64,000 nt of DNA from NCBI RefSeq assembly GCF_009649225.1, contig NZ_WJPP01000001.1, positions 124,001 to 188,000 on the forward strand, written 5' to 3'. Under the pieces are notes generated by a model. That model worked only from the letters and a program-made list of their open reading frames with translations. It did not search any database and was not told the DNA's origin. This DNA is from Spiribacter salilacus (lineage in GTDB: Bacteria; Pseudomonadota; Gammaproteobacteria; Nitrococcales; Nitrococcaceae). Positions 1 through 64,000 of the stretch are shown here, one piece after another. Numbering within the stretch: the first letter of the stretch is position 1; the number at the start of each line of letters is the position of its first letter. The position numbers were made by a program, and so were the translations under genes.

Positions 1-495
1 TGCGCAGTCTTCAATTAAAATAAGCCCATGCTCATCAGCAAGGCGCGATAAGGCAGGGAGGTTTGCGGGTTGGCCGAAAAGATGCACCGGCATAATTGCC
101 TTCGTCTGCGCGGTAATGGCTTCTGCCACGCAGTTGGGATCTATGTTGAAAGTAGCCGGATCGATGTCAACAAATTTTGGCGTAGCCCCAACATAGCAAA
201 TGGCCTCAGCGGTGGCGATAAAGCTAAATGGTGTGGTGATGACCTCATCGCCGGGCCCAATGCCTGCGGCGCGCAGCGCTAAATGAAGCGCATCAGTGCC
301 CGAGGCACAACCAATGGCATGGGCTACGCCTAAATACGCCGCTGCGGCCTTTTCAAAGGCTTGCACATTAGGACCAAGAATAAATTTTGCCTCATCCAAT
401 GCGGCGTGCAGGCCTTGTTCAATCTCTGCGCGGATGAGTGGATATTGCGCCGTAAGATCGACCATAGGAATGGGTGGCGCCGTGTTGTTGCTCAT
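1..495 (-). CDS. gnnB: DegT/DnrJ/EryC1/StrS-type aminotransferase, probable GnnB (partial, N-terminal 165 residues)
   Basis: Only the N-terminal part is in the window; the gene runs off position 1. Translating the minus strand from the ATG at 495 gives an uninterrupted frame starting MSNNTAPPIPMVDLTAQY, the usual entry of PLP-dependent sugar-nucleotide 3-aminotransferases. Further family marks are GCASGTDALHLAL (cofactor phosphate-binding loop), TTPFSFIATAEA and MPVHLFGQPANL, ending near the ILIEDCAQ stretch that holds the PLP-ring Asp. The catalytic Lys lies beyond the window edge. The start overlaps the stop of the upstream oxidoreductase (ATGA). The order lpxA - oxidoreductase - aminotransferase is that known for gnnA and gnnB, where GnnB aminates UDP-3-keto-GlcNAc to UDP-GlcNAc3N. 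The family is certain. The Gnn role is inferred from context; a WecE/WlbC-like O-antigen role is the alternative. Confidence 0.82.
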   Translation of the reverse strand, partial: MSNNTAPPIPMVDLTAQYPLIRAEIEQGLHAALDEAKFILGPNVQAFEKAAAAYLGVAHAIGCASGTDALHLALRAAGIGPGDEVITTPFSFIATAEAICYVGATPKFVDIDPATFNIDPNCVAEAITAQTKAIMPVHLFGQPANLPALSRLADEHGLILIEDCA

Positions 496-1439
496 TGAGT
501 GCTCTCCGTTAATTGGCGACTAATTTCGATGGCGGCGGCAAGCGCACGTTTTCCATCGTGCCCGGTGACGACGGGCTGCCCTTTATTTTGAATTGTTGTC
601 ACAAAACTGCCGATTTCATCCGCAAGGGCATCATTACGGCCGGGCTCGAGTCGTTCATGCATAATTTGCGCCATGGTAGGCGGCCCTGATGCCTCTGGGT
701 CGCGCCGTTGTATATCCAAGGTGGCATTTTGTAGATCAAGGGATAAATAGGCGTTGCGCTGAAACACACGCATCCGACGCTCTGCACGTGGACTCACGCG
801 GCTGGCGGTTACATTTGCCACACAGCCATTGGCAAATCGCAGGCGAGCATTCGCGATGTCGATATCCTCTGAAATGACCGCAGCGCCACTGGCATCCATA
901 GACACTAACTCGGCATTGACGAGCTCTAAAATAAGGTCGATGTCATGAATCATTAAATCTAAGACAACGCTGACATCCGCGCCGCGCGGATTAAAAGGCG
1001 CAATGCGATGCGATTCGATAAACAGCGGATGATCTATTAAGGCAGCCGCGGCAACCACGGCCGGGTTAAAGCGCTCTAGGTGCCCAACCTGCAGTATGCA
1101 GTCATGCCGAGCGGCCGCAGCGATTAATGATTCCGCTTCGGCCTCAGTAACCGTCATTGGCTTTTCGATGAGCACATGCAGCCCGGCTTCCAGCAACGTA
1201 AGCCCAAGCGGATGGTGTAGGCGGGTCGGTGTGGCAACGCTTACCGCGTCTACATGGCCAAGCAATGAATCAATGTTATCGAACGCCTGGCAATTGAGTT
1301 CTTTAGCAACCGCCTTAGCTCGATCTAAATTTACATCAACAACCGCCATAAGCTCGCAATCAGCATGCGCAGCATATTTTTGTGCATGAAAGCGGCCAAG
1401 GTAGCCGGCGCCAACAACTGCGGTGCGCAGTGGGGTCAT
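492..1439 (-). CDS. gnnA: Gfo/Idh/MocA-family NAD-dependent oxidoreductase, probable GnnA
   Basis: This 315-residue protein has an N-terminal Rossmann fold with the nucleotide loop GAGYLG (residues 10-15) and the family's EKP motif (92-94), whose Lys acts in catalysis. The C-terminal half is the alpha/beta substrate domain, with VGHLERFNPAV near 118 and HDIDL near 165. It sits between lpxA and a DegT-type aminotransferase with 4-bp overlaps on both sides, so the three are almost surely one translation-coupled operon. In Acidithiobacillus ferrooxidans and Leptospira, GnnA oxidises UDP-GlcNAc at C3 so that GnnB can aminate it and LpxA can N-acylate it. Family assignment is from sequence; the Gnn role is inferred from the neighbourhood. 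A general sugar dehydrogenase for O-antigen is the alternative. Confidence 0.8.
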   Translation of the reverse strand: MTPLRTAVVGAGYLGRFHAQKYAAHADCELMAVVDVNLDRAKAVAKELNCQAFDNIDSLLGHVDAVSVATPTRLHHPLGLTLLEAGLHVLIEKPMTVTEAEAESLIAAAARHDCILQVGHLERFNPAVVAAAALIDHPLFIESHRIAPFNPRGADVSVVLDLMIHDIDLILELVNAELVSMDASGAAVISEDIDIANARLRFANGCVANVTASRVSPRAERRMRVFQRNAYLSLDLQNATLDIQRRDPEASGPPTMAQIMHERLEPGRNDALADEIGSFVTTIQNKGQPVVTGHDGKRALAAAIEISRQLTESTQ

Positions 1440-2230
1440 CTTGTTATTCCTCGGCCTCGGTGCCGAATAAAATCCAGCAGCACGTTAATCTCGGTTGTTT
1501 GTAGATTCGGGTCGGTGGCCACCGCGTCAACCGCGGCGTTTAATGTACCGCCATCGCGAAATAAGCGCTGATAGGCCTGCCGAAGCGCTCGGCGATGCTC
1601 CGTGGGAATGCCGGCTCGTTGAAGCCCACGAGAATTCAAACCTCGCAGTTGCGCTCGATCGCCGGCAACCATCGTAAAAGGGGCAACATCTCGATCAACC
1701 ATCGATCCACCGGCCACCATGGCAAGGCGGCCGATATGGACAAATTGATGGATAGCGCAGAGCCCAGATATGAAAACTTGGTTATGAATGTGCACATGGC
1801 CGGCAAGCTGCGTTCCATTGCCAATAATCACGTGATCGCCAATTTGGTCATCATGGGCAATATGCGAAAAGGCCATAAACAGGCCATGATTGCCTACGCG
1901 TGTTATTCCATCTTCTTTGGTGCTCGCTCGGTGCGCAGTGGTGAACTCACGAAAATCGTTACCCTCGCCAACCACCAATTGGGTGGGTTCTCCTGCGTAA
2001 GTAAGATCTTGCGGCGGCTGGCCGAGCAAAGCATGTGGACCAATTCGATTATTTGGGCCCATCTCTAATGGCCCCTCTAACACGGCATGGGCGCCTACCG
2101 TGCAGTTGTTACCAAGTACAACGCCAGCGCCGATCACAGCGTAAGGGCCGACATGGCAATTTGCTCCGAGAACGGCTTGCGGATCAATTATGGCGGTTGG
2201 GTGAATGTGCTCAGCTCCCATGGTGTGCAT
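1436..2230 (-). CDS. lpxA: Acyl-[ACP]--UDP-sugar O/N-acyltransferase LpxA
   Basis: LpxA adds a 3-hydroxyacyl chain to a UDP-amino sugar, the first committed step of lipid A synthesis in the cytoplasm. The 264 residues (E. coli 262) show the hexapeptide repeats of the left-handed beta-helix from about 10 to 190 and an alpha-helical C-terminus. The catalytic His126 lies in SHIAHD, with His123 also kept (E. coli His122/His125). The residue facing the acyl chain, Gly173 in E. coli, is also Gly here, which fits a fairly long acyl chain. The Lys of the E. coli DLKYAGE stretch is Thr77 here. The start is either ATG 2230 or ATG 2221; the first fits the E. coli length better and neither has a clear Shine-Dalgarno site. 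The gene is divergent from dnaE and leads gnnA-gnnB. lpxD and fabZ, its usual upstream neighbours, are absent here. Confidence 0.95.
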   Translation of the reverse strand: MHTMGAEHIHPTAIIDPQAVLGANCHVGPYAVIGAGVVLGNNCTVGAHAVLEGPLEMGPNNRIGPHALLGQPPQDLTYAGEPTQLVVGEGNDFREFTTAHRASTKEDGITRVGNHGLFMAFSHIAHDDQIGDHVIIGNGTQLAGHVHIHNQVFISGLCAIHQFVHIGRLAMVAGGSMVDRDVAPFTMVAGDRAQLRGLNSRGLQRAGIPTEHRRALRQAYQRLFRDGGTLNAAVDAVATDPNLQTTEINVLLDFIRHRGRGITR

Positions 2231-2256
2231 GATGGCGTAATCTTGGCTTTCTCACC

Positions 2257-2284
2257 AGTGTAAAAATCTATCCGGATGACTCAA
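2257..2284 (-). promoter_or_regulatory. Candidate sigma-70 promoter of lpxA-gnnA-gnnB
   Basis: On the minus strand TTGAGT (2284-2279) is separated by 16 bp from TACACT (2262-2257), about 27 bp before the lpxA start. It lies in the 74-bp gap shared with dnaE. This is a consensus-like match by eye only. Confidence 0.4.
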
Positions 2285-2304
2285 TCCCGGTTAGCATTAG
2301 CAGG

Positions 2305-5300
2305 ATGAATTCAGGTTTCGTACATCTTCATCTGCACACCGAGTTTTCACTCATCGACGGTACGGTGCGTGTAAAGCCCCTAGTGCGGGCGGTTGCTGAG
2401 GATAAAATGCCAGCGGTAGCGATCACCGATCAGGGTAACCTGTTTGGGATGGTCAAGTTTTACCGTGCGGCGATAGAGCTCGGGATTAAGCCCATCATAG
2501 GCGCTGATCTTCGAGTTGAGCACCCAACCGATCCATCTGCGCACCATGTAATGACTTTTCTCTGCGCTGATGCGACGGGCTACGCGGCGCTCACGCGGTT
2601 AATTACCGCTAGCTATTTGCAGGGGCAGGCAACGGGCTTGCCCGTGGTAGCGCGAGAGTGGCTTAACCAATGGCATGAGGGGTTAATTGTTCTTTCCGGC
2701 GCCGCTGCGGGTGATGTGGGGGAAGCGCTGATTGCGGAAGATCCTGAGGCAGCACAGCAGCGTCTAGCCTATTGGCAAGAACTCTATGGTGATCGGTTTT
2801 ATCTTGAGTTGCAGCGCACAGGCCGACCAGGAGATGAAGAACAGGTGCATGGTGCGGTGGCTTTAGCAGCAAAAACCCACTGCCCCGTTGTTGCCACCAA
2901 TAACGTGCGTTTCCTTGAGTCGGCCGATCATGAAGCTCATGAGGCACGTGTCTGCATTCATGATGGGCGCATTTTGCACGATGAGAATCGCCCGCGACTT
3001 TATTCAGAGGCGCAATACCTGCGCTCAGCCGAAGAAATGCAGGCGTGCTTTGAAGATATACCTGAAGCGATTGAGAACACTTTGCTGATCGCACAGCGGT
3101 GCAATTTAACCCTGACGCTCGATCAAAATGCCTTGCCCGATTTTCCGGTGCCGGACGGCAAGCCGATCGATCAATTTTTGCGTGAGGAATCAGAATGTGG
3201 TCTGGCTCGGCGTATTGAGCGTGATGGTGCGGTTACCGATACCCAAGCGTATCAGGCGCGGTTAGATTTTGAGTTAGATGTGATCAATCAAATGGGCTTT
3301 CCGGGCTACTTTTTGATTGTCGCGGATTTTATTCGCTGGGCCAAGGCCAAAGATATTCCAGTGGGGCCGGGGCGTGGCTCTGGTGCCGGCTCACTGGTGG
3401 CCTATGCGCTAGATATTACCGACTTGGATCCGCTTCGCTACGACCTGCTTTTTGAGCGATTCCTTAATCCAGAACGTGTTTCGATGCCGGATTTCGATGT
3501 CGATTTTTGTATGGAAAAGCGCGATCAGGTGATTGATTACGTGGCCGAGCGGTATGGCCGAGAGAAAGTCTCGCAAATCGCAACCCACGGGACCATGGCC
3601 GCAAGGGCGGTTGTTCGTGATGTGGGTCGAGTGCTCGGGCATGGATATGGGTACGTTGATCGCATTGCCAAAATGATCCCGTTTGAGCTGGGCATGACAC
3701 TCGATAAAGCGCTGGAGCAGGAAGAGGATCTTCGTAAGCTCTGTGCGGAGGATGAGGATGTCAAACTACTCATTGATCTGGCAAAGCGTCTAGAGGGCTT
3801 ATCAAGGAACGTTGGCAAACATGCCGGCGGCGTGGTGATTGCGCCGTCCGATTTAACCGAATTTGCTCCCTTATTCTGTGAACCGGGTGGGGCGGGACTT
3901 GCCACCCAGTTTGATAAGGATGATGTTGAGGCCGTTGGCTTGGTGAAGTTTGATTTTCTAGGCCTGCGCACATTAACCATTATCGACTGGACGGTTAAAG
4001 CGGTTAACAAAATTCGTGCGGAAAATAACGAACCGCCCATCGATATTAATCGAATTCCCCTGAATGATGCAGCCACGTTTAGTTTGCTGCGTGATTGTCA
4101 AACCACAGCGATATTTCAGCTTGAATCACGGGGAATGAAAGACCTCATTCGCCGCCTTCGGCCCGACCATTTTGAAGACATTATCGCCCTAGTTGCCTTA
4201 TTCCGACCGGGGCCGTTGCAGTCGGGGATGGTGGATGATTTCATCGATCGTAAACATGGTCGAAAGCCGGTGGCGTACCCAACGCCAGAACTTCATCATG
4301 ATGCGCTAAAACCCATTCTTAAGCCCACCTACGGTGTCATCCTGTATCAGGAACAGGTAATGCAGATTGCCCAAGCGGTGGGTGGGTACAGCTTAGGCGA
4401 AGCCGATCTTCTCCGTCGGGCCATGGGCAAGAAAAAACCGGAGGAGATGGCAAAGCAAAGAAGCATCTTTTGTGACGGGGCCGTGGCACAAGGCTTACGC
4501 CCAGCGCATGCCGAAGGCCTATTTGACTTAATGGAGAAGTTTGCTGGCTATGGCTTTAATAAAAGCCATTCGGCCGCTTATGCGCTCTTGTCCTATCAAA
4601 CTGCCTGGCTGAAAACGCATTACCCCGCGGCATTTATGGCTGCGGTCTTATCCTCAGATATGGACAACACCGATAAGGTGGTAACGCTGATCGATGAATG
4701 TCGAGCGATGAAGCTCTCGGTAGCCCCGCCTGATATCAACCGCTCAGATTGGATGTTTCAAGCCTCTGATCCCACATCCGTCGTGTATGGGCTAGGTGCG
4801 GTCAAGGGCGTTGGGCAAGCGGCTGTCGAATCGCTCGTTACCGCGCGTGAACAGGGCGAGGCATTTGCGAATCTTCATTCACTCTGTCAGCGGATTGATC
4901 TGAAAAAGATCAATCGCCGAGTGTTAGAGGCGCTTATCCGCTCCGGTAGCTTAGATGGCATTACGCCTAATCGCGCCTCTGCGATGGCGGCATTGCCGAG
5001 TGCTCTACAGGGTGCTGAGCAAGCAATGCGCAATGCCACCATCGGTCAGGAAGATCTTTTTGGGTTAGGGCAAAGCGATGCTAAAACCGGCGCAGAAGAG
5101 GTGGTAGACACGGTGCCGGCATTACCGGAATGGGTAGAGATGGAACGCCTACAAGCCGAAAAAGAAACGCTGGGGCTTTATCTATCAGGGCATCCGATTA
5201 GCGCACATGAAACGGAGTTGGCCCGGTTTATTAGTTGTCGTCTGAAAGATGCCGCCGGCAATACCGATAAACGCGTTTTTCTGGCCGGGTTGATTGTGGA

Positions 5301-5808
5301 TAGCCGCACACGGGTAACACAGTCTGGCAGGCGGCTCGGTATTGTCACCCTAGATGATCGGACAGCACGGTTGGAGATGGTCTTATTTGGCGATGTTTTT
5401 GAGCGTTATAAGAGTTTGATCGAAAAAGATACCCTCGTGGTGGTGGAAGGCGAGATTAGCCATGACGACTTTAGCGACGGATATCGCATCTCTGCAGAGC
5501 GGATTTATGACCTGCCCAGTGCCCGGTTAGCATTTGCCCAGCGTTTAGTGTTGGCCATTCATGAAAAGCAAGCCGGCAACGGATTGTTGCCTCACATAAA
5601 GGATTTGTTAAGTCGGTATCAGCCAGGCAGCTGTCCTGTGTGTGTTGAATATATCGCGAGCAGTGCCAAGGCAGCATTGCGCTTAGGGGAGCAGTGGAAA
5701 GTCAGACCCGAACCCAGCCTCATTGAGGAGTTAGAAGCACTGTTAGCGGCCGATGCGGTCCGTGTGGATTATGGGCGTCCAAAACAGCAGTCTAAAGGCA
5801 GGTCATGA
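2305..5808 (+). CDS. dnaE: DNA polymerase III subunit alpha
   Basis: This is the replicative polymerase of the chromosome: 1167 residues against 1160 in E. coli. An N-terminal PHP domain (about 1-230) begins FVHLHLHTEFSL and keeps an HxH pair, closer to metal-binding PHP domains than the HLRVH form of E. coli. The polymerase core has Asp396 and Asp398 in PDFDVDF and the third catalytic Asp550 in FDFLGLRTL. The internal clamp-binding motif is QEDLFG (915-920). An OB-fold follows in the C-terminal 200 residues. The ATG at 2305 has AGG directly against it rather than at normal spacing, so initiation may be weak or leaderless. Its divergence from lpxA and the following accA-tilS match the conserved gammaproteobacterial block; lpxB and rnhB are missing from between lpxA and dnaE. 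Confidence 0.97.
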   Translation: MNSGFVHLHLHTEFSLIDGTVRVKPLVRAVAEDKMPAVAITDQGNLFGMVKFYRAAIELGIKPIIGADLRVEHPTDPSAHHVMTFLCADATGYAALTRLITASYLQGQATGLPVVAREWLNQWHEGLIVLSGAAAGDVGEALIAEDPEAAQQRLAYWQELYGDRFYLELQRTGRPGDEEQVHGAVALAAKTHCPVVATNNVRFLESADHEAHEARVCIHDGRILHDENRPRLYSEAQYLRSAEEMQACFEDIPEAIENTLLIAQRCNLTLTLDQNALPDFPVPDGKPIDQFLREESECGLARRIERDGAVTDTQAYQARLDFELDVINQMGFPGYFLIVADFIRWAKAKDIPVGPGRGSGAGSLVAYALDITDLDPLRYDLLFERFLNPERVSMPDFDVDFCMEKRDQVIDYVAERYGREKVSQIATHGTMAARAVVRDVGRVLGHGYGYVDRIAKMIPFELGMTLDKALEQEEDLRKLCAEDEDVKLLIDLAKRLEGLSRNVGKHAGGVVIAPSDLTEFAPLFCEPGGAGLATQFDKDDVEAVGLVKFDFLGLRTLTIIDWTVKAVNKIRAENNEPPIDINRIPLNDAATFSLLRDCQTTAIFQLESRGMKDLIRRLRPDHFEDIIALVALFRPGPLQSGMVDDFIDRKHGRKPVAYPTPELHHDALKPILKPTYGVILYQEQVMQIAQAVGGYSLGEADLLRRAMGKKKPEEMAKQRSIFCDGAVAQGLRPAHAEGLFDLMEKFAGYGFNKSHSAAYALLSYQTAWLKTHYPAAFMAAVLSSDMDNTDKVVTLIDECRAMKLSVAPPDINRSDWMFQASDPTSVVYGLGAVKGVGQAAVESLVTAREQGEAFANLHSLCQRIDLKKINRRVLEALIRSGSLDGITPNRASAMAALPSALQGAEQAMRNATIGQEDLFGLGQSDAKTGAEEVVDTVPALPEWVEMERLQAEKETLGLYLSGHPISAHETELARFISCRLKDAAGNTDKRVFLAGLIVDSRTRVTQSGRRLGIVTLDDRTARLEMVLFGDVFERYKSLIEKDTLVVVEGEISHDDFSDGYRISAERIYDLPSARLAFAQRLVLAIHEKQAGNGLLPHIKDLLSRYQPGSCPVCVEYIASSAKAALRLGEQWKVRPEPSLIEELEALLAADAVRVDYGRPKQQSKGRS

Positions 5809-5845
5809 TATTCTGTAACCAGTTTTGGAGTAAGGGAGCAGACGC

Positions 5846-6791
5846 GTGGCATCCGCTGACTTGGATTTTTTAGAATTCGAACGGCCTATTGCAGAGCTTG
5901 AGGCTAAAATCGAAGAACTGCGCTACGTGGGCGATGACTCTGAAGTCAGTATCGGAGAGGAGGTTGCACGCCTTCAGGCTAAAAGCCGCCAGCTGACTGA
6001 GCAAATTTTTCGCAACCTGAGTTCTTGGCAAATCTCGCAGTTGGCCCGCCATCCACGGCGCCCGTATGCGGCTGACTACATTGCTGCCATGTTTACTGAT
6101 TTCGAAGAGCTGCATGGGGATCGGGCCTATGCCGATGATGCGGCAATGATCGGTGGCGTTGCGCGCTTTAAAGGCCGCCCAGTGATGGTAATTGGTGAGC
6201 AAAAGGGCCGGGGCACGCGGGAGAAAATTGAGCGTAATTTTGGCATGCCACGTCCCGAGGGATATCGCAAGGCAGCGCGGCTCATGGAAATGGCCGAGCG
6301 GTTTGGTTTGCCGATTATGACCTTTATCGATACCCCAGGCGCCTACCCAGGGGTGGGCGCTGAAGAGCGCGGTCAAAGCGAAGCAATTGCTAGCAATTTA
6401 ATGCAAATGGCGGGGCTTAATACCCCAGTGCTATGCACCGTCATTGGTGAAGGCGGCTCGGGTGGTGCGCTGGCTATCGGCGTGGGCGACCGGTTGCTCA
6501 TGCTTCAGTACAGTACGTATTCAGTGATTTCTCCGGAAGGCTGTGCCTCAATTCTTTGGAAAAGTGCAGAACGCGCAGCCGAGGCGGCCGAGGCAATGGG
6601 AATTACCGCAGAGCGACTAGCCGAGCTCGGATTAGTGGATGAAGTCATCGCTGAGCCTCTGGGAGGCGCGCATCGCGATTGGGATGAAACGGCAAAGCGG
6701 TTATCTGATTCGCTGTCGCGCCATTTAGCGGATGTGGAGGCCTTAGACCTCGAGGCGATGCGGGCAGCGCGCTATGAGCGCTTGATGGCGA

Positions 6792-6811
<20 letters not shown>
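5846..6811 (+). CDS. accA: Acetyl-CoA carboxylase carboxyltransferase subunit alpha
   Basis: AccA pairs with AccD to move CO2 from carboxybiotin to acetyl-CoA, giving malonyl-CoA for fatty acid synthesis. The protein has 321 residues (E. coli 319), with a helical N-terminus ([18 protein letters not shown]) and the crotonase-like carboxyltransferase fold. Family stretches are [38 protein letters not shown] and [15 protein letters not shown]. The start is GTG, chosen because AAGGGAG lies 7 bp upstream and the N-terminus then aligns with the family. It follows dnaE by 37 bp and overlaps tilS, so the three are probably cotranscribed. Confidence 0.97.
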
Positions 6812-11941
<5,130 letters not shown>

Positions 11942-11944
11942 TTA

Positions 11945-12229
11945 ATGCGCTGGCTTGCGGCAGGGCTGCTGTTGTTGGTGTTATTGCTGCAAAGTCGGCT
12001 CTGGTTTGGTGATGGCAGTATTCCCAATGCATGGCGCCTGCAGCAAGCCGTTTCCGCTCAGGAAGCTGAAAATGCCCGTTTGGATGAGCGCAATCAAGCG
12101 TTATCGGCAGACGTAGCAGATCTTCGTGATGGGCTCAGTGGTATTGAAGAGCGTGCGCGTTTAGAGCTCGGTCTGGTTGGCGAAGAGGAGCAATTTTTTC
12201 AGGTGATAGAGCCTCGTGAAGACCCATAA
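11945..12229 (+). CDS. ftsB: Cell division protein FtsB
   Basis: FtsB is a small bitopic inner-membrane protein that joins FtsL and FtsQ in the divisome. The 94 residues have a short cytoplasmic MRW start, one membrane helix (about 4-20, LAAGLLLLVLLLQSRLW), the LWFGDGSI segment that follows the helix in the family, and a periplasmic coiled coil (about 30-75). The segment RARLELGLVGEEEQFFQVI closes the protein as in E. coli FtsB (103 residues). It lies 3 bp after eno and overlaps ispD by 14 bp, the usual gammaproteobacterial position. Confidence 0.95.
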   Translation: MRWLAAGLLLLVLLLQSRLWFGDGSIPNAWRLQQAVSAQEAENARLDERNQALSADVADLRDGLSGIEERARLELGLVGEEEQFFQVIEPREDP

Positions 12230-12920
12230 AGCGGTATGGGCTGTATTGGCAGCGGCGGGGCAAGGGCGGCGTGCTGGTGGCCCTTTGCCGAAGCAGTTTC
12301 AGTTAATTGCCGGCAAGCGGGTGTTGGACTGGTCACTAGAAGTGTTAATGGCAATACCGGCGATTAAAGGGGTGGTAGTGGTACTACCTGCAGCCGATCC
12401 AAGCCTCACCTCAGCAACAATAAAAACCTGCGTTGGGGGCGCGACGCGAGCCCAATCTGTGCTTGAGGGTTTGTACGAACTGGCAAGATGGGGCGCACAG
12501 CCTAACGATCTCGTGCTGGTGCATGATGCGGCGCGCCCGTGCGTGCCGGCTGATGACATTTCGCGGTTACTTAAAGCGGCAGAATACAATGAAGACGGTG
12601 GGCTTTTAGCCGTGGCTTTGCGAGATACGTTAAAGCAAGCAGATGACGCTGATCATGCGGTGGCGCGTACCGTGCCCCGTGCTGGATTATGGCAAGCGCT
12701 AACGCCGCAGTGTTTTCCTCTCCAACGGTTGGCTAGGGCACTAGAAAACGCGGCAGGGCATGAGGTAACGGACGAGTCAGACGCAATGGAAAGGCTGGGG
12801 GCTAAGCCTGTGCTAGTGCCTGGGTCGAGCGCGAATATTAAACTGACTTATCCCAGTGACCATGCCTTATTAGAAGCGTGGCTTATGCAGCAACAGCCCG
12901 ATAAGCAGAGGATGGAGTGA
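12216..12920 (+). CDS. ispD: 2-C-methyl-D-erythritol 4-phosphate cytidylyltransferase
   Basis: IspD joins CTP and MEP to form CDP-ME in the non-mevalonate isoprenoid pathway. The 234 residues (E. coli 236) contain the nucleotidyltransferase loop LAAAGQGRRAGGPLPKQF, VHDAARPCVPADDI and TDESDAMERLG, which holds substrate-binding residues. The start is GTG at 12216 inside ftsB, the only start that keeps the full CTP-binding N-terminus. It runs straight into ispF. ispG, acting later in the same pathway, is at 39289. Confidence 0.96.
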   Translation: MKTHKAVWAVLAAAGQGRRAGGPLPKQFQLIAGKRVLDWSLEVLMAIPAIKGVVVVLPAADPSLTSATIKTCVGGATRAQSVLEGLYELARWGAQPNDLVLVHDAARPCVPADDISRLLKAAEYNEDGGLLAVALRDTLKQADDADHAVARTVPRAGLWQALTPQCFPLQRLARALENAAGHEVTDESDAMERLGAKPVLVPGSSANIKLTYPSDHALLEAWLMQQQPDKQRME

Positions 12921-13399
12921 TGATTCGCGTTGGGCAAGGGGTTGATGCGCATCGGTTAGTAGACGGGCGGGCATTGATTATTGGTGGCGTGCGCTTGGAT
13001 TATCCAGAGGGGCTTGCTGCGCACTCAGACGGCGATGTGCTGTTGCACGCCATTACCGATGCCATTTTAGGGGCCTTAGGTGAGGGGGATATTGGGCAAC
13101 ACTTTCCTGATACCGACGCCGCTTGGAAAGACGCAGATAGTCGTGTGCTGTTACGGGAAATAACCACTCGGATGCAAAACCAACAATTTCAGCTGGCGAA
13201 TATTGATGCCACCGTCATCGCGCAGAAGCCCAAGATGAGCGGGTACTTACCCACGATGAGGCAAAATATTGCCAGTGATTTGGGGTGTGCCGAAGCACAG
13301 ATAAATTTAAAAGCCACCACCACTGAGTGGATGGGCTTTACTGGCCGAGGCGAGGGCATCGCAGCAATGGCGGTGGCTTTGTTAGAGTCCATTGACTGA
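12920..13399 (+). CDS. ispF: 2-C-methyl-D-erythritol 2,4-cyclodiphosphate synthase
   Basis: IspF cyclises CDP-ME 2-phosphate to MEcPP. With the ATG at 12920 it is 159 residues, exactly the E. coli length, and begins MIRVGQGVDAH; Asp9 and His11 are zinc ligands, with the third His in HAITDAI. Other family stretches are GLAAHSDGDVLLHAI, GQHFPDTD and KATTTEWMGFTGRGEGI. A GTG three bases earlier is possible but less like the family. GAGG lies 8 bp upstream. It overlaps ispD by one base (TGATG) and truD by 8. Confidence 0.97.
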   Translation: MIRVGQGVDAHRLVDGRALIIGGVRLDYPEGLAAHSDGDVLLHAITDAILGALGEGDIGQHFPDTDAAWKDADSRVLLREITTRMQNQQFQLANIDATVIAQKPKMSGYLPTMRQNIASDLGCAEAQINLKATTTEWMGFTGRGEGIAAMAVALLESID

Positions 13400-14423
13400 A
13401 AAAGCGTGGGGTGGCCCCCTTGGCACAGGCGTAGTTGCGCGCAAGCCAGAAGACTTTGTGGTGAACGAGCGGCTTGGATTTATGGCCGACAATGACGGCC
13501 CTCATCTTCTTGTTCAAATTGAAAAGCGCGGTTTGACTACACTGGAGGCACTTCGCACCCTCTCTCAAGTTTGGGGTGTATCGCCACGGGAATGTGGCTA
13601 TGCCGGCCGCAAAGATCGTTGGGCCGTAACCACTCAGTGGCTGACGCTGCCGTGGCCAGTCAATCAACCGTTGCCTGAGGCACCGGCAGATATTGCAGAT
13701 GGGCTGCGCGTTTTACACGTTGCGCGGCATCGCCGAAAGCTCAAAGTGGGCACTCTTATGGGCAATCACTTTCGTTTGCGTTTGCGCGAGATAAATGTAT
13801 CAGCGGTGGCGTTTAACCAACGGTTGGCAACCATTGCGGTTTACGGGGTCCCAAATTACTTTGGCCCCCAGCGGTTTGGGCGAAACGGGCGCAATTTAAA
13901 AGACGCGATTGACTGGTTGGCAGCAGATCCGAAGTCTGTGCCACCGGCTAGCCGTGGGATGTTAATTTCCGCGCTGCGTTCTGAGTGCTTTAACCGAGTG
14001 CTCTCGGCACGGGTTAAAGATGGCACGTGGGCCAGCGCCTTACCCAATGATCTGTTGGGGCTGGATGGGCGGGAGAGCCTTTTTTCTGCCAGCAAAGAAA
14101 CAACAGAGCGGTTAGCTAGGCGTGTTGCTGCCCACCAAATCCACCCCAGCGGGCCATTGCCAGGACGCAATAGCGAAAAGCTTGGAGTGACACAGGCGCT
14201 GGCTGATTATGAGGCTATGTTACTTGAGCCTGTGGCTGATTGGGTGGCAGGCCTTGCAGCGCGGCGTGTCGATGCGGCACGGCGCCCCTTAAGAGTTTCG
14301 GTTGGTGCGCTGGGGTGGTATTGCAGTGAGCCGGATACCTGGGTAATTGATTTTTATCTGCGACGCGGCAGCTATGCCACCTCGGTGTTAGCGGAGTTAA
14401 TTGACTGGTCAGCGCCGCAATAA
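13392..14423 (+). CDS. truD: tRNA pseudouridine(13) synthase TruD
   Basis: TruD converts U13 of tRNA-Glu to pseudouridine. The 343 residues (E. coli 349) carry GTGVVARKPEDFVVNE near the N-terminus, the catalytic Asp in GYAGRKDRWAVT (about 75-86), and GVPNYFGPQRFGRNG, which is diagnostic of TruD. The inserted TRUD domain covers roughly 150-300. The start is TTG at 13392, overlapping ispF; there is no ATG before the conserved N-terminus. The last 15 bp overlap the convergent Smr gene. The ispDF-truD-surE order is conserved in gammaproteobacteria. Confidence 0.95.
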   Translation: MTEKAWGGPLGTGVVARKPEDFVVNERLGFMADNDGPHLLVQIEKRGLTTLEALRTLSQVWGVSPRECGYAGRKDRWAVTTQWLTLPWPVNQPLPEAPADIADGLRVLHVARHRRKLKVGTLMGNHFRLRLREINVSAVAFNQRLATIAVYGVPNYFGPQRFGRNGRNLKDAIDWLAADPKSVPPASRGMLISALRSECFNRVLSARVKDGTWASALPNDLLGLDGRESLFSASKETTERLARRVAAHQIHPSGPLPGRNSEKLGVTQALADYEAMLLEPVADWVAGLAARRVDAARRPLRVSVGALGWYCSEPDTWVIDFYLRRGSYATSVLAELIDWSAPQ

Positions 14424-14945
14424 GACATACAAAGCGCCGGTTCCACCATCAACCGGCCGTGCCGAACAGAAAGCCAAAACATCATCGCGTTGGCGCAACC
14501 AGCGATCGACAACTACCTTTAAAACGGGGCCGGTATTTGCTGATCGGCGGCCTTTGCCATGAATAATCCGTACGCAACCAAGGCGCCGTTCTCGGCATTC
14601 ATTGATGAAATCGGCAACTAAACGCCGGGCAGGCTCAACGGTTTGCCCGTGTAAATCCAGCTCAGCCATTACGCTAAACTCGCCCCGGCGTAATCGGCGC
14701 AAGGTCTGTTTCTTTAAACCAGGTCGCGCATACGCAAGCGCTTCGCCCACCTCTGCGCCAAGTGCATGCTCCTCGGCGGTGGGCATTGCCAGCTCTCGGA
14801 GCACGGCACGATCATCCGCGTAACGCTGACCCGGTATAGGGGCAGGGCGGCGACGCCGCAGATCTGCGCGTTGGCGGGTGGGTATAGGCCTTACATCGGC
14901 CATTGCAGCCCGAAATAATGCTGTATCCGGGTCGTCTTGGTTCAA
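14409..14945 (-). CDS. smrA: Smr-domain endonuclease-like protein (SmrA/YdaL type)
   Basis: This small protein has a C-terminal Smr (MutS2-related) domain: AELDLHGQTVEPARRLV followed by RIIHGKGRRSA (DLHG and HGKG motifs) and a DGGTGALYVLLRR end. The start region DPDTALFRAAMADVRP and the end resemble E. coli SmrA (YdaL) more than SmrB. Smr domains cut nucleic acid, and SmrB cuts mRNA between collided ribosomes; the SmrA role is less clear. I chose the TTG at 14945 (178 residues, GGGAG 7 bp upstream), because a longer frame up to 15008 would run through the surE start and has no family similarity. It is convergent with truD and divergent from surE. Confidence 0.85.
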   Translation of the reverse strand: MNQDDPDTALFRAAMADVRPIPTRQRADLRRRRPAPIPGQRYADDRAVLRELAMPTAEEHALGAEVGEALAYARPGLKKQTLRRLRRGEFSVMAELDLHGQTVEPARRLVADFINECRERRLGCVRIIHGKGRRSANTGPVLKVVVDRWLRQRDDVLAFCSARPVDGGTGALYVLLRR

Positions 14946-14988
14946 TCTTACGCTCCCGAGACGCTCGTAGACGGGTATAGTACACCGC

Positions 14989-15741
14989 ATGAGAATATTG
15001 GTAAGCAATGATGATGGTTATTCAGCACCGGGCATCCAAGCCTTAGCAGCGGCATTAGCCGAGGATGCAGAAGTTACCGTAGTCGCGCCAGAGCGTGATC
15101 GTAGTGGGGCGAGTAATTCGCTCACGCTTGAGTGGCCCATACGGGTTGCTCAGGCGGGAGAGCGAATCTACCGCATCGAAGGCACGCCCACCGACTGCGT
15201 TCATTTGGCAATTACGGGTCTGCTCGAGCAATTACCCGATATGGTCGTTTCCGGCATTAACGCTGGCGCTAACCTTGGCGACGATGTGCTCTACAGTGGC
15301 ACCGTAGCGGCAGCAATGGAGGGCCGCAGCTTAGGGCTGCCTGCAGTAGCGTTATCGCTCGCCAGCCATTCACCCACGCATTACGATACGGCAGCAAGGG
15401 TGGCACGGCGTGTGGTTCAGCGCTTACGCAGCGAGCCGCTACCTGCAGATACCATTCTAAATATCAATGTGCCTGATCGCCCTTTCGACCAGATTAAAGG
15501 GTTTGAGGCGACACGTTTGGGTGCCCGACATCGGGCTGAGGCGGCCATACCAACAAAAGACCCGCGTGGGCGCACCATTTACTGGATTGGCCCTCCGGGC
15601 AGTGAGCAGGATTCGGGGCCGGGCACAGACTTTGATGCGGTCGAAAGGGGCTTTGTGTCCGTTACACCGCTGCAGGTTGATCTGACTAAATACAAGGCAT
15701 TAGAGCAAATTGCGGGGTGGGTGAAGGGTTTTATGGAATGA
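14989..15741 (+). CDS. surE: 5'/3'-nucleotidase SurE
   Basis: SurE is a metal-dependent phosphatase acting on nucleoside monophosphates and other phosphate esters, tied to stationary-phase survival. The 250 residues start [16 protein letters not shown], with the Asp pair NDD binding the metal, followed by [27 protein letters not shown] and [27 protein letters not shown] hexamer (14976-14981) ends 7 bp before the ATG, which would place transcription start at or next to the start codon; no good -35 is visible. It opens the surE-pcm-yqaA-nlpD-rpoS block. Confidence 0.96.
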
Positions 15742-16400
15742 ATAGTGCGCAGAAGTTGGGCATTGGGATGACCTCGCAACGAACACGAGAGCGTTTAGCC
15801 GCAAGGCTTGGCGATGCAGGAATTGCTAATGTGCATGTGCTCAATGTGATTCGTCAGCTACCAAGACACCGGTTTGTTGATGAAGCACTGGCCTCACGGG
15901 CCTATGAAGATACTGCATTGCCCATTGGGTATGGCCAAACCATTTCTCAACCGTTCGTGGTGGCCCGGATGACGGAGCTCTTGTTAGCGGGTGGTTTTCC
16001 CAAGCGAGTATTAGAGATTGGCACAGGATCGGGCTATCAGGCCGCTGTATTGGCCGCACTGGCCGAGCGCGTTCACACCATAGAGCGCATTCGTGAGTTA
16101 CACGATCGCAGTCGGCGCCTTTTTAGAGAGTTGGGGTTTGAGAATATTCGGCAACGCTTTGGTGACGGATTTCAGGGGTGGGCATCTGCAGGCCCGTTTG
16201 ATGCGATCGTGCTAACCGCCGCGCCGAGTGAGGTACCGGCCGTTTTATTAGATCAACTTGCTGATGGCGGCCGGTTACTGGCACCAATTGGAGATGCTGA
16301 GTCTCAGGCGCTCCGCCTGTACATTCGTGAAGGTAAAGAAATCCAAACGCAGGTGGTAGAGTCCGTTTTTTTTGTACCAATGCTCGAGGGGGTTGAGTGA
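15738..16400 (+). CDS. pcm: Protein-L-isoaspartate O-methyltransferase
   Basis: Pcm methylates isoaspartyl residues in aged proteins to start their repair. The 220 residues contain the family segment [20 protein letters not shown], the [16 protein letters not shown] stretch, and the AdoMet loop [15 protein letters not shown]. The ATG at 15738 overlaps the surE stop (ATGA); a GTG-type frame 21 bp upstream is less likely because the family starts near MNSAQ. The C-terminus overlaps the next gene by one base. Confidence 0.95.
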
Positions 16401-16978
16401 TGCGCATTTTTACAGGGATGTACGATAGTGTGCTGCGCTGGTCAGCGCATCGCAGAGCGCCTTGGATTTTAGGCGTTTTGAGTTTTTCAGAATCCTCTTT
16501 TTTCCCTATCCCGCCTGATGTGATGCTTGCACCCATGAGCGTGGCTCGACCCGAAAAAGCGTGGGCACTGGCCAGCCTTACCACCATTACCTCTGTTCTT
16601 GGTGGTGTTTTAGGTTATTTTATCGGGGTGCTCGGCCTTGAAATTGTACTGCCACTTATCGAAGAGGCCGGTTATCTACCGGCTTATGAACTAGCTCAAG
16701 ACTGGTTCATTACTTGGGGGTTTTGGGTTGTGCTTGTTGCGGGTTTCTCGCCAATTCCGTACAAAGTTTTCACCATTGCCGCAGGGGCTATGGCTGTAGC
16801 ATTGCTGCCTTTTATCATCGCATCACTACTGGGGCGGGGTGCACGCTTTTTCCTCGTCGCGGGTTTGCTGGCTTGGGGCGGCCCTCGTCTTGAGCCATTA
16901 CTTAGGCCATATATGGAGCGAATTGGGTGGGTCACGGTTATTTTGCTCATTGCCGCAGTCGCTTATTTTTCGCTGTAA
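16400..16978 (+). CDS. yqaA: YqaA-family membrane protein (SNARE-associated/VTT domain)
   Basis: A 192-residue multispanning inner-membrane protein of the DedA/VTT superfamily, YqaA branch. Predicted helices lie roughly at 24-45, 55-80, 110-130, 137-155 and 170-190. The segment FSESSFFPIPPDVMLAPMS is typical of the branch, and GFSPIPYKVFTIAAGAM is the second conserved re-entrant loop with Pro and Lys. Related DedA proteins have been linked to undecaprenyl phosphate or phosphatidylethanolamine flipping; the function of YqaA itself is not settled. The position between pcm and nlpD is conserved in Pseudomonas. Confidence 0.88.
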   Translation: MRIFTGMYDSVLRWSAHRRAPWILGVLSFSESSFFPIPPDVMLAPMSVARPEKAWALASLTTITSVLGGVLGYFIGVLGLEIVLPLIEEAGYLPAYELAQDWFITWGFWVVLVAGFSPIPYKVFTIAAGAMAVALLPFIIASLLGRGARFFLVAGLLAWGGPRLEPLLRPYMERIGWVTVILLIAAVAYFSL

Positions 16979-17646
16979 TTATTCTACTTGGCGTAGCGGG
17001 CTGTGCAGAGTTTGACTATTCAGCGGATCGCGCGGCGCGTGAGAGTCGATCGTCTGCACCAAGCGCAAAGACCGGAGAGTATGTGGTTCAAAAGGGCGAT
17101 ACGCTCTACGCGATTGCGTGGTCTAATAATTTAGACTTCAAGGAGCTCGCACGTTGGAACAACATCACCAGTCCTGATCGTATTCGGGTTGGTGATCGGT
17201 TGCGCTTAACCGCACCCCCGGGGGGCGCTGGAGAGCCAGCCAGTGCGAGCGCTTCGGTAAGAGCAACCCCGTTGGGCGGGCAAATCGGCTGGCAGTGGCC
17301 GCTGCAAGGGCAGATTCTGCAAGCTTACAATGCCAATGCCGTGGGCAAGCGCGGCATTCTTATTCGGGGTGATCAAAATGCGCAGGTGCGCGCCGCCGCC
17401 GGCGGTAATGTGGTGTATAGCGGTGACGGTCTTCGTGGCTACGGCAATCTGATTATCATTAAGCATGATGATCGTTTTTTAACCGCCTACGGATATAACG
17501 AGCAGCTTTTAGTTGCTGAGGGCGACCAAGTTGAAGCAGGGCAGCCGGTTGCACTGATTGGGGGCAACGCACGTCACCCCAACAGCGTTCATTTTGAGAT
17601 ACGAAATCTCGGAAAGCCTGTTAATCCAACTGATTATCTGCCTTAG
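16927..17646 (+). CDS. nlpD: Murein hydrolase activator NlpD (lipoprotein, LysM and degenerate M23)
   Basis: An outer-membrane lipoprotein that activates the amidase AmiC at the division site. The GTG start at 16927 overlaps yqaA by 52 bp and gives a signal peptide with RSR, a hydrophobic stretch and lipobox VAGC, with lipidated Cys26. A LysM domain follows (about 50-97, YVVQKGDTLYAIAW...VGDRLRL), then an M23 domain (about 125-235). Its metal-binding site is degenerate: the H-x-H is reduced to SVHFEIR with TAYGYNEQ in place of the upstream His. That is expected for an activator rather than an endopeptidase. At 239 residues it is shorter than E. coli NlpD (379), lacking most of the linker. The rpoS gene follows. 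Confidence 0.93.
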   Translation: MGHGYFAHCRSRLFFAVIILLGVAGCAEFDYSADRAARESRSSAPSAKTGEYVVQKGDTLYAIAWSNNLDFKELARWNNITSPDRIRVGDRLRLTAPPGGAGEPASASASVRATPLGGQIGWQWPLQGQILQAYNANAVGKRGILIRGDQNAQVRAAAGGNVVYSGDGLRGYGNLIIIKHDDRFLTAYGYNEQLLVAEGDQVEAGQPVALIGGNARHPNSVHFEIRNLGKPVNPTDYLP

Positions 17647-17661
17647 CTTGATGCGGTCAAC

Positions 17662-17680
17662 GCGCCCTGTAATTGGGCGC
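17662..17680 (+). other. GC-rich hairpin after nlpD
   Basis: GCGCCC (17662-17667) pairs with GGGCGC (17675-17680) around a 7-base loop, 16 bp after the nlpD stop. No T-run follows, so it could be a weak terminator or an mRNA 3'-end stabiliser. Seen by eye only. Confidence 0.35.
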
Positions 17681-17699
17681 TGTTGCACCATCGCCGAGC

Positions 17700-17730
17700 A
17701 ATTTTTAAGGCCTATTGCATCTTAAAAATT
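17700..17730. promoter_or_regulatory. Perfect 10-bp inverted repeat overlapping the rpoS promoter
   Basis: AATTTTTAAG (17700-17709) and CTTAAAAATT (17721-17730) are exact inverted copies separated by 11 bp. The left arm lies just upstream of the -35 and the right arm fills the front of the spacer. That geometry suits a dimeric operator. The AT-rich left arm could also act as an UP element. Confidence 0.45.
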
Positions 17731-17744
17731 ACCGTGTTTATAGT
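17715..17744 (+). promoter_or_regulatory. Candidate sigma-70 promoter of rpoS
   Basis: TTGCAT (17715-17720), an 18-bp spacer and TATAGT (17739-17744) make a good promoter match. The -10 ends 5 bp before the rpoS ATG at 17750, so transcription would begin at about the start codon and the mRNA would be leaderless or nearly so. No Shine-Dalgarno sequence is present between them. Confidence 0.5.
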
Positions 17745-17749
17745 CACTT

Positions 17750-18598
17750 ATGAGTGAAATACGCGTAAGTGATGATGTGCTGCAGTACTACCTGAATGAC
17801 CTCGGTGATACGGCCTTACTGACCCCGGAAGACGAGCGTCAGCTGGCGTTTGCCGTGCAAGCGGGATGTGAGCAGTCAAAGAACCGCATGATTAAGGCAA
17901 ACCTGCGGTTGGTGGTCAGTATGGCGCGACGCTATCAAAATCGTGGCGTGGCCTTTTGCGATCTGATTGAAGAGGGCAACGTGGGTCTGATTCGGGCCGT
18001 CGAAAAATTTGATCCCGGATTGGGGAATCGTTTTTCTACTTACGCGGTATGGTGGATTCGGCAATCTATTGAACGTGGAATCATGAATCAGGCGCGCACG
18101 GTGAGACTGCCGATACATGTTGTACGAGACGTTAATCAATGCAAAGCCGTAGAGCGGTCTTTGGGCCAAGAGTTGCCACATGAGCCACAGCCGAAGGATG
18201 TGGCGGCGCGGCTCGGAAAATCGGTGGAGTGGGTGCAAAACCTCCAGGCACTGGCTGACACAACCGTGTCTATTGAGCAGTCTAAAAATACCGACCACAC
18301 CTATTGCCTTGCAGATACATTGGCTGACGAATCGAGTACAACTGCGTTCAACCTCTTACACGAGGCAGAAGTTGAAGATCGCATTGAAGGGCTATTAGCG
18401 AATTTACCGGCTAAACATCGATACGTGATTGAAAAACGATTCGGTTTCAATGAGCACGAGCCTGCAACCCTTGAGCGGATTGGCGAAGAGCTTGGAGTTA
18501 CGCGTGAGAGGGTGAGGCAGATTCAGCTACAGGCATTACAGCAACTACGCCAGCAGTTTGCCCGAATGGGGTGCTCTCAAGAAGCATTAATCGATTGA
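17750..18598 (+). CDS. rpoS: RpoS-type (group 2) RNA polymerase sigma factor, short form
   Basis: The general stress and stationary-phase sigma factor by position (after nlpD) and by sequence. Region 1.2 begins almost at once (LQYYLNDLGDTALLTPEDE, about 11-29). Region 2 includes NLRLVVSMARRYQNRGV, LIEEGNVGLIRAVEKFDP and FSTYAVWWIRQSIERGIMN. Region 4 ends with the helix-turn-helix ATLERIGEELGVTRERVRQIQ. With 282 residues it lacks about 40-50 N-terminal residues compared with E. coli RpoS (330), and the C-terminal tail is also short. The next gene is convergent and overlaps by 12 bp. A related group 2 sigma is the alternative; the nlpD linkage favours RpoS. Confidence 0.88.
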   Translation: MSEIRVSDDVLQYYLNDLGDTALLTPEDERQLAFAVQAGCEQSKNRMIKANLRLVVSMARRYQNRGVAFCDLIEEGNVGLIRAVEKFDPGLGNRFSTYAVWWIRQSIERGIMNQARTVRLPIHVVRDVNQCKAVERSLGQELPHEPQPKDVAARLGKSVEWVQNLQALADTTVSIEQSKNTDHTYCLADTLADESSTTAFNLLHEAEVEDRIEGLLANLPAKHRYVIEKRFGFNEHEPATLERIGEELGVTRERVRQIQLQALQQLRQQFARMGCSQEALID

Positions 18599-18964
18599 AA
18601 TAATCAGCGCGGCCACAACGCGGCGCCCCTCGCCCATTAAAATATTATACGTGCGACAGGCGGAGCCAGTATCCATCACCTCTAATCCAATACCGCTTTG
18701 TAAGATCGGTCGCATGACCGCCCGATCTGGAAACTGCTGGTGGTTGCCGGTGCCTAGCAAGATGACCTCAGGATTTAGGCTTTGGGCTTGAGTGAGGTGA
18801 TGACCGTTGAGGTCTTCTATGCGTGTGGGTGCCCACGACGTGATGATTTGATCGGGCATTAGGAGCAGACTTTCGGTGTAGATCTGTTCGTTAATTTGGA
18901 CGCCATCAGCGCCGTATCGAACGATCCGATAGCTTCCATCTGCGCTGTCCTGATGCATTTTCAT
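18587..18964 (-). CDS. Mth938-like domain protein (DUF498 family)
   Basis: A 125-residue protein of the Mth938/NDUFAF3 fold family. The start MKMHQDSADGSYRIVRYGAD and the central DQIITSWAPTRIEDL and NPEVILLGTGNHQQFP are characteristic, and MDTGSACRTYNILMGEGRRV closes the fold. The eukaryotic relative NDUFAF3 helps assemble respiratory complex I, but the bacterial role is unknown. I prefer the ATG at 18964 over the frame's first ATG at 18991; AAGGA lies 12 bp before it. The 3' end overlaps rpoS, convergent. Confidence 0.82.
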   Translation of the reverse strand: MKMHQDSADGSYRIVRYGADGVQINEQIYTESLLLMPDQIITSWAPTRIEDLNGHHLTQAQSLNPEVILLGTGNHQQFPDRAVMRPILQSGIGLEVMDTGSACRTYNILMGEGRRVVAALIISID

Positions 18965-19055
18965 AGAAACATTAAATCCTTTGATTGACACTGACAGGGG
19001 GCAGCTTTAGCGTTCAGCGGTTATGATAACGAATCCAGCTGCTGAGAGATGAACT

Positions 19056-20243
19056 TTGAACGAGGAATTTCCGCGCATCAAGCGCTTACCACCATACGTT
19101 TTTAACATCGTTAACGAGCTCAAGGCGCAAGCCCGAGCGCGTGGCGAGGACATTGTTGACTTTGGCATGGGCAATCCCGATATGCCAACGCCACCGCATA
19201 TCGTCCAAAAAATGATTGAGGCGGCACAGAGGCCGGATACCCATCGTTATTCGGTCTCCCGGGGCATTCCGCGCTTACGACGGGCCATTACCCAATGGTA
19301 TTTGGATCGCTATAACGTCAGTCTAGATCCCGAGAGTGAGGCCATTGTTACCATTGGATCAAAAGAGGGCCTTGCCCATTTAGCCTTGGCAACGGTCGGG
19401 CCTGGTGATGCGGTGTTGGTGCCCAATCCGGCCTATCCAATCCATCCGTACGGGATCGTTATCGCGGGTGCCGATATCCGCCATGTTCCGTTGGTTGAGG
19501 GCGGAGATTTCTTCAGCGAACTGGAAAAAGCGATTAAAGATACCTGGCCCAAGCCAAAAATGTTAATCCTGAATTTTCCTGCTAATCCAACCGCGCAATG
19601 TGTGGGGTTAGACTTCTTTGAGCGGGTGGTTGAGATTTGCAGAGAGCACGGCATTTGGATTGTGCATGATCTGGCGTATGCCGATTTAGTTTTTGAGGGC
19701 GAGGCTGCACCGTCTATTCTCCAGGTACCGGGCGCCCGGGAAGTGGCCGTGGAGTCCTTTTCATTATCTAAAAGCTACAATATGCCGGGTTGGCGAGTGG
19801 GTTTTATGTGCGGTAATGAAAAACTCATTGCCGCGCTTGCACGCATGAAGTCTTACCTTGACTATGGCATGTTTACACCGATTCAAGTGGCAGCCATTCA
19901 TGCCCTCGAGGGGCCCCAAGACTGTGTGGCCGAAATTCGTGAAACCTACAAAGCGCGGCGAGATGTTTTATGCGACGGGCTAGAGGCTGCGGGTTGGCCA
20001 GTTACCCGTCCACGGGCCACCATGTTTGTGTGGGCGCGCATCCCAGAACCGTATCGGGCCCTCGGTTCGTTAGAGTTTTCGAAAAAACTGATCCGTGATG
20101 CTGGTGTAGCAGTGGCCCCAGGCATTGGTTTTGGTGAATATGGTGACGAGCATGTGCGCTTTGGCCTTATTGAAAATCCACATCGCACACGGCAAGCAGT
20201 GCGAGGAATTAAACAGATGATGCGTCGTGATGGCTATAAATAA
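19056..20243 (+). CDS. alaC: Alanine transaminase AlaC-type (class I/II PLP aminotransferase)
   Basis: A fold-type I PLP aminotransferase of 395 residues, most like the AlaC/YfdZ branch that makes alanine from pyruvate and glutamate. Marks are [15 protein letters not shown], the tyrosine in [44 protein letters not shown], the PLP-binding Lys in [17 protein letters not shown], and the substrate Arg in [11 protein letters not shown]. The start is TTG with GAGAG 7 bp upstream. It lies just before hom, a common pairing in gammaproteobacteria. Confidence 0.9.
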
Positions 20244-20262
20244 GTTTGAGGGAGTACAGCAG

Positions 20263-21573
20263 TTGGATCCGGTAAAAGTAGGTGTGCTTGGGCTCGGTAC
20301 CGTGGGTGGTGGCACCGTTAATCTTCTTGAACGTAATCGCGATGAGATCACGCGTAGAGCGGGGCGGCCGATTGATATTGTGCACGCCGCTGCGCGGCAT
20401 CCAGACCGCCCGCGTACTTGCAGTACCGATGGCATACGCCTGACCTATGATGCCTTTGAGGTGGTAGACGATCCCGACATCGAAATTGTCGTTGAACTGA
20501 TCGGTGGCGATGAATTGGCTCGGGAGCTCACCCTTCGGGCAATCGATAATGGCAAACATGTTGTGACTGCCAATAAGGCCATGATTGCCCTGCACGGCAA
20601 CGAGATCTTCGCTAAAGCTCGAGAAAAAGGCGTAAGCGTGGGGTTTGAGGCCGCCGTGGCCGGTGGCATACCGATCATTAAAGCGGTTCGTGAAGGATTG
20701 GTTGGCAATCGGATTGAATGGCTGGCTGGAATCATTAATGGCACGGGTAATTTCATTCTCACCGAAATGCTCTATGCCGGGCGTGCTTTTGGTGATGTAC
20801 TCGCCGAAGCGCAACGTTTGGGTTATGCAGAGGCGGATCCCACATTTGATGTGGAGGGGATCGATGCGGCCCATAAGCTCACTATTTTGGCATCGATTGC
20901 CTTTGGCATTCCCCTGCAGTTCGATAAGGTTTATACCGAAGGCATCGGGCAAATCAGTATTGAAGATGTGACTTATGCTCAGGAATTAGGCTTTCGCATC
21001 AAGCATTTGGGCATCGCCCGCCGCGAGGCAGATGGCATTGGGCTGCGAGTGCACCCCACACTGTTACCCGAAAGGCAACTATTAGCCAATGTTGATGGAG
21101 TAATGAATGCCGTTATGGTGAATGCAGATCCCGTGGGGCCGACGCTTTATTATGGCGCGGGTGCGGGCGCTGAGCCAACGGCATCGGCTGTGGTGGCCGA
21201 TTTGGTTGATGTGGTTCGAGAATTCACTTTAGAGCCGGAAAATCGGGTGCCCTATCTGGCCTTCCACTCGCATTTTCTTTCGGATGAGCCAATTGCGCCG
21301 ATTGAATCGGTTAACACCGCTTACTATTTGCGCTTGGAAGCCCAGGATGAGCCGGGGGTCCTTGCCGAAGTCACGCGGATTCTGAGTGAGGCGGGCATTA
21401 GTATTGAGGCGATTATCCAAAAACAGCCGGCAGCTGGAGCCGAGACCGTACCGGTAATACTGCTGACGCATCGTGTTTTAGAGGCGCAGATGAATTCGGC
21501 ATGTACTCAGCTTGAGGCACTTGAGCAGGTGCATGGATCGGTAACACGGATTCGCGTGGAGACGTTGGCATGA
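20263..21573 (+). CDS. hom: Homoserine dehydrogenase
   Basis: Hom reduces aspartate semialdehyde to homoserine for threonine and methionine. The NAD-binding loop GLGTVGGGTVNLL lies at about residues 8-20. VTANKAMIALHGNEIFA, the catalytic GIINGTGNFILTEM and YAEADPTFDVEGIDAAHKL follow. A C-terminal ACT domain (about 345-430, LRLEAQDEPGVLAEVTRIL) provides threonine feedback. The TTG at 20263 has GAGGGAG 8 bp upstream and matches the Pseudomonas N-terminus; the frame is open to a GTG at 20227 inside alaC but that adds unrelated residues. The protein has 436 residues. It overlaps thrC by ATGA. Confidence 0.96.
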   Translation: MDPVKVGVLGLGTVGGGTVNLLERNRDEITRRAGRPIDIVHAAARHPDRPRTCSTDGIRLTYDAFEVVDDPDIEIVVELIGGDELARELTLRAIDNGKHVVTANKAMIALHGNEIFAKAREKGVSVGFEAAVAGGIPIIKAVREGLVGNRIEWLAGIINGTGNFILTEMLYAGRAFGDVLAEAQRLGYAEADPTFDVEGIDAAHKLTILASIAFGIPLQFDKVYTEGIGQISIEDVTYAQELGFRIKHLGIARREADGIGLRVHPTLLPERQLLANVDGVMNAVMVNADPVGPTLYYGAGAGAEPTASAVVADLVDVVREFTLEPENRVPYLAFHSHFLSDEPIAPIESVNTAYYLRLEAQDEPGVLAEVTRILSEAGISIEAIIQKQPAAGAETVPVILLTHRVLEAQMNSACTQLEALEQVHGSVTRIRVETLA

Positions 21574-22691
21574 GCGGATTGATTGAGAAATACGCAGATC
21601 GACTGCCACTGCCCGCAGATGCAAGGGCAATTAGCCTAGGCGAGGGCAATACGCCGCTCATTCGGCTTAATAATCTCGCTCGGGGTTTGCCCACAGACAT
21701 TGAGCTTTATGTGAAGTATGAAGGACTCAACCCAACGGGTTCCTTTAAAGATCGTGGCATGACCGTGGCGGTTACTCAGGCCGTTGCTGAAGGGAGCCAG
21801 GCAATTATTTGCGCCTCCACCGGTAATACCTCGGCAGCCGCGGCTGCTTACGCTGCTCGTGCGGGCATTAGAGCCTTTGTGCTGATACCCGATGGTAAGA
21901 TCGCCATGGGCAAGCTAGCGCAGGCAATTATGCATGGCGCGGATGTTTTGCAAATTCAGGGTAACTTTGATGATGGGATGCGCATCGTTAAAGAAATGGC
22001 TCAAAGTGCGCCGGTTAGCTTAGTTAACTCGGTTAATCCTTATCGGCTGCAAGGCCAAAAAACCGCCGCTTTTGAAATTTGCGAAACCTTAGGCCGGGCG
22101 CCAGACTACCATTGCTTGCCGGTTGGCAACGCCGGCAATATCACCGCCTATTGGATGGGGTACACCGAAATGGCCTTGGCGCCAGGGCAAACGGGCACGG
22201 CGGCCTGTCATTTCTGCCAGGGTGAATGCCCATACCATCAAGGGGCGGTGACTCAGCGGCCGGTGATGGTGGGTTATCAGGCCAGTGGCTCGGCGCCTTT
22301 TTTGCGGGGTCATCCGGTTGAGCAGCCAGAAACCGTCGCTACGGCTATTCGCATTGGGGCGCCGCAGAGCTGGACTCAGGCATTAGCCGCTTCGCAAGAA
22401 TCCAATGGATGGTTTGATGAGTTTGATGATGCGGAGATTCTTGAGGTGCAGTGGCAGCTGGCTAGCCAGGAGGGGATCTTCTGCGAACCGGCATCGGCGG
22501 TTTCGGTTGCTGGAGCACTTCGAGACATTCGCAGCGGGCGTATACCGGCTGGCAGTACCGTAGTTTGCACGCTGACGGGGCACGGGTTAAAAGATCCTGA
22601 TGTGGCCCATCAGCGCGCTGATCAAGCACTAAGCAAGGTGGAGGCGTCTCCAGAAGCAGTTCGCGAGGCAATCCTTAGATCACTTGGATGA
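21570..22691 (+). CDS. thrC: Threonine synthase (short form) with a Cys/His-rich insertion
   Basis: ThrC makes threonine from O-phosphohomoserine with PLP. The 373 residues are of the short Bacillus-like type, not the roughly 470-residue Pseudomonas/E. coli type. The PLP Lys60 is in NPTGSFKDRGM, the Asn loop in CASTGNTSAAAAAYA, and the phosphate loop in PVGNAGNITAYWMGY. Between WMGYTE and PVMVGYQASGSAPF there is extra sequence (about 201-227) with Cys213, His214, Cys216, Cys220 and His223, which I do not know from standard short ThrC proteins. The frame stays open across it and the flanks align well, so a frameshift is unlikely. It is coupled to hom by an ATGA overlap. Confidence 0.95.
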   Translation: MSGLIEKYADRLPLPADARAISLGEGNTPLIRLNNLARGLPTDIELYVKYEGLNPTGSFKDRGMTVAVTQAVAEGSQAIICASTGNTSAAAAAYAARAGIRAFVLIPDGKIAMGKLAQAIMHGADVLQIQGNFDDGMRIVKEMAQSAPVSLVNSVNPYRLQGQKTAAFEICETLGRAPDYHCLPVGNAGNITAYWMGYTEMALAPGQTGTAACHFCQGECPYHQGAVTQRPVMVGYQASGSAPFLRGHPVEQPETVATAIRIGAPQSWTQALAASQESNGWFDEFDDAEILEVQWQLASQEGIFCEPASAVSVAGALRDIRSGRIPAGSTVVCTLTGHGLKDPDVAHQRADQALSKVEASPEAVREAILRSLG

Positions 22692-23689
22692 TTGATATGC
22701 CGAGCCATTCGCATATCGTCTGTTTAGCCCCGGCCCTGCTGGGGCCTGTTCCTAATACGCTTGCCCAAGCGGTGGGTACCACGCCGCGACCTAATCTGGA
22801 GTGGCTCTTACAAAGGGCGAACCCCATTCAATGTCAGGCCAGCGGTAGCGAAGGCTTATTAGCTGAACGCTTCCCGCGGCTACCCGCTGCGGGTCCGTTG
22901 ATTGCTGCTGCATCGGGCTTAAAAGACAAGAGCTTCTGTTATCGTGCCGCGCCTATTCATTTACGGGCTGACCGTGACCGGCTATTGGTGTTTGCTGGCC
23001 AAGACTGTTTTCTGAATGAGGCAGAGAGCCAATCAATTTGCGATGCCGTCAACGCGGCGTTTAAAGACGACGGCATTTTGCTGGTTGCCCACGGTTCAGA
23101 GTGGTTATTGTTTGTGGATACGCCGCCTGGGCCTGAGCTTCCGCCGCTCTCTAGGTTGGCAGGTCGCTACCTCGATACGGTCATTCCGATGGACGCGACC
23201 GCAAAGCGGTGGCGACAGCTACTGAACGAAATTCAGATGCTGCTGCACGCACATCCGGTTAATCAAGCGCGAGAAGCGGCGGGGTTGCTGGTGGTCAATG
23301 GGCTTTGGGCTTGGGGAGGCGGCGCCATTCAGGTTGACTCAGCCAAAGCCCTGCTAAGTGAGAGCTGGCTTTTTGAAGGCGACAGTGCGCTTGTGAAGGG
23401 CGCAAATGCGCTAATGCGGGGCGCAGATCAGCCGACCAATCGAACCGTGTGGCTCTACGAGGCAGCCGAGCAGGCGCTGATGGGAGGAGATGCGGGCGCT
23501 TGGCTGGCGGCCATCGATTGGTTTGAGACCAACCTCGCAAAGCAATGGGTTGAGCAATGTAAAGTGGCCGGTGCAACGGTTGAACTGCGGGTAGGGGATG
23601 GAATGGGGTGGCAGATAGATAAGGGTTCAAAATGGCACTTCTGGCGGCGTAAGCATCCACTACGTAGCTTTATTAAGGTGAAGGATTAA
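22688..23689 (+). CDS. RpfE-like protein (COG4255 type)
   Basis: A 333-residue protein that resembles the RpfE family found next to recJ in Xanthomonas and many beta/gammaproteobacteria. Visible marks are GPLIAAASGL-like and LLVFAGQDCFLNEAE stretches in the first half, the WRQLLNEIQMLLHAHPVNQAREA segment, and NGLWAWGGG with a Trp-rich turn. The last third is weakly conserved and basic (HFWRRKHPLRSF). No catalytic motif can be named. In Xanthomonas rpfE mutants have mild effects on extracellular enzymes, but the biochemical role is unknown. It overlaps thrC (ATGA) and recJ (TAATG), so it is translated with both. Confidence 0.72.
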   Translation: MIDMPSHSHIVCLAPALLGPVPNTLAQAVGTTPRPNLEWLLQRANPIQCQASGSEGLLAERFPRLPAAGPLIAAASGLKDKSFCYRAAPIHLRADRDRLLVFAGQDCFLNEAESQSICDAVNAAFKDDGILLVAHGSEWLLFVDTPPGPELPPLSRLAGRYLDTVIPMDATAKRWRQLLNEIQMLLHAHPVNQAREAAGLLVVNGLWAWGGGAIQVDSAKALLSESWLFEGDSALVKGANALMRGADQPTNRTVWLYEAAEQALMGGDAGAWLAAIDWFETNLAKQWVEQCKVAGATVELRVGDGMGWQIDKGSKWHFWRRKHPLRSFIKVKD

Positions 23690-25464
23690 TGGGTCAGCAG
23701 CCGCAATGGGCCGATCGACCGCAGCCCAATGAACCCGATTCACTACCCCAAGAGCTGCCTGACTTATTGCGTCGAATTTATCGCGCCCGCGGCGTTTTGA
23801 CGGCAGATGCCCTCGATTATTCCCTGAGTGGCCTGCCAGATCCCAATAGTCTAGGGGGAATCGCGGCAGGGGCTGCACGGCTTGCCGCCGCAATTCAAAA
23901 CAACGAGCGCATTTTGGTGGTTGGCGATTTTGATGCGGATGGGGCCACGAGTTGTGCGCTGGCAATCAAGGCGCTTCAGCGGTTTGGTGCCACCCACATT
24001 CAGTATCTGGTGCCGAATCGCTTTGAGTTTGGCTATGGCTTAACCCCAGAGCTATTGGAAATGGCAACAGACCCGGCGCCCAATGTGATATTGACCGTTG
24101 ATAACGGCATAGCAGCTCACGCGGGTGTTGATGCTGCGCGTGCAGCCGGCATTGATGTAATCGTCACAGATCATCATTTACCGGCAAAAACTTTACCCAA
24201 TGCATTAGCAATCATTAACCCGCAGCTTGAAGTAAATCGGACTTTTGCGGGGCAGGGGTTAGCTGGCGTAGGGGTTACGTTTTATCTCATGCTTGGGGTG
24301 CGGGCCACGCTGAGAAACTTAGGTGCCTTTGCCGATGGCGTCAAAGAGCCCCCTCTAGCGGATCTTCTCGATCTCGTCGCACTGGGCACCGTTGCAGACT
24401 TAGTGCCCCTTGATACAGTTAACCGAACGTTGGTCGATCAAGGCCTGCGCCGTATTCGATCCGGTCAGTGCTGCGCAGGAATTACCGCATTGTTGGAAGT
24501 GGCCGGGCGCGATCCGCGCGTGGCAACGGCTGATGAGCTAGCGTTTGCCGCAGCGCCACGTTTAAACGCGGCAGGGCGAATTGCAGACATTGATATCGGT
24601 ATCGAGTGTCTGGTTGCTCAAAATCCTAAAGAAGCGAGGGAATTAGCAGAACAGCTCCAAACGCTAAATCAAGAAAGACGAAGCATAGAGCAATCAATGC
24701 GCGATGCCGCGCTGAGTGGGCTTGATGCTGAATCGATTGAGGGGGTAGAGGCCTTACCGCCCATTCTTTGTGTGATGCGCGAAGATTGGCACCAGGGCGT
24801 TGTGGGCATTGTGGCAGGCCGCCTTAAAGAGCGGTTTCACCGTCCTGTGATTGCATTTGCCCCCGGCGATAACGGAGAGCTAAAAGGCTCTGGCCGATCA
24901 ACGGCCAATATTCACATGCGGGATTTAATTGAAGCGGTGGACATTGCGAGTGATCGGGCATTGATTAAGCGTTTTGGTGGGCATGCCATGGCAGCCGGTC
25001 TTACGTTGCCCGCCGCAGCCTACGAACCGTTTAAGGCGTGTGTCGAAAAAATCGTTCGCGATCAGTATGGAGACAAAGCGATCGCTGACGTTATCCTCAC
25101 TGACGGTCAGCTGGCGGCGGATGATTTTAGCCTGCAGCGTGCCTCAGAAATTAGGTACGCAGGGCCGTGGGGAAGTGGCTGTCCGGCCCCCTGCTTTAGA
25201 GGCGAGTTTCTTGTTCGCTCAACCCGAGTCGTGGGTCAAACACATCTGCGCCTTGAATTAAGCCCCAAGGCCGCACTGGAGCAGCGTTTAGAGGCAATCG
25301 CATTCAATGCAATTGAACATTGGCCCAAGCTAGAGAAAAGCCAAACCGAAGGATCAGATATCTCACTGATATTTCGGCTTGATGTTAATCGCTACCAAGG
25401 GCGTGATCGGCTACAGTTGGTTGTAGATCATTTTTTGCTTGAAGCACCGCTAAGTCTGCAATAA
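23689..25464 (+). CDS. recJ: Single-stranded-DNA-specific exonuclease RecJ
   Basis: RecJ is the 5'-to-3' single-strand DNA exonuclease used in RecF recombination and mismatch repair. The 591 residues (E. coli 577) carry the DHH-domain motifs: VVGDFDADGATS (Asp80, Asp82, Asp84), LTVDNGIAAHAG and VTDHHLP, then LVALGTVADLVPL and the DHHA1 motif GGHAMAAGLTLP. A C-terminal OB fold follows. The start shares one base with the previous stop. The last 80 bp overlap the end of prc on the other strand, a long convergent overlap that encodes the end of the OB domain. Confidence 0.96.
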   Translation: MGQQPQWADRPQPNEPDSLPQELPDLLRRIYRARGVLTADALDYSLSGLPDPNSLGGIAAGAARLAAAIQNNERILVVGDFDADGATSCALAIKALQRFGATHIQYLVPNRFEFGYGLTPELLEMATDPAPNVILTVDNGIAAHAGVDAARAAGIDVIVTDHHLPAKTLPNALAIINPQLEVNRTFAGQGLAGVGVTFYLMLGVRATLRNLGAFADGVKEPPLADLLDLVALGTVADLVPLDTVNRTLVDQGLRRIRSGQCCAGITALLEVAGRDPRVATADELAFAAAPRLNAAGRIADIDIGIECLVAQNPKEARELAEQLQTLNQERRSIEQSMRDAALSGLDAESIEGVEALPPILCVMREDWHQGVVGIVAGRLKERFHRPVIAFAPGDNGELKGSGRSTANIHMRDLIEAVDIASDRALIKRFGGHAMAAGLTLPAAAYEPFKACVEKIVRDQYGDKAIADVILTDGQLAADDFSLQRASEIRYAGPWGSGCPAPCFRGEFLVRSTRVVGQTHLRLELSPKAALEQRLEAIAFNAIEHWPKLEKSQTEGSDISLIFRLDVNRYQGRDRLQLVVDHFLLEAPLSLQ

Positions 25465-27463
25465 TCGCGGCTGCTTCGTCTCGAAGCACATCAGGGACGG
25501 CGTCTCTATCAAGATCATCAAGGGATTCGATGGGCTCAAGCCCATAGGCAGCAAGCTGCTCGTTGATGGCCTCAAGCCGTGCTGTTTCTTGTTGTTTAAT
25601 TTGTGCTCGACGCTTTTCTTCATTTAATGAAACGACGGTGTCTTGGCTTTCTTGTCGCAGCCGGGCGGCTTCCATCGATGCGCTTTTTAATGCGGGCTTA
25701 GAGTTAAGTCGCTCCTTATGGCGCGCTTCAAGCTCACCGACCAAAGACTCAAGGTTAGAGAGTTCATGGTAGGGCGTTGATTCGATGGTATTCCAAGGCA
25801 ACGCGTTTTCCGCATCCCTTTCATTAGCCATATTGGGTAACTCAGGATAGGGCAGCAATATATCTGGCGTAACGCCTTCAAGCTGCGTGCTATCACCATT
25901 AATGCGATAAAACTTCGCAATGGTTAGCTTTAAACGGCCCGCCATATCGTCGCTATTTGTTACGCCAAACCGATCGAGCCCAATTAGGGTTTGTACGGTG
26001 CCTTTACCGAAGGTCTGGGCTCCCATAACCACACCACGCCCATAATCCTGTATGGCGGCAGCAAAGATCTCCGAGGCAGAAGCACTGTTACTGTCCACTA
26101 ACACGCCAAGCGGGCCATCAAACAGTGTGCCGTTGGTATCAGGATCTCTTAAGACTTCTTTTTGCCCATTACTCCGGCGGACTTGCACAACAGGACCCTC
26201 GTCAATAAAAAGCCCCGTGAGCTTTACCGCTTCATCTAAAGAGCCACCTGAATTACCGCGCAGGTCAATAACCAAACCGTCGATTCCCGACAGCTTTCCA
26301 TCAGACAGCAACGCGGCAACATCCCGCGTAGTGCTTCGATAGTCTTCTTCCCCCGCACTGGCGGCCGCAAAATCGGTATAGAAGGTGGGGAGCTGAACAA
26401 CGCCAATTCGATGGGTTTTATCCCCTTGCTCAACCTCGATGACGTCTGCTTTGGCCGCTTGTTCTTCGAGTTCTATTGTATTTCGCTCTAGGGTAACTAA
26501 GCGCGAGCCACCCCCTGTTGATCCTGCGGAGGTGATGATTTCCAGCGTTACCTCTGAGCCTTTGGGCCCACGGATGAGGTCTACAACATCGCCCAGTCGC
26601 CATCCAACCACATCTTCAATAGCGTCTGGGGTTTGGCCTACGCCAATAATTTGATCCCCAGAGCCAAGTTCACCACTTTGAGAAGCGGGGCCACCTGCAA
26701 TCAGTTCAACAATTTCAACAAAATCGCCTTCCATGCTGAGTAGTGCGCCAATTCCTTCTAACGAGAGGCTCATGTTGATGTCGAAATTCTCGGAGGCACG
26801 CGGCGAGAGATAACTACTATGTGGATCGTAGACGCTAGATAACGCACTGATGAAAGTTTGAAAAACATCCTCGGCCGAGTATTGATCTAGATTGCGCGCA
26901 AGCCGTTCGTAGCGTTTAGTCAGCGATTCACGAATTGTGTCCAGATCACGGTCTGTGAGTTTTTGCGTCAAAATGTCGTTGAGCACTCGCTTTTCCCAGA
27001 TTTGATCAAGCGCTGCTGCTGATTCGGCCCAGTCTGCATTCTTTCGATCGAGATCAAGTACCTGATCACTATCAAAATTGAGTTCGCTTTGAAGGAGGGC
27101 AACGGCATGAGCACTGCGCTCTCTAACTCGCTCCCGATAACGATCAAAGATTTCAAACGCTAAGTCTAGATTTCCCGCGGCCACGTCGGCGCCCATCTGC
27201 GCTCGGCTTTCAGCGAATTCAGCGATATCGGTTTGTAAAAAGTAAAACCGCTCAGGATCAAGCATTTCAAAGTACTTCGTATAGAAGGCCTCTGAAATAT
27301 CTTCGTTAATTGATTGTTTACGATAGTGATATCGCTCAAGAAGCTCCGCAACAACTTGCCCCGCTTGGCTGTGATGAGGCTCCGGTGAGAGCTCACCTTT
27401 ACCATGAGCAATGTTTCCGATGGCCAACGCCAAAAGGAGGGCGGATGTTAACAGCAGGCGCAT
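25385..27463 (-). CDS. prc: Tail-specific periplasmic protease Prc
   Basis: Prc (Tsp) is a periplasmic S41 serine protease that trims FtsI and degrades MepS, thereby controlling peptidoglycan growth. With the ATG at 27463 (GGAG 9 bp upstream) it has 692 residues and a signal peptide MRLLLTSALLLALAIGNIAHG. An N-terminal Prc-specific helical domain (about 40-230), a PDZ domain (about 235-330, with MSLSLEGIGALL and GDQIIGVGQ) and the protease core follow. The nucleophile Ser is in SNSASASEIFAAA and the Lys in GAQTFGKGTVQTL. The C-terminal DUF3340 region is rich in Glu/Arg and probably helical. It is convergent with recJ and divergent from the next gene. Confidence 0.96.
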   Translation of the reverse strand: MRLLLTSALLLALAIGNIAHGKGELSPEPHHSQAGQVVAELLERYHYRKQSINEDISEAFYTKYFEMLDPERFYFLQTDIAEFAESRAQMGADVAAGNLDLAFEIFDRYRERVRERSAHAVALLQSELNFDSDQVLDLDRKNADWAESAAALDQIWEKRVLNDILTQKLTDRDLDTIRESLTKRYERLARNLDQYSAEDVFQTFISALSSVYDPHSSYLSPRASENFDINMSLSLEGIGALLSMEGDFVEIVELIAGGPASQSGELGSGDQIIGVGQTPDAIEDVVGWRLGDVVDLIRGPKGSEVTLEIITSAGSTGGGSRLVTLERNTIELEEQAAKADVIEVEQGDKTHRIGVVQLPTFYTDFAAASAGEEDYRSTTRDVAALLSDGKLSGIDGLVIDLRGNSGGSLDEAVKLTGLFIDEGPVVQVRRSNGQKEVLRDPDTNGTLFDGPLGVLVDSNSASASEIFAAAIQDYGRGVVMGAQTFGKGTVQTLIGLDRFGVTNSDDMAGRLKLTIAKFYRINGDSTQLEGVTPDILLPYPELPNMANERDAENALPWNTIESTPYHELSNLESLVGELEARHKERLNSKPALKSASMEAARLRQESQDTVVSLNEEKRRAQIKQQETARLEAINEQLAAYGLEPIESLDDLDRDAVPDVLRDEAAAIIADLAVLQAKNDLQPTVADHALGSD

Positions 27464-27499
27464 TGATTGAAACTCCAATATCTCGTCAATCTTGTATGC

Positions 27500-27528
27500 T
27501 TATGAGACTGTGCAAATCGCGATAAGAT
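27500..27528 (+). promoter_or_regulatory. Candidate promoter of the alpha/beta hydrolase gene
   Basis: TTATGA (27500-27505), a 17-bp spacer and TAAGAT (27523-27528) lie in the 89-bp gap between prc and the hydrolase, followed by AAAGGGA before the ATG at 27553. Confidence 0.38.
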
Positions 27529-27552
27529 CCATCATACGCAAAAGGGATAAGA

Positions 27553-28374
27553 ATGTTCACTGACCAACCTAAGTTAGAGGTAATTCATCGGGGGCCACGT
27601 GCTGGAGAAGCGCTGCATCCAACTCCGATTGTTTTGGTCCATGGAGCATTCGTGGGGGCATGGTGCTGGGAGCCGCATTTTTTAGACTTTTTTGCCGCTC
27701 AGGGATTTAACGTGATTGCACCCAGTTTGCGGGGGCATGGAGACAGTGGCGGTCGGCGATTGCTTAATTTTGCCGGTATTAGTGATTATGTTGAGGACCT
27801 CTCAAGCGTGGTTGAAGGGCTAGAGGGCCCTGCGCCCATCTTTATCGGGCATTCGATGGGGGCACTGGTTGTGCAGCGCTATCTCGAGCAGGCGCCCGCT
27901 AGTGGCGCTGTGCTGATGGCGCCGGTGCCGGCCCATGGGCTTGCCCCATCTTCTCTGCGTATGTTGATGGGTGATCCATTATTGTTTACGGAGTTTGGTT
28001 TGATACAGGCCTTTGGCACGGGAGCAATGAATGCAGACATTGGGCAACGCGCGGTATTTTCTGACCGCCTGACCACAGAGGAAATGGCTGCCTATTCAGC
28101 GCGAGTTCAGCAGGAGTCTCAGCGTGCTTTATGGGAGATGAACTTAAATCCTTGGCCGCGTCCCTGGCGTGTGGCGTACAAACCTCCCATGCTAGTGATG
28201 GCAGGGAGTGATGATGCATTATTTACGCCGACTGAGGTCAGTGGCACGGCCAGCTTATGGGGTGCGGATTGGTTAGAAATTCCTGATATTGCTCATGCAA
28301 TGATGCTTGAGCCAAATTGGCACACGGTTGCTGCTGCAATCAGTCGCTGGCTTTGGGCTAGAGCAATCCACTAA
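27553..28374 (+). CDS. Alpha/beta hydrolase, monoacylglycerol-lipase-like
   Basis: A soluble alpha/beta hydrolase of 273 residues. The oxyanion segment LVHGAFVGAWCW lies near 30-40, SLRGHGDSGG near 60, the nucleophile Ser in FIGHSMGALV (about 100), the acid in AGSDDALFTPTE and the His in IPDIAHAMMLEP. The substrate cannot be told from sequence; the general layout resembles lysophospholipases and esterases. It has AAAGGGATAAG before the ATG and its own likely promoter. No signal peptide is visible. It stands alone between the prc promoter region and a convergent DUF6231-like gene. Confidence 0.82.
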   Translation: MFTDQPKLEVIHRGPRAGEALHPTPIVLVHGAFVGAWCWEPHFLDFFAAQGFNVIAPSLRGHGDSGGRRLLNFAGISDYVEDLSSVVEGLEGPAPIFIGHSMGALVVQRYLEQAPASGAVLMAPVPAHGLAPSSLRMLMGDPLLFTEFGLIQAFGTGAMNADIGQRAVFSDRLTTEEMAAYSARVQQESQRALWEMNLNPWPRPWRVAYKPPMLVMAGSDDALFTPTEVSGTASLWGADWLEIPDIAHAMMLEPNWHTVAAAISRWLWARAIH

Positions 28375-28388
28375 CCACGACAAGCGGG

Positions 28389-28853
28389 TTACCAGCGGTA
28401 TTTGTCCCAGAGTTCTGGATTCGCCCAATGCCGAGGGTTAAGCCAATCAGGGGTGACTTTGTAGTTATCGATATCAAATTGGTACCAATGCCGATCGCCG
28501 GACGCATCTTCGCTATGCCCAATCTGATGAAATCCTAGACTCATTAACACTTGCCGATTGAGCGCACGGCTTTCATTAACAGGACCAGCAACCACCACAC
28601 GGTCAGCGTACACGTCACGCAGCCGCCCTGTGATCAGTGCCGCCTCAGCGTTGGGAATCGACGCTTCAGCGTCAATCACGGCCAGTTGCGCACGTGGCGC
28701 ACTGTCGATGTTACGCCAAGCAGCGTCGCCTGTTGCATGCCAAAGCGTTGGTCCTTGTGACGCGTCAAGAAAACGCGAATCATCGCTGACCAAGATTAAG
28801 GTTTCGGGACGCGTTTCTTCTAATAGTCGTTCAAAGGCAATCAAAGTACTCAC
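28389..28853 (-). CDS. Conserved protein, DUF6231-like, translation-coupled to ParA
   Basis: A 154-residue protein. It resembles proteins annotated DUF6231 in Pseudomonas and relatives; I recognise the layout rather than any motif. Visible features are TLILVSDDSRFL near the N-terminus, a middle part AQLAVIDAEASIPNAEAALI that looks like one side of a Rossmann-type sheet, LNRQVLMSLGFHQIG, and a Trp-rich tail (WYQFDIDNYKVTPDWLNPRHW). It contains no catalytic signature I can name. The GTG start overlaps the parA stop (GTGA), so both are made from one message. The coupling suggests a shared role, but none is known. Confidence 0.6.
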   Translation of the reverse strand: MSTLIAFERLLEETRPETLILVSDDSRFLDASQGPTLWHATGDAAWRNIDSAPRAQLAVIDAEASIPNAEAALITGRLRDVYADRVVVAGPVNESRALNRQVLMSLGFHQIGHSEDASGDRHWYQFDIDNYKVTPDWLNPRHWANPELWDKYRW

Positions 28854-29617
28854 AGGGCTTCCAAATTGGCGTGCAACCTTTTGTACTCTTCCGTCAGTTT
28901 GTGTTTGGGCGCAAGTGTAATCAACGGTTTGCCGGCTTGATGAGACTCCCTAACCTTGACCGATGCAGAGAGGAACGGCTCAAGGACACGATGCCCGGCT
29001 GCATGAAGCTCTTCAATCAGCGCCGCAGGCAGGCGAGCTCGCGATTGAAACTGGTTAACAATGACGCCCTCAACCGACAGCCCCTGATTATGGTCGGCTT
29101 GTAGTTCCCGTACGTTTGCCATCAGTTCGTCAATCGCTTGTCGCGCGAAGGCGTCACAATCAAAAGGAATTAAACACCGATCAGCCGCAATCAGCGCAGA
29201 GCGCGTATAAAAGTTCAAGGCAGGCGGTGTGTCGATATAAATGCGATCGTAGCCCTCGAGCGCTGAGAGGGCGTCTCGTAGCTTGTAGATCTTATAGCGA
29301 GACTCTAAGCGCCCATGCAAAGTGTCTAATGCTTCATGAGCGGGCATGAGATCGAGGTTTTCAAGCGGAGTGGGGTGAATAAAACTCGAAAGCTCCCGCG
29401 GGTAAATCCGAAAGCTCAAGGTGTCTTCAAAATAGCCTGCCACGGTTTGGTCGCTGTCCGATATCGGTTCAGAGCGAAGGTAATGGCTGGCATTGCACTG
29501 CGCATCGAGGTCAATAACCAGTGTTTTGAGCCCCTGGTTTGCGCTGATTGCGGCGAGATTGCAGGTAATTGTCGACTTTCCGACCCCACCTTTTTGATTA
29601 AATACCACCCGAATCAT
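28850..29617 (-). CDS. ParA-family ATPase (orphan)
   Basis: A MinD/ParA-type deviant Walker ATPase of 255 residues. The ATG at 29617 has AGGAG 7 bp upstream and starts MIRVVFNQKGGVGKSTITCN, with the signature Lys before the P-loop. Walker A' is TLVIDLDAQCNASHY and the switch region is YIDTPPALNFYT. Such ATPases position plasmids, chromosomes or protein clusters by ATP-driven dimerisation on DNA or membrane. No ParB or centromere-like repeats are seen nearby; the only linked gene is the small DUF6231-like one. Chromosomal orphan ParAs of this kind occur in Pseudomonas with unknown cargo. It is divergent from pyrD by 53 bp. Confidence 0.85.
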   Translation of the reverse strand: MIRVVFNQKGGVGKSTITCNLAAISANQGLKTLVIDLDAQCNASHYLRSEPISDSDQTVAGYFEDTLSFRIYPRELSSFIHPTPLENLDLMPAHEALDTLHGRLESRYKIYKLRDALSALEGYDRIYIDTPPALNFYTRSALIAADRCLIPFDCDAFARQAIDELMANVRELQADHNQGLSVEGVIVNQFQSRARLPAALIEELHAAGHRVLEPFLSASVKVRESHQAGKPLITLAPKHKLTEEYKRLHANLEAL

Positions 29618-29670
29618 TCTTCCACTCCTGTTATCATCCTTGCTGATTCGATACATATGAGTCTAGGCGG

Positions 29671-30720
29671 ATGTTGTTCTCCTTAACAAGGCGTTTACTG
29701 TTTTTATTGCCTCCAGAGGTTGCGCATGACTTCTCGATGGCCACCCTCGATGGTGCCCAAAAGCTCGGTTTAATGCGCCTTGCCGCTAATCCCGTGAAAG
29801 CCCCCGTTCAATTGTTGGGGCTTACCTTTCAAAATCGCGTCGGTCTGGCTGCTGGGCTGGATAAAAACGCAGATCACATTGGCGGGTTAGCCCAGCTAGG
29901 GTTTGGGTTTCTGGAAGTGGGCACCGTTACGCCAAAACCTCAGCCCGGAAACGATCGGCCAAGGCTATTTCGTATCCCAGAGCGACAGGCATTAATCAAT
30001 CGCATGGGGTTTAATAACAAAGGCGTTGATCACTTGGTCGAGCAACTGGCAACCAAACCCAGGCCGAGCATCCCGATTGGGATTAATATCGGCAAAAACC
30101 GCAATACCAGCAATGAGGAAGCTTTGGGTGACTATCTGCATTGCCTAGAGGCGCTCTATGAAGCGGCTGACTACATCACCGTCAATCTCTCCTCACCCAA
30201 TACCCCTGGGTTGCGGGCGCTTCAGGAAGGCCAAGCCCTACAAAATCTGGTTGCTGGGTTGATGCAAAAGCGAACAGCAATGGCTGAGAAGCTAGGGCGT
30301 TGCGTTCCCCTATTGGTCAAAATCGCCCCAGATATTGATCCAACGCCGTTAACTGAACTGGCCGACACCCTCCTTGAGGCCGGCGTTGATGGCATTATCG
30401 CGACCAACACCACGCTTGATCGGCAGGGTGTGGCCGGTTGTAAGCATGCTGAAGAAGTGGGCGGATTGAGCGGACAACCTTTGACTGAGAAATCAACTGA
30501 TATTGTTCGGAAGTTGCGGGCCCATATTGGTGATAACTGTGTATTGATTGCAGCGGGTGGTATTGCCAGCGCTAAAGATGCCCTTGATAAGGTGAACGCA
30601 GGCGCTGACTTAGTGCAAATTTACACTGGCTTAATTTATCGCGGCCCATCGGTTGTTAGCGAATCGGCATTGGCTCTTGCAAACATGCCTTGTGAATCTG
30701 GCCATTCATCGTCAAAATAG
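29671..30720 (+). CDS. pyrD: Dihydroorotate dehydrogenase (quinone), class 2
   Basis: PyrD oxidises dihydroorotate to orotate and passes electrons to quinone at the inner membrane. The 349 residues (E. coli 336) begin with the amphipathic N-terminal helix typical of class 2 enzymes (MLFSLTRRLLFLLPPEVAHDF). VGLAAGLDKNADHIGG, FGFLEVGTVTPKPQPGN, RLFRIPERQALINRMGFNN and VNLSSPNTPGLR follow, the last including the catalytic Ser region. FMN contacts are in IIATNTTLDR and IAAGGIASA. The gene ends 8 bp before tRNA-Ser. Confidence 0.96.
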   Translation: MLFSLTRRLLFLLPPEVAHDFSMATLDGAQKLGLMRLAANPVKAPVQLLGLTFQNRVGLAAGLDKNADHIGGLAQLGFGFLEVGTVTPKPQPGNDRPRLFRIPERQALINRMGFNNKGVDHLVEQLATKPRPSIPIGINIGKNRNTSNEEALGDYLHCLEALYEAADYITVNLSSPNTPGLRALQEGQALQNLVAGLMQKRTAMAEKLGRCVPLLVKIAPDIDPTPLTELADTLLEAGVDGIIATNTTLDRQGVAGCKHAEEVGGLSGQPLTEKSTDIVRKLRAHIGDNCVLIAAGGIASAKDALDKVNAGADLVQIYTGLIYRGPSVVSESALALANMPCESGHSSSK

Positions 30721-30728
30721 CGATCTTC

Positions 30729-30818
30729 GGAGAGGTGGCAGAGTGGTCGAATGCGGCGGACTTGAAATCCGTTGAGCCCTCACAGGCTCCGGGGGTTCGA
30801 ATCCCTCCCTCTCCGCCA
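30729..30818 (+). tRNA. tRNA-Ser (anticodon UGA)
   Basis: The 90-nt sequence folds as a serine tRNA. The acceptor stem GGAGAGG pairs with CCTCTCC, with discriminator G and an encoded CCA at 30816-30818. A D arm with TGGTCGAAT is present, and the anticodon loop CTTGAAA gives anticodon TGA. The variable arm is long, as in class II tRNAs (GAGCCCTCACAGGCTC), and the T arm is GGGGGTTCGAATCCC. It lies just after pyrD in the same orientation and is followed by a terminator and tandem repeats carrying its 3' end. Confidence 0.97.
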
Positions 30819-30975
30819 GGTATAAAAAGGCCCCCGCTGGGGGTTTTTTTATAACTGATGAAAGTGTGTTCGAACCCCCGGTAACGAATAAGGGTTCGAC
30901 TAATTGCCGAAGGCAATTAGGACACCGAGCGAAGCGAGGGGCCCGCAGGGTGAGGGGCGTGAGCCCCGAATCAAT
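30803..30975 (+). repeat. tRNA-Ser-linked 173-bp tandem repeat, copy 1
   Basis: This copy begins inside the tRNA with its last 16 nt (CCCTCCCTCTCCGCCA) and repeats with a period of exactly 173 bp. In order it holds the tRNA 3' end, a terminator (30824-30850), a 13-nt inverted copy of the tRNA T-arm segment (30869-30881), the hairpin CTAATTGCC-GAA-GGCAATTAG (30900-30920), and a GGGGC-GTGA-GCCCC hairpin with a GNRA-type loop near its end. The design recalls the rtT repeats behind E. coli tyrT. Confidence 0.9.
30824..30850 (+). terminator. Intrinsic terminator of tRNA-Ser (repeat copy 1)
   Basis: CCCCC (30831-30835), loop GCT, GGGGG (30839-30843), followed by seven T and preceded by five A. The first of three terminators, one per repeat copy. 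Confidence 0.85.
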
Positions 30976-31148
30976 CCCTCCCTCTCCGCCAGGTATAAAA
31001 AGGGCCCCGCTGGGGCTTTTTTTATACCTGATGAAAGTGTGTTCGAACCCCCGGTAACCAATAAGGGTTCGACTAATTGCCGAAGGCAATTAGGACACCG
31101 AGCGAAGCGAGGGGCCCGAAGGGTGAGGGGCGTGAGCCCCGAATCAAT
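30976..31148 (+). repeat. tRNA-Ser-linked 173-bp tandem repeat, copy 2
   Basis: Nearly identical to copy 1 through the non-tRNA part: one G/C change in the GGTAAC-GAATAA stretch, one C/A change near GGGCCC, and a few changes at the terminator. It again starts with the 16-nt tRNA 3' end including CCA (30976-30991), but lacks the rest of the tRNA, so it cannot make a functional tRNA. The hairpin CTAATTGCC-GAA-GGCAATTAG recurs at 31073-31093. Confidence 0.9.
30997..31023 (+). terminator. Intrinsic terminator in repeat copy 2
   Basis: GCCCC (31004-31008), loop GCT, GGGGC (31012-31016), then seven T. Compared with copy 1 the outer C-G pair has become G-C, a change on both strands of the stem that preserves pairing. 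Confidence 0.82.
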
Positions 31149-31227
31149 CCCTCCCTCTCCGCCAGGTATAAAAAGGCCCCCATTGGGGGTTTTTTTATAC
31201 CTGATGAAAGTGTGTTCGAACCCCCGG
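31149..31227 (+). repeat. tRNA-Ser-linked tandem repeat, partial copy 3
   Basis: The first 79 bp of the unit: tRNA 3' end, terminator and inverted T-arm segment (31215-31227). Identity stops at 31227, eight bases before the stop codon of the following minus-strand gene. Confidence 0.88.
31170..31196 (+). terminator. Intrinsic terminator in repeat copy 3
   Basis: CCCCC (31177-31181), loop ATT, GGGGG (31185-31189), then seven T. The stem equals copy 1 but the loop differs. On the opposite strand the A-run gives a possible minus-strand terminator for the convergent beta-barrel gene. Confidence 0.82.
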
Positions 31228-31234
31228 GAGGCAA

Positions 31235-31816
31235 TTAAAAACGATATTCGAGGCTGGCCGAAAAGCTAGGCTCGTAGCCAAGCCCATCAAAATCTTGGCC
31301 AAAGATAGACTGACTACTACTGCCGAAGCTATTTGAAGCGGTGCTGGAGGGGTCATCTAGGGCTTCAAACGTGAGCCCGAGATCTAAAGAGATCCCAAGC
31401 CGGTTTTGTTGATCGAGCTGATTATCCCAGCCTAAACCAACATAGGTGCGGGTTGAGTAACTGTTTGAGCTGCCAACATTGAGCTCGTTACCCGAAAAGA
31501 TCTGATCGCCATACATGGCGCCGCCGGTTAACCGAAAGCCATTGTCGGTAAATGACCAATCTACCAGCGCGGATAGAACCACGGGTTTATCTAAAAGGCC
31601 AGCGGCCTCAGCCTCGCGAACGTGCTTTTCGGTTAATGTGTCGTCACCATTCACACCAAAACGTATGTCTAGCTTTTCGTTCAAGCGGGAGGTGAGTTCG
31701 AGCTCAGGCTGCAGCCCAAGTGTCCAATCAGCAGATTCCGCAGCGGCGGGCATAGCAAACCCTCCGGCGGTAATCACCAGTGCAATACCAACTGTTTTGC
31801 TGACTTTCCAATCCAT
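31235..31816 (-). CDS. Outer-membrane beta-barrel protein of unknown function
   Basis: A 193-residue exported protein. With ATG 31816 it has a signal peptide (MDWKVSKTVGIALVITAGG ending near AAA/ES). The mature part has alternating hydrophobic strands (LGLQPELELTSRLNEKLDIRFG, VVLSALVDWSF, RTYVGLGWDNQ, LGISLDLGLTFEA) and ends SASLEYRF, with the terminal Phe required for BAM-dependent insertion. A longer start at TTG 31834 is possible. It resembles small porin-like YfaZ/TorF-type barrels, but I cannot assign a family. It stands directly beside the tRNA repeats and convergent to them. Confidence 0.7.
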   Translation of the reverse strand: MDWKVSKTVGIALVITAGGFAMPAAAESADWTLGLQPELELTSRLNEKLDIRFGVNGDDTLTEKHVREAEAAGLLDKPVVLSALVDWSFTDNGFRLTGGAMYGDQIFSGNELNVGSSNSYSTRTYVGLGWDNQLDQQNRLGISLDLGLTFEALDDPSSTASNSFGSSSQSIFGQDFDGLGYEPSFSASLEYRF

Positions 31817-31847
31817 GGGCCTATTATTAACCAAGAATCAGAAAATG

Positions 31848-32096
31848 TCATTTCTGATAACGGCTTTTCCATGTTTCATAGGGCATTCCATAAATCAATT
31901 CGCGCGCTTGCGCTTGATCAATTGGAATGCCGCGTTCCGCGGCGGCTTCGGCGTACCACTTCGATAAGCAATTCCGACAGAACCCCGCCAAATTCATCAG
32001 GTCTATATTCTGAACATCAACGTTATATTGTAAATGTTTTACTAAACGGCGGAATGCGGCGGCTTCTAGCTCGATTTTATCAGCGTCATTAGACAT
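31848..32096 (-). CDS. DUF1244 domain protein
   Basis: An 82-residue protein recognisable as DUF1244 from FRRLVKHLQYNVDVQNIDLM, then NLAGFCRNCLSKWYAEAA and the end YGMPYETWKSRYQ. The CRNC pair is a conserved Cys couple that may bind a metal or be redox active. The family is common in proteobacteria with unknown function. It precedes the beta-barrel gene by 31 bp on the same strand, so the two may be cotranscribed; it is divergent from the L,D-transpeptidase. Confidence 0.85.
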   Translation of the reverse strand: MSNDADKIELEAAAFRRLVKHLQYNVDVQNIDLMNLAGFCRNCLSKWYAEAAAERGIPIDQAQARELIYGMPYETWKSRYQK

Positions 32097-32148
32097 AAAT
32101 TGATACTCTCGTGAACTGAAACGACATGATAGTGGGGAGCACTAGTCA

Positions 32149-33135
32149 ATGAGTCAAGCGAAACAACGAGCCAAAATGGTGCTGTTGGCCCTATTAGCGG
32201 GTTTACCATTCGCGGTGCAGGCTAATACCTTTTTGCTACCGCCCGATGGCATCGATGTGGTGGGCGAGATTCAGACGGTTGTGGCGCAGCATGACGACAC
32301 ATTGCTTGATTTAGGCCGACAATATGGAGTGGGGTACGAGGCTATGCGCCGCGCCAATCCTGATGTTGATGTCTGGCTGCCAGGCGAAGGAACCGAGGTG
32401 ACCCTGCCCACCCAATTTGTACTTCCAGATACAGAAAGACAAGGCATTGTTATCAACATTGCTGAGATGCGTCTTTATTACTTCCCAGAGCCACAACCCA
32501 ACGCCGACCCGGTTGTAGAGACCTATGCAATTAGCGTGGGTCGAATGGATTGGTCTACGCCGCTTGGCGCCTCTAAAATCACCTCTAAGGATGCCAACCC
32601 TACTTGGTTTCCTCCTCAGTCGATTTTAGAAGAGCGGGCAGCACAAGGGCGCCCTCTGCCAAAAGCTGTGCCTCCAGGGCCTGATAACCCGTTAGGAAAA
32701 CATCGCATTCGCTTGGATATCCCGGGTGGTGCGTATTTGATTCATGGCACGAATGATCCCAGAGGAATTGGGATGCGCGTGACCCATGGTTGTATTCGGA
32801 TGTTTCCAGAGGATGTCGAATCTTTGTTTGATCGGGTTCCCGTTGGCACATCGGTACAAATCGTTAACCAACCGGTAAAGGCGGGGTGGCTAGATGATGA
32901 CTTGTATGTTGAAGCCCACCCAATTCTTCCTCCTGAGGCGGAAAATGCCTTTGATCCGGTGAAACCGCCAACATTAAATGATGCGGCATTAACGATTGCA
33001 GGGCTTATTGATCAGCGTGATGTGCGGATTGATCATGGTCGGCTCAAGGAGGCCGTTGATGCGGCAGTGGGAATGCCGCAAAAAGTCAGTCGGTCAGAGC
33101 CCATAAAAAAAGCCCTGCTGGAGCAGGGCTTTTGA
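32149..33135 (+). CDS. L,D-transpeptidase (ErfK/YbiS-like) with LysM-type N-terminus
   Basis: A periplasmic YkuD-domain enzyme of 328 residues. A signal peptide (about 1-25, MSQAKQRAKMVLLALLAG...VQA) is followed by a LysM-like segment (VVAQHDDTLLDLGRQYGVG...PGEGTEVTLP, about 45-90). The YkuD domain (about 100-245) has GIVINIAEMRLYYFP, STPLGASKITSK, LIHGTNDPRGIG and the catalytic THGCIRM. In E. coli, YbiS, ErfK and YcfS link the C-terminal Lys of Lpp to diaminopimelate, and an lpp homologue follows here convergently. GGGGAG lies 9 bp before the ATG. The last codons double as a terminator hairpin. Confidence 0.92.
   Translation: MSQAKQRAKMVLLALLAGLPFAVQANTFLLPPDGIDVVGEIQTVVAQHDDTLLDLGRQYGVGYEAMRRANPDVDVWLPGEGTEVTLPTQFVLPDTERQGIVINIAEMRLYYFPEPQPNADPVVETYAISVGRMDWSTPLGASKITSKDANPTWFPPQSILEERAAQGRPLPKAVPPGPDNPLGKHRIRLDIPGGAYLIHGTNDPRGIGMRVTHGCIRMFPEDVESLFDRVPVGTSVQIVNQPVKAGWLDDDLYVEAHPILPPEAENAFDPVKPPTLNDAALTIAGLIDQRDVRIDHGRLKEAVDAAVGMPQKVSRSEPIKKALLEQGF
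33108..33133. terminator. Bidirectional terminator inside the last codons of the L,D-transpeptidase
   Basis: AAAAAAA followed by GCCCTGC (33112-33118), loop TGGA, GCAGGGC (33123-33129) and TTTT. The stem spans the codons for ALLEQG just before the TGA stop at 33133-33135. It faces convergent lpp, so A-run and T-run can serve both strands. Confidence 0.75.
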
Positions 33136-33152
33136 ATTCAGTTAGTTCTGAA

Positions 33153-33422
33153 TTATTTGTACATTGACCGCTCGAACATCCGGTCAATTTTTTCGCTGTT
33201 ATCATCGGCAGTGGCCTGAGCACTGCGTGCGGCAACATCAGCGGCTTCAGCAGCGGTCAGGGCTGCGCCTGCTTCCTGAAGGGCGGTATTAGCGGTTGCA
33301 CGAACTTCATCAAGCTCAGCTTGCAGAGCGTCTACAGAGCCTTGGCTTGCACAACCGGCAAGCAGGGCTAACGCAGATGCGGCAACACTCAGTTTGACGA
33401 CGGTACCGATAGATTTCACCAT
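33153..33422 (-). CDS. Lpp/OprI-type major outer-membrane lipoprotein
   Basis: A small lipoprotein of 89 residues. The signal peptide MVKSIGTVVKLSVAASALALLAG ends at lipobox LAGC with lipidated Cys24. The mature part is an Ala-rich heptad coiled coil (VDALQAELDEVRATANTAL...) ending RMFERSMYK; the terminal Lys89 is the residue that L,D-transpeptidases attach to peptidoglycan. Size and sequence resemble OprI of Pseudomonas and Lpp of E. coli. AGGAGAAAG lies before the ATG. It is flanked on both sides by YkuD-domain genes. Confidence 0.9.
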   Translation of the reverse strand: MVKSIGTVVKLSVAASALALLAGCASQGSVDALQAELDEVRATANTALQEAGAALTAAEAADVAARSAQATADDNSEKIDRMFERSMYK

Positions 33423-33447
33423 TATTCTTTCTCCTATATCACAGTTA

Positions 33448-33459
33448 TGAACATGTTCA
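33448..33459. promoter_or_regulatory. 12-bp perfect palindrome upstream of the lpp homologue
   Basis: TGAACATGTTCA lies 26 bp upstream of the lpp start, in the 69-bp gap to the next transpeptidase gene. The size and symmetry suit a dimeric regulator site, but no regulator can be named. Confidence 0.3.
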
Positions 33460-33491
33460 AGCGCAAGCTTATCATTTCAGCGCATTTATGG

Positions 33492-34058
33492 TTACTCGAT
33501 TATGACAGGGGTTCCTACCTCAACCCATTGGGCTAATTTTTCAATCTCAGCATTGGTCATTGCAATACATCCTTGAGTCCAATGGAATCGGCGATGAACC
33601 TCAGGATCGCCACGGCCAATACCATGAAGACCGATGTACCCACCTAAAGACCCGTCTTGGGGTAAATACCCAGTGCGGCTTGCGTATTCTAATGAGGTGG
33701 TAAATTCCTCATCATCAATTATACCTAGCGCCCTTGCTTCAGAAAAATGAGACATCGTTGGGTAGTTAATGCCAAGAAATATGTGGAATTGGCTTTCTCG
33801 ATTAATCCGGTTGATGTAAAACTCACCCAACGGGGTTTCCTGCTCGCCGCGCAAACGCAGCCGAGACACCCCTCCGCGGCCAAACGCCACCCCCTCAAAG
33901 GCGATCACCTGCTCTTCGCCTTGCCATACCTCCGTGCGCTCGGCGGCAATGTCTACTCGCACCCAAATGCCATCGTAGGGTTTAGCGCTAACGGATGCGG
34001 CCGAAAAAAAGAAACCTAAAACCAAAAAGATGATGGAGTTTTTGATCACATCAGCCAT
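33492..34058 (-). CDS. L,D-transpeptidase family protein (YafK-like)
   Basis: A 188-residue exported YkuD-domain protein. A signal peptide (IKNSIIFLVLGFFFSAASVSA, about 5-25) is followed by WVRVDIAAERTEVWQGEEQ, the substrate strand TPLGEFYINRINRES, YIGLHGIGRGDPEVH and the catalytic WTQGCIAMTN. E. coli YafK (DpaA) cuts Lpp from peptidoglycan, while others make the link; sequence alone does not decide. It lies upstream of lpp on the same strand and overlaps the glutaredoxin-like gene by 13 bp. Confidence 0.85.
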   Translation of the reverse strand: MADVIKNSIIFLVLGFFFSAASVSAKPYDGIWVRVDIAAERTEVWQGEEQVIAFEGVAFGRGGVSRLRLRGEQETPLGEFYINRINRESQFHIFLGINYPTMSHFSEARALGIIDDEEFTTSLEYASRTGYLPQDGSLGGYIGLHGIGRGDPEVHRRFHWTQGCIAMTNAEIEKLAQWVEVGTPVIIE

Positions 34059-34282
34059 CGGTAAATATCCTCGGGGGTAAACGGCCAGTAAAGGTTATCT
34101 GTGCGCTGAGTTGAGGTGACAACGGGAATATGCTCCGCATACTGTTCTTCAGCCGCCAGATCATCCATCACATCGATGAGCTCCACTCGCAAGCGCTTGC
34201 GCTTTGCAATCGGCTCAAGCATGGCCCATGCCTGATCACAAAGGTGGCAACCAGCGGTAGTATAAAAACGCAAATCAGGCAT
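34046..34282 (-). CDS. Glutaredoxin-like protein (DUF836 type)
   Basis: A 78-residue thioredoxin-fold protein, MPDLRFYTTAGCHLCDQAWAM, with a CHLC active-site pair at residues 12-15 and VVTSTQRTDNLYWPF, whose position matches the cis-Pro loop. The family (COG0695/DUF836 glutaredoxin-like) has no settled substrate. A longer frame to 34408 would run through the dusA start and is not supported. It overlaps the following L,D-transpeptidase gene. Confidence 0.8.
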   Translation of the reverse strand: MPDLRFYTTAGCHLCDQAWAMLEPIAKRKRLRVELIDVMDDLAAEEQYAEHIPVVTSTQRTDNLYWPFTPEDIYRWLM

Positions 34283-34350
34283 CAATTTAGATTCCGTGCT
34301 AGCCTGCGGCAGTTTGCCAATCCGTTGAAACACAAGCAATAGTAAGTGAA

Positions 34351-35394
34351 ATGACACAAATAGACTTGCGCCTGTCAGTAGCGCCAATGATGGATTGGAC
34401 CGATTCATCTTGTCGTTACTTGCTGCGCCTTATTAGTCAACATACCCGACTTTACACTGAGATGGTGCCGGCTCAAGCGCTATGGCACGCCGGTGCAGAG
34501 CGGTTTTTGCATCATCATCCAGCAGAAAACCCAGTGGTGTTGCAGCTCGGCGGTAGTGATCCAAAGCACCTAGCCTACGGGGCAAGCTTAGCGATGGAGT
34601 GGGGTTACGACGAAGTCAACCTCAATGTGGGCTGCCCTAGCGATCGGGTGCAGGCGGGCCGGTTTGGCGCTTGTTTGATGAAGGAACCGGAGTACGTGGG
34701 CGAATTAGTGCAGACCATGGGTGCAGCCACCTCGCTTCCCGTCACCGTAAAATCACGTATTGGGGTTGACGACACGGATAGCTATGAGGCTTTCCATCGT
34801 TTTGCCGATATCATGCTGAAAGCCGGTGCATCTGCCCTAATCGTTCACGCGAGAAAAGCCTGGTTAAAAGGGTTGTCTCCTAAACAAAATAGGGAAGTAC
34901 CACCGCTTCGATATGACTACGTCAGTGCCATTAAAAACGCGCTACCAGCGCTACCTATTGTTCTTAATGGGGGAATAAAAACGCTCGAGGAGTCTCTCCC
35001 TTGGTTAGAGACACTCGATGGCGTAATGATTGGACGGGCGGCTTACCATGACCCTTGGATTTTGGCCGCTGCAGATTCGCGGATTTTTGGTCATCAAAAG
35101 GACACAGAGCTAACCCGACGCGCCGTGGCTCAAGGTTATCGGGATTATGTGCTAGCCACCCGCGCGCCTGACGTGCCCATCTCACGGTTTACACGCCATT
35201 TAATCGGGCTGTACCAAGGCCAACCGGGTGCAAAGACCTGGCGGCGCATGCTCAGCGAGGGTGCAGCGCATAAAGGCGCAGGGATAGAGGTGATCGATCG
35301 AGCCATCGATTGGATGGATCAGTTAGAAGCGAAAGAACTCGATACTATTGGCATGGGTGACACGAGCGATCATCTCGAGCGACTCGTCCCGTAA
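34351..35394 (+). CDS. dusA: tRNA-dihydrouridine(20/20a) synthase DusA
   Basis: DusA reduces U20 and U20a in the tRNA D-loop with FMN and NADPH. The 347 residues start with the DusA-specific SVAPMMDWTDSSCRYLLRLI and TEMVPAQAL. NPVVLQLGGSDP, the catalytic Cys in VNLNVGCPSDRVQAGRFGACLM, and NGGIKTLEE with GVMIGRAAYHDPW follow. The DusA branch is clear from VHARKAWLKGLSPKQNR. The 3' end overlaps tatD by 72 bp, convergent. Confidence 0.95.
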   Translation: MTQIDLRLSVAPMMDWTDSSCRYLLRLISQHTRLYTEMVPAQALWHAGAERFLHHHPAENPVVLQLGGSDPKHLAYGASLAMEWGYDEVNLNVGCPSDRVQAGRFGACLMKEPEYVGELVQTMGAATSLPVTVKSRIGVDDTDSYEAFHRFADIMLKAGASALIVHARKAWLKGLSPKQNREVPPLRYDYVSAIKNALPALPIVLNGGIKTLEESLPWLETLDGVMIGRAAYHDPWILAAADSRIFGHQKDTELTRRAVAQGYRDYVLATRAPDVPISRFTRHLIGLYQGQPGAKTWRRMLSEGAAHKGAGIEVIDRAIDWMDQLEAKELDTIGMGDTSDHLERLVP

Positions 35395-36111
35395 AGCAGA
35401 AACATGCTGCAGAATATGCGGCAAATAAGCGGGTTCATTTCGGCCAGTCTTAGATTTTTTGGGGTAATCCTTTGGAATAAGAAACGGCGCATCGGTTTCG
35501 ATCATTAATTGCGCCAAAGGGATTGCCGACACACACTCACGCAGTGCTTGGCCCCGGCGGTCATCGCAGAGCCAGCCGGTCACACCAATCGACAAGTCCA
35601 TTTCCAAGCAGCGCTCAAGAAAGGCCCGATTGCCGGTAAAACAGTGTAAAACCGCCTTCGGTAACTGAGCCCGGTAATCATTTAAGATGGCCAGAAAGTC
35701 ATCTTCTGCATCCCGCTGGTGCAGAAATACCGAATAGCCGAGCTCCACCGCTAATTCCAACTGCGCCGCAAAAGCGCTGCGTTGCGCGGGTCGAGGCGAA
35801 AAGTCGCGATTATAGTCAAGTCCCGTCTCACCAATAGCGCCAACAACAGGCAGGGCTGCTATTTCGCGGAGCTGCGCTAACGCGGGCTCACCCCACTCGC
35901 TGGCATGATGTGGGTGAACTCCTGCGGTGCTGCGAAACATCTGCGGGTTGTGAGCGGCATAGGTGGCGGCGGCTTGAGACTCAGCAATATTGGTGCCGGT
36001 GAGCACCATGTGGGTGACTCCCACTGCGGCAGCGCGTGTAACCACGGCATCGCGGTCTTTCGCAAACCTTGAATGGGTTAAATTGACACCGATATCAACG
36101 AGCTCGATCAT
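35323..36111 (-). CDS. tatD: TatD-family 3'-5' DNA/RNA exonuclease
   Basis: A metal-dependent hydrolase of the TatD family, 262 residues (E. coli TatD 260). DIGVNLTHSRFAKDR is a TatD-proper start rather than YcfH or YjjV. TAGVHPHHASEW, GEIGETGLDYNRDF-like VGAIGETGLDYNRD, FLHQRDAEDDF, VLHCFTGN and IETDAPFL supply the metal ligands. It degrades DNA ends in repair of oxidative damage. The start ATG is only 6 bp from the divergent ligase gene start, so each promoter must lie inside the other gene or overlap it. Confidence 0.93.
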   Translation of the reverse strand: MIELVDIGVNLTHSRFAKDRDAVVTRAAAVGVTHMVLTGTNIAESQAAATYAAHNPQMFRSTAGVHPHHASEWGEPALAQLREIAALPVVGAIGETGLDYNRDFSPRPAQRSAFAAQLELAVELGYSVFLHQRDAEDDFLAILNDYRAQLPKAVLHCFTGNRAFLERCLEMDLSIGVTGWLCDDRRGQALRECVSAIPLAQLMIETDAPFLIPKDYPKKSKTGRNEPAYLPHILQHVSALRDESLEMIARVTHANSIEFFRF

Positions 36112-36117
36112 TGCACT

Positions 36118-37659
36118 ATGATGAATTCTTCGATGACGATTGACCAGTGCCCAATGAGCTGGGTGGGTGATTGGGCGGGTCGGCGTGCTGCTTTAACGCC
36201 CGATCGACTGGCACTCATTGATGCAAGCTCCAATCAGAGCTGGAGTTATGCCGAGTTAAATCAAGCGGCTAACTGCCTGGCGCATTACCTCGTGGGTGAA
36301 GGCTTCGAGCAAGGCGACGTGATCGCGTTGATTGATGGCAACACAATTGCAAGCATCCTATTGTTTTTGGCCTGCGGAAAGTTGGGGTTAATTTTAGCGC
36401 CAGTGAGCTATCGCTTAGCGCCGGCAGAAATGGCCGCGCTTTTAGAACGAATTCATCCAAAACAAATCGTGACGGTATCGGCATACGTGCAACAGCTTGA
36501 GCACGCAGGTATTGAGCACTTGATCCTGACCTCGCAGCTACTATCAGCCGTTGAACCCCAAAGCCCCGCTCCCGATTGTAATCGTGCGCTGCCGTTGGAA
36601 GCGGTATGTCTTTATGTTCACACCGGCGGTAGTACCGGTCTTCCTAAAATTTGCAGGGTCACGCACCGACAAATGATTTGGAATGCCATCGAGCTACTCG
36701 TCTCCGCGCCAGAGGGGTTAAGCCACCGTCGCGAGCTTTTATTATTTCCACTGTTTCATATCGGGGGGTGGAACACGCTGTTACCTGTGCTCTATGGTGG
36801 CGGGTGTGTGGTGGTGCATGATGGCTTTGACCCAAACACCGTGTTGGCGCTCATTGAGCGCTATCAGATCAACCATTTTGGTGCGGTGGAAGCGATGCTC
36901 AATGCGCTTGTGGACGCACAGAATTTTGTAGGTGCCGATTTAACCAGCTTAAAAAGCATCACCACAGCAGGAGCCCCTTGTTCATCCTCTGCAATGGCGG
37001 CATTTTTTGATCGTCATATCACGGTGACGCAAGCTTACGGCTTAACCGAGGCCGGTCCCTCTAATTGCTTTAATTCTCCGCAGGATCAGGGCATTACCGA
37101 ATTACAAAACCAAACCGACACCATTGGCACGGGCTTTTACCACTGTGATCATCAAATTGTAGATCCAAATACTCAGCAAGTGCTCGGCCGTGGAGAGATT
37201 GGCGAGCTCTGGCTAAGAAGCCCACATGCCTTTGATGGCTACTTGGGTGATCCGCAAGCAACTTCCGCTCGCATCACTCAGGAAGGCTGGGTGCGCTCTG
37301 GCGATCTAGCATGGGAAGACGATCAAGGGAAACTGAGGATCGTGGGTCGTCTGGACAATGTGATTGTCTCCGGAGGTGAGAATATTTCGGCCGAGGAGAT
37401 TGAACAGGTACTGGTTAGGCATCCTGACATTCAGGCTGCGGTAGTATTTGGTGTTGCCGATCTGCAATGGGGCCAAGCGCCGGTTGCACAGGTCACTGTG
37501 AAGCACCAGACGAGTGAAGCTAGTATTCGCGCGTGGCTAGACAGCCGGCTTGCTCGGTTTAAACACCCACGCGTGATTGAATTTGTTGATCATTTGCCAC
37601 TAACCGGTGCCGGTAAGCTGGATAGACGCGCCGCTCAAAGAAGCTACGAGGAAAAATAA
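36118..37659 (+). CDS. AMP-forming acyl-CoA synthetase/ligase, substrate unknown
   Basis: An ANL-superfamily adenylating enzyme of 513 residues. The N-terminal domain (to about 400) has the P-loop YVHTGGSTGLPK (about 167-177), where the usual TSGTTGxPK reads HTGGSTGLPK; FPLFHIGGWN and AYGLTEAG follow. The C-terminal domain has VRSGDLAW, GRLDNVIVSGGENISAEEIE and the catalytic Lys in LTGAGKLDRR. Close relatives include medium-chain and aryl acyl-CoA synthetases. The first ATG is doubled at 36118; ATG 36154 is also possible. The stop overlaps the thiD start (TAATG), so thiD is translated with it. No thiamine role for such a ligase is known to me. Confidence 0.85.
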   Translation: MMNSSMTIDQCPMSWVGDWAGRRAALTPDRLALIDASSNQSWSYAELNQAANCLAHYLVGEGFEQGDVIALIDGNTIASILLFLACGKLGLILAPVSYRLAPAEMAALLERIHPKQIVTVSAYVQQLEHAGIEHLILTSQLLSAVEPQSPAPDCNRALPLEAVCLYVHTGGSTGLPKICRVTHRQMIWNAIELLVSAPEGLSHRRELLLFPLFHIGGWNTLLPVLYGGGCVVVHDGFDPNTVLALIERYQINHFGAVEAMLNALVDAQNFVGADLTSLKSITTAGAPCSSSAMAAFFDRHITVTQAYGLTEAGPSNCFNSPQDQGITELQNQTDTIGTGFYHCDHQIVDPNTQQVLGRGEIGELWLRSPHAFDGYLGDPQATSARITQEGWVRSGDLAWEDDQGKLRIVGRLDNVIVSGGENISAEEIEQVLVRHPDIQAAVVFGVADLQWGQAPVAQVTVKHQTSEASIRAWLDSRLARFKHPRVIEFVDHLPLTGAGKLDRRAAQRSYEEK

Positions 37660-38480
37660 TGACGCCCGCACGCATTTTAATTATCGCCGGATCAGACTCT
37701 GGAGGAGGGGCGGGTATTCAGGCCGACATTAAGGCGGTAACGGCGTTGCAAGGTTATGCGATGACGGCGGTAACTGCGGTTACCGCGCAGAATACGCTCG
37801 GTGTTCAAGCGGTTCACGGGTTACCCCCGGCATTAATTGATGCACAAATCCGCTCCGTACTGACTGATATTGGTGCCGATTGTTTAAAAACGGGAATGCT
37901 CCATTCCCCCGAAGTAATCACGACGGTGGCGCACTGTATTAAAGAGTTAGCAAGCGATGTGCCTTTGATAGTCGACCCGGTCATGGTGGCGCAAAGTGGC
38001 GATCGCCTAGTACCTCAAGAAGCGATGCAGGCGCTCATTGAACACCTCATTCCTAGAGCGACTTTGATTACCCCGAACATACCCGAAGCCGAAGCGCTGT
38101 TAGGGCAACCCATTGAATCAACAGCAGGTATGCGCGATGCAGCTGAGCAATTACTTTGCTTGGGATGTAAGGCGGTTTTACTGAAAGGAGGGCATCTGCG
38201 CTCTGCCCAATTAAAAGACGTGCTGGTCACCGATGGCGAGCACTTTGAGTGGATACATGAGCGCATCGATACAACCAGTGATCATGGTACGGGCTGCACC
38301 CTGGCCTCAGCCATTGCTGAGGGCGTGGGTCGAGGATTATCGTTAAAACATGCAATTGCTCGGGGGCAGGCGTATTTGCAAACTGCCCTGCGTGAGGCAG
38401 TGCCGCTAGGAAAAGGCCATGGACCTGTGAATCATCTTCACACCATTACGGCGTTTAAGACTGGCATAATAGAGCAATGA
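37659..38480 (+). CDS. thiD: Hydroxymethylpyrimidine/phosphomethylpyrimidine kinase
   Basis: ThiD phosphorylates HMP to HMP-P and HMP-PP in thiamine synthesis. The ribokinase-like fold is clear over 273 residues: IAGSDSGGGAGIQADIK near the N-terminus, VTAQNTLGVQAVH, LKTGMLHS, VDPVMVAQSGDRL, TPNIPEAEALLG and the anion-hole segment TTSDHGTGCTLASAIA. No thiE or kinase fusion partner is attached. It overlaps the upstream ligase by one base and the downstream regulator by 4 bp. Confidence 0.95.
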   Translation: MTPARILIIAGSDSGGGAGIQADIKAVTALQGYAMTAVTAVTAQNTLGVQAVHGLPPALIDAQIRSVLTDIGADCLKTGMLHSPEVITTVAHCIKELASDVPLIVDPVMVAQSGDRLVPQEAMQALIEHLIPRATLITPNIPEAEALLGQPIESTAGMRDAAEQLLCLGCKAVLLKGGHLRSAQLKDVLVTDGEHFEWIHERIDTTSDHGTGCTLASAIAEGVGRGLSLKHAIARGQAYLQTALREAVPLGKGHGPVNHLHTITAFKTGIIEQ

Positions 38481-38965
38481 TAAGTGTCTCTGCGAAAAGT
38501 CGGTATGCGGTCAGTGCGCTAATGCATTTAGCGATCCATAACTCCGCTGGGGCTGTCCCACTGGCAGAGGTATCGATTTGTCAGGGCATCTCGATGTCCT
38601 ATATTGATCAAATTTTCTGGCGTTTGCGGCGCGCCGGGCTTGTGCGGGGCACGCCTGGCCCCGGCGGGGGATACCGACTGGGCCGGCCGCCCGAAGATAT
38701 CTCGATCGCAGAGGTCATTGCCTTAATGGATGCGGAGCGCCCCCAACGCCGCGCTGAATCGCCAATGGCTGAACGGCTATGGGCTGAGCTTTCAACACGT
38801 ATTGAAAGCTATCTGGATGGTATCTCTTTGGCAGATTTCGTCGCTCGGCCCCAGGTACAAGAGGCGGTATTAAGTCAATATGCGGGGCGGCAGTGGCGCT
38901 GCGATGTGTGCGGCGCGTTGGCAACTCGGCAGCAGCCACCGAGTGGTGGGGTGAGCGCTCAATGA
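38477..38965 (+). CDS. Rrf2-family transcriptional regulator (IscR-like without the cluster cysteines)
   Basis: A 162-residue winged-helix regulator of the Rrf2 family, most like IscR in its DNA-binding half: [45 protein letters not shown] and the wing [21 protein letters not shown]. IscR binds its 2Fe-2S cluster through three Cys in the segment after the wing. Here that segment (about 82-100) has none. The only Cys are Cys35 in the recognition region and Cys142/Cys145 in a C-terminal WRCDVCG. A different ligand or redox switch is therefore likely if it senses anything. It overlaps fdxA (ATGA). Confidence 0.85.
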
Positions 38966-39282
38966 CCTATGTGGTCACTGAGCCTTGCATCCGTTGTCGT
39001 TACACAGACTGCGTTGAAGTTTGTCCTGTCGATTGCTTTCATGCGGGCCCCAGGAGCCTGGTGATTGATCCAGCGGTTTGTATTGATTGCGCGGTTTGTG
39101 TGCCGGAGTGTCCAGTCGAGGCGATTTACCCGGAGGATGAGCTGCCAGCCGACCAAGAGGAATTTATTGAAATCAACGCCCGGTTAGCACAGCAGTGGCC
39201 GGTCATCACCCGGCATGAACCACCGCCTAATGATGCCGACGAATGGGCGCAGATAAAAAACAAACGAGAATGGTTAGACTAG
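38962..39282 (+). CDS. fdxA: 7Fe-8S/8Fe-8S-type ferredoxin FdxA
   Basis: A 106-residue ferredoxin of the FdxA type. It begins [20 protein letters not shown], with the first cluster ligands among Cys9-Cys25, then [12 protein letters not shown] (Cys40, 43, 46, 50), and a long C-terminal extension ([16 protein letters not shown]) as in Azotobacter ferredoxin I. The frame is open 69 bp upstream inside the regulator gene, but ATG 38962 is the family start and overlaps the stop of that gene. It may pass electrons to an iron-sulfur enzyme such as IspG, encoded 6 bp away on the other strand; this is inference. Confidence 0.92.
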
Positions 39283-39288
39283 CTGGCG

Positions 39289-40521
39289 CTAGGCCTTCTG
39301 TCCGTAGCGTTGTTCAACGTAGTCCTCGACAATCGCTTTAAACTCTTCGGCGATTTTCTCGCCCTTTAGCGTCACGGTCTTCTCTCCATCCACATACACC
39401 GGCGCAACGGGCTTCTCGCCGGTACCTGGCAGGCTGATGCCAATATCCGCTTGGCGACTTTCACCGGGACCATTTACCACACAGCCCATAACCGCCAGCG
39501 TCATTGATTCAACCCCGGGGTACTGATCTCGCCAAACGGGCATGCGTTCACGGACATGTGATTGGATATCATCCGCGAGTTCTTGAAACACGGTGCTGGT
39601 GGTTCGGCCGCAACCGGGGCAAGCAGCCACCAAAGGCGTAAAGCTACGCAGCCCCATGGTTTGTAGGATTTCTTGGGCCACAATGACTTCTTGGGTACGA
39701 TCGCCACCCGGCTCAGGCGTCAGCGAAATGCGGATGGTATCGCCTATACCTTGCTGCAAAAGTACCGCGAGCGCAGCAGACGAGGCAACAATGCCTTTAG
39801 AGCCCATGCCTGCTTCGGTAAGGCCCAGATGCAGTGGATAGTCGCAGCGGCCGGCAAGGTCTTGATACACCGCAATTAGGTCTTGCACCTTAGACATCTT
39901 GCAGGAAATGATGATGCGATCATGCGGAAGACCCATGGCCTCTGCGCGCTCTGCACTCTCGAGCGCAGATACCACAACGGCATCTTTGGTGACCGCATCC
40001 GGTGAACGTGGTGCTGAAAGTCGGGCGTTTTCATCCATCATGCGCGCTAGCAAATCTTGATCGAGGCTGCCCCAGTTAACGCCAATACGAATGGGGCGAT
40101 CAAAATCACGCGCCAATTCAATGATTTCCGCAAATTGGGGGTCTCGCCGACTGCCTTTGCCCACGTTGCCTGGATTGATGCGCAATTTGCCGAGCGCCTC
40201 ACCGCAAGCAGGAACAGATCTGAGTAACTTATGCCCATTAAAATGAAAGTCACCCACTAACGGGACATCAATTCCCATATCATCCAAGCGTTGGCGAATG
40301 GCGGGGACTGCTTGGGCGGCGGCCTCATTATTAACGGTAATTCGGACCAGTTCTGAGCCAGCGCGGGCCAACTCTGCCACCTGAATGGCAGTACGTATTT
40401 CATCGACCGTGTCGGTGTTGGTCATGGACTGCACAACAACCGGTGCTTGACCGCCTACCGTGACGTGGCCGACTTTGACCGGCACACTATGCCGACGCTG
40501 ATAACCTTCGATCTCTTGCAT
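39289..40521 (-). CDS. ispG: 4-hydroxy-3-methylbut-2-en-1-yl diphosphate synthase (alpha/beta-proteobacterial type)
   Basis: IspG opens the MEcPP ring to HMBPP with a 4Fe-4S cluster. The 410 residues are longer than the roughly 370 of E. coli and Pseudomonas IspG. The cluster Cys lie in [15 protein letters not shown] and [17 protein letters not shown]; the spacer between these motifs ([20 protein letters not shown]) and the [10 protein letters not shown] form are what I know from alpha- and betaproteobacterial IspG, not from gamma IspG, which reads CPSCSRQ or CPTCSRQ. The usual rodZ-ispG-hisS context is also missing. It is divergent from the glutathione transferase by 28 bp. Confidence 0.94.
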
Positions 40522-40549
40522 GGGATCTATGATAAACGATGGAGCAGAT

Positions 40550-41242
40550 ATGATCGACGTCTATAGTTGGCCGACACCAAATGGTCACAAAGTGCATATT
40601 GCACTAGAAGAGTTAGGGCTGGAATATCAAGTACATGGGGTGAATATTGGCAACGGTGACCAATTTAATGAATTGTTCCTCGAAATCAGCCCAAACAATA
40701 AAATACCGGCAATTACCGATGATCAGGGTCCTGATGGTAAGCCCATCTCAATCTTTGAGTCTGGGGCAATCTTGCTTTATTTAGCCGAAAAAACCGGTGA
40801 GCTAATGCCCGAAGAGCCCAGAGCGCGTTATTCGGTGTTGGAATGGCTCATGTTCCAAATGGGCGGCCTTGGCCCGATGCTCGGCCAAGCGCATCACTTT
40901 CGTCAGTATGCGCCAGAGCACATCGAGTATGCATTCAACCGGTATACCAATGAGGCAAGTCGACTTTATGGCGTATTAGATCGTCGTTTAGCCGATCGGG
41001 AATGGCTGGCTGCTGAGCGTTACACCATTGCCGATATTGCCTGTTTTCCGTGGATTCGCCCTTATGAAAACCAAGGCCAAGATTTAGCCGATTATCCAAA
41101 TTTGGCACGTTGGTTTAACGCGATCGCAGAACGGCCCGCGGTGCAGCGTGGTGTTGCCGTTTTAGCCGATGCTAGGCCACCGCAAATGGATGACAAGGCG
41201 CGTGAGCAGCTCTTTGGCGCGGCTCAATATCAGAAGCGATGA
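40550..41242 (+). CDS. Glutathione S-transferase family, YfcG/YghU-like disulfide-bond oxidoreductase
   Basis: A 230-residue nu-class glutathione transferase. [20 protein letters not shown] holds Thr9 and Asn11, which correspond to residues that contact glutathione in Yfc[28 protein letters not shown] and [15 protein letters not shown] are typical of YfcG, which reduces disulfides with two bound glutathiones. The ATG at 40550 has GGAG 5 bp upstream; an earlier frame start at 40520 overlaps the ispG start and has no homology. Its stop overlaps mazG by 4 bp. Confidence 0.9.
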
Positions 41243-42045
41243 GCCAATCTACCCCCATCGATGAGCTGGTAGCGGTTATGGCAAAACTTCGCGATCCTGA
41301 GGGCGGCTGCCCTTGGGATCGGGAGCAGACGTTTGAGTCTATTGTGCCGCACACCCTAGAAGAGGCCTATGAGGTGGCAGACGCCATTGAAAAAGGAGAT
41401 CGCGCTGCCATCTGCGATGAGTTAGGCGATTTGCTTTTTCAGGTTGTTTACTACGCCCAGCTTGGGTCAGAAGAGGGTGCGTTTGACCTCAATACGGTTG
41501 CTGCTGGCGTGCGCGATAAAATGATTCGGCGGCACCCACACGTTTTTGGCGAACGGACACTTCACACCGCAGCTGAGCAGCGAGAGACCTGGGAGGCCAT
41601 TAAAGCGATAGAAAGGGCAGATCGCGGCGAGCCAGCGCGCGCTAGTGCGTTGGATGGTGTTCCAATGGCATTACCGGCGCTAACGCGTAGCGCCAAGCTC
41701 CAAGCACGCGCCGCCAAGGTAGGTTTTGATTGGCCAGATATTGCTCCTGTTTTTGGCAAGATTCGTGAGGAACTCGAAGAACTAGAGCAGGCCGTAGCTG
41801 ATAACACCAATGTGGCTGAAGAGTTGGGCGACTTGTTACTGGCTACCGTTAATTTAGCCCGCAAACTCAAGGTTGATCCCGAGCAAGCTCTAAGAGAGGG
41901 AAATAGGAAATTTGAAAGGCGATTCAGCGCGTTAGAAGATATTCTTTCTAACGCGGGTGAAGCGTTAGAAACCGCTTCGTTTGAGCGGTTAGAAGCGGCC
42001 TATCAATTGGCAAAAGCGGCGGAAAAACCTAACCTACCAGAATGA
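41239..42045 (+). CDS. mazG: Nucleoside triphosphate pyrophosphohydrolase MazG
   Basis: MazG cleaves NTPs to NMPs and pyrophosphate and helps clear damaged or excess nucleotides. It has 268 residues (E. coli 263) with two MazG folds. The first has DPEGGCPWDREQTFES, EEAYEVADAI and DELGDLLFQVVYYAQ. The second has KVGFDWPDIAPVFGKIREELEELE and AEELGDLLLATVNLAR. The EExxE and ExxD metal motifs are kept in both. It starts within the transferase stop codon and overlaps lutC by 17 bp, convergent. Confidence 0.95.
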   Translation: MSQSTPIDELVAVMAKLRDPEGGCPWDREQTFESIVPHTLEEAYEVADAIEKGDRAAICDELGDLLFQVVYYAQLGSEEGAFDLNTVAAGVRDKMIRRHPHVFGERTLHTAAEQRETWEAIKAIERADRGEPARASALDGVPMALPALTRSAKLQARAAKVGFDWPDIAPVFGKIREELEELEQAVADNTNVAEELGDLLLATVNLARKLKVDPEQALREGNRKFERRFSALEDILSNAGEALETASFERLEAAYQLAKAAEKPNLPE

Positions 42046-42691
42046 CAAATAGCTGACGGGGGCCATGCGCCCCTAACTGTAGGGTCTGTTCGATATCAGC
42101 GGTACGTGATGGCCCAGTAATGATGTTGACGGTGCGGGGCAAGGCACCATCGGCCCGCAATCGCACCCAAGCGTATTCCATATATTCAACAACCGCATCG
42201 GCGGAAAGCACCACAATATGTAGATCCGGTAGAAAGTTCAGCGTGGTTGGGCGATGGGGGCCAGAGGGCAAAACAATCGAACCACTCTCAGCAATCCCAG
42301 TATGCGCAACGGTGATCGCGGCCTTCCAGTATTGAGCATGGTCGATATTGCTAGAAACTTGCCACTCGGCGGGCCATGCCAACTGTTGTAAGGCAGGGTG
42401 CGGAGCAATTCCGACTGGCGCAGGATCGCTGCCTTGTAGCCCGGTTTTCAATGCGGCTTCAAAAGCCTCAAGTAGTTGAGACGAATCAGCAATGCGAATA
42501 CAAACCCCCGCGGCGGCTTCTAAGCGCTCGATAAAATGCTCTAAAATGGGCTCAGACCATTCAGGTCGAGGGGGTTCGCCTGAGAGTTGTAATTCTAGCT
42601 CGGCAAGCGCCTCTTCAGGTGTGCTTGCACGGTTGGCATCTAACGTATTTTGTAGGCGCTCAAAAAGGCCTTGTCGATCATTTTGGCTCAT
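42029..42691 (-). CDS. lutC: Lactate utilization protein LutC (LUD domain)
   Basis: The third protein of the LutABC L-lactate oxidation system, 220 residues. It shows the LUD fold: an N-terminal helical part (MSQNDRQGLFERLQ), VAHTGIAESGSIVLPSG (conserved AETGT/AESGS loop) and RTVNIITGPSRTADIEQTLQLGAHGPRQLFVILV, with the family GPSxTADIE and HGP motifs. The ATG at 42691 overlaps the lutB stop (ATGA); a frame extending to 42871 lies wholly within lutB and is spurious. Confidence 0.92.
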   Translation of the reverse strand: MSQNDRQGLFERLQNTLDANRASTPEEALAELELQLSGEPPRPEWSEPILEHFIERLEAAAGVCIRIADSSQLLEAFEAALKTGLQGSDPAPVGIAPHPALQQLAWPAEWQVSSNIDHAQYWKAAITVAHTGIAESGSIVLPSGPHRPTTLNFLPDLHIVVLSADAVVEYMEYAWVRLRADGALPRTVNIITGPSRTADIEQTLQLGAHGPRQLFVILVG

Positions 42692-44091
42692 TGGCGCTTT
42701 TTCCACTGTTGCTGAAAAGTGCCTGTGCGTGGAGGCAGGGGCAGATCTCGCGATTGCGTCCATCCCCCAGCAAATGGCAGCCGGCGCAACGACCCACGGC
42801 CAAGCCGCGCTAACGTTCCCATCGCCAAGCCGGTTAGCGCCTGATAAAGCGCAGGGCGGTTCGCAATCCAAGCCCAGGCCTGAATGCCCCAGCGCGCACG
42901 ACGCCCGGTTAACCCTTGGTCAAACTGATAGTCGCGCAGCCGCCGTATTAGCATCGGTAAACGGATTTTTACCGGGCAAACCGACTGGCAGTGGCCGTTT
43001 AAGGTGCAGGCATTGGGTAGGTCTTTAGACTGATCCAAACCCTGAATCATTGGGGTGAGTACCGCGCCCATTGGGCCAGGATAAACCCAGCCGTAGGCAT
43101 GCCCACCAATCGCACTATAAACCGGGCAATGATTCATGCAGGCCCCACAGCGGATACAACGCAACATTTCGCGAAACTCATTACCCAGCATCCCACTGCG
43201 TCCATTATCGATAAGCACGACATGAAATGCAGTGGGTCCATCGAGCTCGTCATCCCGGCGCGCGCCCGTCATAAAGCTGGTATAGGCGGTAAGCTGTTGG
43301 CCGGTGGCGCTTCGCGCTAACAATCTCAGCATGGTGCTCGCGTCCTCCAGCCTTGGCACCAGCTTTTCGATACCCGCAATGGCAATGTGAACATCAGGCA
43401 AACTGGTTGAGAGATCGGCGTTGCCCTCATTGGTGACGAGCGTAATCGTTCCGGTTTCAGCAATTAAAAAATTTGCACCACTGATGCCAATATCGGCACC
43501 CAAAAACTTCTCCCTGAGCACTTGGCGTGCCTCGTTGACCAGATCCGGTGTCTCCCGAAGCGGTCCATCGCTCTGTTGATGGTGATGGTGATTGAATAGG
43601 GCCGTAATTTCCGCCCGAGTTTTATGCACGGCCGGGGCGATAATATGACTGGGCGGTTCTTTAGCTAATTGAATAATATACTCACCCAGATCGCTTTCTA
43701 TGGTTTCAAACTCATCTTCAAGCGCCTGATTTATTGCAACTTCTTCGCCGGCCATGGTTTTAGCCTTGATGATTTGCTTAGCCTGAGCATCGCGGGCAAT
43801 TTGTAAAACAATTTTTTGGGCTGCATCAGCATTACTTGCGTAATGCACTTGGCCGCCGTTAGCAATTACGTTGCGCTCAAACTGCGTTAAGTAAACATCC
43901 AGATGGGCGAGGGTATGGTCTTTAATTTGACGGCCGCGTTCACGCAAGGCCTCGAAACGCGGCAGATCCAATAACGCCTTAGCGCGCTTATCAACAAATC
44001 CACCCCGAGCCTTTTTGAGTGCGGACTGAAGATTTTGGTCATCAAGGGCGTTCTTTGCCCGCGCAGTAAAATCTGCCTGTGCCGTCGCCAT
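42688..44091 (-). CDS. lutB: Lactate utilization iron-sulfur protein LutB
   Basis: LutB is the iron-sulfur subunit of the lactate oxidising complex, 467 residues. The N-terminal LUD domain includes GISGANFLIAETGTITLVTN. Two 4Fe-4S motifs follow, CIRCGACMNHCPVYSAIGG (about 310) and ACTLNGHCQSVCPVKI (about 360). The C-terminal helical tail is basic. It overlaps lutA and lutC, one base and 4 bp respectively. Electrons are thought to pass to a quinone or another acceptor; the exact route is not known in the family. Confidence 0.94.
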   Translation of the reverse strand: MATAQADFTARAKNALDDQNLQSALKKARGGFVDKRAKALLDLPRFEALRERGRQIKDHTLAHLDVYLTQFERNVIANGGQVHYASNADAAQKIVLQIARDAQAKQIIKAKTMAGEEVAINQALEDEFETIESDLGEYIIQLAKEPPSHIIAPAVHKTRAEITALFNHHHHQQSDGPLRETPDLVNEARQVLREKFLGADIGISGANFLIAETGTITLVTNEGNADLSTSLPDVHIAIAGIEKLVPRLEDASTMLRLLARSATGQQLTAYTSFMTGARRDDELDGPTAFHVVLIDNGRSGMLGNEFREMLRCIRCGACMNHCPVYSAIGGHAYGWVYPGPMGAVLTPMIQGLDQSKDLPNACTLNGHCQSVCPVKIRLPMLIRRLRDYQFDQGLTGRRARWGIQAWAWIANRPALYQALTGLAMGTLARLGRGSLRRLPFAGGWTQSRDLPLPPRTGTFQQQWKKRQ

Positions 44092-44879
44092 TAATCCTCC
44101 TCTCCAATGGCTGGGCCATCTGCCATATCAGCAAGAACTTCAATGGCATGGCGTGCGCGTATGGGTTTGCCTTGGCGACGCAAACGGCCTGCAATATTCA
44201 TTAAGCATCCCAGATCACCACCTAACACGGTTTCGGCGCCGGTTTGCTCAATATGATGAACTTTATCGCTGACCATGCGCGAGGAGATGTCGGGGTATTT
44301 GACACAGAATGTGCCCCCAAAACCGCAACAGGTGTCGGTCTCCTGCATTTCTTTAAGGGCTACATTGGCATTTTCGCAAAGCAGCTGACGGGGTTGTTCT
44401 TTAATTTTAAGGTGTCGCAAGCCGGAACAGCTATCGTGGTAAGTGACTGTTTCACTAAAGGAGGTTTCGGGCGCCGGTTTTTTAAGCACATCCACTAAAA
44501 AGCTCATGATCTCCCAAGTTCGGCCGGCAAGGGCAACCGCGCGGGCATAGTCATCTGAATTGGGTTCAAATAACCCGGGATACTTGCGGATTTGCCCGGC
44601 GCAGGAGCCGGATGGTGCAACCACGTAGTCGAAATTGCTAAAAGCATCAATGGTTTTTAAAGCGATGGCACGCGTATCAGCGATATCGCCACTGTTATAA
44701 GCAGGCTGACCACAGCAGGTTTGCGCCGTGGGTACTTCCACTCGGCAGCCAGCGTGTTCTAGTAACCTAACCGCCGCAAACCCCACCTGTGGTCTGAATA
44801 AATCAACTAAACAGGTAACGAACAGCCCCACATGTGGAGCGCTGTTAGCGGTGGCGTTAGGCAAATCTGCTTTGGGCAT
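44091..44879 (-). CDS. lutA: Lactate utilization protein LutA (CCG domains)
   Basis: A 262-residue protein with two cysteine-rich CCG domains, like GlpC/heterodisulfide reductase. VGLFVTCLVDLFRPQVGF and TAQTCCGQPAYNSGD form the first; TYHDSCSGLRHLKI and ETDTCCGFGGTFCVKYP the second. The ATG at 44879 has AGGAGGT 8 bp upstream, so the longer frame to 44963 is rejected; it would also run into the phhB start on the other strand. lutABC has no visible permease or LutR regulator here. Confidence 0.94.
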   Translation of the reverse strand: MPKADLPNATANSAPHVGLFVTCLVDLFRPQVGFAAVRLLEHAGCRVEVPTAQTCCGQPAYNSGDIADTRAIALKTIDAFSNFDYVVAPSGSCAGQIRKYPGLFEPNSDDYARAVALAGRTWEIMSFLVDVLKKPAPETSFSETVTYHDSCSGLRHLKIKEQPRQLLCENANVALKEMQETDTCCGFGGTFCVKYPDISSRMVSDKVHHIEQTGAETVLGGDLGCLMNIAGRLRRQGKPIRARHAIEVLADMADGPAIGEED

Positions 44880-44942
44880 TGCAGCCCACCTCCTGAAAGT
44901 GTTTGACTGATCAGTCCACGATAGCAAGTTTAGGGACTGATT

Positions 44943-45272
44943 ATGAGCTTGACCGAGAAACACTGCACCCCATGTCGTGGCGGCATTGATCCGATGGATC
45001 GTGCTCAGGCCGAGGCCATGCTGGCTGAAACCACGGGATGGGTGCTAAGCGACGATGCAACCCGTATTTCGCGACGATTTAAAACGAGTAACTTTGCAGA
45101 GGCCCAAGCCATTGCCAATGTGGCGGGCGATGTGGCCGAGCAAGAAGATCATCATCCAGAAATTCGCTTTAGCTGGGGCTACTGTGAAGTCGAAATCTAC
45201 ACGCATGCAATTGGTGGCCTGCATGAGAACGACTTCATCTATGCAGCCAAGGTAAACGCCGCAACAAGTTAG
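44943..45272 (+). CDS. phhB: Pterin-4a-carbinolamine dehydratase
   Basis: PhhB dehydrates 4a-hydroxytetrahydropterin, usually in support of phenylalanine hydroxylase, though no phhA is in the window. The 109 residues show the family core: [39 protein letters not shown] (the EDHHPEI catalytic His pair) and [18 protein letters not shown]. It is divergent from lutA by 63 bp and overlaps moaC by 4 bp, convergent. Confidence 0.92.
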
Positions 45273-45742
45273 CGAGACCAGTCACCGGAGCGGCCCCCAC
45301 GCTTGTGGGTTAAACACACCCCCTCGATCGTCATCCCGCGATCGAGGGCTTTGCACATGTCGTAGACGGTGAGCAACGCCACCTGAACCGCCGTTAGCGC
45401 TTCCATTTCGACTCCCGTTTGCCCTCGGGTTTCTGCCTGAACTAAACAATTCACCCCCGGCAAATCCTGCCTTGGAGACAGTGTGACTTCGATGTGCGTG
45501 AGCGCAAGCGGGTGGCATAGGGGCACAAGCTCCCAAGTTCGCTTTGCTGCGGCAATGCCAGCAATGCGTGCGGTACCAAGTGCATCGCCTTTTTTAAGAT
45601 CGCCTGCCTCTAATGCGCTTAGAGTGGCTGGCTGCATGGTGATATGTCCTTCAGCGATAGCAACCCGATGCGTACTCCCCTTATCGCCAACATCTACCAT
45701 GTGAGCCTCGCCACGGGCATTGAGGTGGGTAAGCTCGCTCAT
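45269..45742 (-). CDS. moaC: Cyclic pyranopterin monophosphate synthase MoaC
   Basis: MoaC makes cPMP in molybdenum cofactor synthesis. The 157 residues (E. coli 161) contain [45 protein letters not shown], with the substrate loop [28 protein letters not shown] and the end [12 protein letters not shown]. Key Asp, Lys and His residues are in place. It overlaps gpmA (ATGA) and is the only molybdopterin gene in the window. Confidence 0.95.
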
Positions 45743-46437
45743 GACTCGGCCCGCAACGAGTAGCGCTTTAAGACATTAAGCTGGTCATCCAGCTCAAAGA
45801 CCAAGGGGTCACCTGTTGCAATCTCAACGCCCATAATCTCGTCATCTGATAGACCTTCAAGATGCATAACCAGCGCGCGTAAACTGTTGCCATGCGCGGC
45901 TATGAGCAGGGTGTCGTAGTGTTTTAGCTGCGGAGCCAATGTGGTGTCCCAGTAAGGAAGAACCCGGGCTAGCGTATCTTTAAGTGACTCAGTGCCCGGC
46001 AAGATCTCAGTATCTAGATTTTGATAGCGCGGATCATGGCAAGGATGGCGCTCATCATTTCCCTCCAACGCAGGGGGAGGGGTGGCAAAGCTACGACGCC
46101 AGATATGCACCTGCTCATCACCATACTTCGCCGCCGTTTCTGCCTTGTTAAGACCTTGCAGGGCGCCGTAGTGGCGCTCATTAAGATGCCAGTCTTTGGT
46201 CATTGGAATCCAAAGTCGATCTAGCTCATCGAGGGCAATCCAGGCAGTTCTAATGGCCCGTTTTAAAACGGATGTGAACACCGCCTCAGGTAATATCCCA
46301 GCGTCGCGCAAGAGGGCGCCGGCTTGCTTTGCCTCCGCTCGGCCTTGATCGGTAAGGTCTACATCATGCCAACCGGTGAATCGGTTCTCGAGATTCCATT
46401 GACTTTGCCCATGACGAAGCAGAACAAGACGTTTCAT
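45739..46437 (-). CDS. gpmA: 2,3-bisphosphoglycerate-dependent phosphoglycerate mutase
   Basis: GpmA interconverts 3- and 2-phosphoglycerate. The 232 residues (E. coli 250) start [20 protein letters not shown], with the phospho-His near residue 9, then [18 protein letters not shown], and the second catalytic His in [18 protein letters not shown] shorter C-terminus than in E. coli is common in many bacteria. AGGAG lies 11 bp before the ATG. It leads a two-gene operon with moaC and is divergent from the third L,D-transpeptidase. Confidence 0.95.
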
Positions 46438-46493
46438 GCCGCAGCGCGCTCCTATTGCCTGTGAATTAAAAAACGCTAGGGTATCATCGTTGC

Positions 46494-46994
46494 ATGGATG
46501 TGACTCAGCAGAACTGGGTGTTGGTCAGCCTAGCTGAGCAAACACTCACATTATACCAAGGCAATAATCCGCAAAGTAACTGGCCGGTTGCCACCGGAAA
46601 GGCGGGGGCAGGCGAGCTTAGGGGATCGGGCGGCACGCCACGCGGTTGGCATCGTGTTCGGCTGGCAATTGGTGCAACGGCCCCCCGGGGCGCCGTATTT
46701 GTTGGCCGCCGCTGGACTGGTGAGATTCATACTCCAACTTTGCATAAGGCCTTTCCCAATAGAGACTGGATACTCTCGCGGGTGCTGTGGTTAACGGGCT
46801 TAGAGTCAGGGCGTAATCGCGGCGGTCAAGTTGATACGCTGTCGCGGTTTATTTATATCCATGGCTGTCCGGATGAGGCTCCCTTAGGGCAGCCGATTTC
46901 GCATGGATGCATACGGATGGGCAACGATGCGGTCATTGCCTTATTTGATTTAATTGGCACAGGCACGCTCGTGCGGATAGTAGAGGGGGCATAG
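46494..46994 (+). CDS. L,D-transpeptidase-domain protein without signal peptide
   Basis: A 166-residue YkuD-domain protein. [17 protein letters not shown] is the entry strand, [17 protein letters not shown] the substrate strand, and [29 protein letters not shown] the catalytic loop with the active Cys. No signal peptide is visible at this ATG, so it is either cytoplasmic or exported another way. Relatives of this short type commonly precede nagZ in Pseudomonas-like genomes. A TATCAT hexamer (46482-46487) ends 6 bp before the ATG, hinting at a leaderless start. It is followed by nagZ after one base. Confidence 0.85.
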
Positions 46995-46995
46995 C

Positions 46996-47937
46996 ATGTT
47001 GCCAGGGCCACTCATGCTTGGGATTGCTGGCACCACGCTCTTGGGTGAGGAAGTTGAGCGCCTTCGCCACCCTGCGGTAGGGGGTGTTTTGCTGTTTAAA
47101 CGGAATTATCAAAATCCACAGCAACTATCTGATCTGACAGCTGAAATTCGGGCCCTACGCCAACCCCCATTACTCATCGCGGTTGATCAGGAAGGGGGGC
47201 GGGTACAACGCTTTCGAACGGGATTTACCGAGTTGCCAAGCGCTCGCGCGCTAGCGCAAGACTACGCCCAATCCGCTCAACAAGCGCTGGCCGAGACAAC
47301 CGCAACAGCGCAGACAATGGCAAAAGAATTACTCGGGTGTGGTATTGATTTGAGCTTTGCACCGGTTTTGGATATCGATTATGGAATCAGCTCAGTCATT
47401 GGAGATCGGTCTTTTGGCTCAACGCCCGAACAAGTTAGTGCGCTTGCCTTAGCATGGCAACGGGGTGTGCGTGCTGCCGGCATGGTCTGTGTGGGTAAGC
47501 ACTTTCCAGGGCATGGCGGCGTGGCACCCGACTCACATCACGCAACCGCGGTTGATAACCGATCGTTAGAGGATCTTCGCCAGCAAGATATGATCCCTTT
47601 TCGTCGGATGATCGATAATCAGCTTGCCGCCATCATGATGTCGCATGTGGTCTTTCCCAACATCGATCCTGTTCCTGCGGGGTTTTCTGCTCGCTGGCTG
47701 CAACTACTCAGACGGGAGCTTCAATTTAATGGCGCCGTTTTCTCGGATGACTTAGAAATGGAAGGGGCTGCGTCGGCCGGCAATTTAATGGAGCGCATCA
47801 AAGCCGCGCTCGGCGCGGGATGTGATATGGCGATTGTTGGGAATACAGGACGGGAAATTGATCGCTACCTAAGCCACATCCCGTCTCCATCGCCTGAGTC
47901 TTCGCTCAGACTGGTGCGTTTACACGCCAAAGTCTAA
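46996..47937 (+). CDS. nagZ: Beta-N-acetylhexosaminidase NagZ
   Basis: NagZ removes GlcNAc from anhydromuropeptides in the cytoplasm during cell-wall recycling. The 313 residues (E. coli 341) form a GH3 barrel: AVDQEGGRVQRFR, DLSFAPVLDIDYG, DRSFGSTP, the catalytic KHFPGHGGVAPDSHH and the nucleophile Asp in FSDDLEMEGA. The C-terminus is shorter than in E. coli. Products of NagZ signal AmpC induction where ampR is present; none is seen here. Confidence 0.94.
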   Translation: MLPGPLMLGIAGTTLLGEEVERLRHPAVGGVLLFKRNYQNPQQLSDLTAEIRALRQPPLLIAVDQEGGRVQRFRTGFTELPSARALAQDYAQSAQQALAETTATAQTMAKELLGCGIDLSFAPVLDIDYGISSVIGDRSFGSTPEQVSALALAWQRGVRAAGMVCVGKHFPGHGGVAPDSHHATAVDNRSLEDLRQQDMIPFRRMIDNQLAAIMMSHVVFPNIDPVPAGFSARWLQLLRRELQFNGAVFSDDLEMEGAASAGNLMERIKAALGAGCDMAIVGNTGREIDRYLSHIPSPSPESSLRLVRLHAKV

Positions 47938-47972
47938 ACTGAGTGGTTTAAGTCAAACAAAGGAACCCCCTC

Positions 47973-48548
47973 ATGCCCCAAGGCGTTGCATTAACGGAAG
48001 ACGAGCTCTCTGGTGTTGTTGCGCGTGCTGAGTGCTTGCATGATGCCGCTGCCGTAGCGGCGGGAATTGAGCGATTAGCTGCGGAAATTACCGCTAAGCT
48101 CTCAGCCACTCAGCCATTGGTTCTTGGCGTAATGACTGGAGCGATCGTCCCGCTAGGGCGCTTGCTACCGTATCTGCAATTCCCACTTGAGCTCGATTAC
48201 ATTCATGCAACTCGATATCACAAATCGACAATTGGGCGTGAATTGGTGTGGCTTGCGCGCCCGCAAACGCCGCTGCGGGGGCGAACGGTTCTGTTGGTTG
48301 ATGACATTCTCGATGAGGGACATACCTTTAAAGGCCTCTTAGACGCTTGTCGGGAAGAGGGCGCGGAGGCGGTTTACACGGCCGTGCTGGCAGATAAACC
48401 CAACCCGCGGCGCGAGCCAGGCATGGTGGCTGACTTTATTGGCGTGACCGTGCCAGAGCGCTATGTTTTTGGTGCTGGAATGGATTACAAAGGCTATTTA
48501 CGCAATTTAGATGGGATTTATGCGGCGCATCGAGACGACGAGGATTAG
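47973..48548 (+). CDS. hpt: Hypoxanthine-guanine phosphoribosyltransferase
   Basis: A type I phosphoribosyltransferase of 191 residues. The PRPP loop is VLLVDDILDEGHTF (about 108-121); LGVMTGAIVPLGRLLPYL is the 5'-phosphate side, and FIGVTVPERYVFGAGMDYKGYLRNLDGIYA the purine and metal side, as in HGPRT. It converts hypoxanthine or guanine to IMP or GMP. It lies between nagZ and the methylthioinosine phosphorylase, whose product hypoxanthine it can use. AAAGGA lies 9 bp before the ATG. Confidence 0.92.
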   Translation: MPQGVALTEDELSGVVARAECLHDAAAVAAGIERLAAEITAKLSATQPLVLGVMTGAIVPLGRLLPYLQFPLELDYIHATRYHKSTIGRELVWLARPQTPLRGRTVLLVDDILDEGHTFKGLLDACREEGAEAVYTAVLADKPNPRREPGMVADFIGVTVPERYVFGAGMDYKGYLRNLDGIYAAHRDDED

Positions 48549-48551
48549 GCA

Positions 48552-49295
48552 ATGCCTTTGGCGGTGATTGGCGGCACGGGCCTAACGCAACTTGCTGATT
48601 TGGTCATCGATCACCGAGAAATGGTGCACACGCCCTATGGGCAGGCTTCCGGCCCGGTTGTTCGAGGGCATCTTGCTGGCGTTCCGTTGATGTTTATGGC
48701 TCGGCATGGTCATGGACATACCATCCCCCCACACCGCATTAACTATCGGGCAAACCTTTGGGCGTTGCAAAAAGCGGGAGCCACGCAGGTTGCTGCGATT
48801 GCGGCGGTGGGCGGTATAGACGCCAACCTAAATCCCGGTGACCTGGTGATACCCGAGCAGATAATTGACTATACATCGGGGCGAGAAGCCACTTTCTTTG
48901 AGGGCGACCCCGTCAGGCATATCGATTTTACACAGCCCTATGATGCTCTGTTGCGGGGTCAATTGATCCAAGCCGCACGGCCGTTAACAACGCCGGTACA
49001 CACCGATGGATGCTATGGTGCAACCCAAGGCCCCCGCCTTGAGAGTGCAGCGGAAATTCAAAGAATGGCGCGCGATGGCTGCACCATTGTTGGCATGACG
49101 GGAATGCCTGAAGCTGTCCTTGCCCGAGAGCTAGATCTGCCTTACGCAACTTGCGCGCTAGTCGTTAACCGCGCAGCTGGGTTAAACGAAGGAAAGCCCA
49201 TTACTATGGCAGACATCGAGCAAACGCTTGCTACTGGAATGATTGCTGTTCGGCAGCTTCTTCAAGCGCTGGTGCGGGGTCTATCCGCACAATAA
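48552..49295 (+). CDS. S-methyl-5'-thioinosine phosphorylase
   Basis: A 247-residue member of the MTAP/PNP family. AVIGGTGLTQLADLVI, HGHGHTIPPHRINYRANLWAL and QGPRLESAAEIQRMARDG match the Pseudomonas aeruginosa PA3004 type, which splits methylthioinosine to hypoxanthine rather than methylthioadenosine. The methylthioadenosine deaminase needed upstream is not in the window. Gene order nagZ-hpt-MTIP-csiV-mfd is as in Pseudomonas. The last 65 bp overlap csiV, convergent. Confidence 0.88.
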   Translation: MPLAVIGGTGLTQLADLVIDHREMVHTPYGQASGPVVRGHLAGVPLMFMARHGHGHTIPPHRINYRANLWALQKAGATQVAAIAAVGGIDANLNPGDLVIPEQIIDYTSGREATFFEGDPVRHIDFTQPYDALLRGQLIQAARPLTTPVHTDGCYGATQGPRLESAAEIQRMARDGCTIVGMTGMPEAVLARELDLPYATCALVVNRAAGLNEGKPITMADIEQTLATGMIAVRQLLQALVRGLSAQ

Positions 49296-49812
49296 TGCCT
49301 AGCAATGGGTGGTCCAGATAATGCACCTCTGAGGGCCGTATTCGGCGGCTTTCATGTAATCGCCAAACAGTCGGATCTGTTAAGCGAATATCGGTTTCAA
49401 GGTGTAAAAACCGCGATTGATAGGCCCGAATACGCCCTTCAATACCCAGTGAGCGAAGCTCAAGAGGCAGGCTAACGGTTGGCGCGGATGCTGGGCCGCG
49501 CAATGACTGCCGCCATGCTTCATGCCAGATAACTTGGTATCCCGGTTGGTTTCTAAGCCGATTAGCCGCCCCCGTTAGCCGATGTTGGTCTGACGGCAAC
49601 GCCTCGGGGCCAACGCCTAGTGTGTTGGGCTGACGAAGCGGCCAAGCAATCTCAGCAGGGAAGGGGGGCGGATTTTTTACGGGTAATTCCCCTTGGGCAT
49701 CCGGTAAAGGCGGCTGGGTAAATAGAATTAGCTCTATTTGATAGCGCTCCTGTGCCCCTGCCAGCGTAGTGGCCGTTAGCAACAGGAAGGCAATAACCGC
49801 GCGAGTGATCAT
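49231..49812 (-). CDS. csiV: CsiV-like periplasmic protein
   Basis: A 193-residue exported protein. A signal peptide MITRAVIAFLLLTATTLAGA is followed by RYQIELILFTQ, the usual CsiV/DUF start, LRNQPGYQVIWHEAWRQSL, and a C-terminal RRIRPSEVHYLDHPLLGIIVRI, the family end. In Vibrio CsiV is a cofactor of peptidoglycan-related toxicity and binds peptidoglycan-linked partners. ATG 49812 shares a base with the mfd stop. The 3' end overlaps the MTIP gene by 65 bp. Confidence 0.82.
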   Translation of the reverse strand: MITRAVIAFLLLTATTLAGAQERYQIELILFTQPPLPDAQGELPVKNPPPFPAEIAWPLRQPNTLGVGPEALPSDQHRLTGAANRLRNQPGYQVIWHEAWRQSLRGPASAPTVSLPLELRSLGIEGRIRAYQSRFLHLETDIRLTDPTVWRLHESRRIRPSEVHYLDHPLLGIIVRIDPAPALEEAAEQQSFQ

Positions 49813-52800
49813 CAAGCGGCCTGAGGAAGCGTTATCGCGTTGAGCATCGTCGTCACCACCTCGATACGTTGTTCGGGCGTTTCGGTTTCTAAGCGAAACC
49901 GTAACTTGTCCTGACCTTCTAAACGATACACCGCGGGATCTTGCTGTACTAGTTGCACCAAGGCGCCAACATTAACGCGGTTGGCATCGCCAAAGCTGAG
50001 CACTCCGCCGCCCGGGCCTGCTTCAATTCGCTCAATGCCCAGTGATTTCGCTTGCTGGCGTAGTTGGGTCACGGTGATGAGATTTTTTGCCGCGGGTGGC
50101 AAAAGTCCAAACCGATCGATCATTTCAACTTGTAACTCACGTAATGCCTCTGGGCTAGGCGCGCTGGCGATCCGCTTGTAAAGCGTTAACCGCGTGTGGA
50201 CATCTGGCAGGTAATCTGTTGGCAGCAGAGCGGGTATATGGAGATCAACCTCCGTGCCGGCAGAAAGGGGGATGTCGAGCTCAGGCTGTTTGCCCGATTT
50301 TAGCGCCTTGACGGCGCGCTCCAACAAGTCGTTATACATGGTAAAGCCGACTTCGTGGATCTGTCCGCTTTGTCCTTCGCCAAGTAGCTCGCCAGCACCA
50401 CGAATCTCTAGGTCATGACTCGCCAAAGCAAATCCAATTCCCAGATCTTCTAGTGAAGCGATGGCTTCTAGGCGTTTTGCAGCATCTGGGCTGAGGTTAC
50501 GCTTAGAGGGGGCCATTAAATACGCGTAGGCGCGGTGGTGGGAGCGGCCAACCCGACCCCGCAGTTGGTGTAGCTGCGCAAGCCCGAGTCGGTCAGCCCG
50601 ATTGATGATGATGGTATTGGCGCTAGGCACATCGATGCCGCTTTCGATGATGGTGGTGCAGACCAGTACGTTAAATCGGCGATGATAAAAATCGAGCATA
50701 ACGCGCTCTAGCTCACGCTCACGCATTTGGCCATGCGCAACACGAATTCTTGCTTCGGGCACCAGTTCAGCGAGTGACTCGGCAATTCGGTCGATGCTTT
50801 GTACGTCGTTATGCAAAAAGTAAACTTGACCGCCGCGATGCAGCTCACGCAGGCAGGCCTCACGAATTGTGGCATCGCTCCATTCGTTAACAAATGTTTT
50901 CACTGCAAGGCGGCGCGCCGGTGGGGTGGCGATAATCGATAAATCACGTAAACCGGCAAGCGACATATTTAACGTACGAGGAATTGGGGTGGCCGTGAGG
51001 GTTAACACATCAACAGTCGCCCTAAACTCCTTGAGCTTTTCTTTTTGTCGAACCCCAAAGCGTTGCTCTTCGTCGATGATCAATAACCCAAGATCGTGAA
51101 ACTTCACAGAGCGTTGTAGTAGCTTATGGGTACCGATCACGATATCGACTTTGCCCGCTTCAAGGGCTTCAATAACCTGATCGGTCTCTTTTGCAGAGCG
51201 AAAGCGCGATAATGCTTCAATGCGTACGGGCCAATCAGCAAAGCGATCGGCAAAGTTTTGATAATGTTGTTGGGCAAGCAAGGTAGTCGGAACGAGTACC
51301 GCCACTTGCCGCCCCGACTGCACGCCGGCAAATGCGGCCCGCATGGCAACTTCCGTTTTGCCGAATCCGACGTCACCACACACAACACGATCCATTGGGG
51401 TGCTCGATTGCATATCGGTTAAAACGGCGTGTATTGCAACGGCTTGATCGGGGGTTTCCTCAAAGGGGAATTGCGCGGCAAAGCGGGCATATTCGTCTTC
51501 TGGAACCTGATGGGGTATGCCTGGTTGTGCCGCACGCCGGGCATTAATGTCCAGCAACTCAGCGGCCACATCGCGCGCTTTTTCTGCCGCCTTTTTACGG
51601 GCCTTCTCCCACTGACCGCTGCCTAGGCGGTGCAATGGGGCGTCAATTTCATCTGCGCCCGTGTACCGGCCAATCAGATGCAATGAAGCAACTGGCACAT
51701 AGAGCTTGTCATTACCCGCATATTCCAACTGCAAAAACTCGGTATCGATGCCATCAACGCTAAGCGTCTGTAGGCCACGATATCGCCCCACGCCATGTTG
51801 CTCGTGCACCACGGGTGAGCCGATGTGCAGGTCGGTCAGATCCCGAATGATGGTGTCTGGATCACGATGCGGTGCGCTACTGTGCCTGCCTCGTTGCTCA
51901 ACCCGCAAATCAAATAGAGCAGCTTCGGGAATGATCATCATCGCGGGGGAATCAACACAAAACCCTGATTCTATTGGCCCAACGGTGATGCCAAGCGGGT
52001 GTTCAGAATGCGCAAACTCAGCATAGTCTGTAACCGCTTTTGGCCTAATATCTTCTGCTAGAAGTCGCTCCAGCCAACTTTCCCGACGGCCTGCGGTTTC
52101 GGCGGTTAATAACACACGCCCCTTGAACGCTTTGATCGTGGTGCTTAGCGGTGTGAGATCTTCAGCGAGCGCGGCGACGGGCAGCGTTCGCTGTTGTGAA
52201 ACGGGGCCTTGCGGCTCGTCTTCCGTGGGCATTAGGACCTGAGGGTGGCGGCTTAGTGCCTCACGGGCCTGTTCGCTATTGATAAATAATTGATCCGGCG
52301 GAAGGATCGGATGGGCGCGATCGTGTCGTCGCTGTTCATAGCGCTCGTTTATCTGCTCCCACTCCGCTTGTAGCTGAGTATCGGTGTCGCCCACGCGAAT
52401 AATGAGGGTATTGTTAGGCAAGTAGTCGAAGAGCGTTGCCGTTTCTTCAAAAAATAACGGGAGGTAAGACTCAATTCCACTGGGAATATGCCCATCGCTA
52501 ATCGTTTGGTAGATCACACTTTCTGTTGGATCACCGGCAAAAGTAGTTCTAAATTTCTGTCTAAAATGCGCAATGGCTGTTTCATCTGTTGGAAATTCAT
52601 GCGCCGGCAGCAGATCGATACGCTCAATTTTCTCGCCACTGCGTTGAGTTTCTGGGTCAAAACCGCGAATTGAATCAATTTCATCATCAAATAGATCGAC
52701 TCGATAAGGAATGTCGGCCCCCATCGGATACAGATCAAACAAAGAGCCACGCACGGCAAACTCACCGTGCTCCACAACCTCAGAAACACAACGATAGCCG

Positions 52801-53264
52801 GCTTGTTCGAGTGTGGAACGGAGACGCTCAATATTTACACGCTCACCAACGCCAAAACTGATCATCGCACCTTGCAAAAAAGACGGCGGGGCAATTTTCT
52901 GCTGCAACGTGGGGGTTGGAGTAATTAGCACCCCAGATTGGCGATTTGGTAAGTGGTAAAGCGCCTCTAATCGGGCTGAGATAATCTCTTGATGCGGAGA
53001 GAAGAGATCGTAAGCCAAGATCTCCCAGTCCGGCATAATATCCACCGATGCGCGCTCGGCCACAAAAAACGCCACAGCGTCTGCAATATACTGTGCCTCA
53101 CTGCTTCCCGCCGTCACCACAAGTACCAGCCCATCGTGCTGCAGGGCCGCTTCTGCGATAGCGGCCGCCGAGCTGTCACGGTTAAGCTTTAGCCAGCGTT
53201 GACGCTCGCCCGGTTCTTTGGGCAGGGCGTTTAAAGGAACGATCGATTCTGTTGGTTTTTTCAT
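49812..53264 (-). CDS. mfd: Transcription-repair coupling factor Mfd
   Basis: Mfd removes RNA polymerase stalled at DNA lesions and recruits UvrA. The 1150 residues (E. coli 1148) have a UvrB-like N-terminus with PDWEILAYDLFSPHQEIISAR, the RNA polymerase interaction domain near 480-550 (VHEQHGVGRYRGL, LEYAGNDKLYVPV), and the RecG-like motor: GDVGFGKTEVAMRAAF (Walker A), LLIIDEEQRFGVRQKEKLK, LTLTATPIPRTLNMS and the TRG/motif VI region QLHQLRGRVGRS. The D7 domain (FGLLPPAAKNLI) closes it. It is divergent from lolC with a 102-bp gap. Confidence 0.97.
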   Translation of the reverse strand: MKKPTESIVPLNALPKEPGERQRWLKLNRDSSAAAIAEAALQHDGLVLVVTAGSSEAQYIADAVAFFVAERASVDIMPDWEILAYDLFSPHQEIISARLEALYHLPNRQSGVLITPTPTLQQKIAPPSFLQGAMISFGVGERVNIERLRSTLEQAGYRCVSEVVEHGEFAVRGSLFDLYPMGADIPYRVDLFDDEIDSIRGFDPETQRSGEKIERIDLLPAHEFPTDETAIAHFRQKFRTTFAGDPTESVIYQTISDGHIPSGIESYLPLFFEETATLFDYLPNNTLIIRVGDTDTQLQAEWEQINERYEQRRHDRAHPILPPDQLFINSEQAREALSRHPQVLMPTEDEPQGPVSQQRTLPVAALAEDLTPLSTTIKAFKGRVLLTAETAGRRESWLERLLAEDIRPKAVTDYAEFAHSEHPLGITVGPIESGFCVDSPAMMIIPEAALFDLRVEQRGRHSSAPHRDPDTIIRDLTDLHIGSPVVHEQHGVGRYRGLQTLSVDGIDTEFLQLEYAGNDKLYVPVASLHLIGRYTGADEIDAPLHRLGSGQWEKARKKAAEKARDVAAELLDINARRAAQPGIPHQVPEDEYARFAAQFPFEETPDQAVAIHAVLTDMQSSTPMDRVVCGDVGFGKTEVAMRAAFAGVQSGRQVAVLVPTTLLAQQHYQNFADRFADWPVRIEALSRFRSAKETDQVIEALEAGKVDIVIGTHKLLQRSVKFHDLGLLIIDEEQRFGVRQKEKLKEFRATVDVLTLTATPIPRTLNMSLAGLRDLSIIATPPARRLAVKTFVNEWSDATIREACLRELHRGGQVYFLHNDVQSIDRIAESLAELVPEARIRVAHGQMRERELERVMLDFYHRRFNVLVCTTIIESGIDVPSANTIIINRADRLGLAQLHQLRGRVGRSHHRAYAYLMAPSKRNLSPDAAKRLEAIASLEDLGIGFALASHDLEIRGAGELLGEGQSGQIHEVGFTMYNDLLERAVKALKSGKQPELDIPLSAGTEVDLHIPALLPTDYLPDVHTRLTLYKRIASAPSPEALRELQVEMIDRFGLLPPAAKNLITVTQLRQQAKSLGIERIEAGPGGGVLSFGDANRVNVGALVQLVQQDPAVYRLEGQDKLRFRLETETPEQRIEVVTTMLNAITLPQAA

Positions 53265-53366
53265 GGGCCGTGAAGTCTACCCAACCGGCCACGCTGCGAA
53301 AAGCGTGAAGCGAAAAGAGCAGACCGGTAAACTCTACAATATGACCCAATTACTGGAGAGGTATAA

Positions 53367-54614
53367 ATGATCAGGCCGCTGCCGCTTTTTATTGGCCTGC
53401 GGTACACCCGCGCACGGCGTCGGGATGGGTTTGTGTCTTTTATATCAGCCAGTTCGATGCTGGGGATTGCCATTGGGGTGATGGCGCTCATCACCGTGCT
53501 CTCGGTGATGAATGGGTTTGAAAAGGAGTTGCGCGAGCGCATTTTAGGCATGGTCTCGCATGCCACAGTTAACGCCTATGATGGCGAGTTGAATGATTGG
53601 AGCGGTCTGGTGGATACGCTCCAAGCGCGTCCTGAAGTGCTAGGCGCTGCCCCGTTTATCAGTGGCGAAGCCATGTTGACTCGCGGTGGCGAGGTCACCG
53701 GGGTTCTCTTGCGTGGTGTTGACCCTGCGCTTGAGGGGCGGGTGTCAGAAATAACAGAGCAACTGATTGCCGGTAATATTAACGAGCTACGCTCAGGCAC
53801 TTATCAAATTGTGATTGGGAGCCGCCTTGCTCAGCGCCTTGGCGTTGGTGTTGGAGACCCACTCAATGTCGTTACGCCTGAAGCACGGGTTACCGCCGCA
53901 GGCATTTTGCCTCGTCTCCGGCGCTTTGAGGTGGCCGGTATATTTGAGGTGGATATGGCCCAATACGATAGCTCAGTGGCGCTGATTCATCTTGACGATG
54001 CGCAACGGCTGCTGCGCTTGAGAGACGGGATCACCGGCGTACGGCTGGAATTTGCGGATTTAATGGAGGCACCGCGGCTAGTTCGTGATATCGCGTTAAG
54101 TTTGCCAGGGCAGTATTTGGTTAGTGATTGGACCATGCAGCATCAGAACTTCTTTCGTGCGGTGGCAATGGAAAAAACCGTCATGTTTATTATTTTGCTG
54201 CTGATCGTGGGCGTTGCGGCCTTTAATATTGTTTCTACCCTCGTAATGGCGGTTCAAGATAAGCAATCGGATATCGCGATCTTAAGAACCTTAGGAGCAA
54301 CGCCGCGCACCATCATGGCCATTTTTATTATCCAAGGCAGTGTACTTGGCGTGGTTGGAACCCTAATCGGCACCGCAGGAGGCGTTGCATTGGCACTTAA
54401 TGTCGAGACAATCGTGCCGGCCATTGAGCAGTTATTTAATGCCGATTTTATCTCTGGCGATGTCTATTATATTAATGATCTGCCCTCAGATCTGCGCTTA
54501 CATGATGTCTGGCGGATTACCTTGGCGGCTTTTGGGCTGAGTTTGCTGGCAACGCTCTATCCGGCGTGGCGTGCGTCGCGCATTGCGCCTGCGGAGGCCC
54601 TACGGCATGAGTGA
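53367..54614 (+). CDS. lolC: Lipoprotein-releasing ABC transporter permease (LolC/LolE type)
   Basis: An inner-membrane permease of 415 residues that extracts outer-membrane lipoproteins with LolD. Four membrane helices are predicted near 25-47, 272-297, 318-345 and 378-398, with a large periplasmic domain between the first two. [20 protein letters not shown] and [30 protein letters not shown] are LolC/E hallmarks. Only one permease is present before lolD, where most gammaproteobacteria have lolC and lolE around it. This may be a LolF-type protein acting as a homodimer, or the second subunit may lie elsewhere. GGAGAGG lies 6 bp before the ATG. Confidence 0.93.
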
Positions 54615-55296
54615 TCAACCGGTAGCCCTTGAGTGCCGCAGCGTTTACAAAACGTTCAAAGAAGGGGCATTAAGCGTTGATGTTCTCGCCAACATGTCGC
54701 TTACCGTTCAACGGGGCGAGCAGGTGGCCATTGTGGGCCGATCGGGCGCCGGTAAAAGTACATTGCTGCATGTTCTAGGTGGGCTTGAGGATGTTGAATC
54801 GGGCGAGGTCTTTGTGGGTGGGGTGCAAATGTCTGCCCTCGGCGCGGCCGCCAGGGGTAAATTGCGAAATAAGCGATTGGGCTTTGTTTATCAATTCCAT
54901 CATCTGCTTGGCGAATTTACGGCACTAGAAAATGTGGCTATGCCATTATTAATTCGCGGTACAGCAGGCGCTCAGGCCACGCAAGCCGCCACTCAGATGC
55001 TAGCGCGCGTTGGGCTGGCTGAAAGACAGCGGCATAAGCCTGGCGAGCTTTCGGGCGGAGAGCGACAACGGGTGGCTATTGCGCGGGCACTAATTACCCA
55101 GCCTGATTGCCTGCTTGCTGATGAGCCAACCGGTAACCTAGATCGGCAAACAGCCGAGTCCATATTGGCTCTTTTTCAAGAGATTAATCGTGAAAACGCG
55201 ACCAGCGTGGTGCTGGTAACCCACGATATGGAGGTAGCCGCAAGAATGGATAGGCGGCTTAATTTGGCCGACGGGCAGCTCCACGCTATTCCCTAG
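54607..55296 (+). CDS. lolD: Lipoprotein-releasing system ATP-binding protein LolD
   Basis: The ATPase that powers lipoprotein release, 229 residues (E. coli 233). Walker A is [19 protein letters not shown], the LolD-specific [24 protein letters not shown] follows, then the signature [15 protein letters not shown] and Walker [12 protein letters not shown], and the switch His in LVTHDME. The ATG at 54607 lies inside lolC and shares its last 8 bp; the longer frame from 54571 is not family-like. The substrate set here probably includes the Lpp-like lipoprotein and NlpD. Confidence 0.95.
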
Positions 55297-55317
55297 ACCC
55301 TGCTAGCGTTTACCGCC

Positions 55318-57657
55318 ATGCGTGCGGTTTTTATTTTATGCGGCCTTCTTTTAGCCGTGCTTATCCCACTGCGCTTTGGTGGGCTGCTGCTCATCTTGTG
55401 CTGCATGATTCCGATGATCGTTGTCCGCCATTGGGCGGGGCTAATCGGTTATTTGGGCGTTGGTGTTGTTATCGCCCTTATTTGGCAAGGCGATGCGTTA
55501 TCTCGCTGGCCTCCGATTGAGCGGGCAGAGCCTATCCTCGTTACCGGAACCGTCGTCGATTTGCCAAGCAGGCAGTCGGATCAGCAGCGCTTTTTATTTC
55601 GTCCTGAGTCAATGCAGGGCTTGGATTGGCGTTTACCCCGGCGTATTCGGGTGAGTGTTTATGATGATCAGCTGAGGGTAAAGGCAGGGGAGAAGTGGCA
55701 ATTGCCGCTTAAGCTGCGACGGCCCCGTGGATTTATGAATCCTATCGGATTTGATTACGAGCAGTGGTTGGCGGCAGGGAAGATTGATGCAACAGCCGTA
55801 TTATCTGCGACTAATCAAGCGGTTCGGCTTGCGCCAGCGCAAGGACTATCGGCTTGGCGGTCAATTGTCTCATCTCAAATTGCGCAACAGGTTTCATACC
55901 CCGCGGGCAGGGCGCTTCTGCAGGGGCTTGTGACTGGAGATCGAAGGGGTTTTACCGATCATACCTGGGAGATTCTTCGCACCACCGGCACAGGGCATTT
56001 ATTGGCAATCTCAGGCCTCCATATCGGATTAATGGCAGCTTTTGGATATGGGCTAGGGAGGTTAGGGTGGCGCTGGGCTAGGCTGCCGGGAGATCGTCGA
56101 GCATGGTCTCTTGGGGTTGGTGCAGCGCTTGCCTGTGGGTATGCGGCATTAGCCGGATTTTCGGTGCCGACCGTACGCGCATTGACGATGCTAAGTTTAG
56201 GCAGTCTAGCAATCCTTTCCAGACGTCGATTGCGGGGCATTCGTTTGCTCATCATGGCGGCCCTTGGATTAGTTGCCATCGAACCGAGTACCGCGCTTAT
56301 GCCTGGGGCATGGCTTTCGTTTGTGGCGGTTGGGCTGATTTTGCTGTTGATTCGCGGGCGGAAGCTGGGCGCCATGCAAGCGTTATGGCTATTGCAGATT
56401 GGCTTATTTGTTGGGCTTGCGCCGTTAACCGCGCTTTTTTTCGGAAGCTTTAGCCCACTAGCCATACCGATCAATTTGCTGGTGCTGCCCCTTTTTTCGT
56501 TACTGGTTGTCCCCGGTGCACTCATTTCTACCGGGCTACTGTGGATCTATGAGCCGGCTGGGGCGTTGGGCCTTAGCATGTTGGGATTTCTATTAGAGAA
56601 GCTCTACCAAGCTGGCGGATGGCTTGTGGATTTGGGCGCAACGCCAATACCTGTGAGCCACATGAGTGTTGTTGTTGGCTTATTATCACTGGTTGCTGTG
56701 GCTTTGTTTTTTCTGCCTAAGGGTACCCCAATGCGAGGGCTGAGCGTCGTCTTCTTATTGCTGCTAGTACTGAGACCAAGCCCCAATATTCAATCAGGAA
56801 ACGCAACCATTACCTGGCTTGAAGTAGGGCAGGGTAACGCCGCTGTGATACAAACGCGTGCGCATACCGTTGTGATTGATACCGGGCCTGTTTGGCGCAG
56901 TGGCGGCCATGCAGCAGCGTTTACGCTCATCCCTTATCTTAAAGAGCGTGGCATTAAACGAATTGATACGCTAATTATTACCCATGCAGACGCCGACCAT
57001 CGGGGCGGGATTTCCGATCTGGCAGCCACATTTGATATTGGGCAGGCCTGGGTAGGAGAGCCAATCGCCGCACTTCCCAAGGCACAGCCGTGTGAGGCGG
57101 GTGAGCAGTGGGTGCATGATGGTGTAATGTTCGAGTTTCTTGCCCCACCGTCCCCGTTTGCCGCCGCCGGTAATGCGGCATCCTGCGTCACGTCGGTTGG
57201 AAGCGGGGGTGAGCAGGTTTTGTTTACCGGTGATATTGCAGACATCGAAGAGTATTCAATAGCCATGCGCCTGAACAGCCACTTTGCGGTTGTTGAAGCC
57301 CCGCACCACGGCAGTCAATCAAGTTCAGGATCGGTTTTTTTACAAAAAACAGCCCCCCATCATGTTGTGATCTCGGCGGGATATCATAATGGGTATTCGA
57401 TGCCCAACACTCAGGTTGTGGAGCGCTTGCTTTGCGCGGGGGCTGTTATTCATGACACGGGGCTCGACGGCGCGGTGGTATTTCATCTAAAAAACCAGCA
57501 GCTCATACCGGCAGGCGGTGAGCGTGCCCGGCGTAGTCGTATATTAAATGCACCGCAGCAGGTCGGTCGGTTTCGGGATGGCCAAGAAATCCTTTATCAT
57601 CGGGGTTCTACTCGATTTTTGTCGGCAAGGACTCACCAACGATTGTGCAAGATGTAA
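55318..57657 (+). CDS. comEC: DNA internalization-related competence protein ComEC/Rec2
   Basis: ComEC is the inner-membrane channel that moves single-stranded DNA into the cytoplasm. The 779 residues have membrane helices in the first 60 residues, an OB-like loop (VTGTVVDLPSRQSDQQRF), the competence domain (about 200-470, GTGHLLAISGLHIGLMAAFG, RALTMLSLG), and a C-terminal metallo-beta-lactamase domain with TLIITHADADHRGG and APHHGSQSSSG. The presence here suggests natural DNA uptake, though other com genes are not in the window. It overlaps msbA by 13 bp. Confidence 0.92.
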   Translation: MRAVFILCGLLLAVLIPLRFGGLLLILCCMIPMIVVRHWAGLIGYLGVGVVIALIWQGDALSRWPPIERAEPILVTGTVVDLPSRQSDQQRFLFRPESMQGLDWRLPRRIRVSVYDDQLRVKAGEKWQLPLKLRRPRGFMNPIGFDYEQWLAAGKIDATAVLSATNQAVRLAPAQGLSAWRSIVSSQIAQQVSYPAGRALLQGLVTGDRRGFTDHTWEILRTTGTGHLLAISGLHIGLMAAFGYGLGRLGWRWARLPGDRRAWSLGVGAALACGYAALAGFSVPTVRALTMLSLGSLAILSRRRLRGIRLLIMAALGLVAIEPSTALMPGAWLSFVAVGLILLLIRGRKLGAMQALWLLQIGLFVGLAPLTALFFGSFSPLAIPINLLVLPLFSLLVVPGALISTGLLWIYEPAGALGLSMLGFLLEKLYQAGGWLVDLGATPIPVSHMSVVVGLLSLVAVALFFLPKGTPMRGLSVVFLLLLVLRPSPNIQSGNATITWLEVGQGNAAVIQTRAHTVVIDTGPVWRSGGHAAAFTLIPYLKERGIKRIDTLIITHADADHRGGISDLAATFDIGQAWVGEPIAALPKAQPCEAGEQWVHDGVMFEFLAPPSPFAAAGNAASCVTSVGSGGEQVLFTGDIADIEEYSIAMRLNSHFAVVEAPHHGSQSSSGSVFLQKTAPHHVVISAGYHNGYSMPNTQVVERLLCAGAVIHDTGLDGAVVFHLKNQQLIPAGGERARRSRILNAPQQVGRFRDGQEILYHRGSTRFLSARTHQRLCKM

Positions 57658-59411
57658 ATAGCGGCTGGGCCATCTATCGCCGGCTTTTAACCTATGTTCT
57701 CGATTATTGGAAAGTCGCGGCGCTTGCCGTTGTCGGGATGATTTTAACCGGGGCAACCGAGGCGGGTTTTGCATGGCTGGTTAAGCCCCTGCTTGATGCC
57801 GGTTTTGTCGAGCGTGATCCAGATGTCATTAAACTGATCCCTCTGGGTGTGCTTGCGATTTTCGTGGTGCGCGGGCTCAGTAGTTTTGCCTCGCAGTATG
57901 GCACGGCCTGGATCAGCCGCCGCATTATCGGACGCCTTCGCGCGGAGGTATTTGACCGCTTATTGACACTGCCCCGGCGGTATTTCGATGATGCCTCATC
58001 GAGCATGCTGCTCTCTCGGCTAACCTATAACGTTGAGCAGGTGGCAGAGGCCGGTACCAATGCGGTCGTCATTATTATCCGTGATTTTGCCACCGTGTTT
58101 TTCCTACTGGCTTACATGTTCTGGCTAAGCTGGAAGTTAACGCTGACGTTTTTATTACTAGGACCGGTAGTGATTGGCGTGGTGGTGTATGTGAGCCGGC
58201 GTTTTCGCAAACTCAGCCATCGCGTTCAAAATTCGGTTGGAAACATCGCCTATGTAGCCGAAGAGGCGATTGAAGGCAGTGATGAAGTGCGTATTTACGG
58301 GGCACAAGCGCTTGAACGATCGCGCTTTGCCGAGGCCAATGAGCGTAATACCAAGCAGTTCATGAAATTTGCGGCTACCCAAGCCTTAAGCACCCCAATT
58401 GTTCAGTTTTGTGCGGCCTTAGCATTATCGATTGTGGTTTGGCTTGCGACCTTTCAAGACAGCATGACGACGGTCAGCGTTGGATCCTTTGTTTCTTTTC
58501 TAACGGCAATGTTGCTGCTGTTACAGCCACTTAAACGGTTAACAACCGTGCATGCCCGCATTCAACGCGGCATTGCGGCGGGCGAGAGCATTTTTGAGAT
58601 TATTGATGAACCGCCTGAACAAGACACGGGTACACATGCGCCCACCCGGGTAGACGGCAGTATTGAATTCCGCCAGGTTGGGCTGCATTACCGAAACAAC
58701 CCAGATTTAGTGTTAGATGGCATTAGCTTGACCATCAAAGCAGGAGAAACGGTAGCGCTGGTGGGGCGCTCGGGCAGTGGAAAGACCTCTTTAGTTAATT
58801 TACTTCCGCGGTTTTACGAACCAACCCAAGGTGAGATTCTGCTGGATGGCGTTAATTTGCGAGATTATCGGCTATCCGCACTTCGGCAACAGATTGCGCT
58901 TGTTAGCCAGCAGGTGGTGCTCTTTAACGCCACCATCGCCGAGAATATTGCTTATGGCCAGCCCGACGGCGCTGATCGGAGCGCGCTTTACGAAGCCGCA
59001 GAAGCCGCTAATGCACGAGAATTTATTGAGGCACTGCCTCAGGGCTTCGATACGCCGGTTGGAGAAAACGGCGTGTTGCTATCGGGTGGGCAGCGCCAGC
59101 GCATCGCTATTGCCAGAGCGTTACTGAAAGATGCACCGGTGCTTATCTTGGACGAGGCTACCTCGGCGCTTGATTCTGCCTCAGAGCAGCATATTCAAAC
59201 GGCGTTAGAGCGATTGATGGAGGGCAGAACTACCTTGGTAATCGCCCACCGCTTATCAACCATTGAACGCGCGGATCGTATCCTGGTGCTCGATGCGGGG
59301 CACATCGTCGAGACGGGCAGCCATCAAGAGCTGATTGAGCGCCGTGGCCCCTACGCCGCGTTGCATCGGCTGCAGTTTAGAACGGAAGCGGCACAAACCC
59401 ATGAGCAATAG
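57645..59411 (+). CDS. msbA: Lipid A export ABC transporter MsbA
   Basis: MsbA flips lipid A-core across the inner membrane. The 588 residues (E. coli 582) have six membrane helices in the first 330, ending before the ATPase. Walker A is VALVGRSGSGKTSLVNLLPRF, LVSQQVVLFNATIAENIAYG the Q-loop and beyond, signature LSGGQRQRIAIARAL, Walker B LILDEATSALDS and switch His IAHRLSTIE. The start is GTG at 57645 within comEC, chosen for the family-like MQDVNSGWAIYRRLLTYV. lpxK follows in the usual MsbA-LpxK pair, though exbB and exbD, present between comEC and lpxK in Pseudomonas, are absent. Confidence 0.94.
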   Translation: MQDVNSGWAIYRRLLTYVLDYWKVAALAVVGMILTGATEAGFAWLVKPLLDAGFVERDPDVIKLIPLGVLAIFVVRGLSSFASQYGTAWISRRIIGRLRAEVFDRLLTLPRRYFDDASSSMLLSRLTYNVEQVAEAGTNAVVIIIRDFATVFFLLAYMFWLSWKLTLTFLLLGPVVIGVVVYVSRRFRKLSHRVQNSVGNIAYVAEEAIEGSDEVRIYGAQALERSRFAEANERNTKQFMKFAATQALSTPIVQFCAALALSIVVWLATFQDSMTTVSVGSFVSFLTAMLLLLQPLKRLTTVHARIQRGIAAGESIFEIIDEPPEQDTGTHAPTRVDGSIEFRQVGLHYRNNPDLVLDGISLTIKAGETVALVGRSGSGKTSLVNLLPRFYEPTQGEILLDGVNLRDYRLSALRQQIALVSQQVVLFNATIAENIAYGQPDGADRSALYEAAEAANAREFIEALPQGFDTPVGENGVLLSGGQRQRIAIARALLKDAPVLILDEATSALDSASEQHIQTALERLMEGRTTLVIAHRLSTIERADRILVLDAGHIVETGSHQELIERRGPYAALHRLQFRTEAAQTHEQ

Positions 59412-60387
59412 CCGCGGCCTTCCTGCGTTCTGGTTAAAAGAGCATGGGTTAGGGCAGCTACTTGCGCCGATTGGTCTGCTTTATGGTCTGATTATGCGCC
59501 GGCGCCGGCAACGCTACTTAGAGGGGCGGCTTCCTAGTCTTCGTTTGCCTATTCCTGTTGTTGTAGTTGGCAATATCTTTGTGGGGGGTACCGGCAAAAC
59601 ACCTTTAGTGATCTGGTTGGTTGAGGCTGCCCGTCAGCTTGGCTACAACCCGGGCGTAATACTGCGTGGCTACGGTGGCAGTAGCGCGGGGCCAGTCTGC
59701 GTGAGTCATGACAGCGATCCGTTGATGGTTGGCGATGAGGCGGTTTTAATTGCTCAACGTGCAAAATGTGCAGTTGCGATTGGCAAAAAGCGTGTGGCTG
59801 CTGCCCAGTTACTCATTGATACCGTATCGCCCGATATTATTATTAGCGATGACGGCCTACAGCATTACGCGCTGGGGCGTGATGTTGAAATTGCCGTTAT
59901 TGATGGTGAACGTGGTCTAGGTAATCGGCGTTGTCTGCCGGCAGGACCATTGCGTGAGCCTCCTGACCGCCTTAAGGGTGTTGATCTAGTTATCGCCAAC
60001 GGCCCATCGGTTCCAGAAAGCCAAGGGCAATTTAACCTTAGGACCGGTGCGCTAGCGCCTTTAGTTAAGGAACCTAATAAAGCTGTGCCGGTTTCCGGTG
60101 ATCGGGTGCATGCAGTGGCAGGGATTGGTAACCCCCAGCGCTTTTTCAATACATTGACTCAATTGGGATTTGATGTGATACCCCATTGCTTTTCTGATCA
60201 TCACGCATTTCAGCCCCATGACCTGCAATTTGAAGATAATCTAGCCATTGTTATGACCGAGAAAGACGCGGTTAAATGTCGAACATTCGCACCGAATAAT
60301 AGTTGGACATTGCCAGTTACCGCTGAACCAGATTCGGCAACAAAAACCCAATTAATGGCACTGTTAGCCTCCTTACAGGAAAAATGA
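59401..60387 (+). CDS. lpxK: Tetraacyldisaccharide 4'-kinase
   Basis: LpxK phosphorylates the 4' position of the lipid A disaccharide at the inner-membrane surface. The 328 residues match E. coli in length. The single N-terminal membrane helix (about 14-33, LGQLLAPIGLLYGLIM) is followed by PIPVVVVGNIFVGGTGKTPL (P-loop), GVILRGYGG, GDEAVLIAQR and DVIISDDGLQHYAL-like IIISDDGLQHYALGRD (Walker B). The ATG at 59401 overlaps the msbA stop; the upstream frame from 59335 lies inside msbA and is spurious. The C-terminal ends in the kdsB start (ATGA). Confidence 0.94.
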   Translation: MSNSRGLPAFWLKEHGLGQLLAPIGLLYGLIMRRRRQRYLEGRLPSLRLPIPVVVVGNIFVGGTGKTPLVIWLVEAARQLGYNPGVILRGYGGSSAGPVCVSHDSDPLMVGDEAVLIAQRAKCAVAIGKKRVAAAQLLIDTVSPDIIISDDGLQHYALGRDVEIAVIDGERGLGNRRCLPAGPLREPPDRLKGVDLVIANGPSVPESQGQFNLRTGALAPLVKEPNKAVPVSGDRVHAVAGIGNPQRFFNTLTQLGFDVIPHCFSDHHAFQPHDLQFEDNLAIVMTEKDAVKCRTFAPNNSWTLPVTAEPDSATKTQLMALLASLQEK

Positions 60388-61130
60388 TGCATCCGTTTAT
60401 TGTCATTATCCCCGCGCGTTATCAATCCAGCCGCCTACCCGGCAAGCCGCTGCGGGAGATTGGGGGGCGGCCGATGATTGCGCATGTGATTGACCGGGCC
60501 AAAGAGAGTGGGGCCGCGGATATTGTGGTTGCCACGGATCATGACGACATTGCAGACGCCGTTCAACAACTGGGTACACGGGTTTGCATGACGCGCGAGG
60601 ATCATGTCAGCGGCACAGATCGTTTAGCCGAGGTTGTCATGCAAGAACAGCTTGCAGATGATGTGATTGTGGTAAACCTTCAAGGTGACGAACCCCTGAT
60701 GCCAGCTATTTTGCTTGAGCAGGTCAATCGCTTGTTAGAGACAGAACCACGAGCAGCAATCAGCACGCTATCAACTCCCATCGCTGATCTCGATGAACTG
60801 CAAAATCCTAATGTGGTGAAAGTGGTTACCGAGCGTAATGGCCGCGCCCTGTACTTTAGCCGCGCCCCAATACCTTGGGATCGGGAAGGGAATAGCTCCC
60901 TATTAACAACGATAGCGCAGCGGCATTTGGGGCTTTATGCGTACCGTGCCGGTTTCCTAAAACGTTATGGCGATCTACCAGCAAGCCCCCTTGAGCAGCT
61001 AGAACACCTAGAACAGCTTCGGGCGCTGCAGGCAGGGGAGTGGATTCAAGTGGCACAAGCCAGCCTTTTGCCCGGGCCTGGTGTTGATACAATGGACGAC
61101 CTACGCGTGGTAGAGGCCCAATTGCAATGA
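60384..61130 (+). CDS. kdsB: 3-deoxy-manno-octulosonate cytidylyltransferase
   Basis: KdsB activates KDO with CTP to CMP-KDO, the donor for the lipopolysaccharide inner core. The 248 residues begin PFIVIIPARYQSSRLPGKPL, whose Arg/Lys hold the CTP phosphates, then IVVATDHDDIADAVQ, VSGTDRLAEVV and VNLQGDEPLMP, all family motifs. It uses the product chain of kdsA at 9790. The start overlaps lpxK and the stop overlaps the phosphatase. In Pseudomonas a Trm112-like gene lies between lpxK and kdsB; it is missing here. Confidence 0.96.
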   Translation: MMHPFIVIIPARYQSSRLPGKPLREIGGRPMIAHVIDRAKESGAADIVVATDHDDIADAVQQLGTRVCMTREDHVSGTDRLAEVVMQEQLADDVIVVNLQGDEPLMPAILLEQVNRLLETEPRAAISTLSTPIADLDELQNPNVVKVVTERNGRALYFSRAPIPWDREGNSSLLTTIAQRHLGLYAYRAGFLKRYGDLPASPLEQLEHLEQLRALQAGEWIQVAQASLLPGPGVDTMDDLRVVEAQLQ

Positions 61131-61603
61131 CTGAAGTTCTGTTTGTCTGTATGGGAAATATTTGTCGTTCACCCACCGCGGAGGGTGTTTTTCGACATAA
61201 ACTCCGAGAAGCGGGTCTAGAATCAGCAATTCAGACAGACTCGGCAGGAACGCATAACTATCACATTGGTAAAGCGCCCGATCGGCGTTCTCAGGCAGAG
61301 GCGAGCGCGCGCGGGATTGAAATCTCAGACTTACGCGCCCGGCAAGTCGATGCGTTCGATTTTGAAGCGTTCTCGCACATCTTAGCAATGGATGAGGCAA
61401 ATCTGGATTGGCTTCACGCCGAAGCACCCAGCAGTGCGAAATCGCGCATTGAACCGCTGCTACAGTATGGACAACGGCACTCCACGTTATGGGTGCCGGA
61501 TCCCTACTATGGCGGTGACGATGGCTTTGCTCATGTCTTCGATCTTATCGAAGATGCCGCTGAAGGTTTGCTCGCGACATTGCGCGAGCGTTACCAACTC
61601 TAG
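61127..61603 (+). CDS. Low-molecular-weight protein-tyrosine phosphatase
   Basis: A 158-residue LMW-PTP. The P-loop [15 protein letters not shown] (Cys8 to Arg14) and the general acid in [16 protein letters not shown] are complete. Such enzymes remove phosphate from Tyr kinases of capsule and exopolysaccharide export, or from arsenate (ArsC); the DPYYG loop and size favour the Tyr phosphatase. It is the last gene of the lol-to-kdsB run, with an ATGA overlap. murB, which follows in Pseudomonas, is absent. Its stop codon (61601-61603) shares the CTAG palindrome with the rne stop. Confidence 0.9.
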
Positions 61604-63906
61604 TCAGTGGGCAGACGCGGCCGTCCTGACCAGCGGCGCGGGTCACTCGCCTCGGCAGGCGGTGTTGGAGCTACAGGTTCCTCTGCAGCAGGGCTTTTCT
61701 TGACCTCTGCGGGTTTCTCCGCCGCAGGCGCCGGCGCTTTCTGAGTTTCGGTTCCAGTTTCCGCCTCGGCCTGACTGTCTGCCGAAGCCGTTTCTGTTGA
61801 AGGGGTTTCCTCGCCATTGGGGCGGCGACGGCGGCGTCCACCTCGGCGACCCCTTCGGGTACGGCCTGTGCCAGCAGGCTTTTCGCCCTCTGCTGCTGGC
61901 GTTGCATCGGCGGCGGGGGCTGCTTCAACTTTTTCGGCCTTTTCAGCTTTTTCAGCTTTTTCAGCTTTTTCAGCCTTTTCGGGCTTTTCTGGCTTTTCTG
62001 ATTTTTCTGGCTTTGTCTCGTCCGTACTAGAGGTACGTCGTGAACCACCACGGCTTCGCCGCTGACCACTGCTACCCGTGCTGCGAGTATTACCGCTCCC
62101 ACTGCGACGGCGGCGATTGCCGCTTTGAGCCGTTTTCTCTCCCGAGGCACCAGACTCTTCTGTGGTTTTAGTCTCCGCAGCAGTTTCCGTTGCGCTCTGC
62201 GCATCGTCACCGCTTACTAAGCGCCGCAACCAACCCAAAAGCCCCGGGCCATGCGGCGTTTCGGAGGCCTCGGTGGCGGTTGCCTTTGCAGACGGCACTG
62301 GGGGGCCAGGCCGAATGCTTTTTACCGCTGGCGTCTCAGCGCGAGCTCGTTCTGCGGTGAGGAGGGTCTCAGCAACGCTTGGGCCTTCATCTTCGTCAGT
62401 CAGCTTGTAACTCGTCTGTTCCTCGGCATCCTCGTCACTCCGCAGACGCTGCAATTCATAGTTCGGTGTTTCTAGGCGACGATTCGGGATGAGTAAAACC
62501 TCAATGCCATTCCGCTCTTCAATCGCCCCTAAGATGCTGCGCTTTTCGTTGAGTAGAAACGTTGCAACATCAACCGGCAATTGGGCAAGCACTTTCCCGG
62601 TTTTTTCCTTCATTGCCTCTTCTTCGATGATGCGAAGCACCGAGAGCGCTAGCGACTCAACGCTGCGCACTGTGCCTTGACCGCTACAGCGACTGCAAAC
62701 CTCGAGGGCAGACTCGCCCAGCGATGAACGCAAGCGCTGTCTCGACATTTCTAATAGTCCAAACCGAGAAATGCGACCAAGCTGAACCCGTGCACGATCT
62801 TGCTTAACAGCCTCGCGCAGACAGTTTTCGACCTCACGTTGGTTGCGGCTTGGCCCCATATCAATGAAGTCGATGACGATCAGCCCGCCAAGGTCACGAA
62901 GGCGAAGCTGTCGCGCAATCTCTTCGGCGGCCTCGGTATTCGTGCGTAGGGCTGTTTCTTCAATATCGGCGCCTTTGGTGGCACGTGCAGAGTTAATATC
63001 AATCGATATCAACGCCTCGGTGTGGTCAATGACAATGATGCCACCGCTAGGGAGGCGCACCTCACGCTGGAAGGCGGATTCTATTTGGCTTTCGATTTGA
63101 TACCGGCTAAACAGTGGCACCCGGTCATCATAGAACTTTAATTTTTGAAGGTTATGCGGCATAACTTGTTGCACAAACTCACGCGCGCGCTCAAACACTT
63201 CACGATCATCAACCAAAATTTCGCCAATATCGGCGCGAAGGTAATCTCGCAGCGCACGGATAATGACGTTACTTTCTTGATAGACCAAAAAAGGGGCCGG
63301 CTGCTTTTCAACTGCGTTGCCAACCGCCGTCCATAAATTAATGAGATAGTCCAAATCCCATTGCAGCTCTTCACTACTGCGGCCAACGCCGGCAGTGCGA
63401 ACAATTAGCCCCATTCCCTCGGGGATCTCCAGGTCACGAAGCGCATCGCGAATCTCATTGCGCTCTGAACCTTCAATACGACGTGAAACACCCCCAGCGC
63501 GTGGGTTGTTGGGCATCAGGACGAGATACCGCCCAGCCAAACTGACAAACGTGGTTAGTGCTGCGCCTTTATTGCCACGTTCTTCTTTTTCTACTTGAAC
63601 GACAATTTCCTGACCTTCCTTGATCACATCGGCGATAGAGACCTTGGAAAGATCAGTTTTATCAGTAGCTTGGAAGTATTCCTTCGCAATTTCTTTGAAG
63701 GGAAGAAACCCATGGCGCTCAGAGCCATACTGAACAAACGCCGCCTCTAAGCTGGGTTCTACTCGCGTAATGCGGCCTTTATAGATGTTGGCTTTTTTAC
63801 GCTCTCTAGCAGGAGTTTCGATATCCAAATCGAATAGGGATTGGCCATCGACCAGTGCGACACGCAACTCTTCTGGCTGCGTGGCGTTGACTAACATTCT
63901 TTTCAT
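61600..63906 (-). CDS. rne: Ribonuclease E
   Basis: RNase E starts decay of most mRNA and matures rRNA and tRNA. The ATG at 63906 gives [20 protein letters not shown] and 768 residues, against 1061 in E. coli. The catalytic half (to about 500) has the S1 domain ([21 protein letters not shown]), [13 protein letters not shown] with catalytic Asp303, IVIDFIDM with Asp346, and the Zn-link CSRCSGQG with Cys404 and Cys407, all in E. coli register. The C-terminal scaffold is short: a basic Arg-rich stretch ([11 protein letters not shown]), a KPEK/AEK repeat (about 632-660) and a second Arg patch ([11 protein letters not shown]). A longer frame from 63969 is not family-like. No classical enolase-binding motif is recognisable. 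Confidence 0.95.
61930..62012 (-). repeat. rne: In-frame 9-bp repeat array in rne
   Basis: Repeated GAAAAAGCT-type units (plus-strand agcttttt/cagcctttt) encode KPEK then several AEK triplets. The array sits in the disordered part of RNase E; unit length of 9 bp keeps the frame when copy number changes. Confidence 0.75.
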
Positions 63907-64000
63907 GCCGAGTTGTTCTCCGGCGACTGCCCTGAGCCCCCGCCAGCGACAGCAGCCAGCCGGCGCCATGCGGCATAAAAGCAGCAGGCGTCAACGGTCT

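Follow-up and report, generated by a model that had tools for sequence, protein, structure and literature searches.

What is the tandem repeat that follows the serine tRNA gene at this locus, and is its likeness to the long-known rtT repeats of E. coli a matter of design or of descent? The window analyzed here is a 64,000-nucleotide stretch of Spiribacter salilacus (GCF_009649225.1, contig NZ_WJPP01000001.1, positions 124,001 to 188,000). A sequence-only reading of it proposed that the repeat has the same design as rtT, and that the two belong to a recurring class of tRNA-linked RNA elements. Both proposals hold, and our comparisons support homology, not only analogy. They further show that the core of the unit is a small cluster of four hairpins inserted in a copied T-loop, and that cores of the same family interrupt loops of other RNA genes.

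The repeat array behind tRNA-Ser(UGA)

ARAGORN finds an intact tRNA-Ser(UGA) with encoded CCA at 30729–30818 (+), also matched by RF00005, and at the gathering level tRNA is the only Rfam family found in the window. TRF reports a tandem repeat of period 173 with 2.5 copies and 96% matches at 30800–31227. The repeat consists of two full units (30819–30991 and 30992–31164, both on the + strand, 173 bp each, starting at the base after CCA) and a partial third unit (31165–31227) that contains only the hairpin, the spacer and the inverted T-arm. The copies are 97% identical when compared in the register 30800–30972 / 30973–31145. The repeated tRNA end is exact over 19 nt (AATCCCTCCCTCTCCGCCA) at 30800, 30973 and 31146, three more than the 16 nt given in the sequence-only reading, and each full unit ends with this copy (30973–30991 and 31146–31164).

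Reading one unit 5′ to 3′, the tRNA end is followed at once by a GC-rich, terminator-like hairpin of about 37 nt with a T run (30819–30855, repeated at 30992–31028 and 31165–31201). A terminator scan reports three terminator-like sites here, but on the minus strand only (shuffle mean 1.4). After a short spacer comes an inverted copy of the T-arm (TTCGAACCCCCGG at 30869–30881, 31042–31054 and 31215–31227; 13 of 13 positions complementary to tRNA 30789–30801), which the sequence-only reading did not mention. This is followed by AATAAGGGTTCGA, that is, a direct copy of the T-arm 5′ strand and loop (GGGTTCGA at 30892–30899, repeated at 31065–31072). Next is the core insert of 73 nt (74 with an ambiguous A), which begins with CTAATTGCC, ends with CCCCGAATC and contains four conserved hairpins P1–P4 rather than the two noted before (30900–30972 in unit 1 and 31073–31145 in unit 2). 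The unit closes with AATCCC...CCA, the T-arm 3′ strand and acceptor strand of the tRNA. Removing the 73–74 nt closes the T-loop again (TTCGA + ATCC), so the unit holds a copied tRNA 3′ part with an insert in its T-loop. One unit folds better than all 200 shuffles (z −3.06), and a 129-nt part of it less strikingly (z −2.33, with 3 of 200 shuffles as good). Open frames run through the repeat (30712–31089 on the minus strand and 30904–31269 on the plus strand) but are probably spurious, and a hammerhead-like CTGATGA after the terminator is not conserved. The window also contains a short tandem repeat at 61924–62014 with a 9-bp period and multiples of it.

Using BLAST against the window's own assembly, we found the unit behind tRNA-Ser genes for GCU and GGA, and a truncated start (hairpin and part of the inverted T-arm, no core) behind CGA. 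The assembly breaks inside the tRNA-Ser(GGA) repeat; the two contig ends (the starts of C15 and C1) share about 28 nt and probably join there. Among relatives, 31 of 59 match at E 1e-3 or better, including 13 of 13 congeners. Out of 25 loci scanned for tRNAs, 21 contain a tRNA-Ser gene and four (loci L014, L018, L032 and L037) contain no tRNA; for congeners 11 of 13 contain a tRNA-Ser gene. In the window's order the units are 173–190 bp except three shortened ones (95, 146 and 149 bp), with the same order of parts, though the letters change widely, and in the Tyr, Gln and Ser loci examined they range from 117 to 203 bp. The inverted T-arm follows the local tRNA: CCGGGGG, TTCGAGGG, TTCGTGGG or ACCGAGGG variants are met by their own complement. 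Over 38 loci, swapping tRNAs within a genome made the complement shorter in 42 of 50 comparisons, equal in 8 and longer in none; selection for pairing or perfecting of inverted repeats at replication could both do this.

Homology with rtT and distribution of the family

In E. coli K-12, tyrV is followed by three 178-bp units with the same order of parts (GGTTCGA, then hairpins with CCCGAAGGG, then ATCC and the acceptor strand, with the 3′ end copying the tRNA end). The annotated RttR (RF00391) is unit 1 less its first 7 nt and ends at the next CCA. The E. coli units follow tRNA-Tyr instead of tRNA-Ser, the trailer hairpin and most stem letters differ, and of the inverted T-arm mainly the part facing the 3′ strand remains. 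The Rfam RtT model gives matches inside the units of six of six non-E. coli loci tested, with E 2e-4 to 1.8, all below its gathering cut-off of 45 bits; the window array itself is weak (24.4 bits, E 0.6), and the GCU locus of the same genome scores 30.5 bits. In the same scan, Rfam sX4 (a proteobacterial sRNA family) matches below its cut-off over the tRNA-Ser gene and its downstream hairpin in six loci (L067, L001, L002, L068, L072 and L080), and sX4 may itself come from a tRNA-Ser locus.

We then built a covariance model (R1) from 15 tRNA-Ser units of the window's order, without E. coli and cut before the acceptor strand. Of 34 distinct cores, 26, 23 and 15 went into the successive alignments A1, A2 and A3, leaving out other P1 registers, two odd P4 forms, E. 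coli and near copies. R1 finds the three rtT units at E 2e-12 to 1.5e-11 and a fourth, rtT-like unit upstream of tyrV in the tyrT-tyrV spacer at 9e-11 (1577–1658 on the minus strand of the fetched K-12 stretch L082). With five more K-12 stretches, R1 finds the 5S-linked rrB repeat in the rrnB T1-T2 spacer (E 8e-10; 531–618 on the plus strand of stretch L367) and, weakly, four lysT-operon units (E 6e-6 to 4e-5), but nothing in the argX-proM, leuQPV and gshA-yqaB stretches. A second model (R2), built from 140 matches outside the window's genus, returns both window units, at contig 154891–154978 (window 30891–30978, E 1.3e-21) and contig 155064–155151 (window 31064–31151, E 8.5e-22).

These E. 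coli repeats are the published tRNA-linked repeats (TLRs), with 22 copies at 10 loci in K-12 and a 3′ end identical to that of the upstream tRNA or 5S gene (PMC8144298); PMC2658671 and PMC7657543 may also concern the E. coli rtT RNA. TLRs have been known since 1978 and had no known function as of 2021, and the amino-acid-starvation role first given to rtT was later withdrawn (PMC8144298; earlier work cited there: Egan and Landy 1978, Rudd 1999 and Bosl and Kersten 1991/1994). By the TLR definition (an identical 3′ end of 18–19 bp, directly downstream of the RNA gene, 1–5 copies per locus) the window array belongs to this family. It differs from E. coli rtT in its host tRNA and its full inverted T-arm. 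In the passages of PMC8144298 that we consulted, TLRs are described in E. coli and, for rrB, in 31 species of 12 genera of Enterobacterales; insertion in loops and spread over class and phylum are not mentioned there.

RtT itself matches 66 of 369 genomes of the class at E 1e-3 or better (23 over its cut-off), and only E. coli among 14 control genomes. R1 matches 140 of the 369 class genomes. R2 matches 81 of 299 genomes of the phylum at 1e-4 or better, including many of one small-genome family outside the class, with 14 scored copies each in two genomes (G427 and G458) and 8 in a third (G477); the copies fetched from G427 and G458 sit in varied surroundings, in G427 within larger repeats. In E. 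coli there are 1–9 places like the rtT unit per matching genome (4680 of 5426 genomes with a match), though not all need lie in one array.

Out of 170 distinct hits in fetched loci, 132 have a same-strand tRNA within 1 kb upstream and 38 do not, several of the latter being near contig ends or in interrupted tRNAs. The stretches fetched for context were picked by hand from listed matches (sets of 40, 60 and 40 regions, plus 30 loci each from the RtT and R1 scans). The 96 tRNA genes are Ser 47, Arg 22, Gln 13, Tyr 8, Glu 3, Pro 2 and Thr 1, and in 90 of 96 the first match starts 44–115 nt after the tRNA. In a further, named set, 61 of 119 have such a tRNA and 58 do not. The last 16 nt of the tRNA recur after the first core exactly in 56 of 96 genes, with 1–2 changes in 11 (67 of 96 with at most 2 changes), with 3–4 in 4 and with more in 25; with a tRNA of another amino acid these numbers are 0, 0, 2 and 94. 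So the 3′ copy is local where present, and lost or decayed in about a third, decay being our explanation for these 29 genes. Brenneria alni (locus L277, minus strand) has cores in direct tandem with no tRNA seen beside them, and three loci (L210, L235 and L254) have matches on both strands, partly overlapping or abutting.

Insertion sites and structure of the core

Junctions could be resolved for 153 of 281 distinct hits, of which 151 are in T-loops (TTCGA^ATCC in the window) and 2 in anticodon loops. Both models contain T-arm positions at their ends, so the T-loop share is inflated by the search, and 128 junctions stayed unresolved. Ten filled sites were compared with an empty copy in the same locus: two anticodon loops and two D-loops of tRNA-Ser, five T-loops (Ser, Ser, Arg, Arg and Lys), and the 5S rRNA of rrnB, where the T1-T2 spacer is such an element inserted in a copy of the 5S 3′ part. 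The inserts are 70–85 nt, nine of ten begin with C and one with G, seven of ten end in GAGTA or GAGTCA, and each left flank ends in GA. We note that these strings were chosen by hand, with the end placed at GA, and one base of the ends is ambiguous. The D-loop cases differ from the empty copy by one and two bases right of the insert, 5S by one base, and one further locus (L236) by one base. Only five of the ten cases lie outside T-loops, and the D- and anticodon-loop cases are all in tRNA-Ser, in interrupted copies that look like pseudogenes; the interrupted tRNA copies we read have decayed acceptor ends and are probably pseudogenes beside a working copy, which can be misread in annotation. 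Group II introns are probably interrupted as well: in Ectothiorhodospira shaposhnikovii two group II intron matches (RF02001; 5540–5778 and 6828–7066 on the minus strand of locus L256) each span an insert inside the D1–D4 region, and in another locus (L274) a partial match begins at the end of the insert, but no empty intron was found.

RNAalifold on the unrefined alignment A1 predicted only 11 pairs, recovering P4 but not P1–P3. With the structure that we specified, 13 of 25 pairs on 15 MAFFT-aligned rows change on both sides (47 cells as compared to 14.8 in shuffles). On 133 distinct rows aligned to the covariance model (an alignment that leans to its structure), it is 22 of 25 pairs (shuffles 19.3) and 748 cells as compared to 175 in shuffles, while slid controls give at most 142. 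G-T makes up 39 of 3049 cells and A-C 16, whereas the tRNA stems of the same loci have 173 G-T of 3028 (p 3e-22); A-C cannot be compared since the ARAGORN drawing showed no A-C pair at all. P3 is capped by GNA in 220 of 241 units (GNA or GNNA in 222), and such caps may be unusually stable in DNA hairpins. This fits a folded sense strand and, in our reading, DNA-level constraint or palindrome-perfecting more than pure RNA selection.

Interpretation of the locus

We consider it likely, although with clear reservations, that the array is a TLR/rtT locus whose insert belongs to a small mobile hairpin element, like a MITE or REP but of its own family, that enters loops of structured RNA genes between GA and A. 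Once an interrupted tRNA 3′ part stands behind an intact tRNA, the repeated 3′ ends would let recombination expand, contract and homogenize the array, so that tRNA-derived parts stay local while the core is shared. The units lie in the tRNA transcript behind a terminator-like hairpin, and read-through probably yields RNA that ends at the repeated CCA, as annotated for E. coli rttR (another RNA from the 3′ trailer of a tRNA transcript is 3′ETS-leuZ, which acts by pairing with RyhB and RybB; PMC8144298). Mobility, the role of recombination, RNA production and processing are inferred, without direct tests of mobility or RNA. No enzyme was identified, with only Y1 transposases searched for; these are present in 9 of 16 carrier genomes and absent from 7, the window's included. 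In the window genus, 7 of 16 cores (those fitting a strict pattern) are nearest to their own genome, 6 to the same anticodon elsewhere and 3 to neither, so movement within the genus is not proved. It is slightly more likely than not that rtT and the TLRs are one habitat of a previously unrecognized mobile element of only 70–85 bp, with four hairpins and no gene, that invades tRNA T-, D- and anticodon loops, 5S rRNA and group II introns. Because it enters loops of the folded sense strand, such an element may move as folded RNA (by a reverse-splicing-like step followed by copying into DNA) or as folded single-stranded DNA; the scarcity of G-U pairs favors DNA or palindrome-perfecting.

Other explanations fit less well. 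A chance tandem duplication or scar, kept alike because recent, has only the 96–97% identity of the copies in its favor and is refuted by the matches in congeners and across the class, the same order of parts and the compensatory changes. Tandem 173-bp circles integrated by a tyrosine recombinase at the tRNA 3′ end would account for the identity block, the nearly constant unit length in the window's order and the tandem arrays. However, we regard this as very unlikely: Pfam found no integrase among the four neighboring ORFs at 28850–33135, the only ones searched (a ParA-type ATPase, a dihydroorotate dehydrogenase upstream of the array, an ORF without a match downstream, and an L,D-transpeptidase), the repeated tRNA part, where preserved, follows the local tRNA for Arg, Glu and Pro too, and cores in D- and anticodon loops carry no such attachment core. 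It is also unlikely, though not excluded, that the inverted T-arm makes the array a switch on tRNA maturation, pairing with the tRNA T-arm in read-through transcripts and spoiling the tRNA unless the unit folds or is cleaved off. The complement is mostly 13–21 nt and follows the local tRNA variant, but it is under 10 nt in four of the 38 loci, in Tyr and Gln types mostly the 3′-strand part remains (GGAT-GAGA-ACC) and rather closes the unit itself, and perfecting of imperfect inverted repeats at replication would give the same covariation.

A more serious, but still tentative, alternative is that the units are kept by selection as small regulatory RNAs made in step with tRNA or rRNA synthesis, for example as sponges of CsrA or Hfq, with mobility being old and irrelevant. 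E. coli rrA/B/F are made as about 173- and 115-nt RNAs and bind Hfq and CsrA in vitro (PMC8144298), covariation is strong over a class, and three of the four tRNA-Ser genes found in the window genome carry a core. A(N)GGA occurs in the P1 loop of 59 and the P4 loop of 87 of 241 units (both in 46). CsrA was found in 16 of 16 carriers examined and, in the phylum sample, in 74 of 81 genomes with the element as compared to 106 of 218 without (counted by hand), although this association ignores phylogeny and seven of 81 carriers show no CsrA match (some are incomplete genomes). On the other hand, the window cores have GAA and GTGA loops and no A(N)GGA loop, P3 is capped as described above, the 19 tRNA-type E. 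coli repeats scored below 0.01 as CsrA binders, and changing rrA/B/F levels had only modest effects (PMC8144298). We did not retain a CsrA sponge as the general role. In the window's genome, csrA lies directly upstream of tRNA-Ser(GCU) and its repeat (contig C1, 263426–263581, minus strand).
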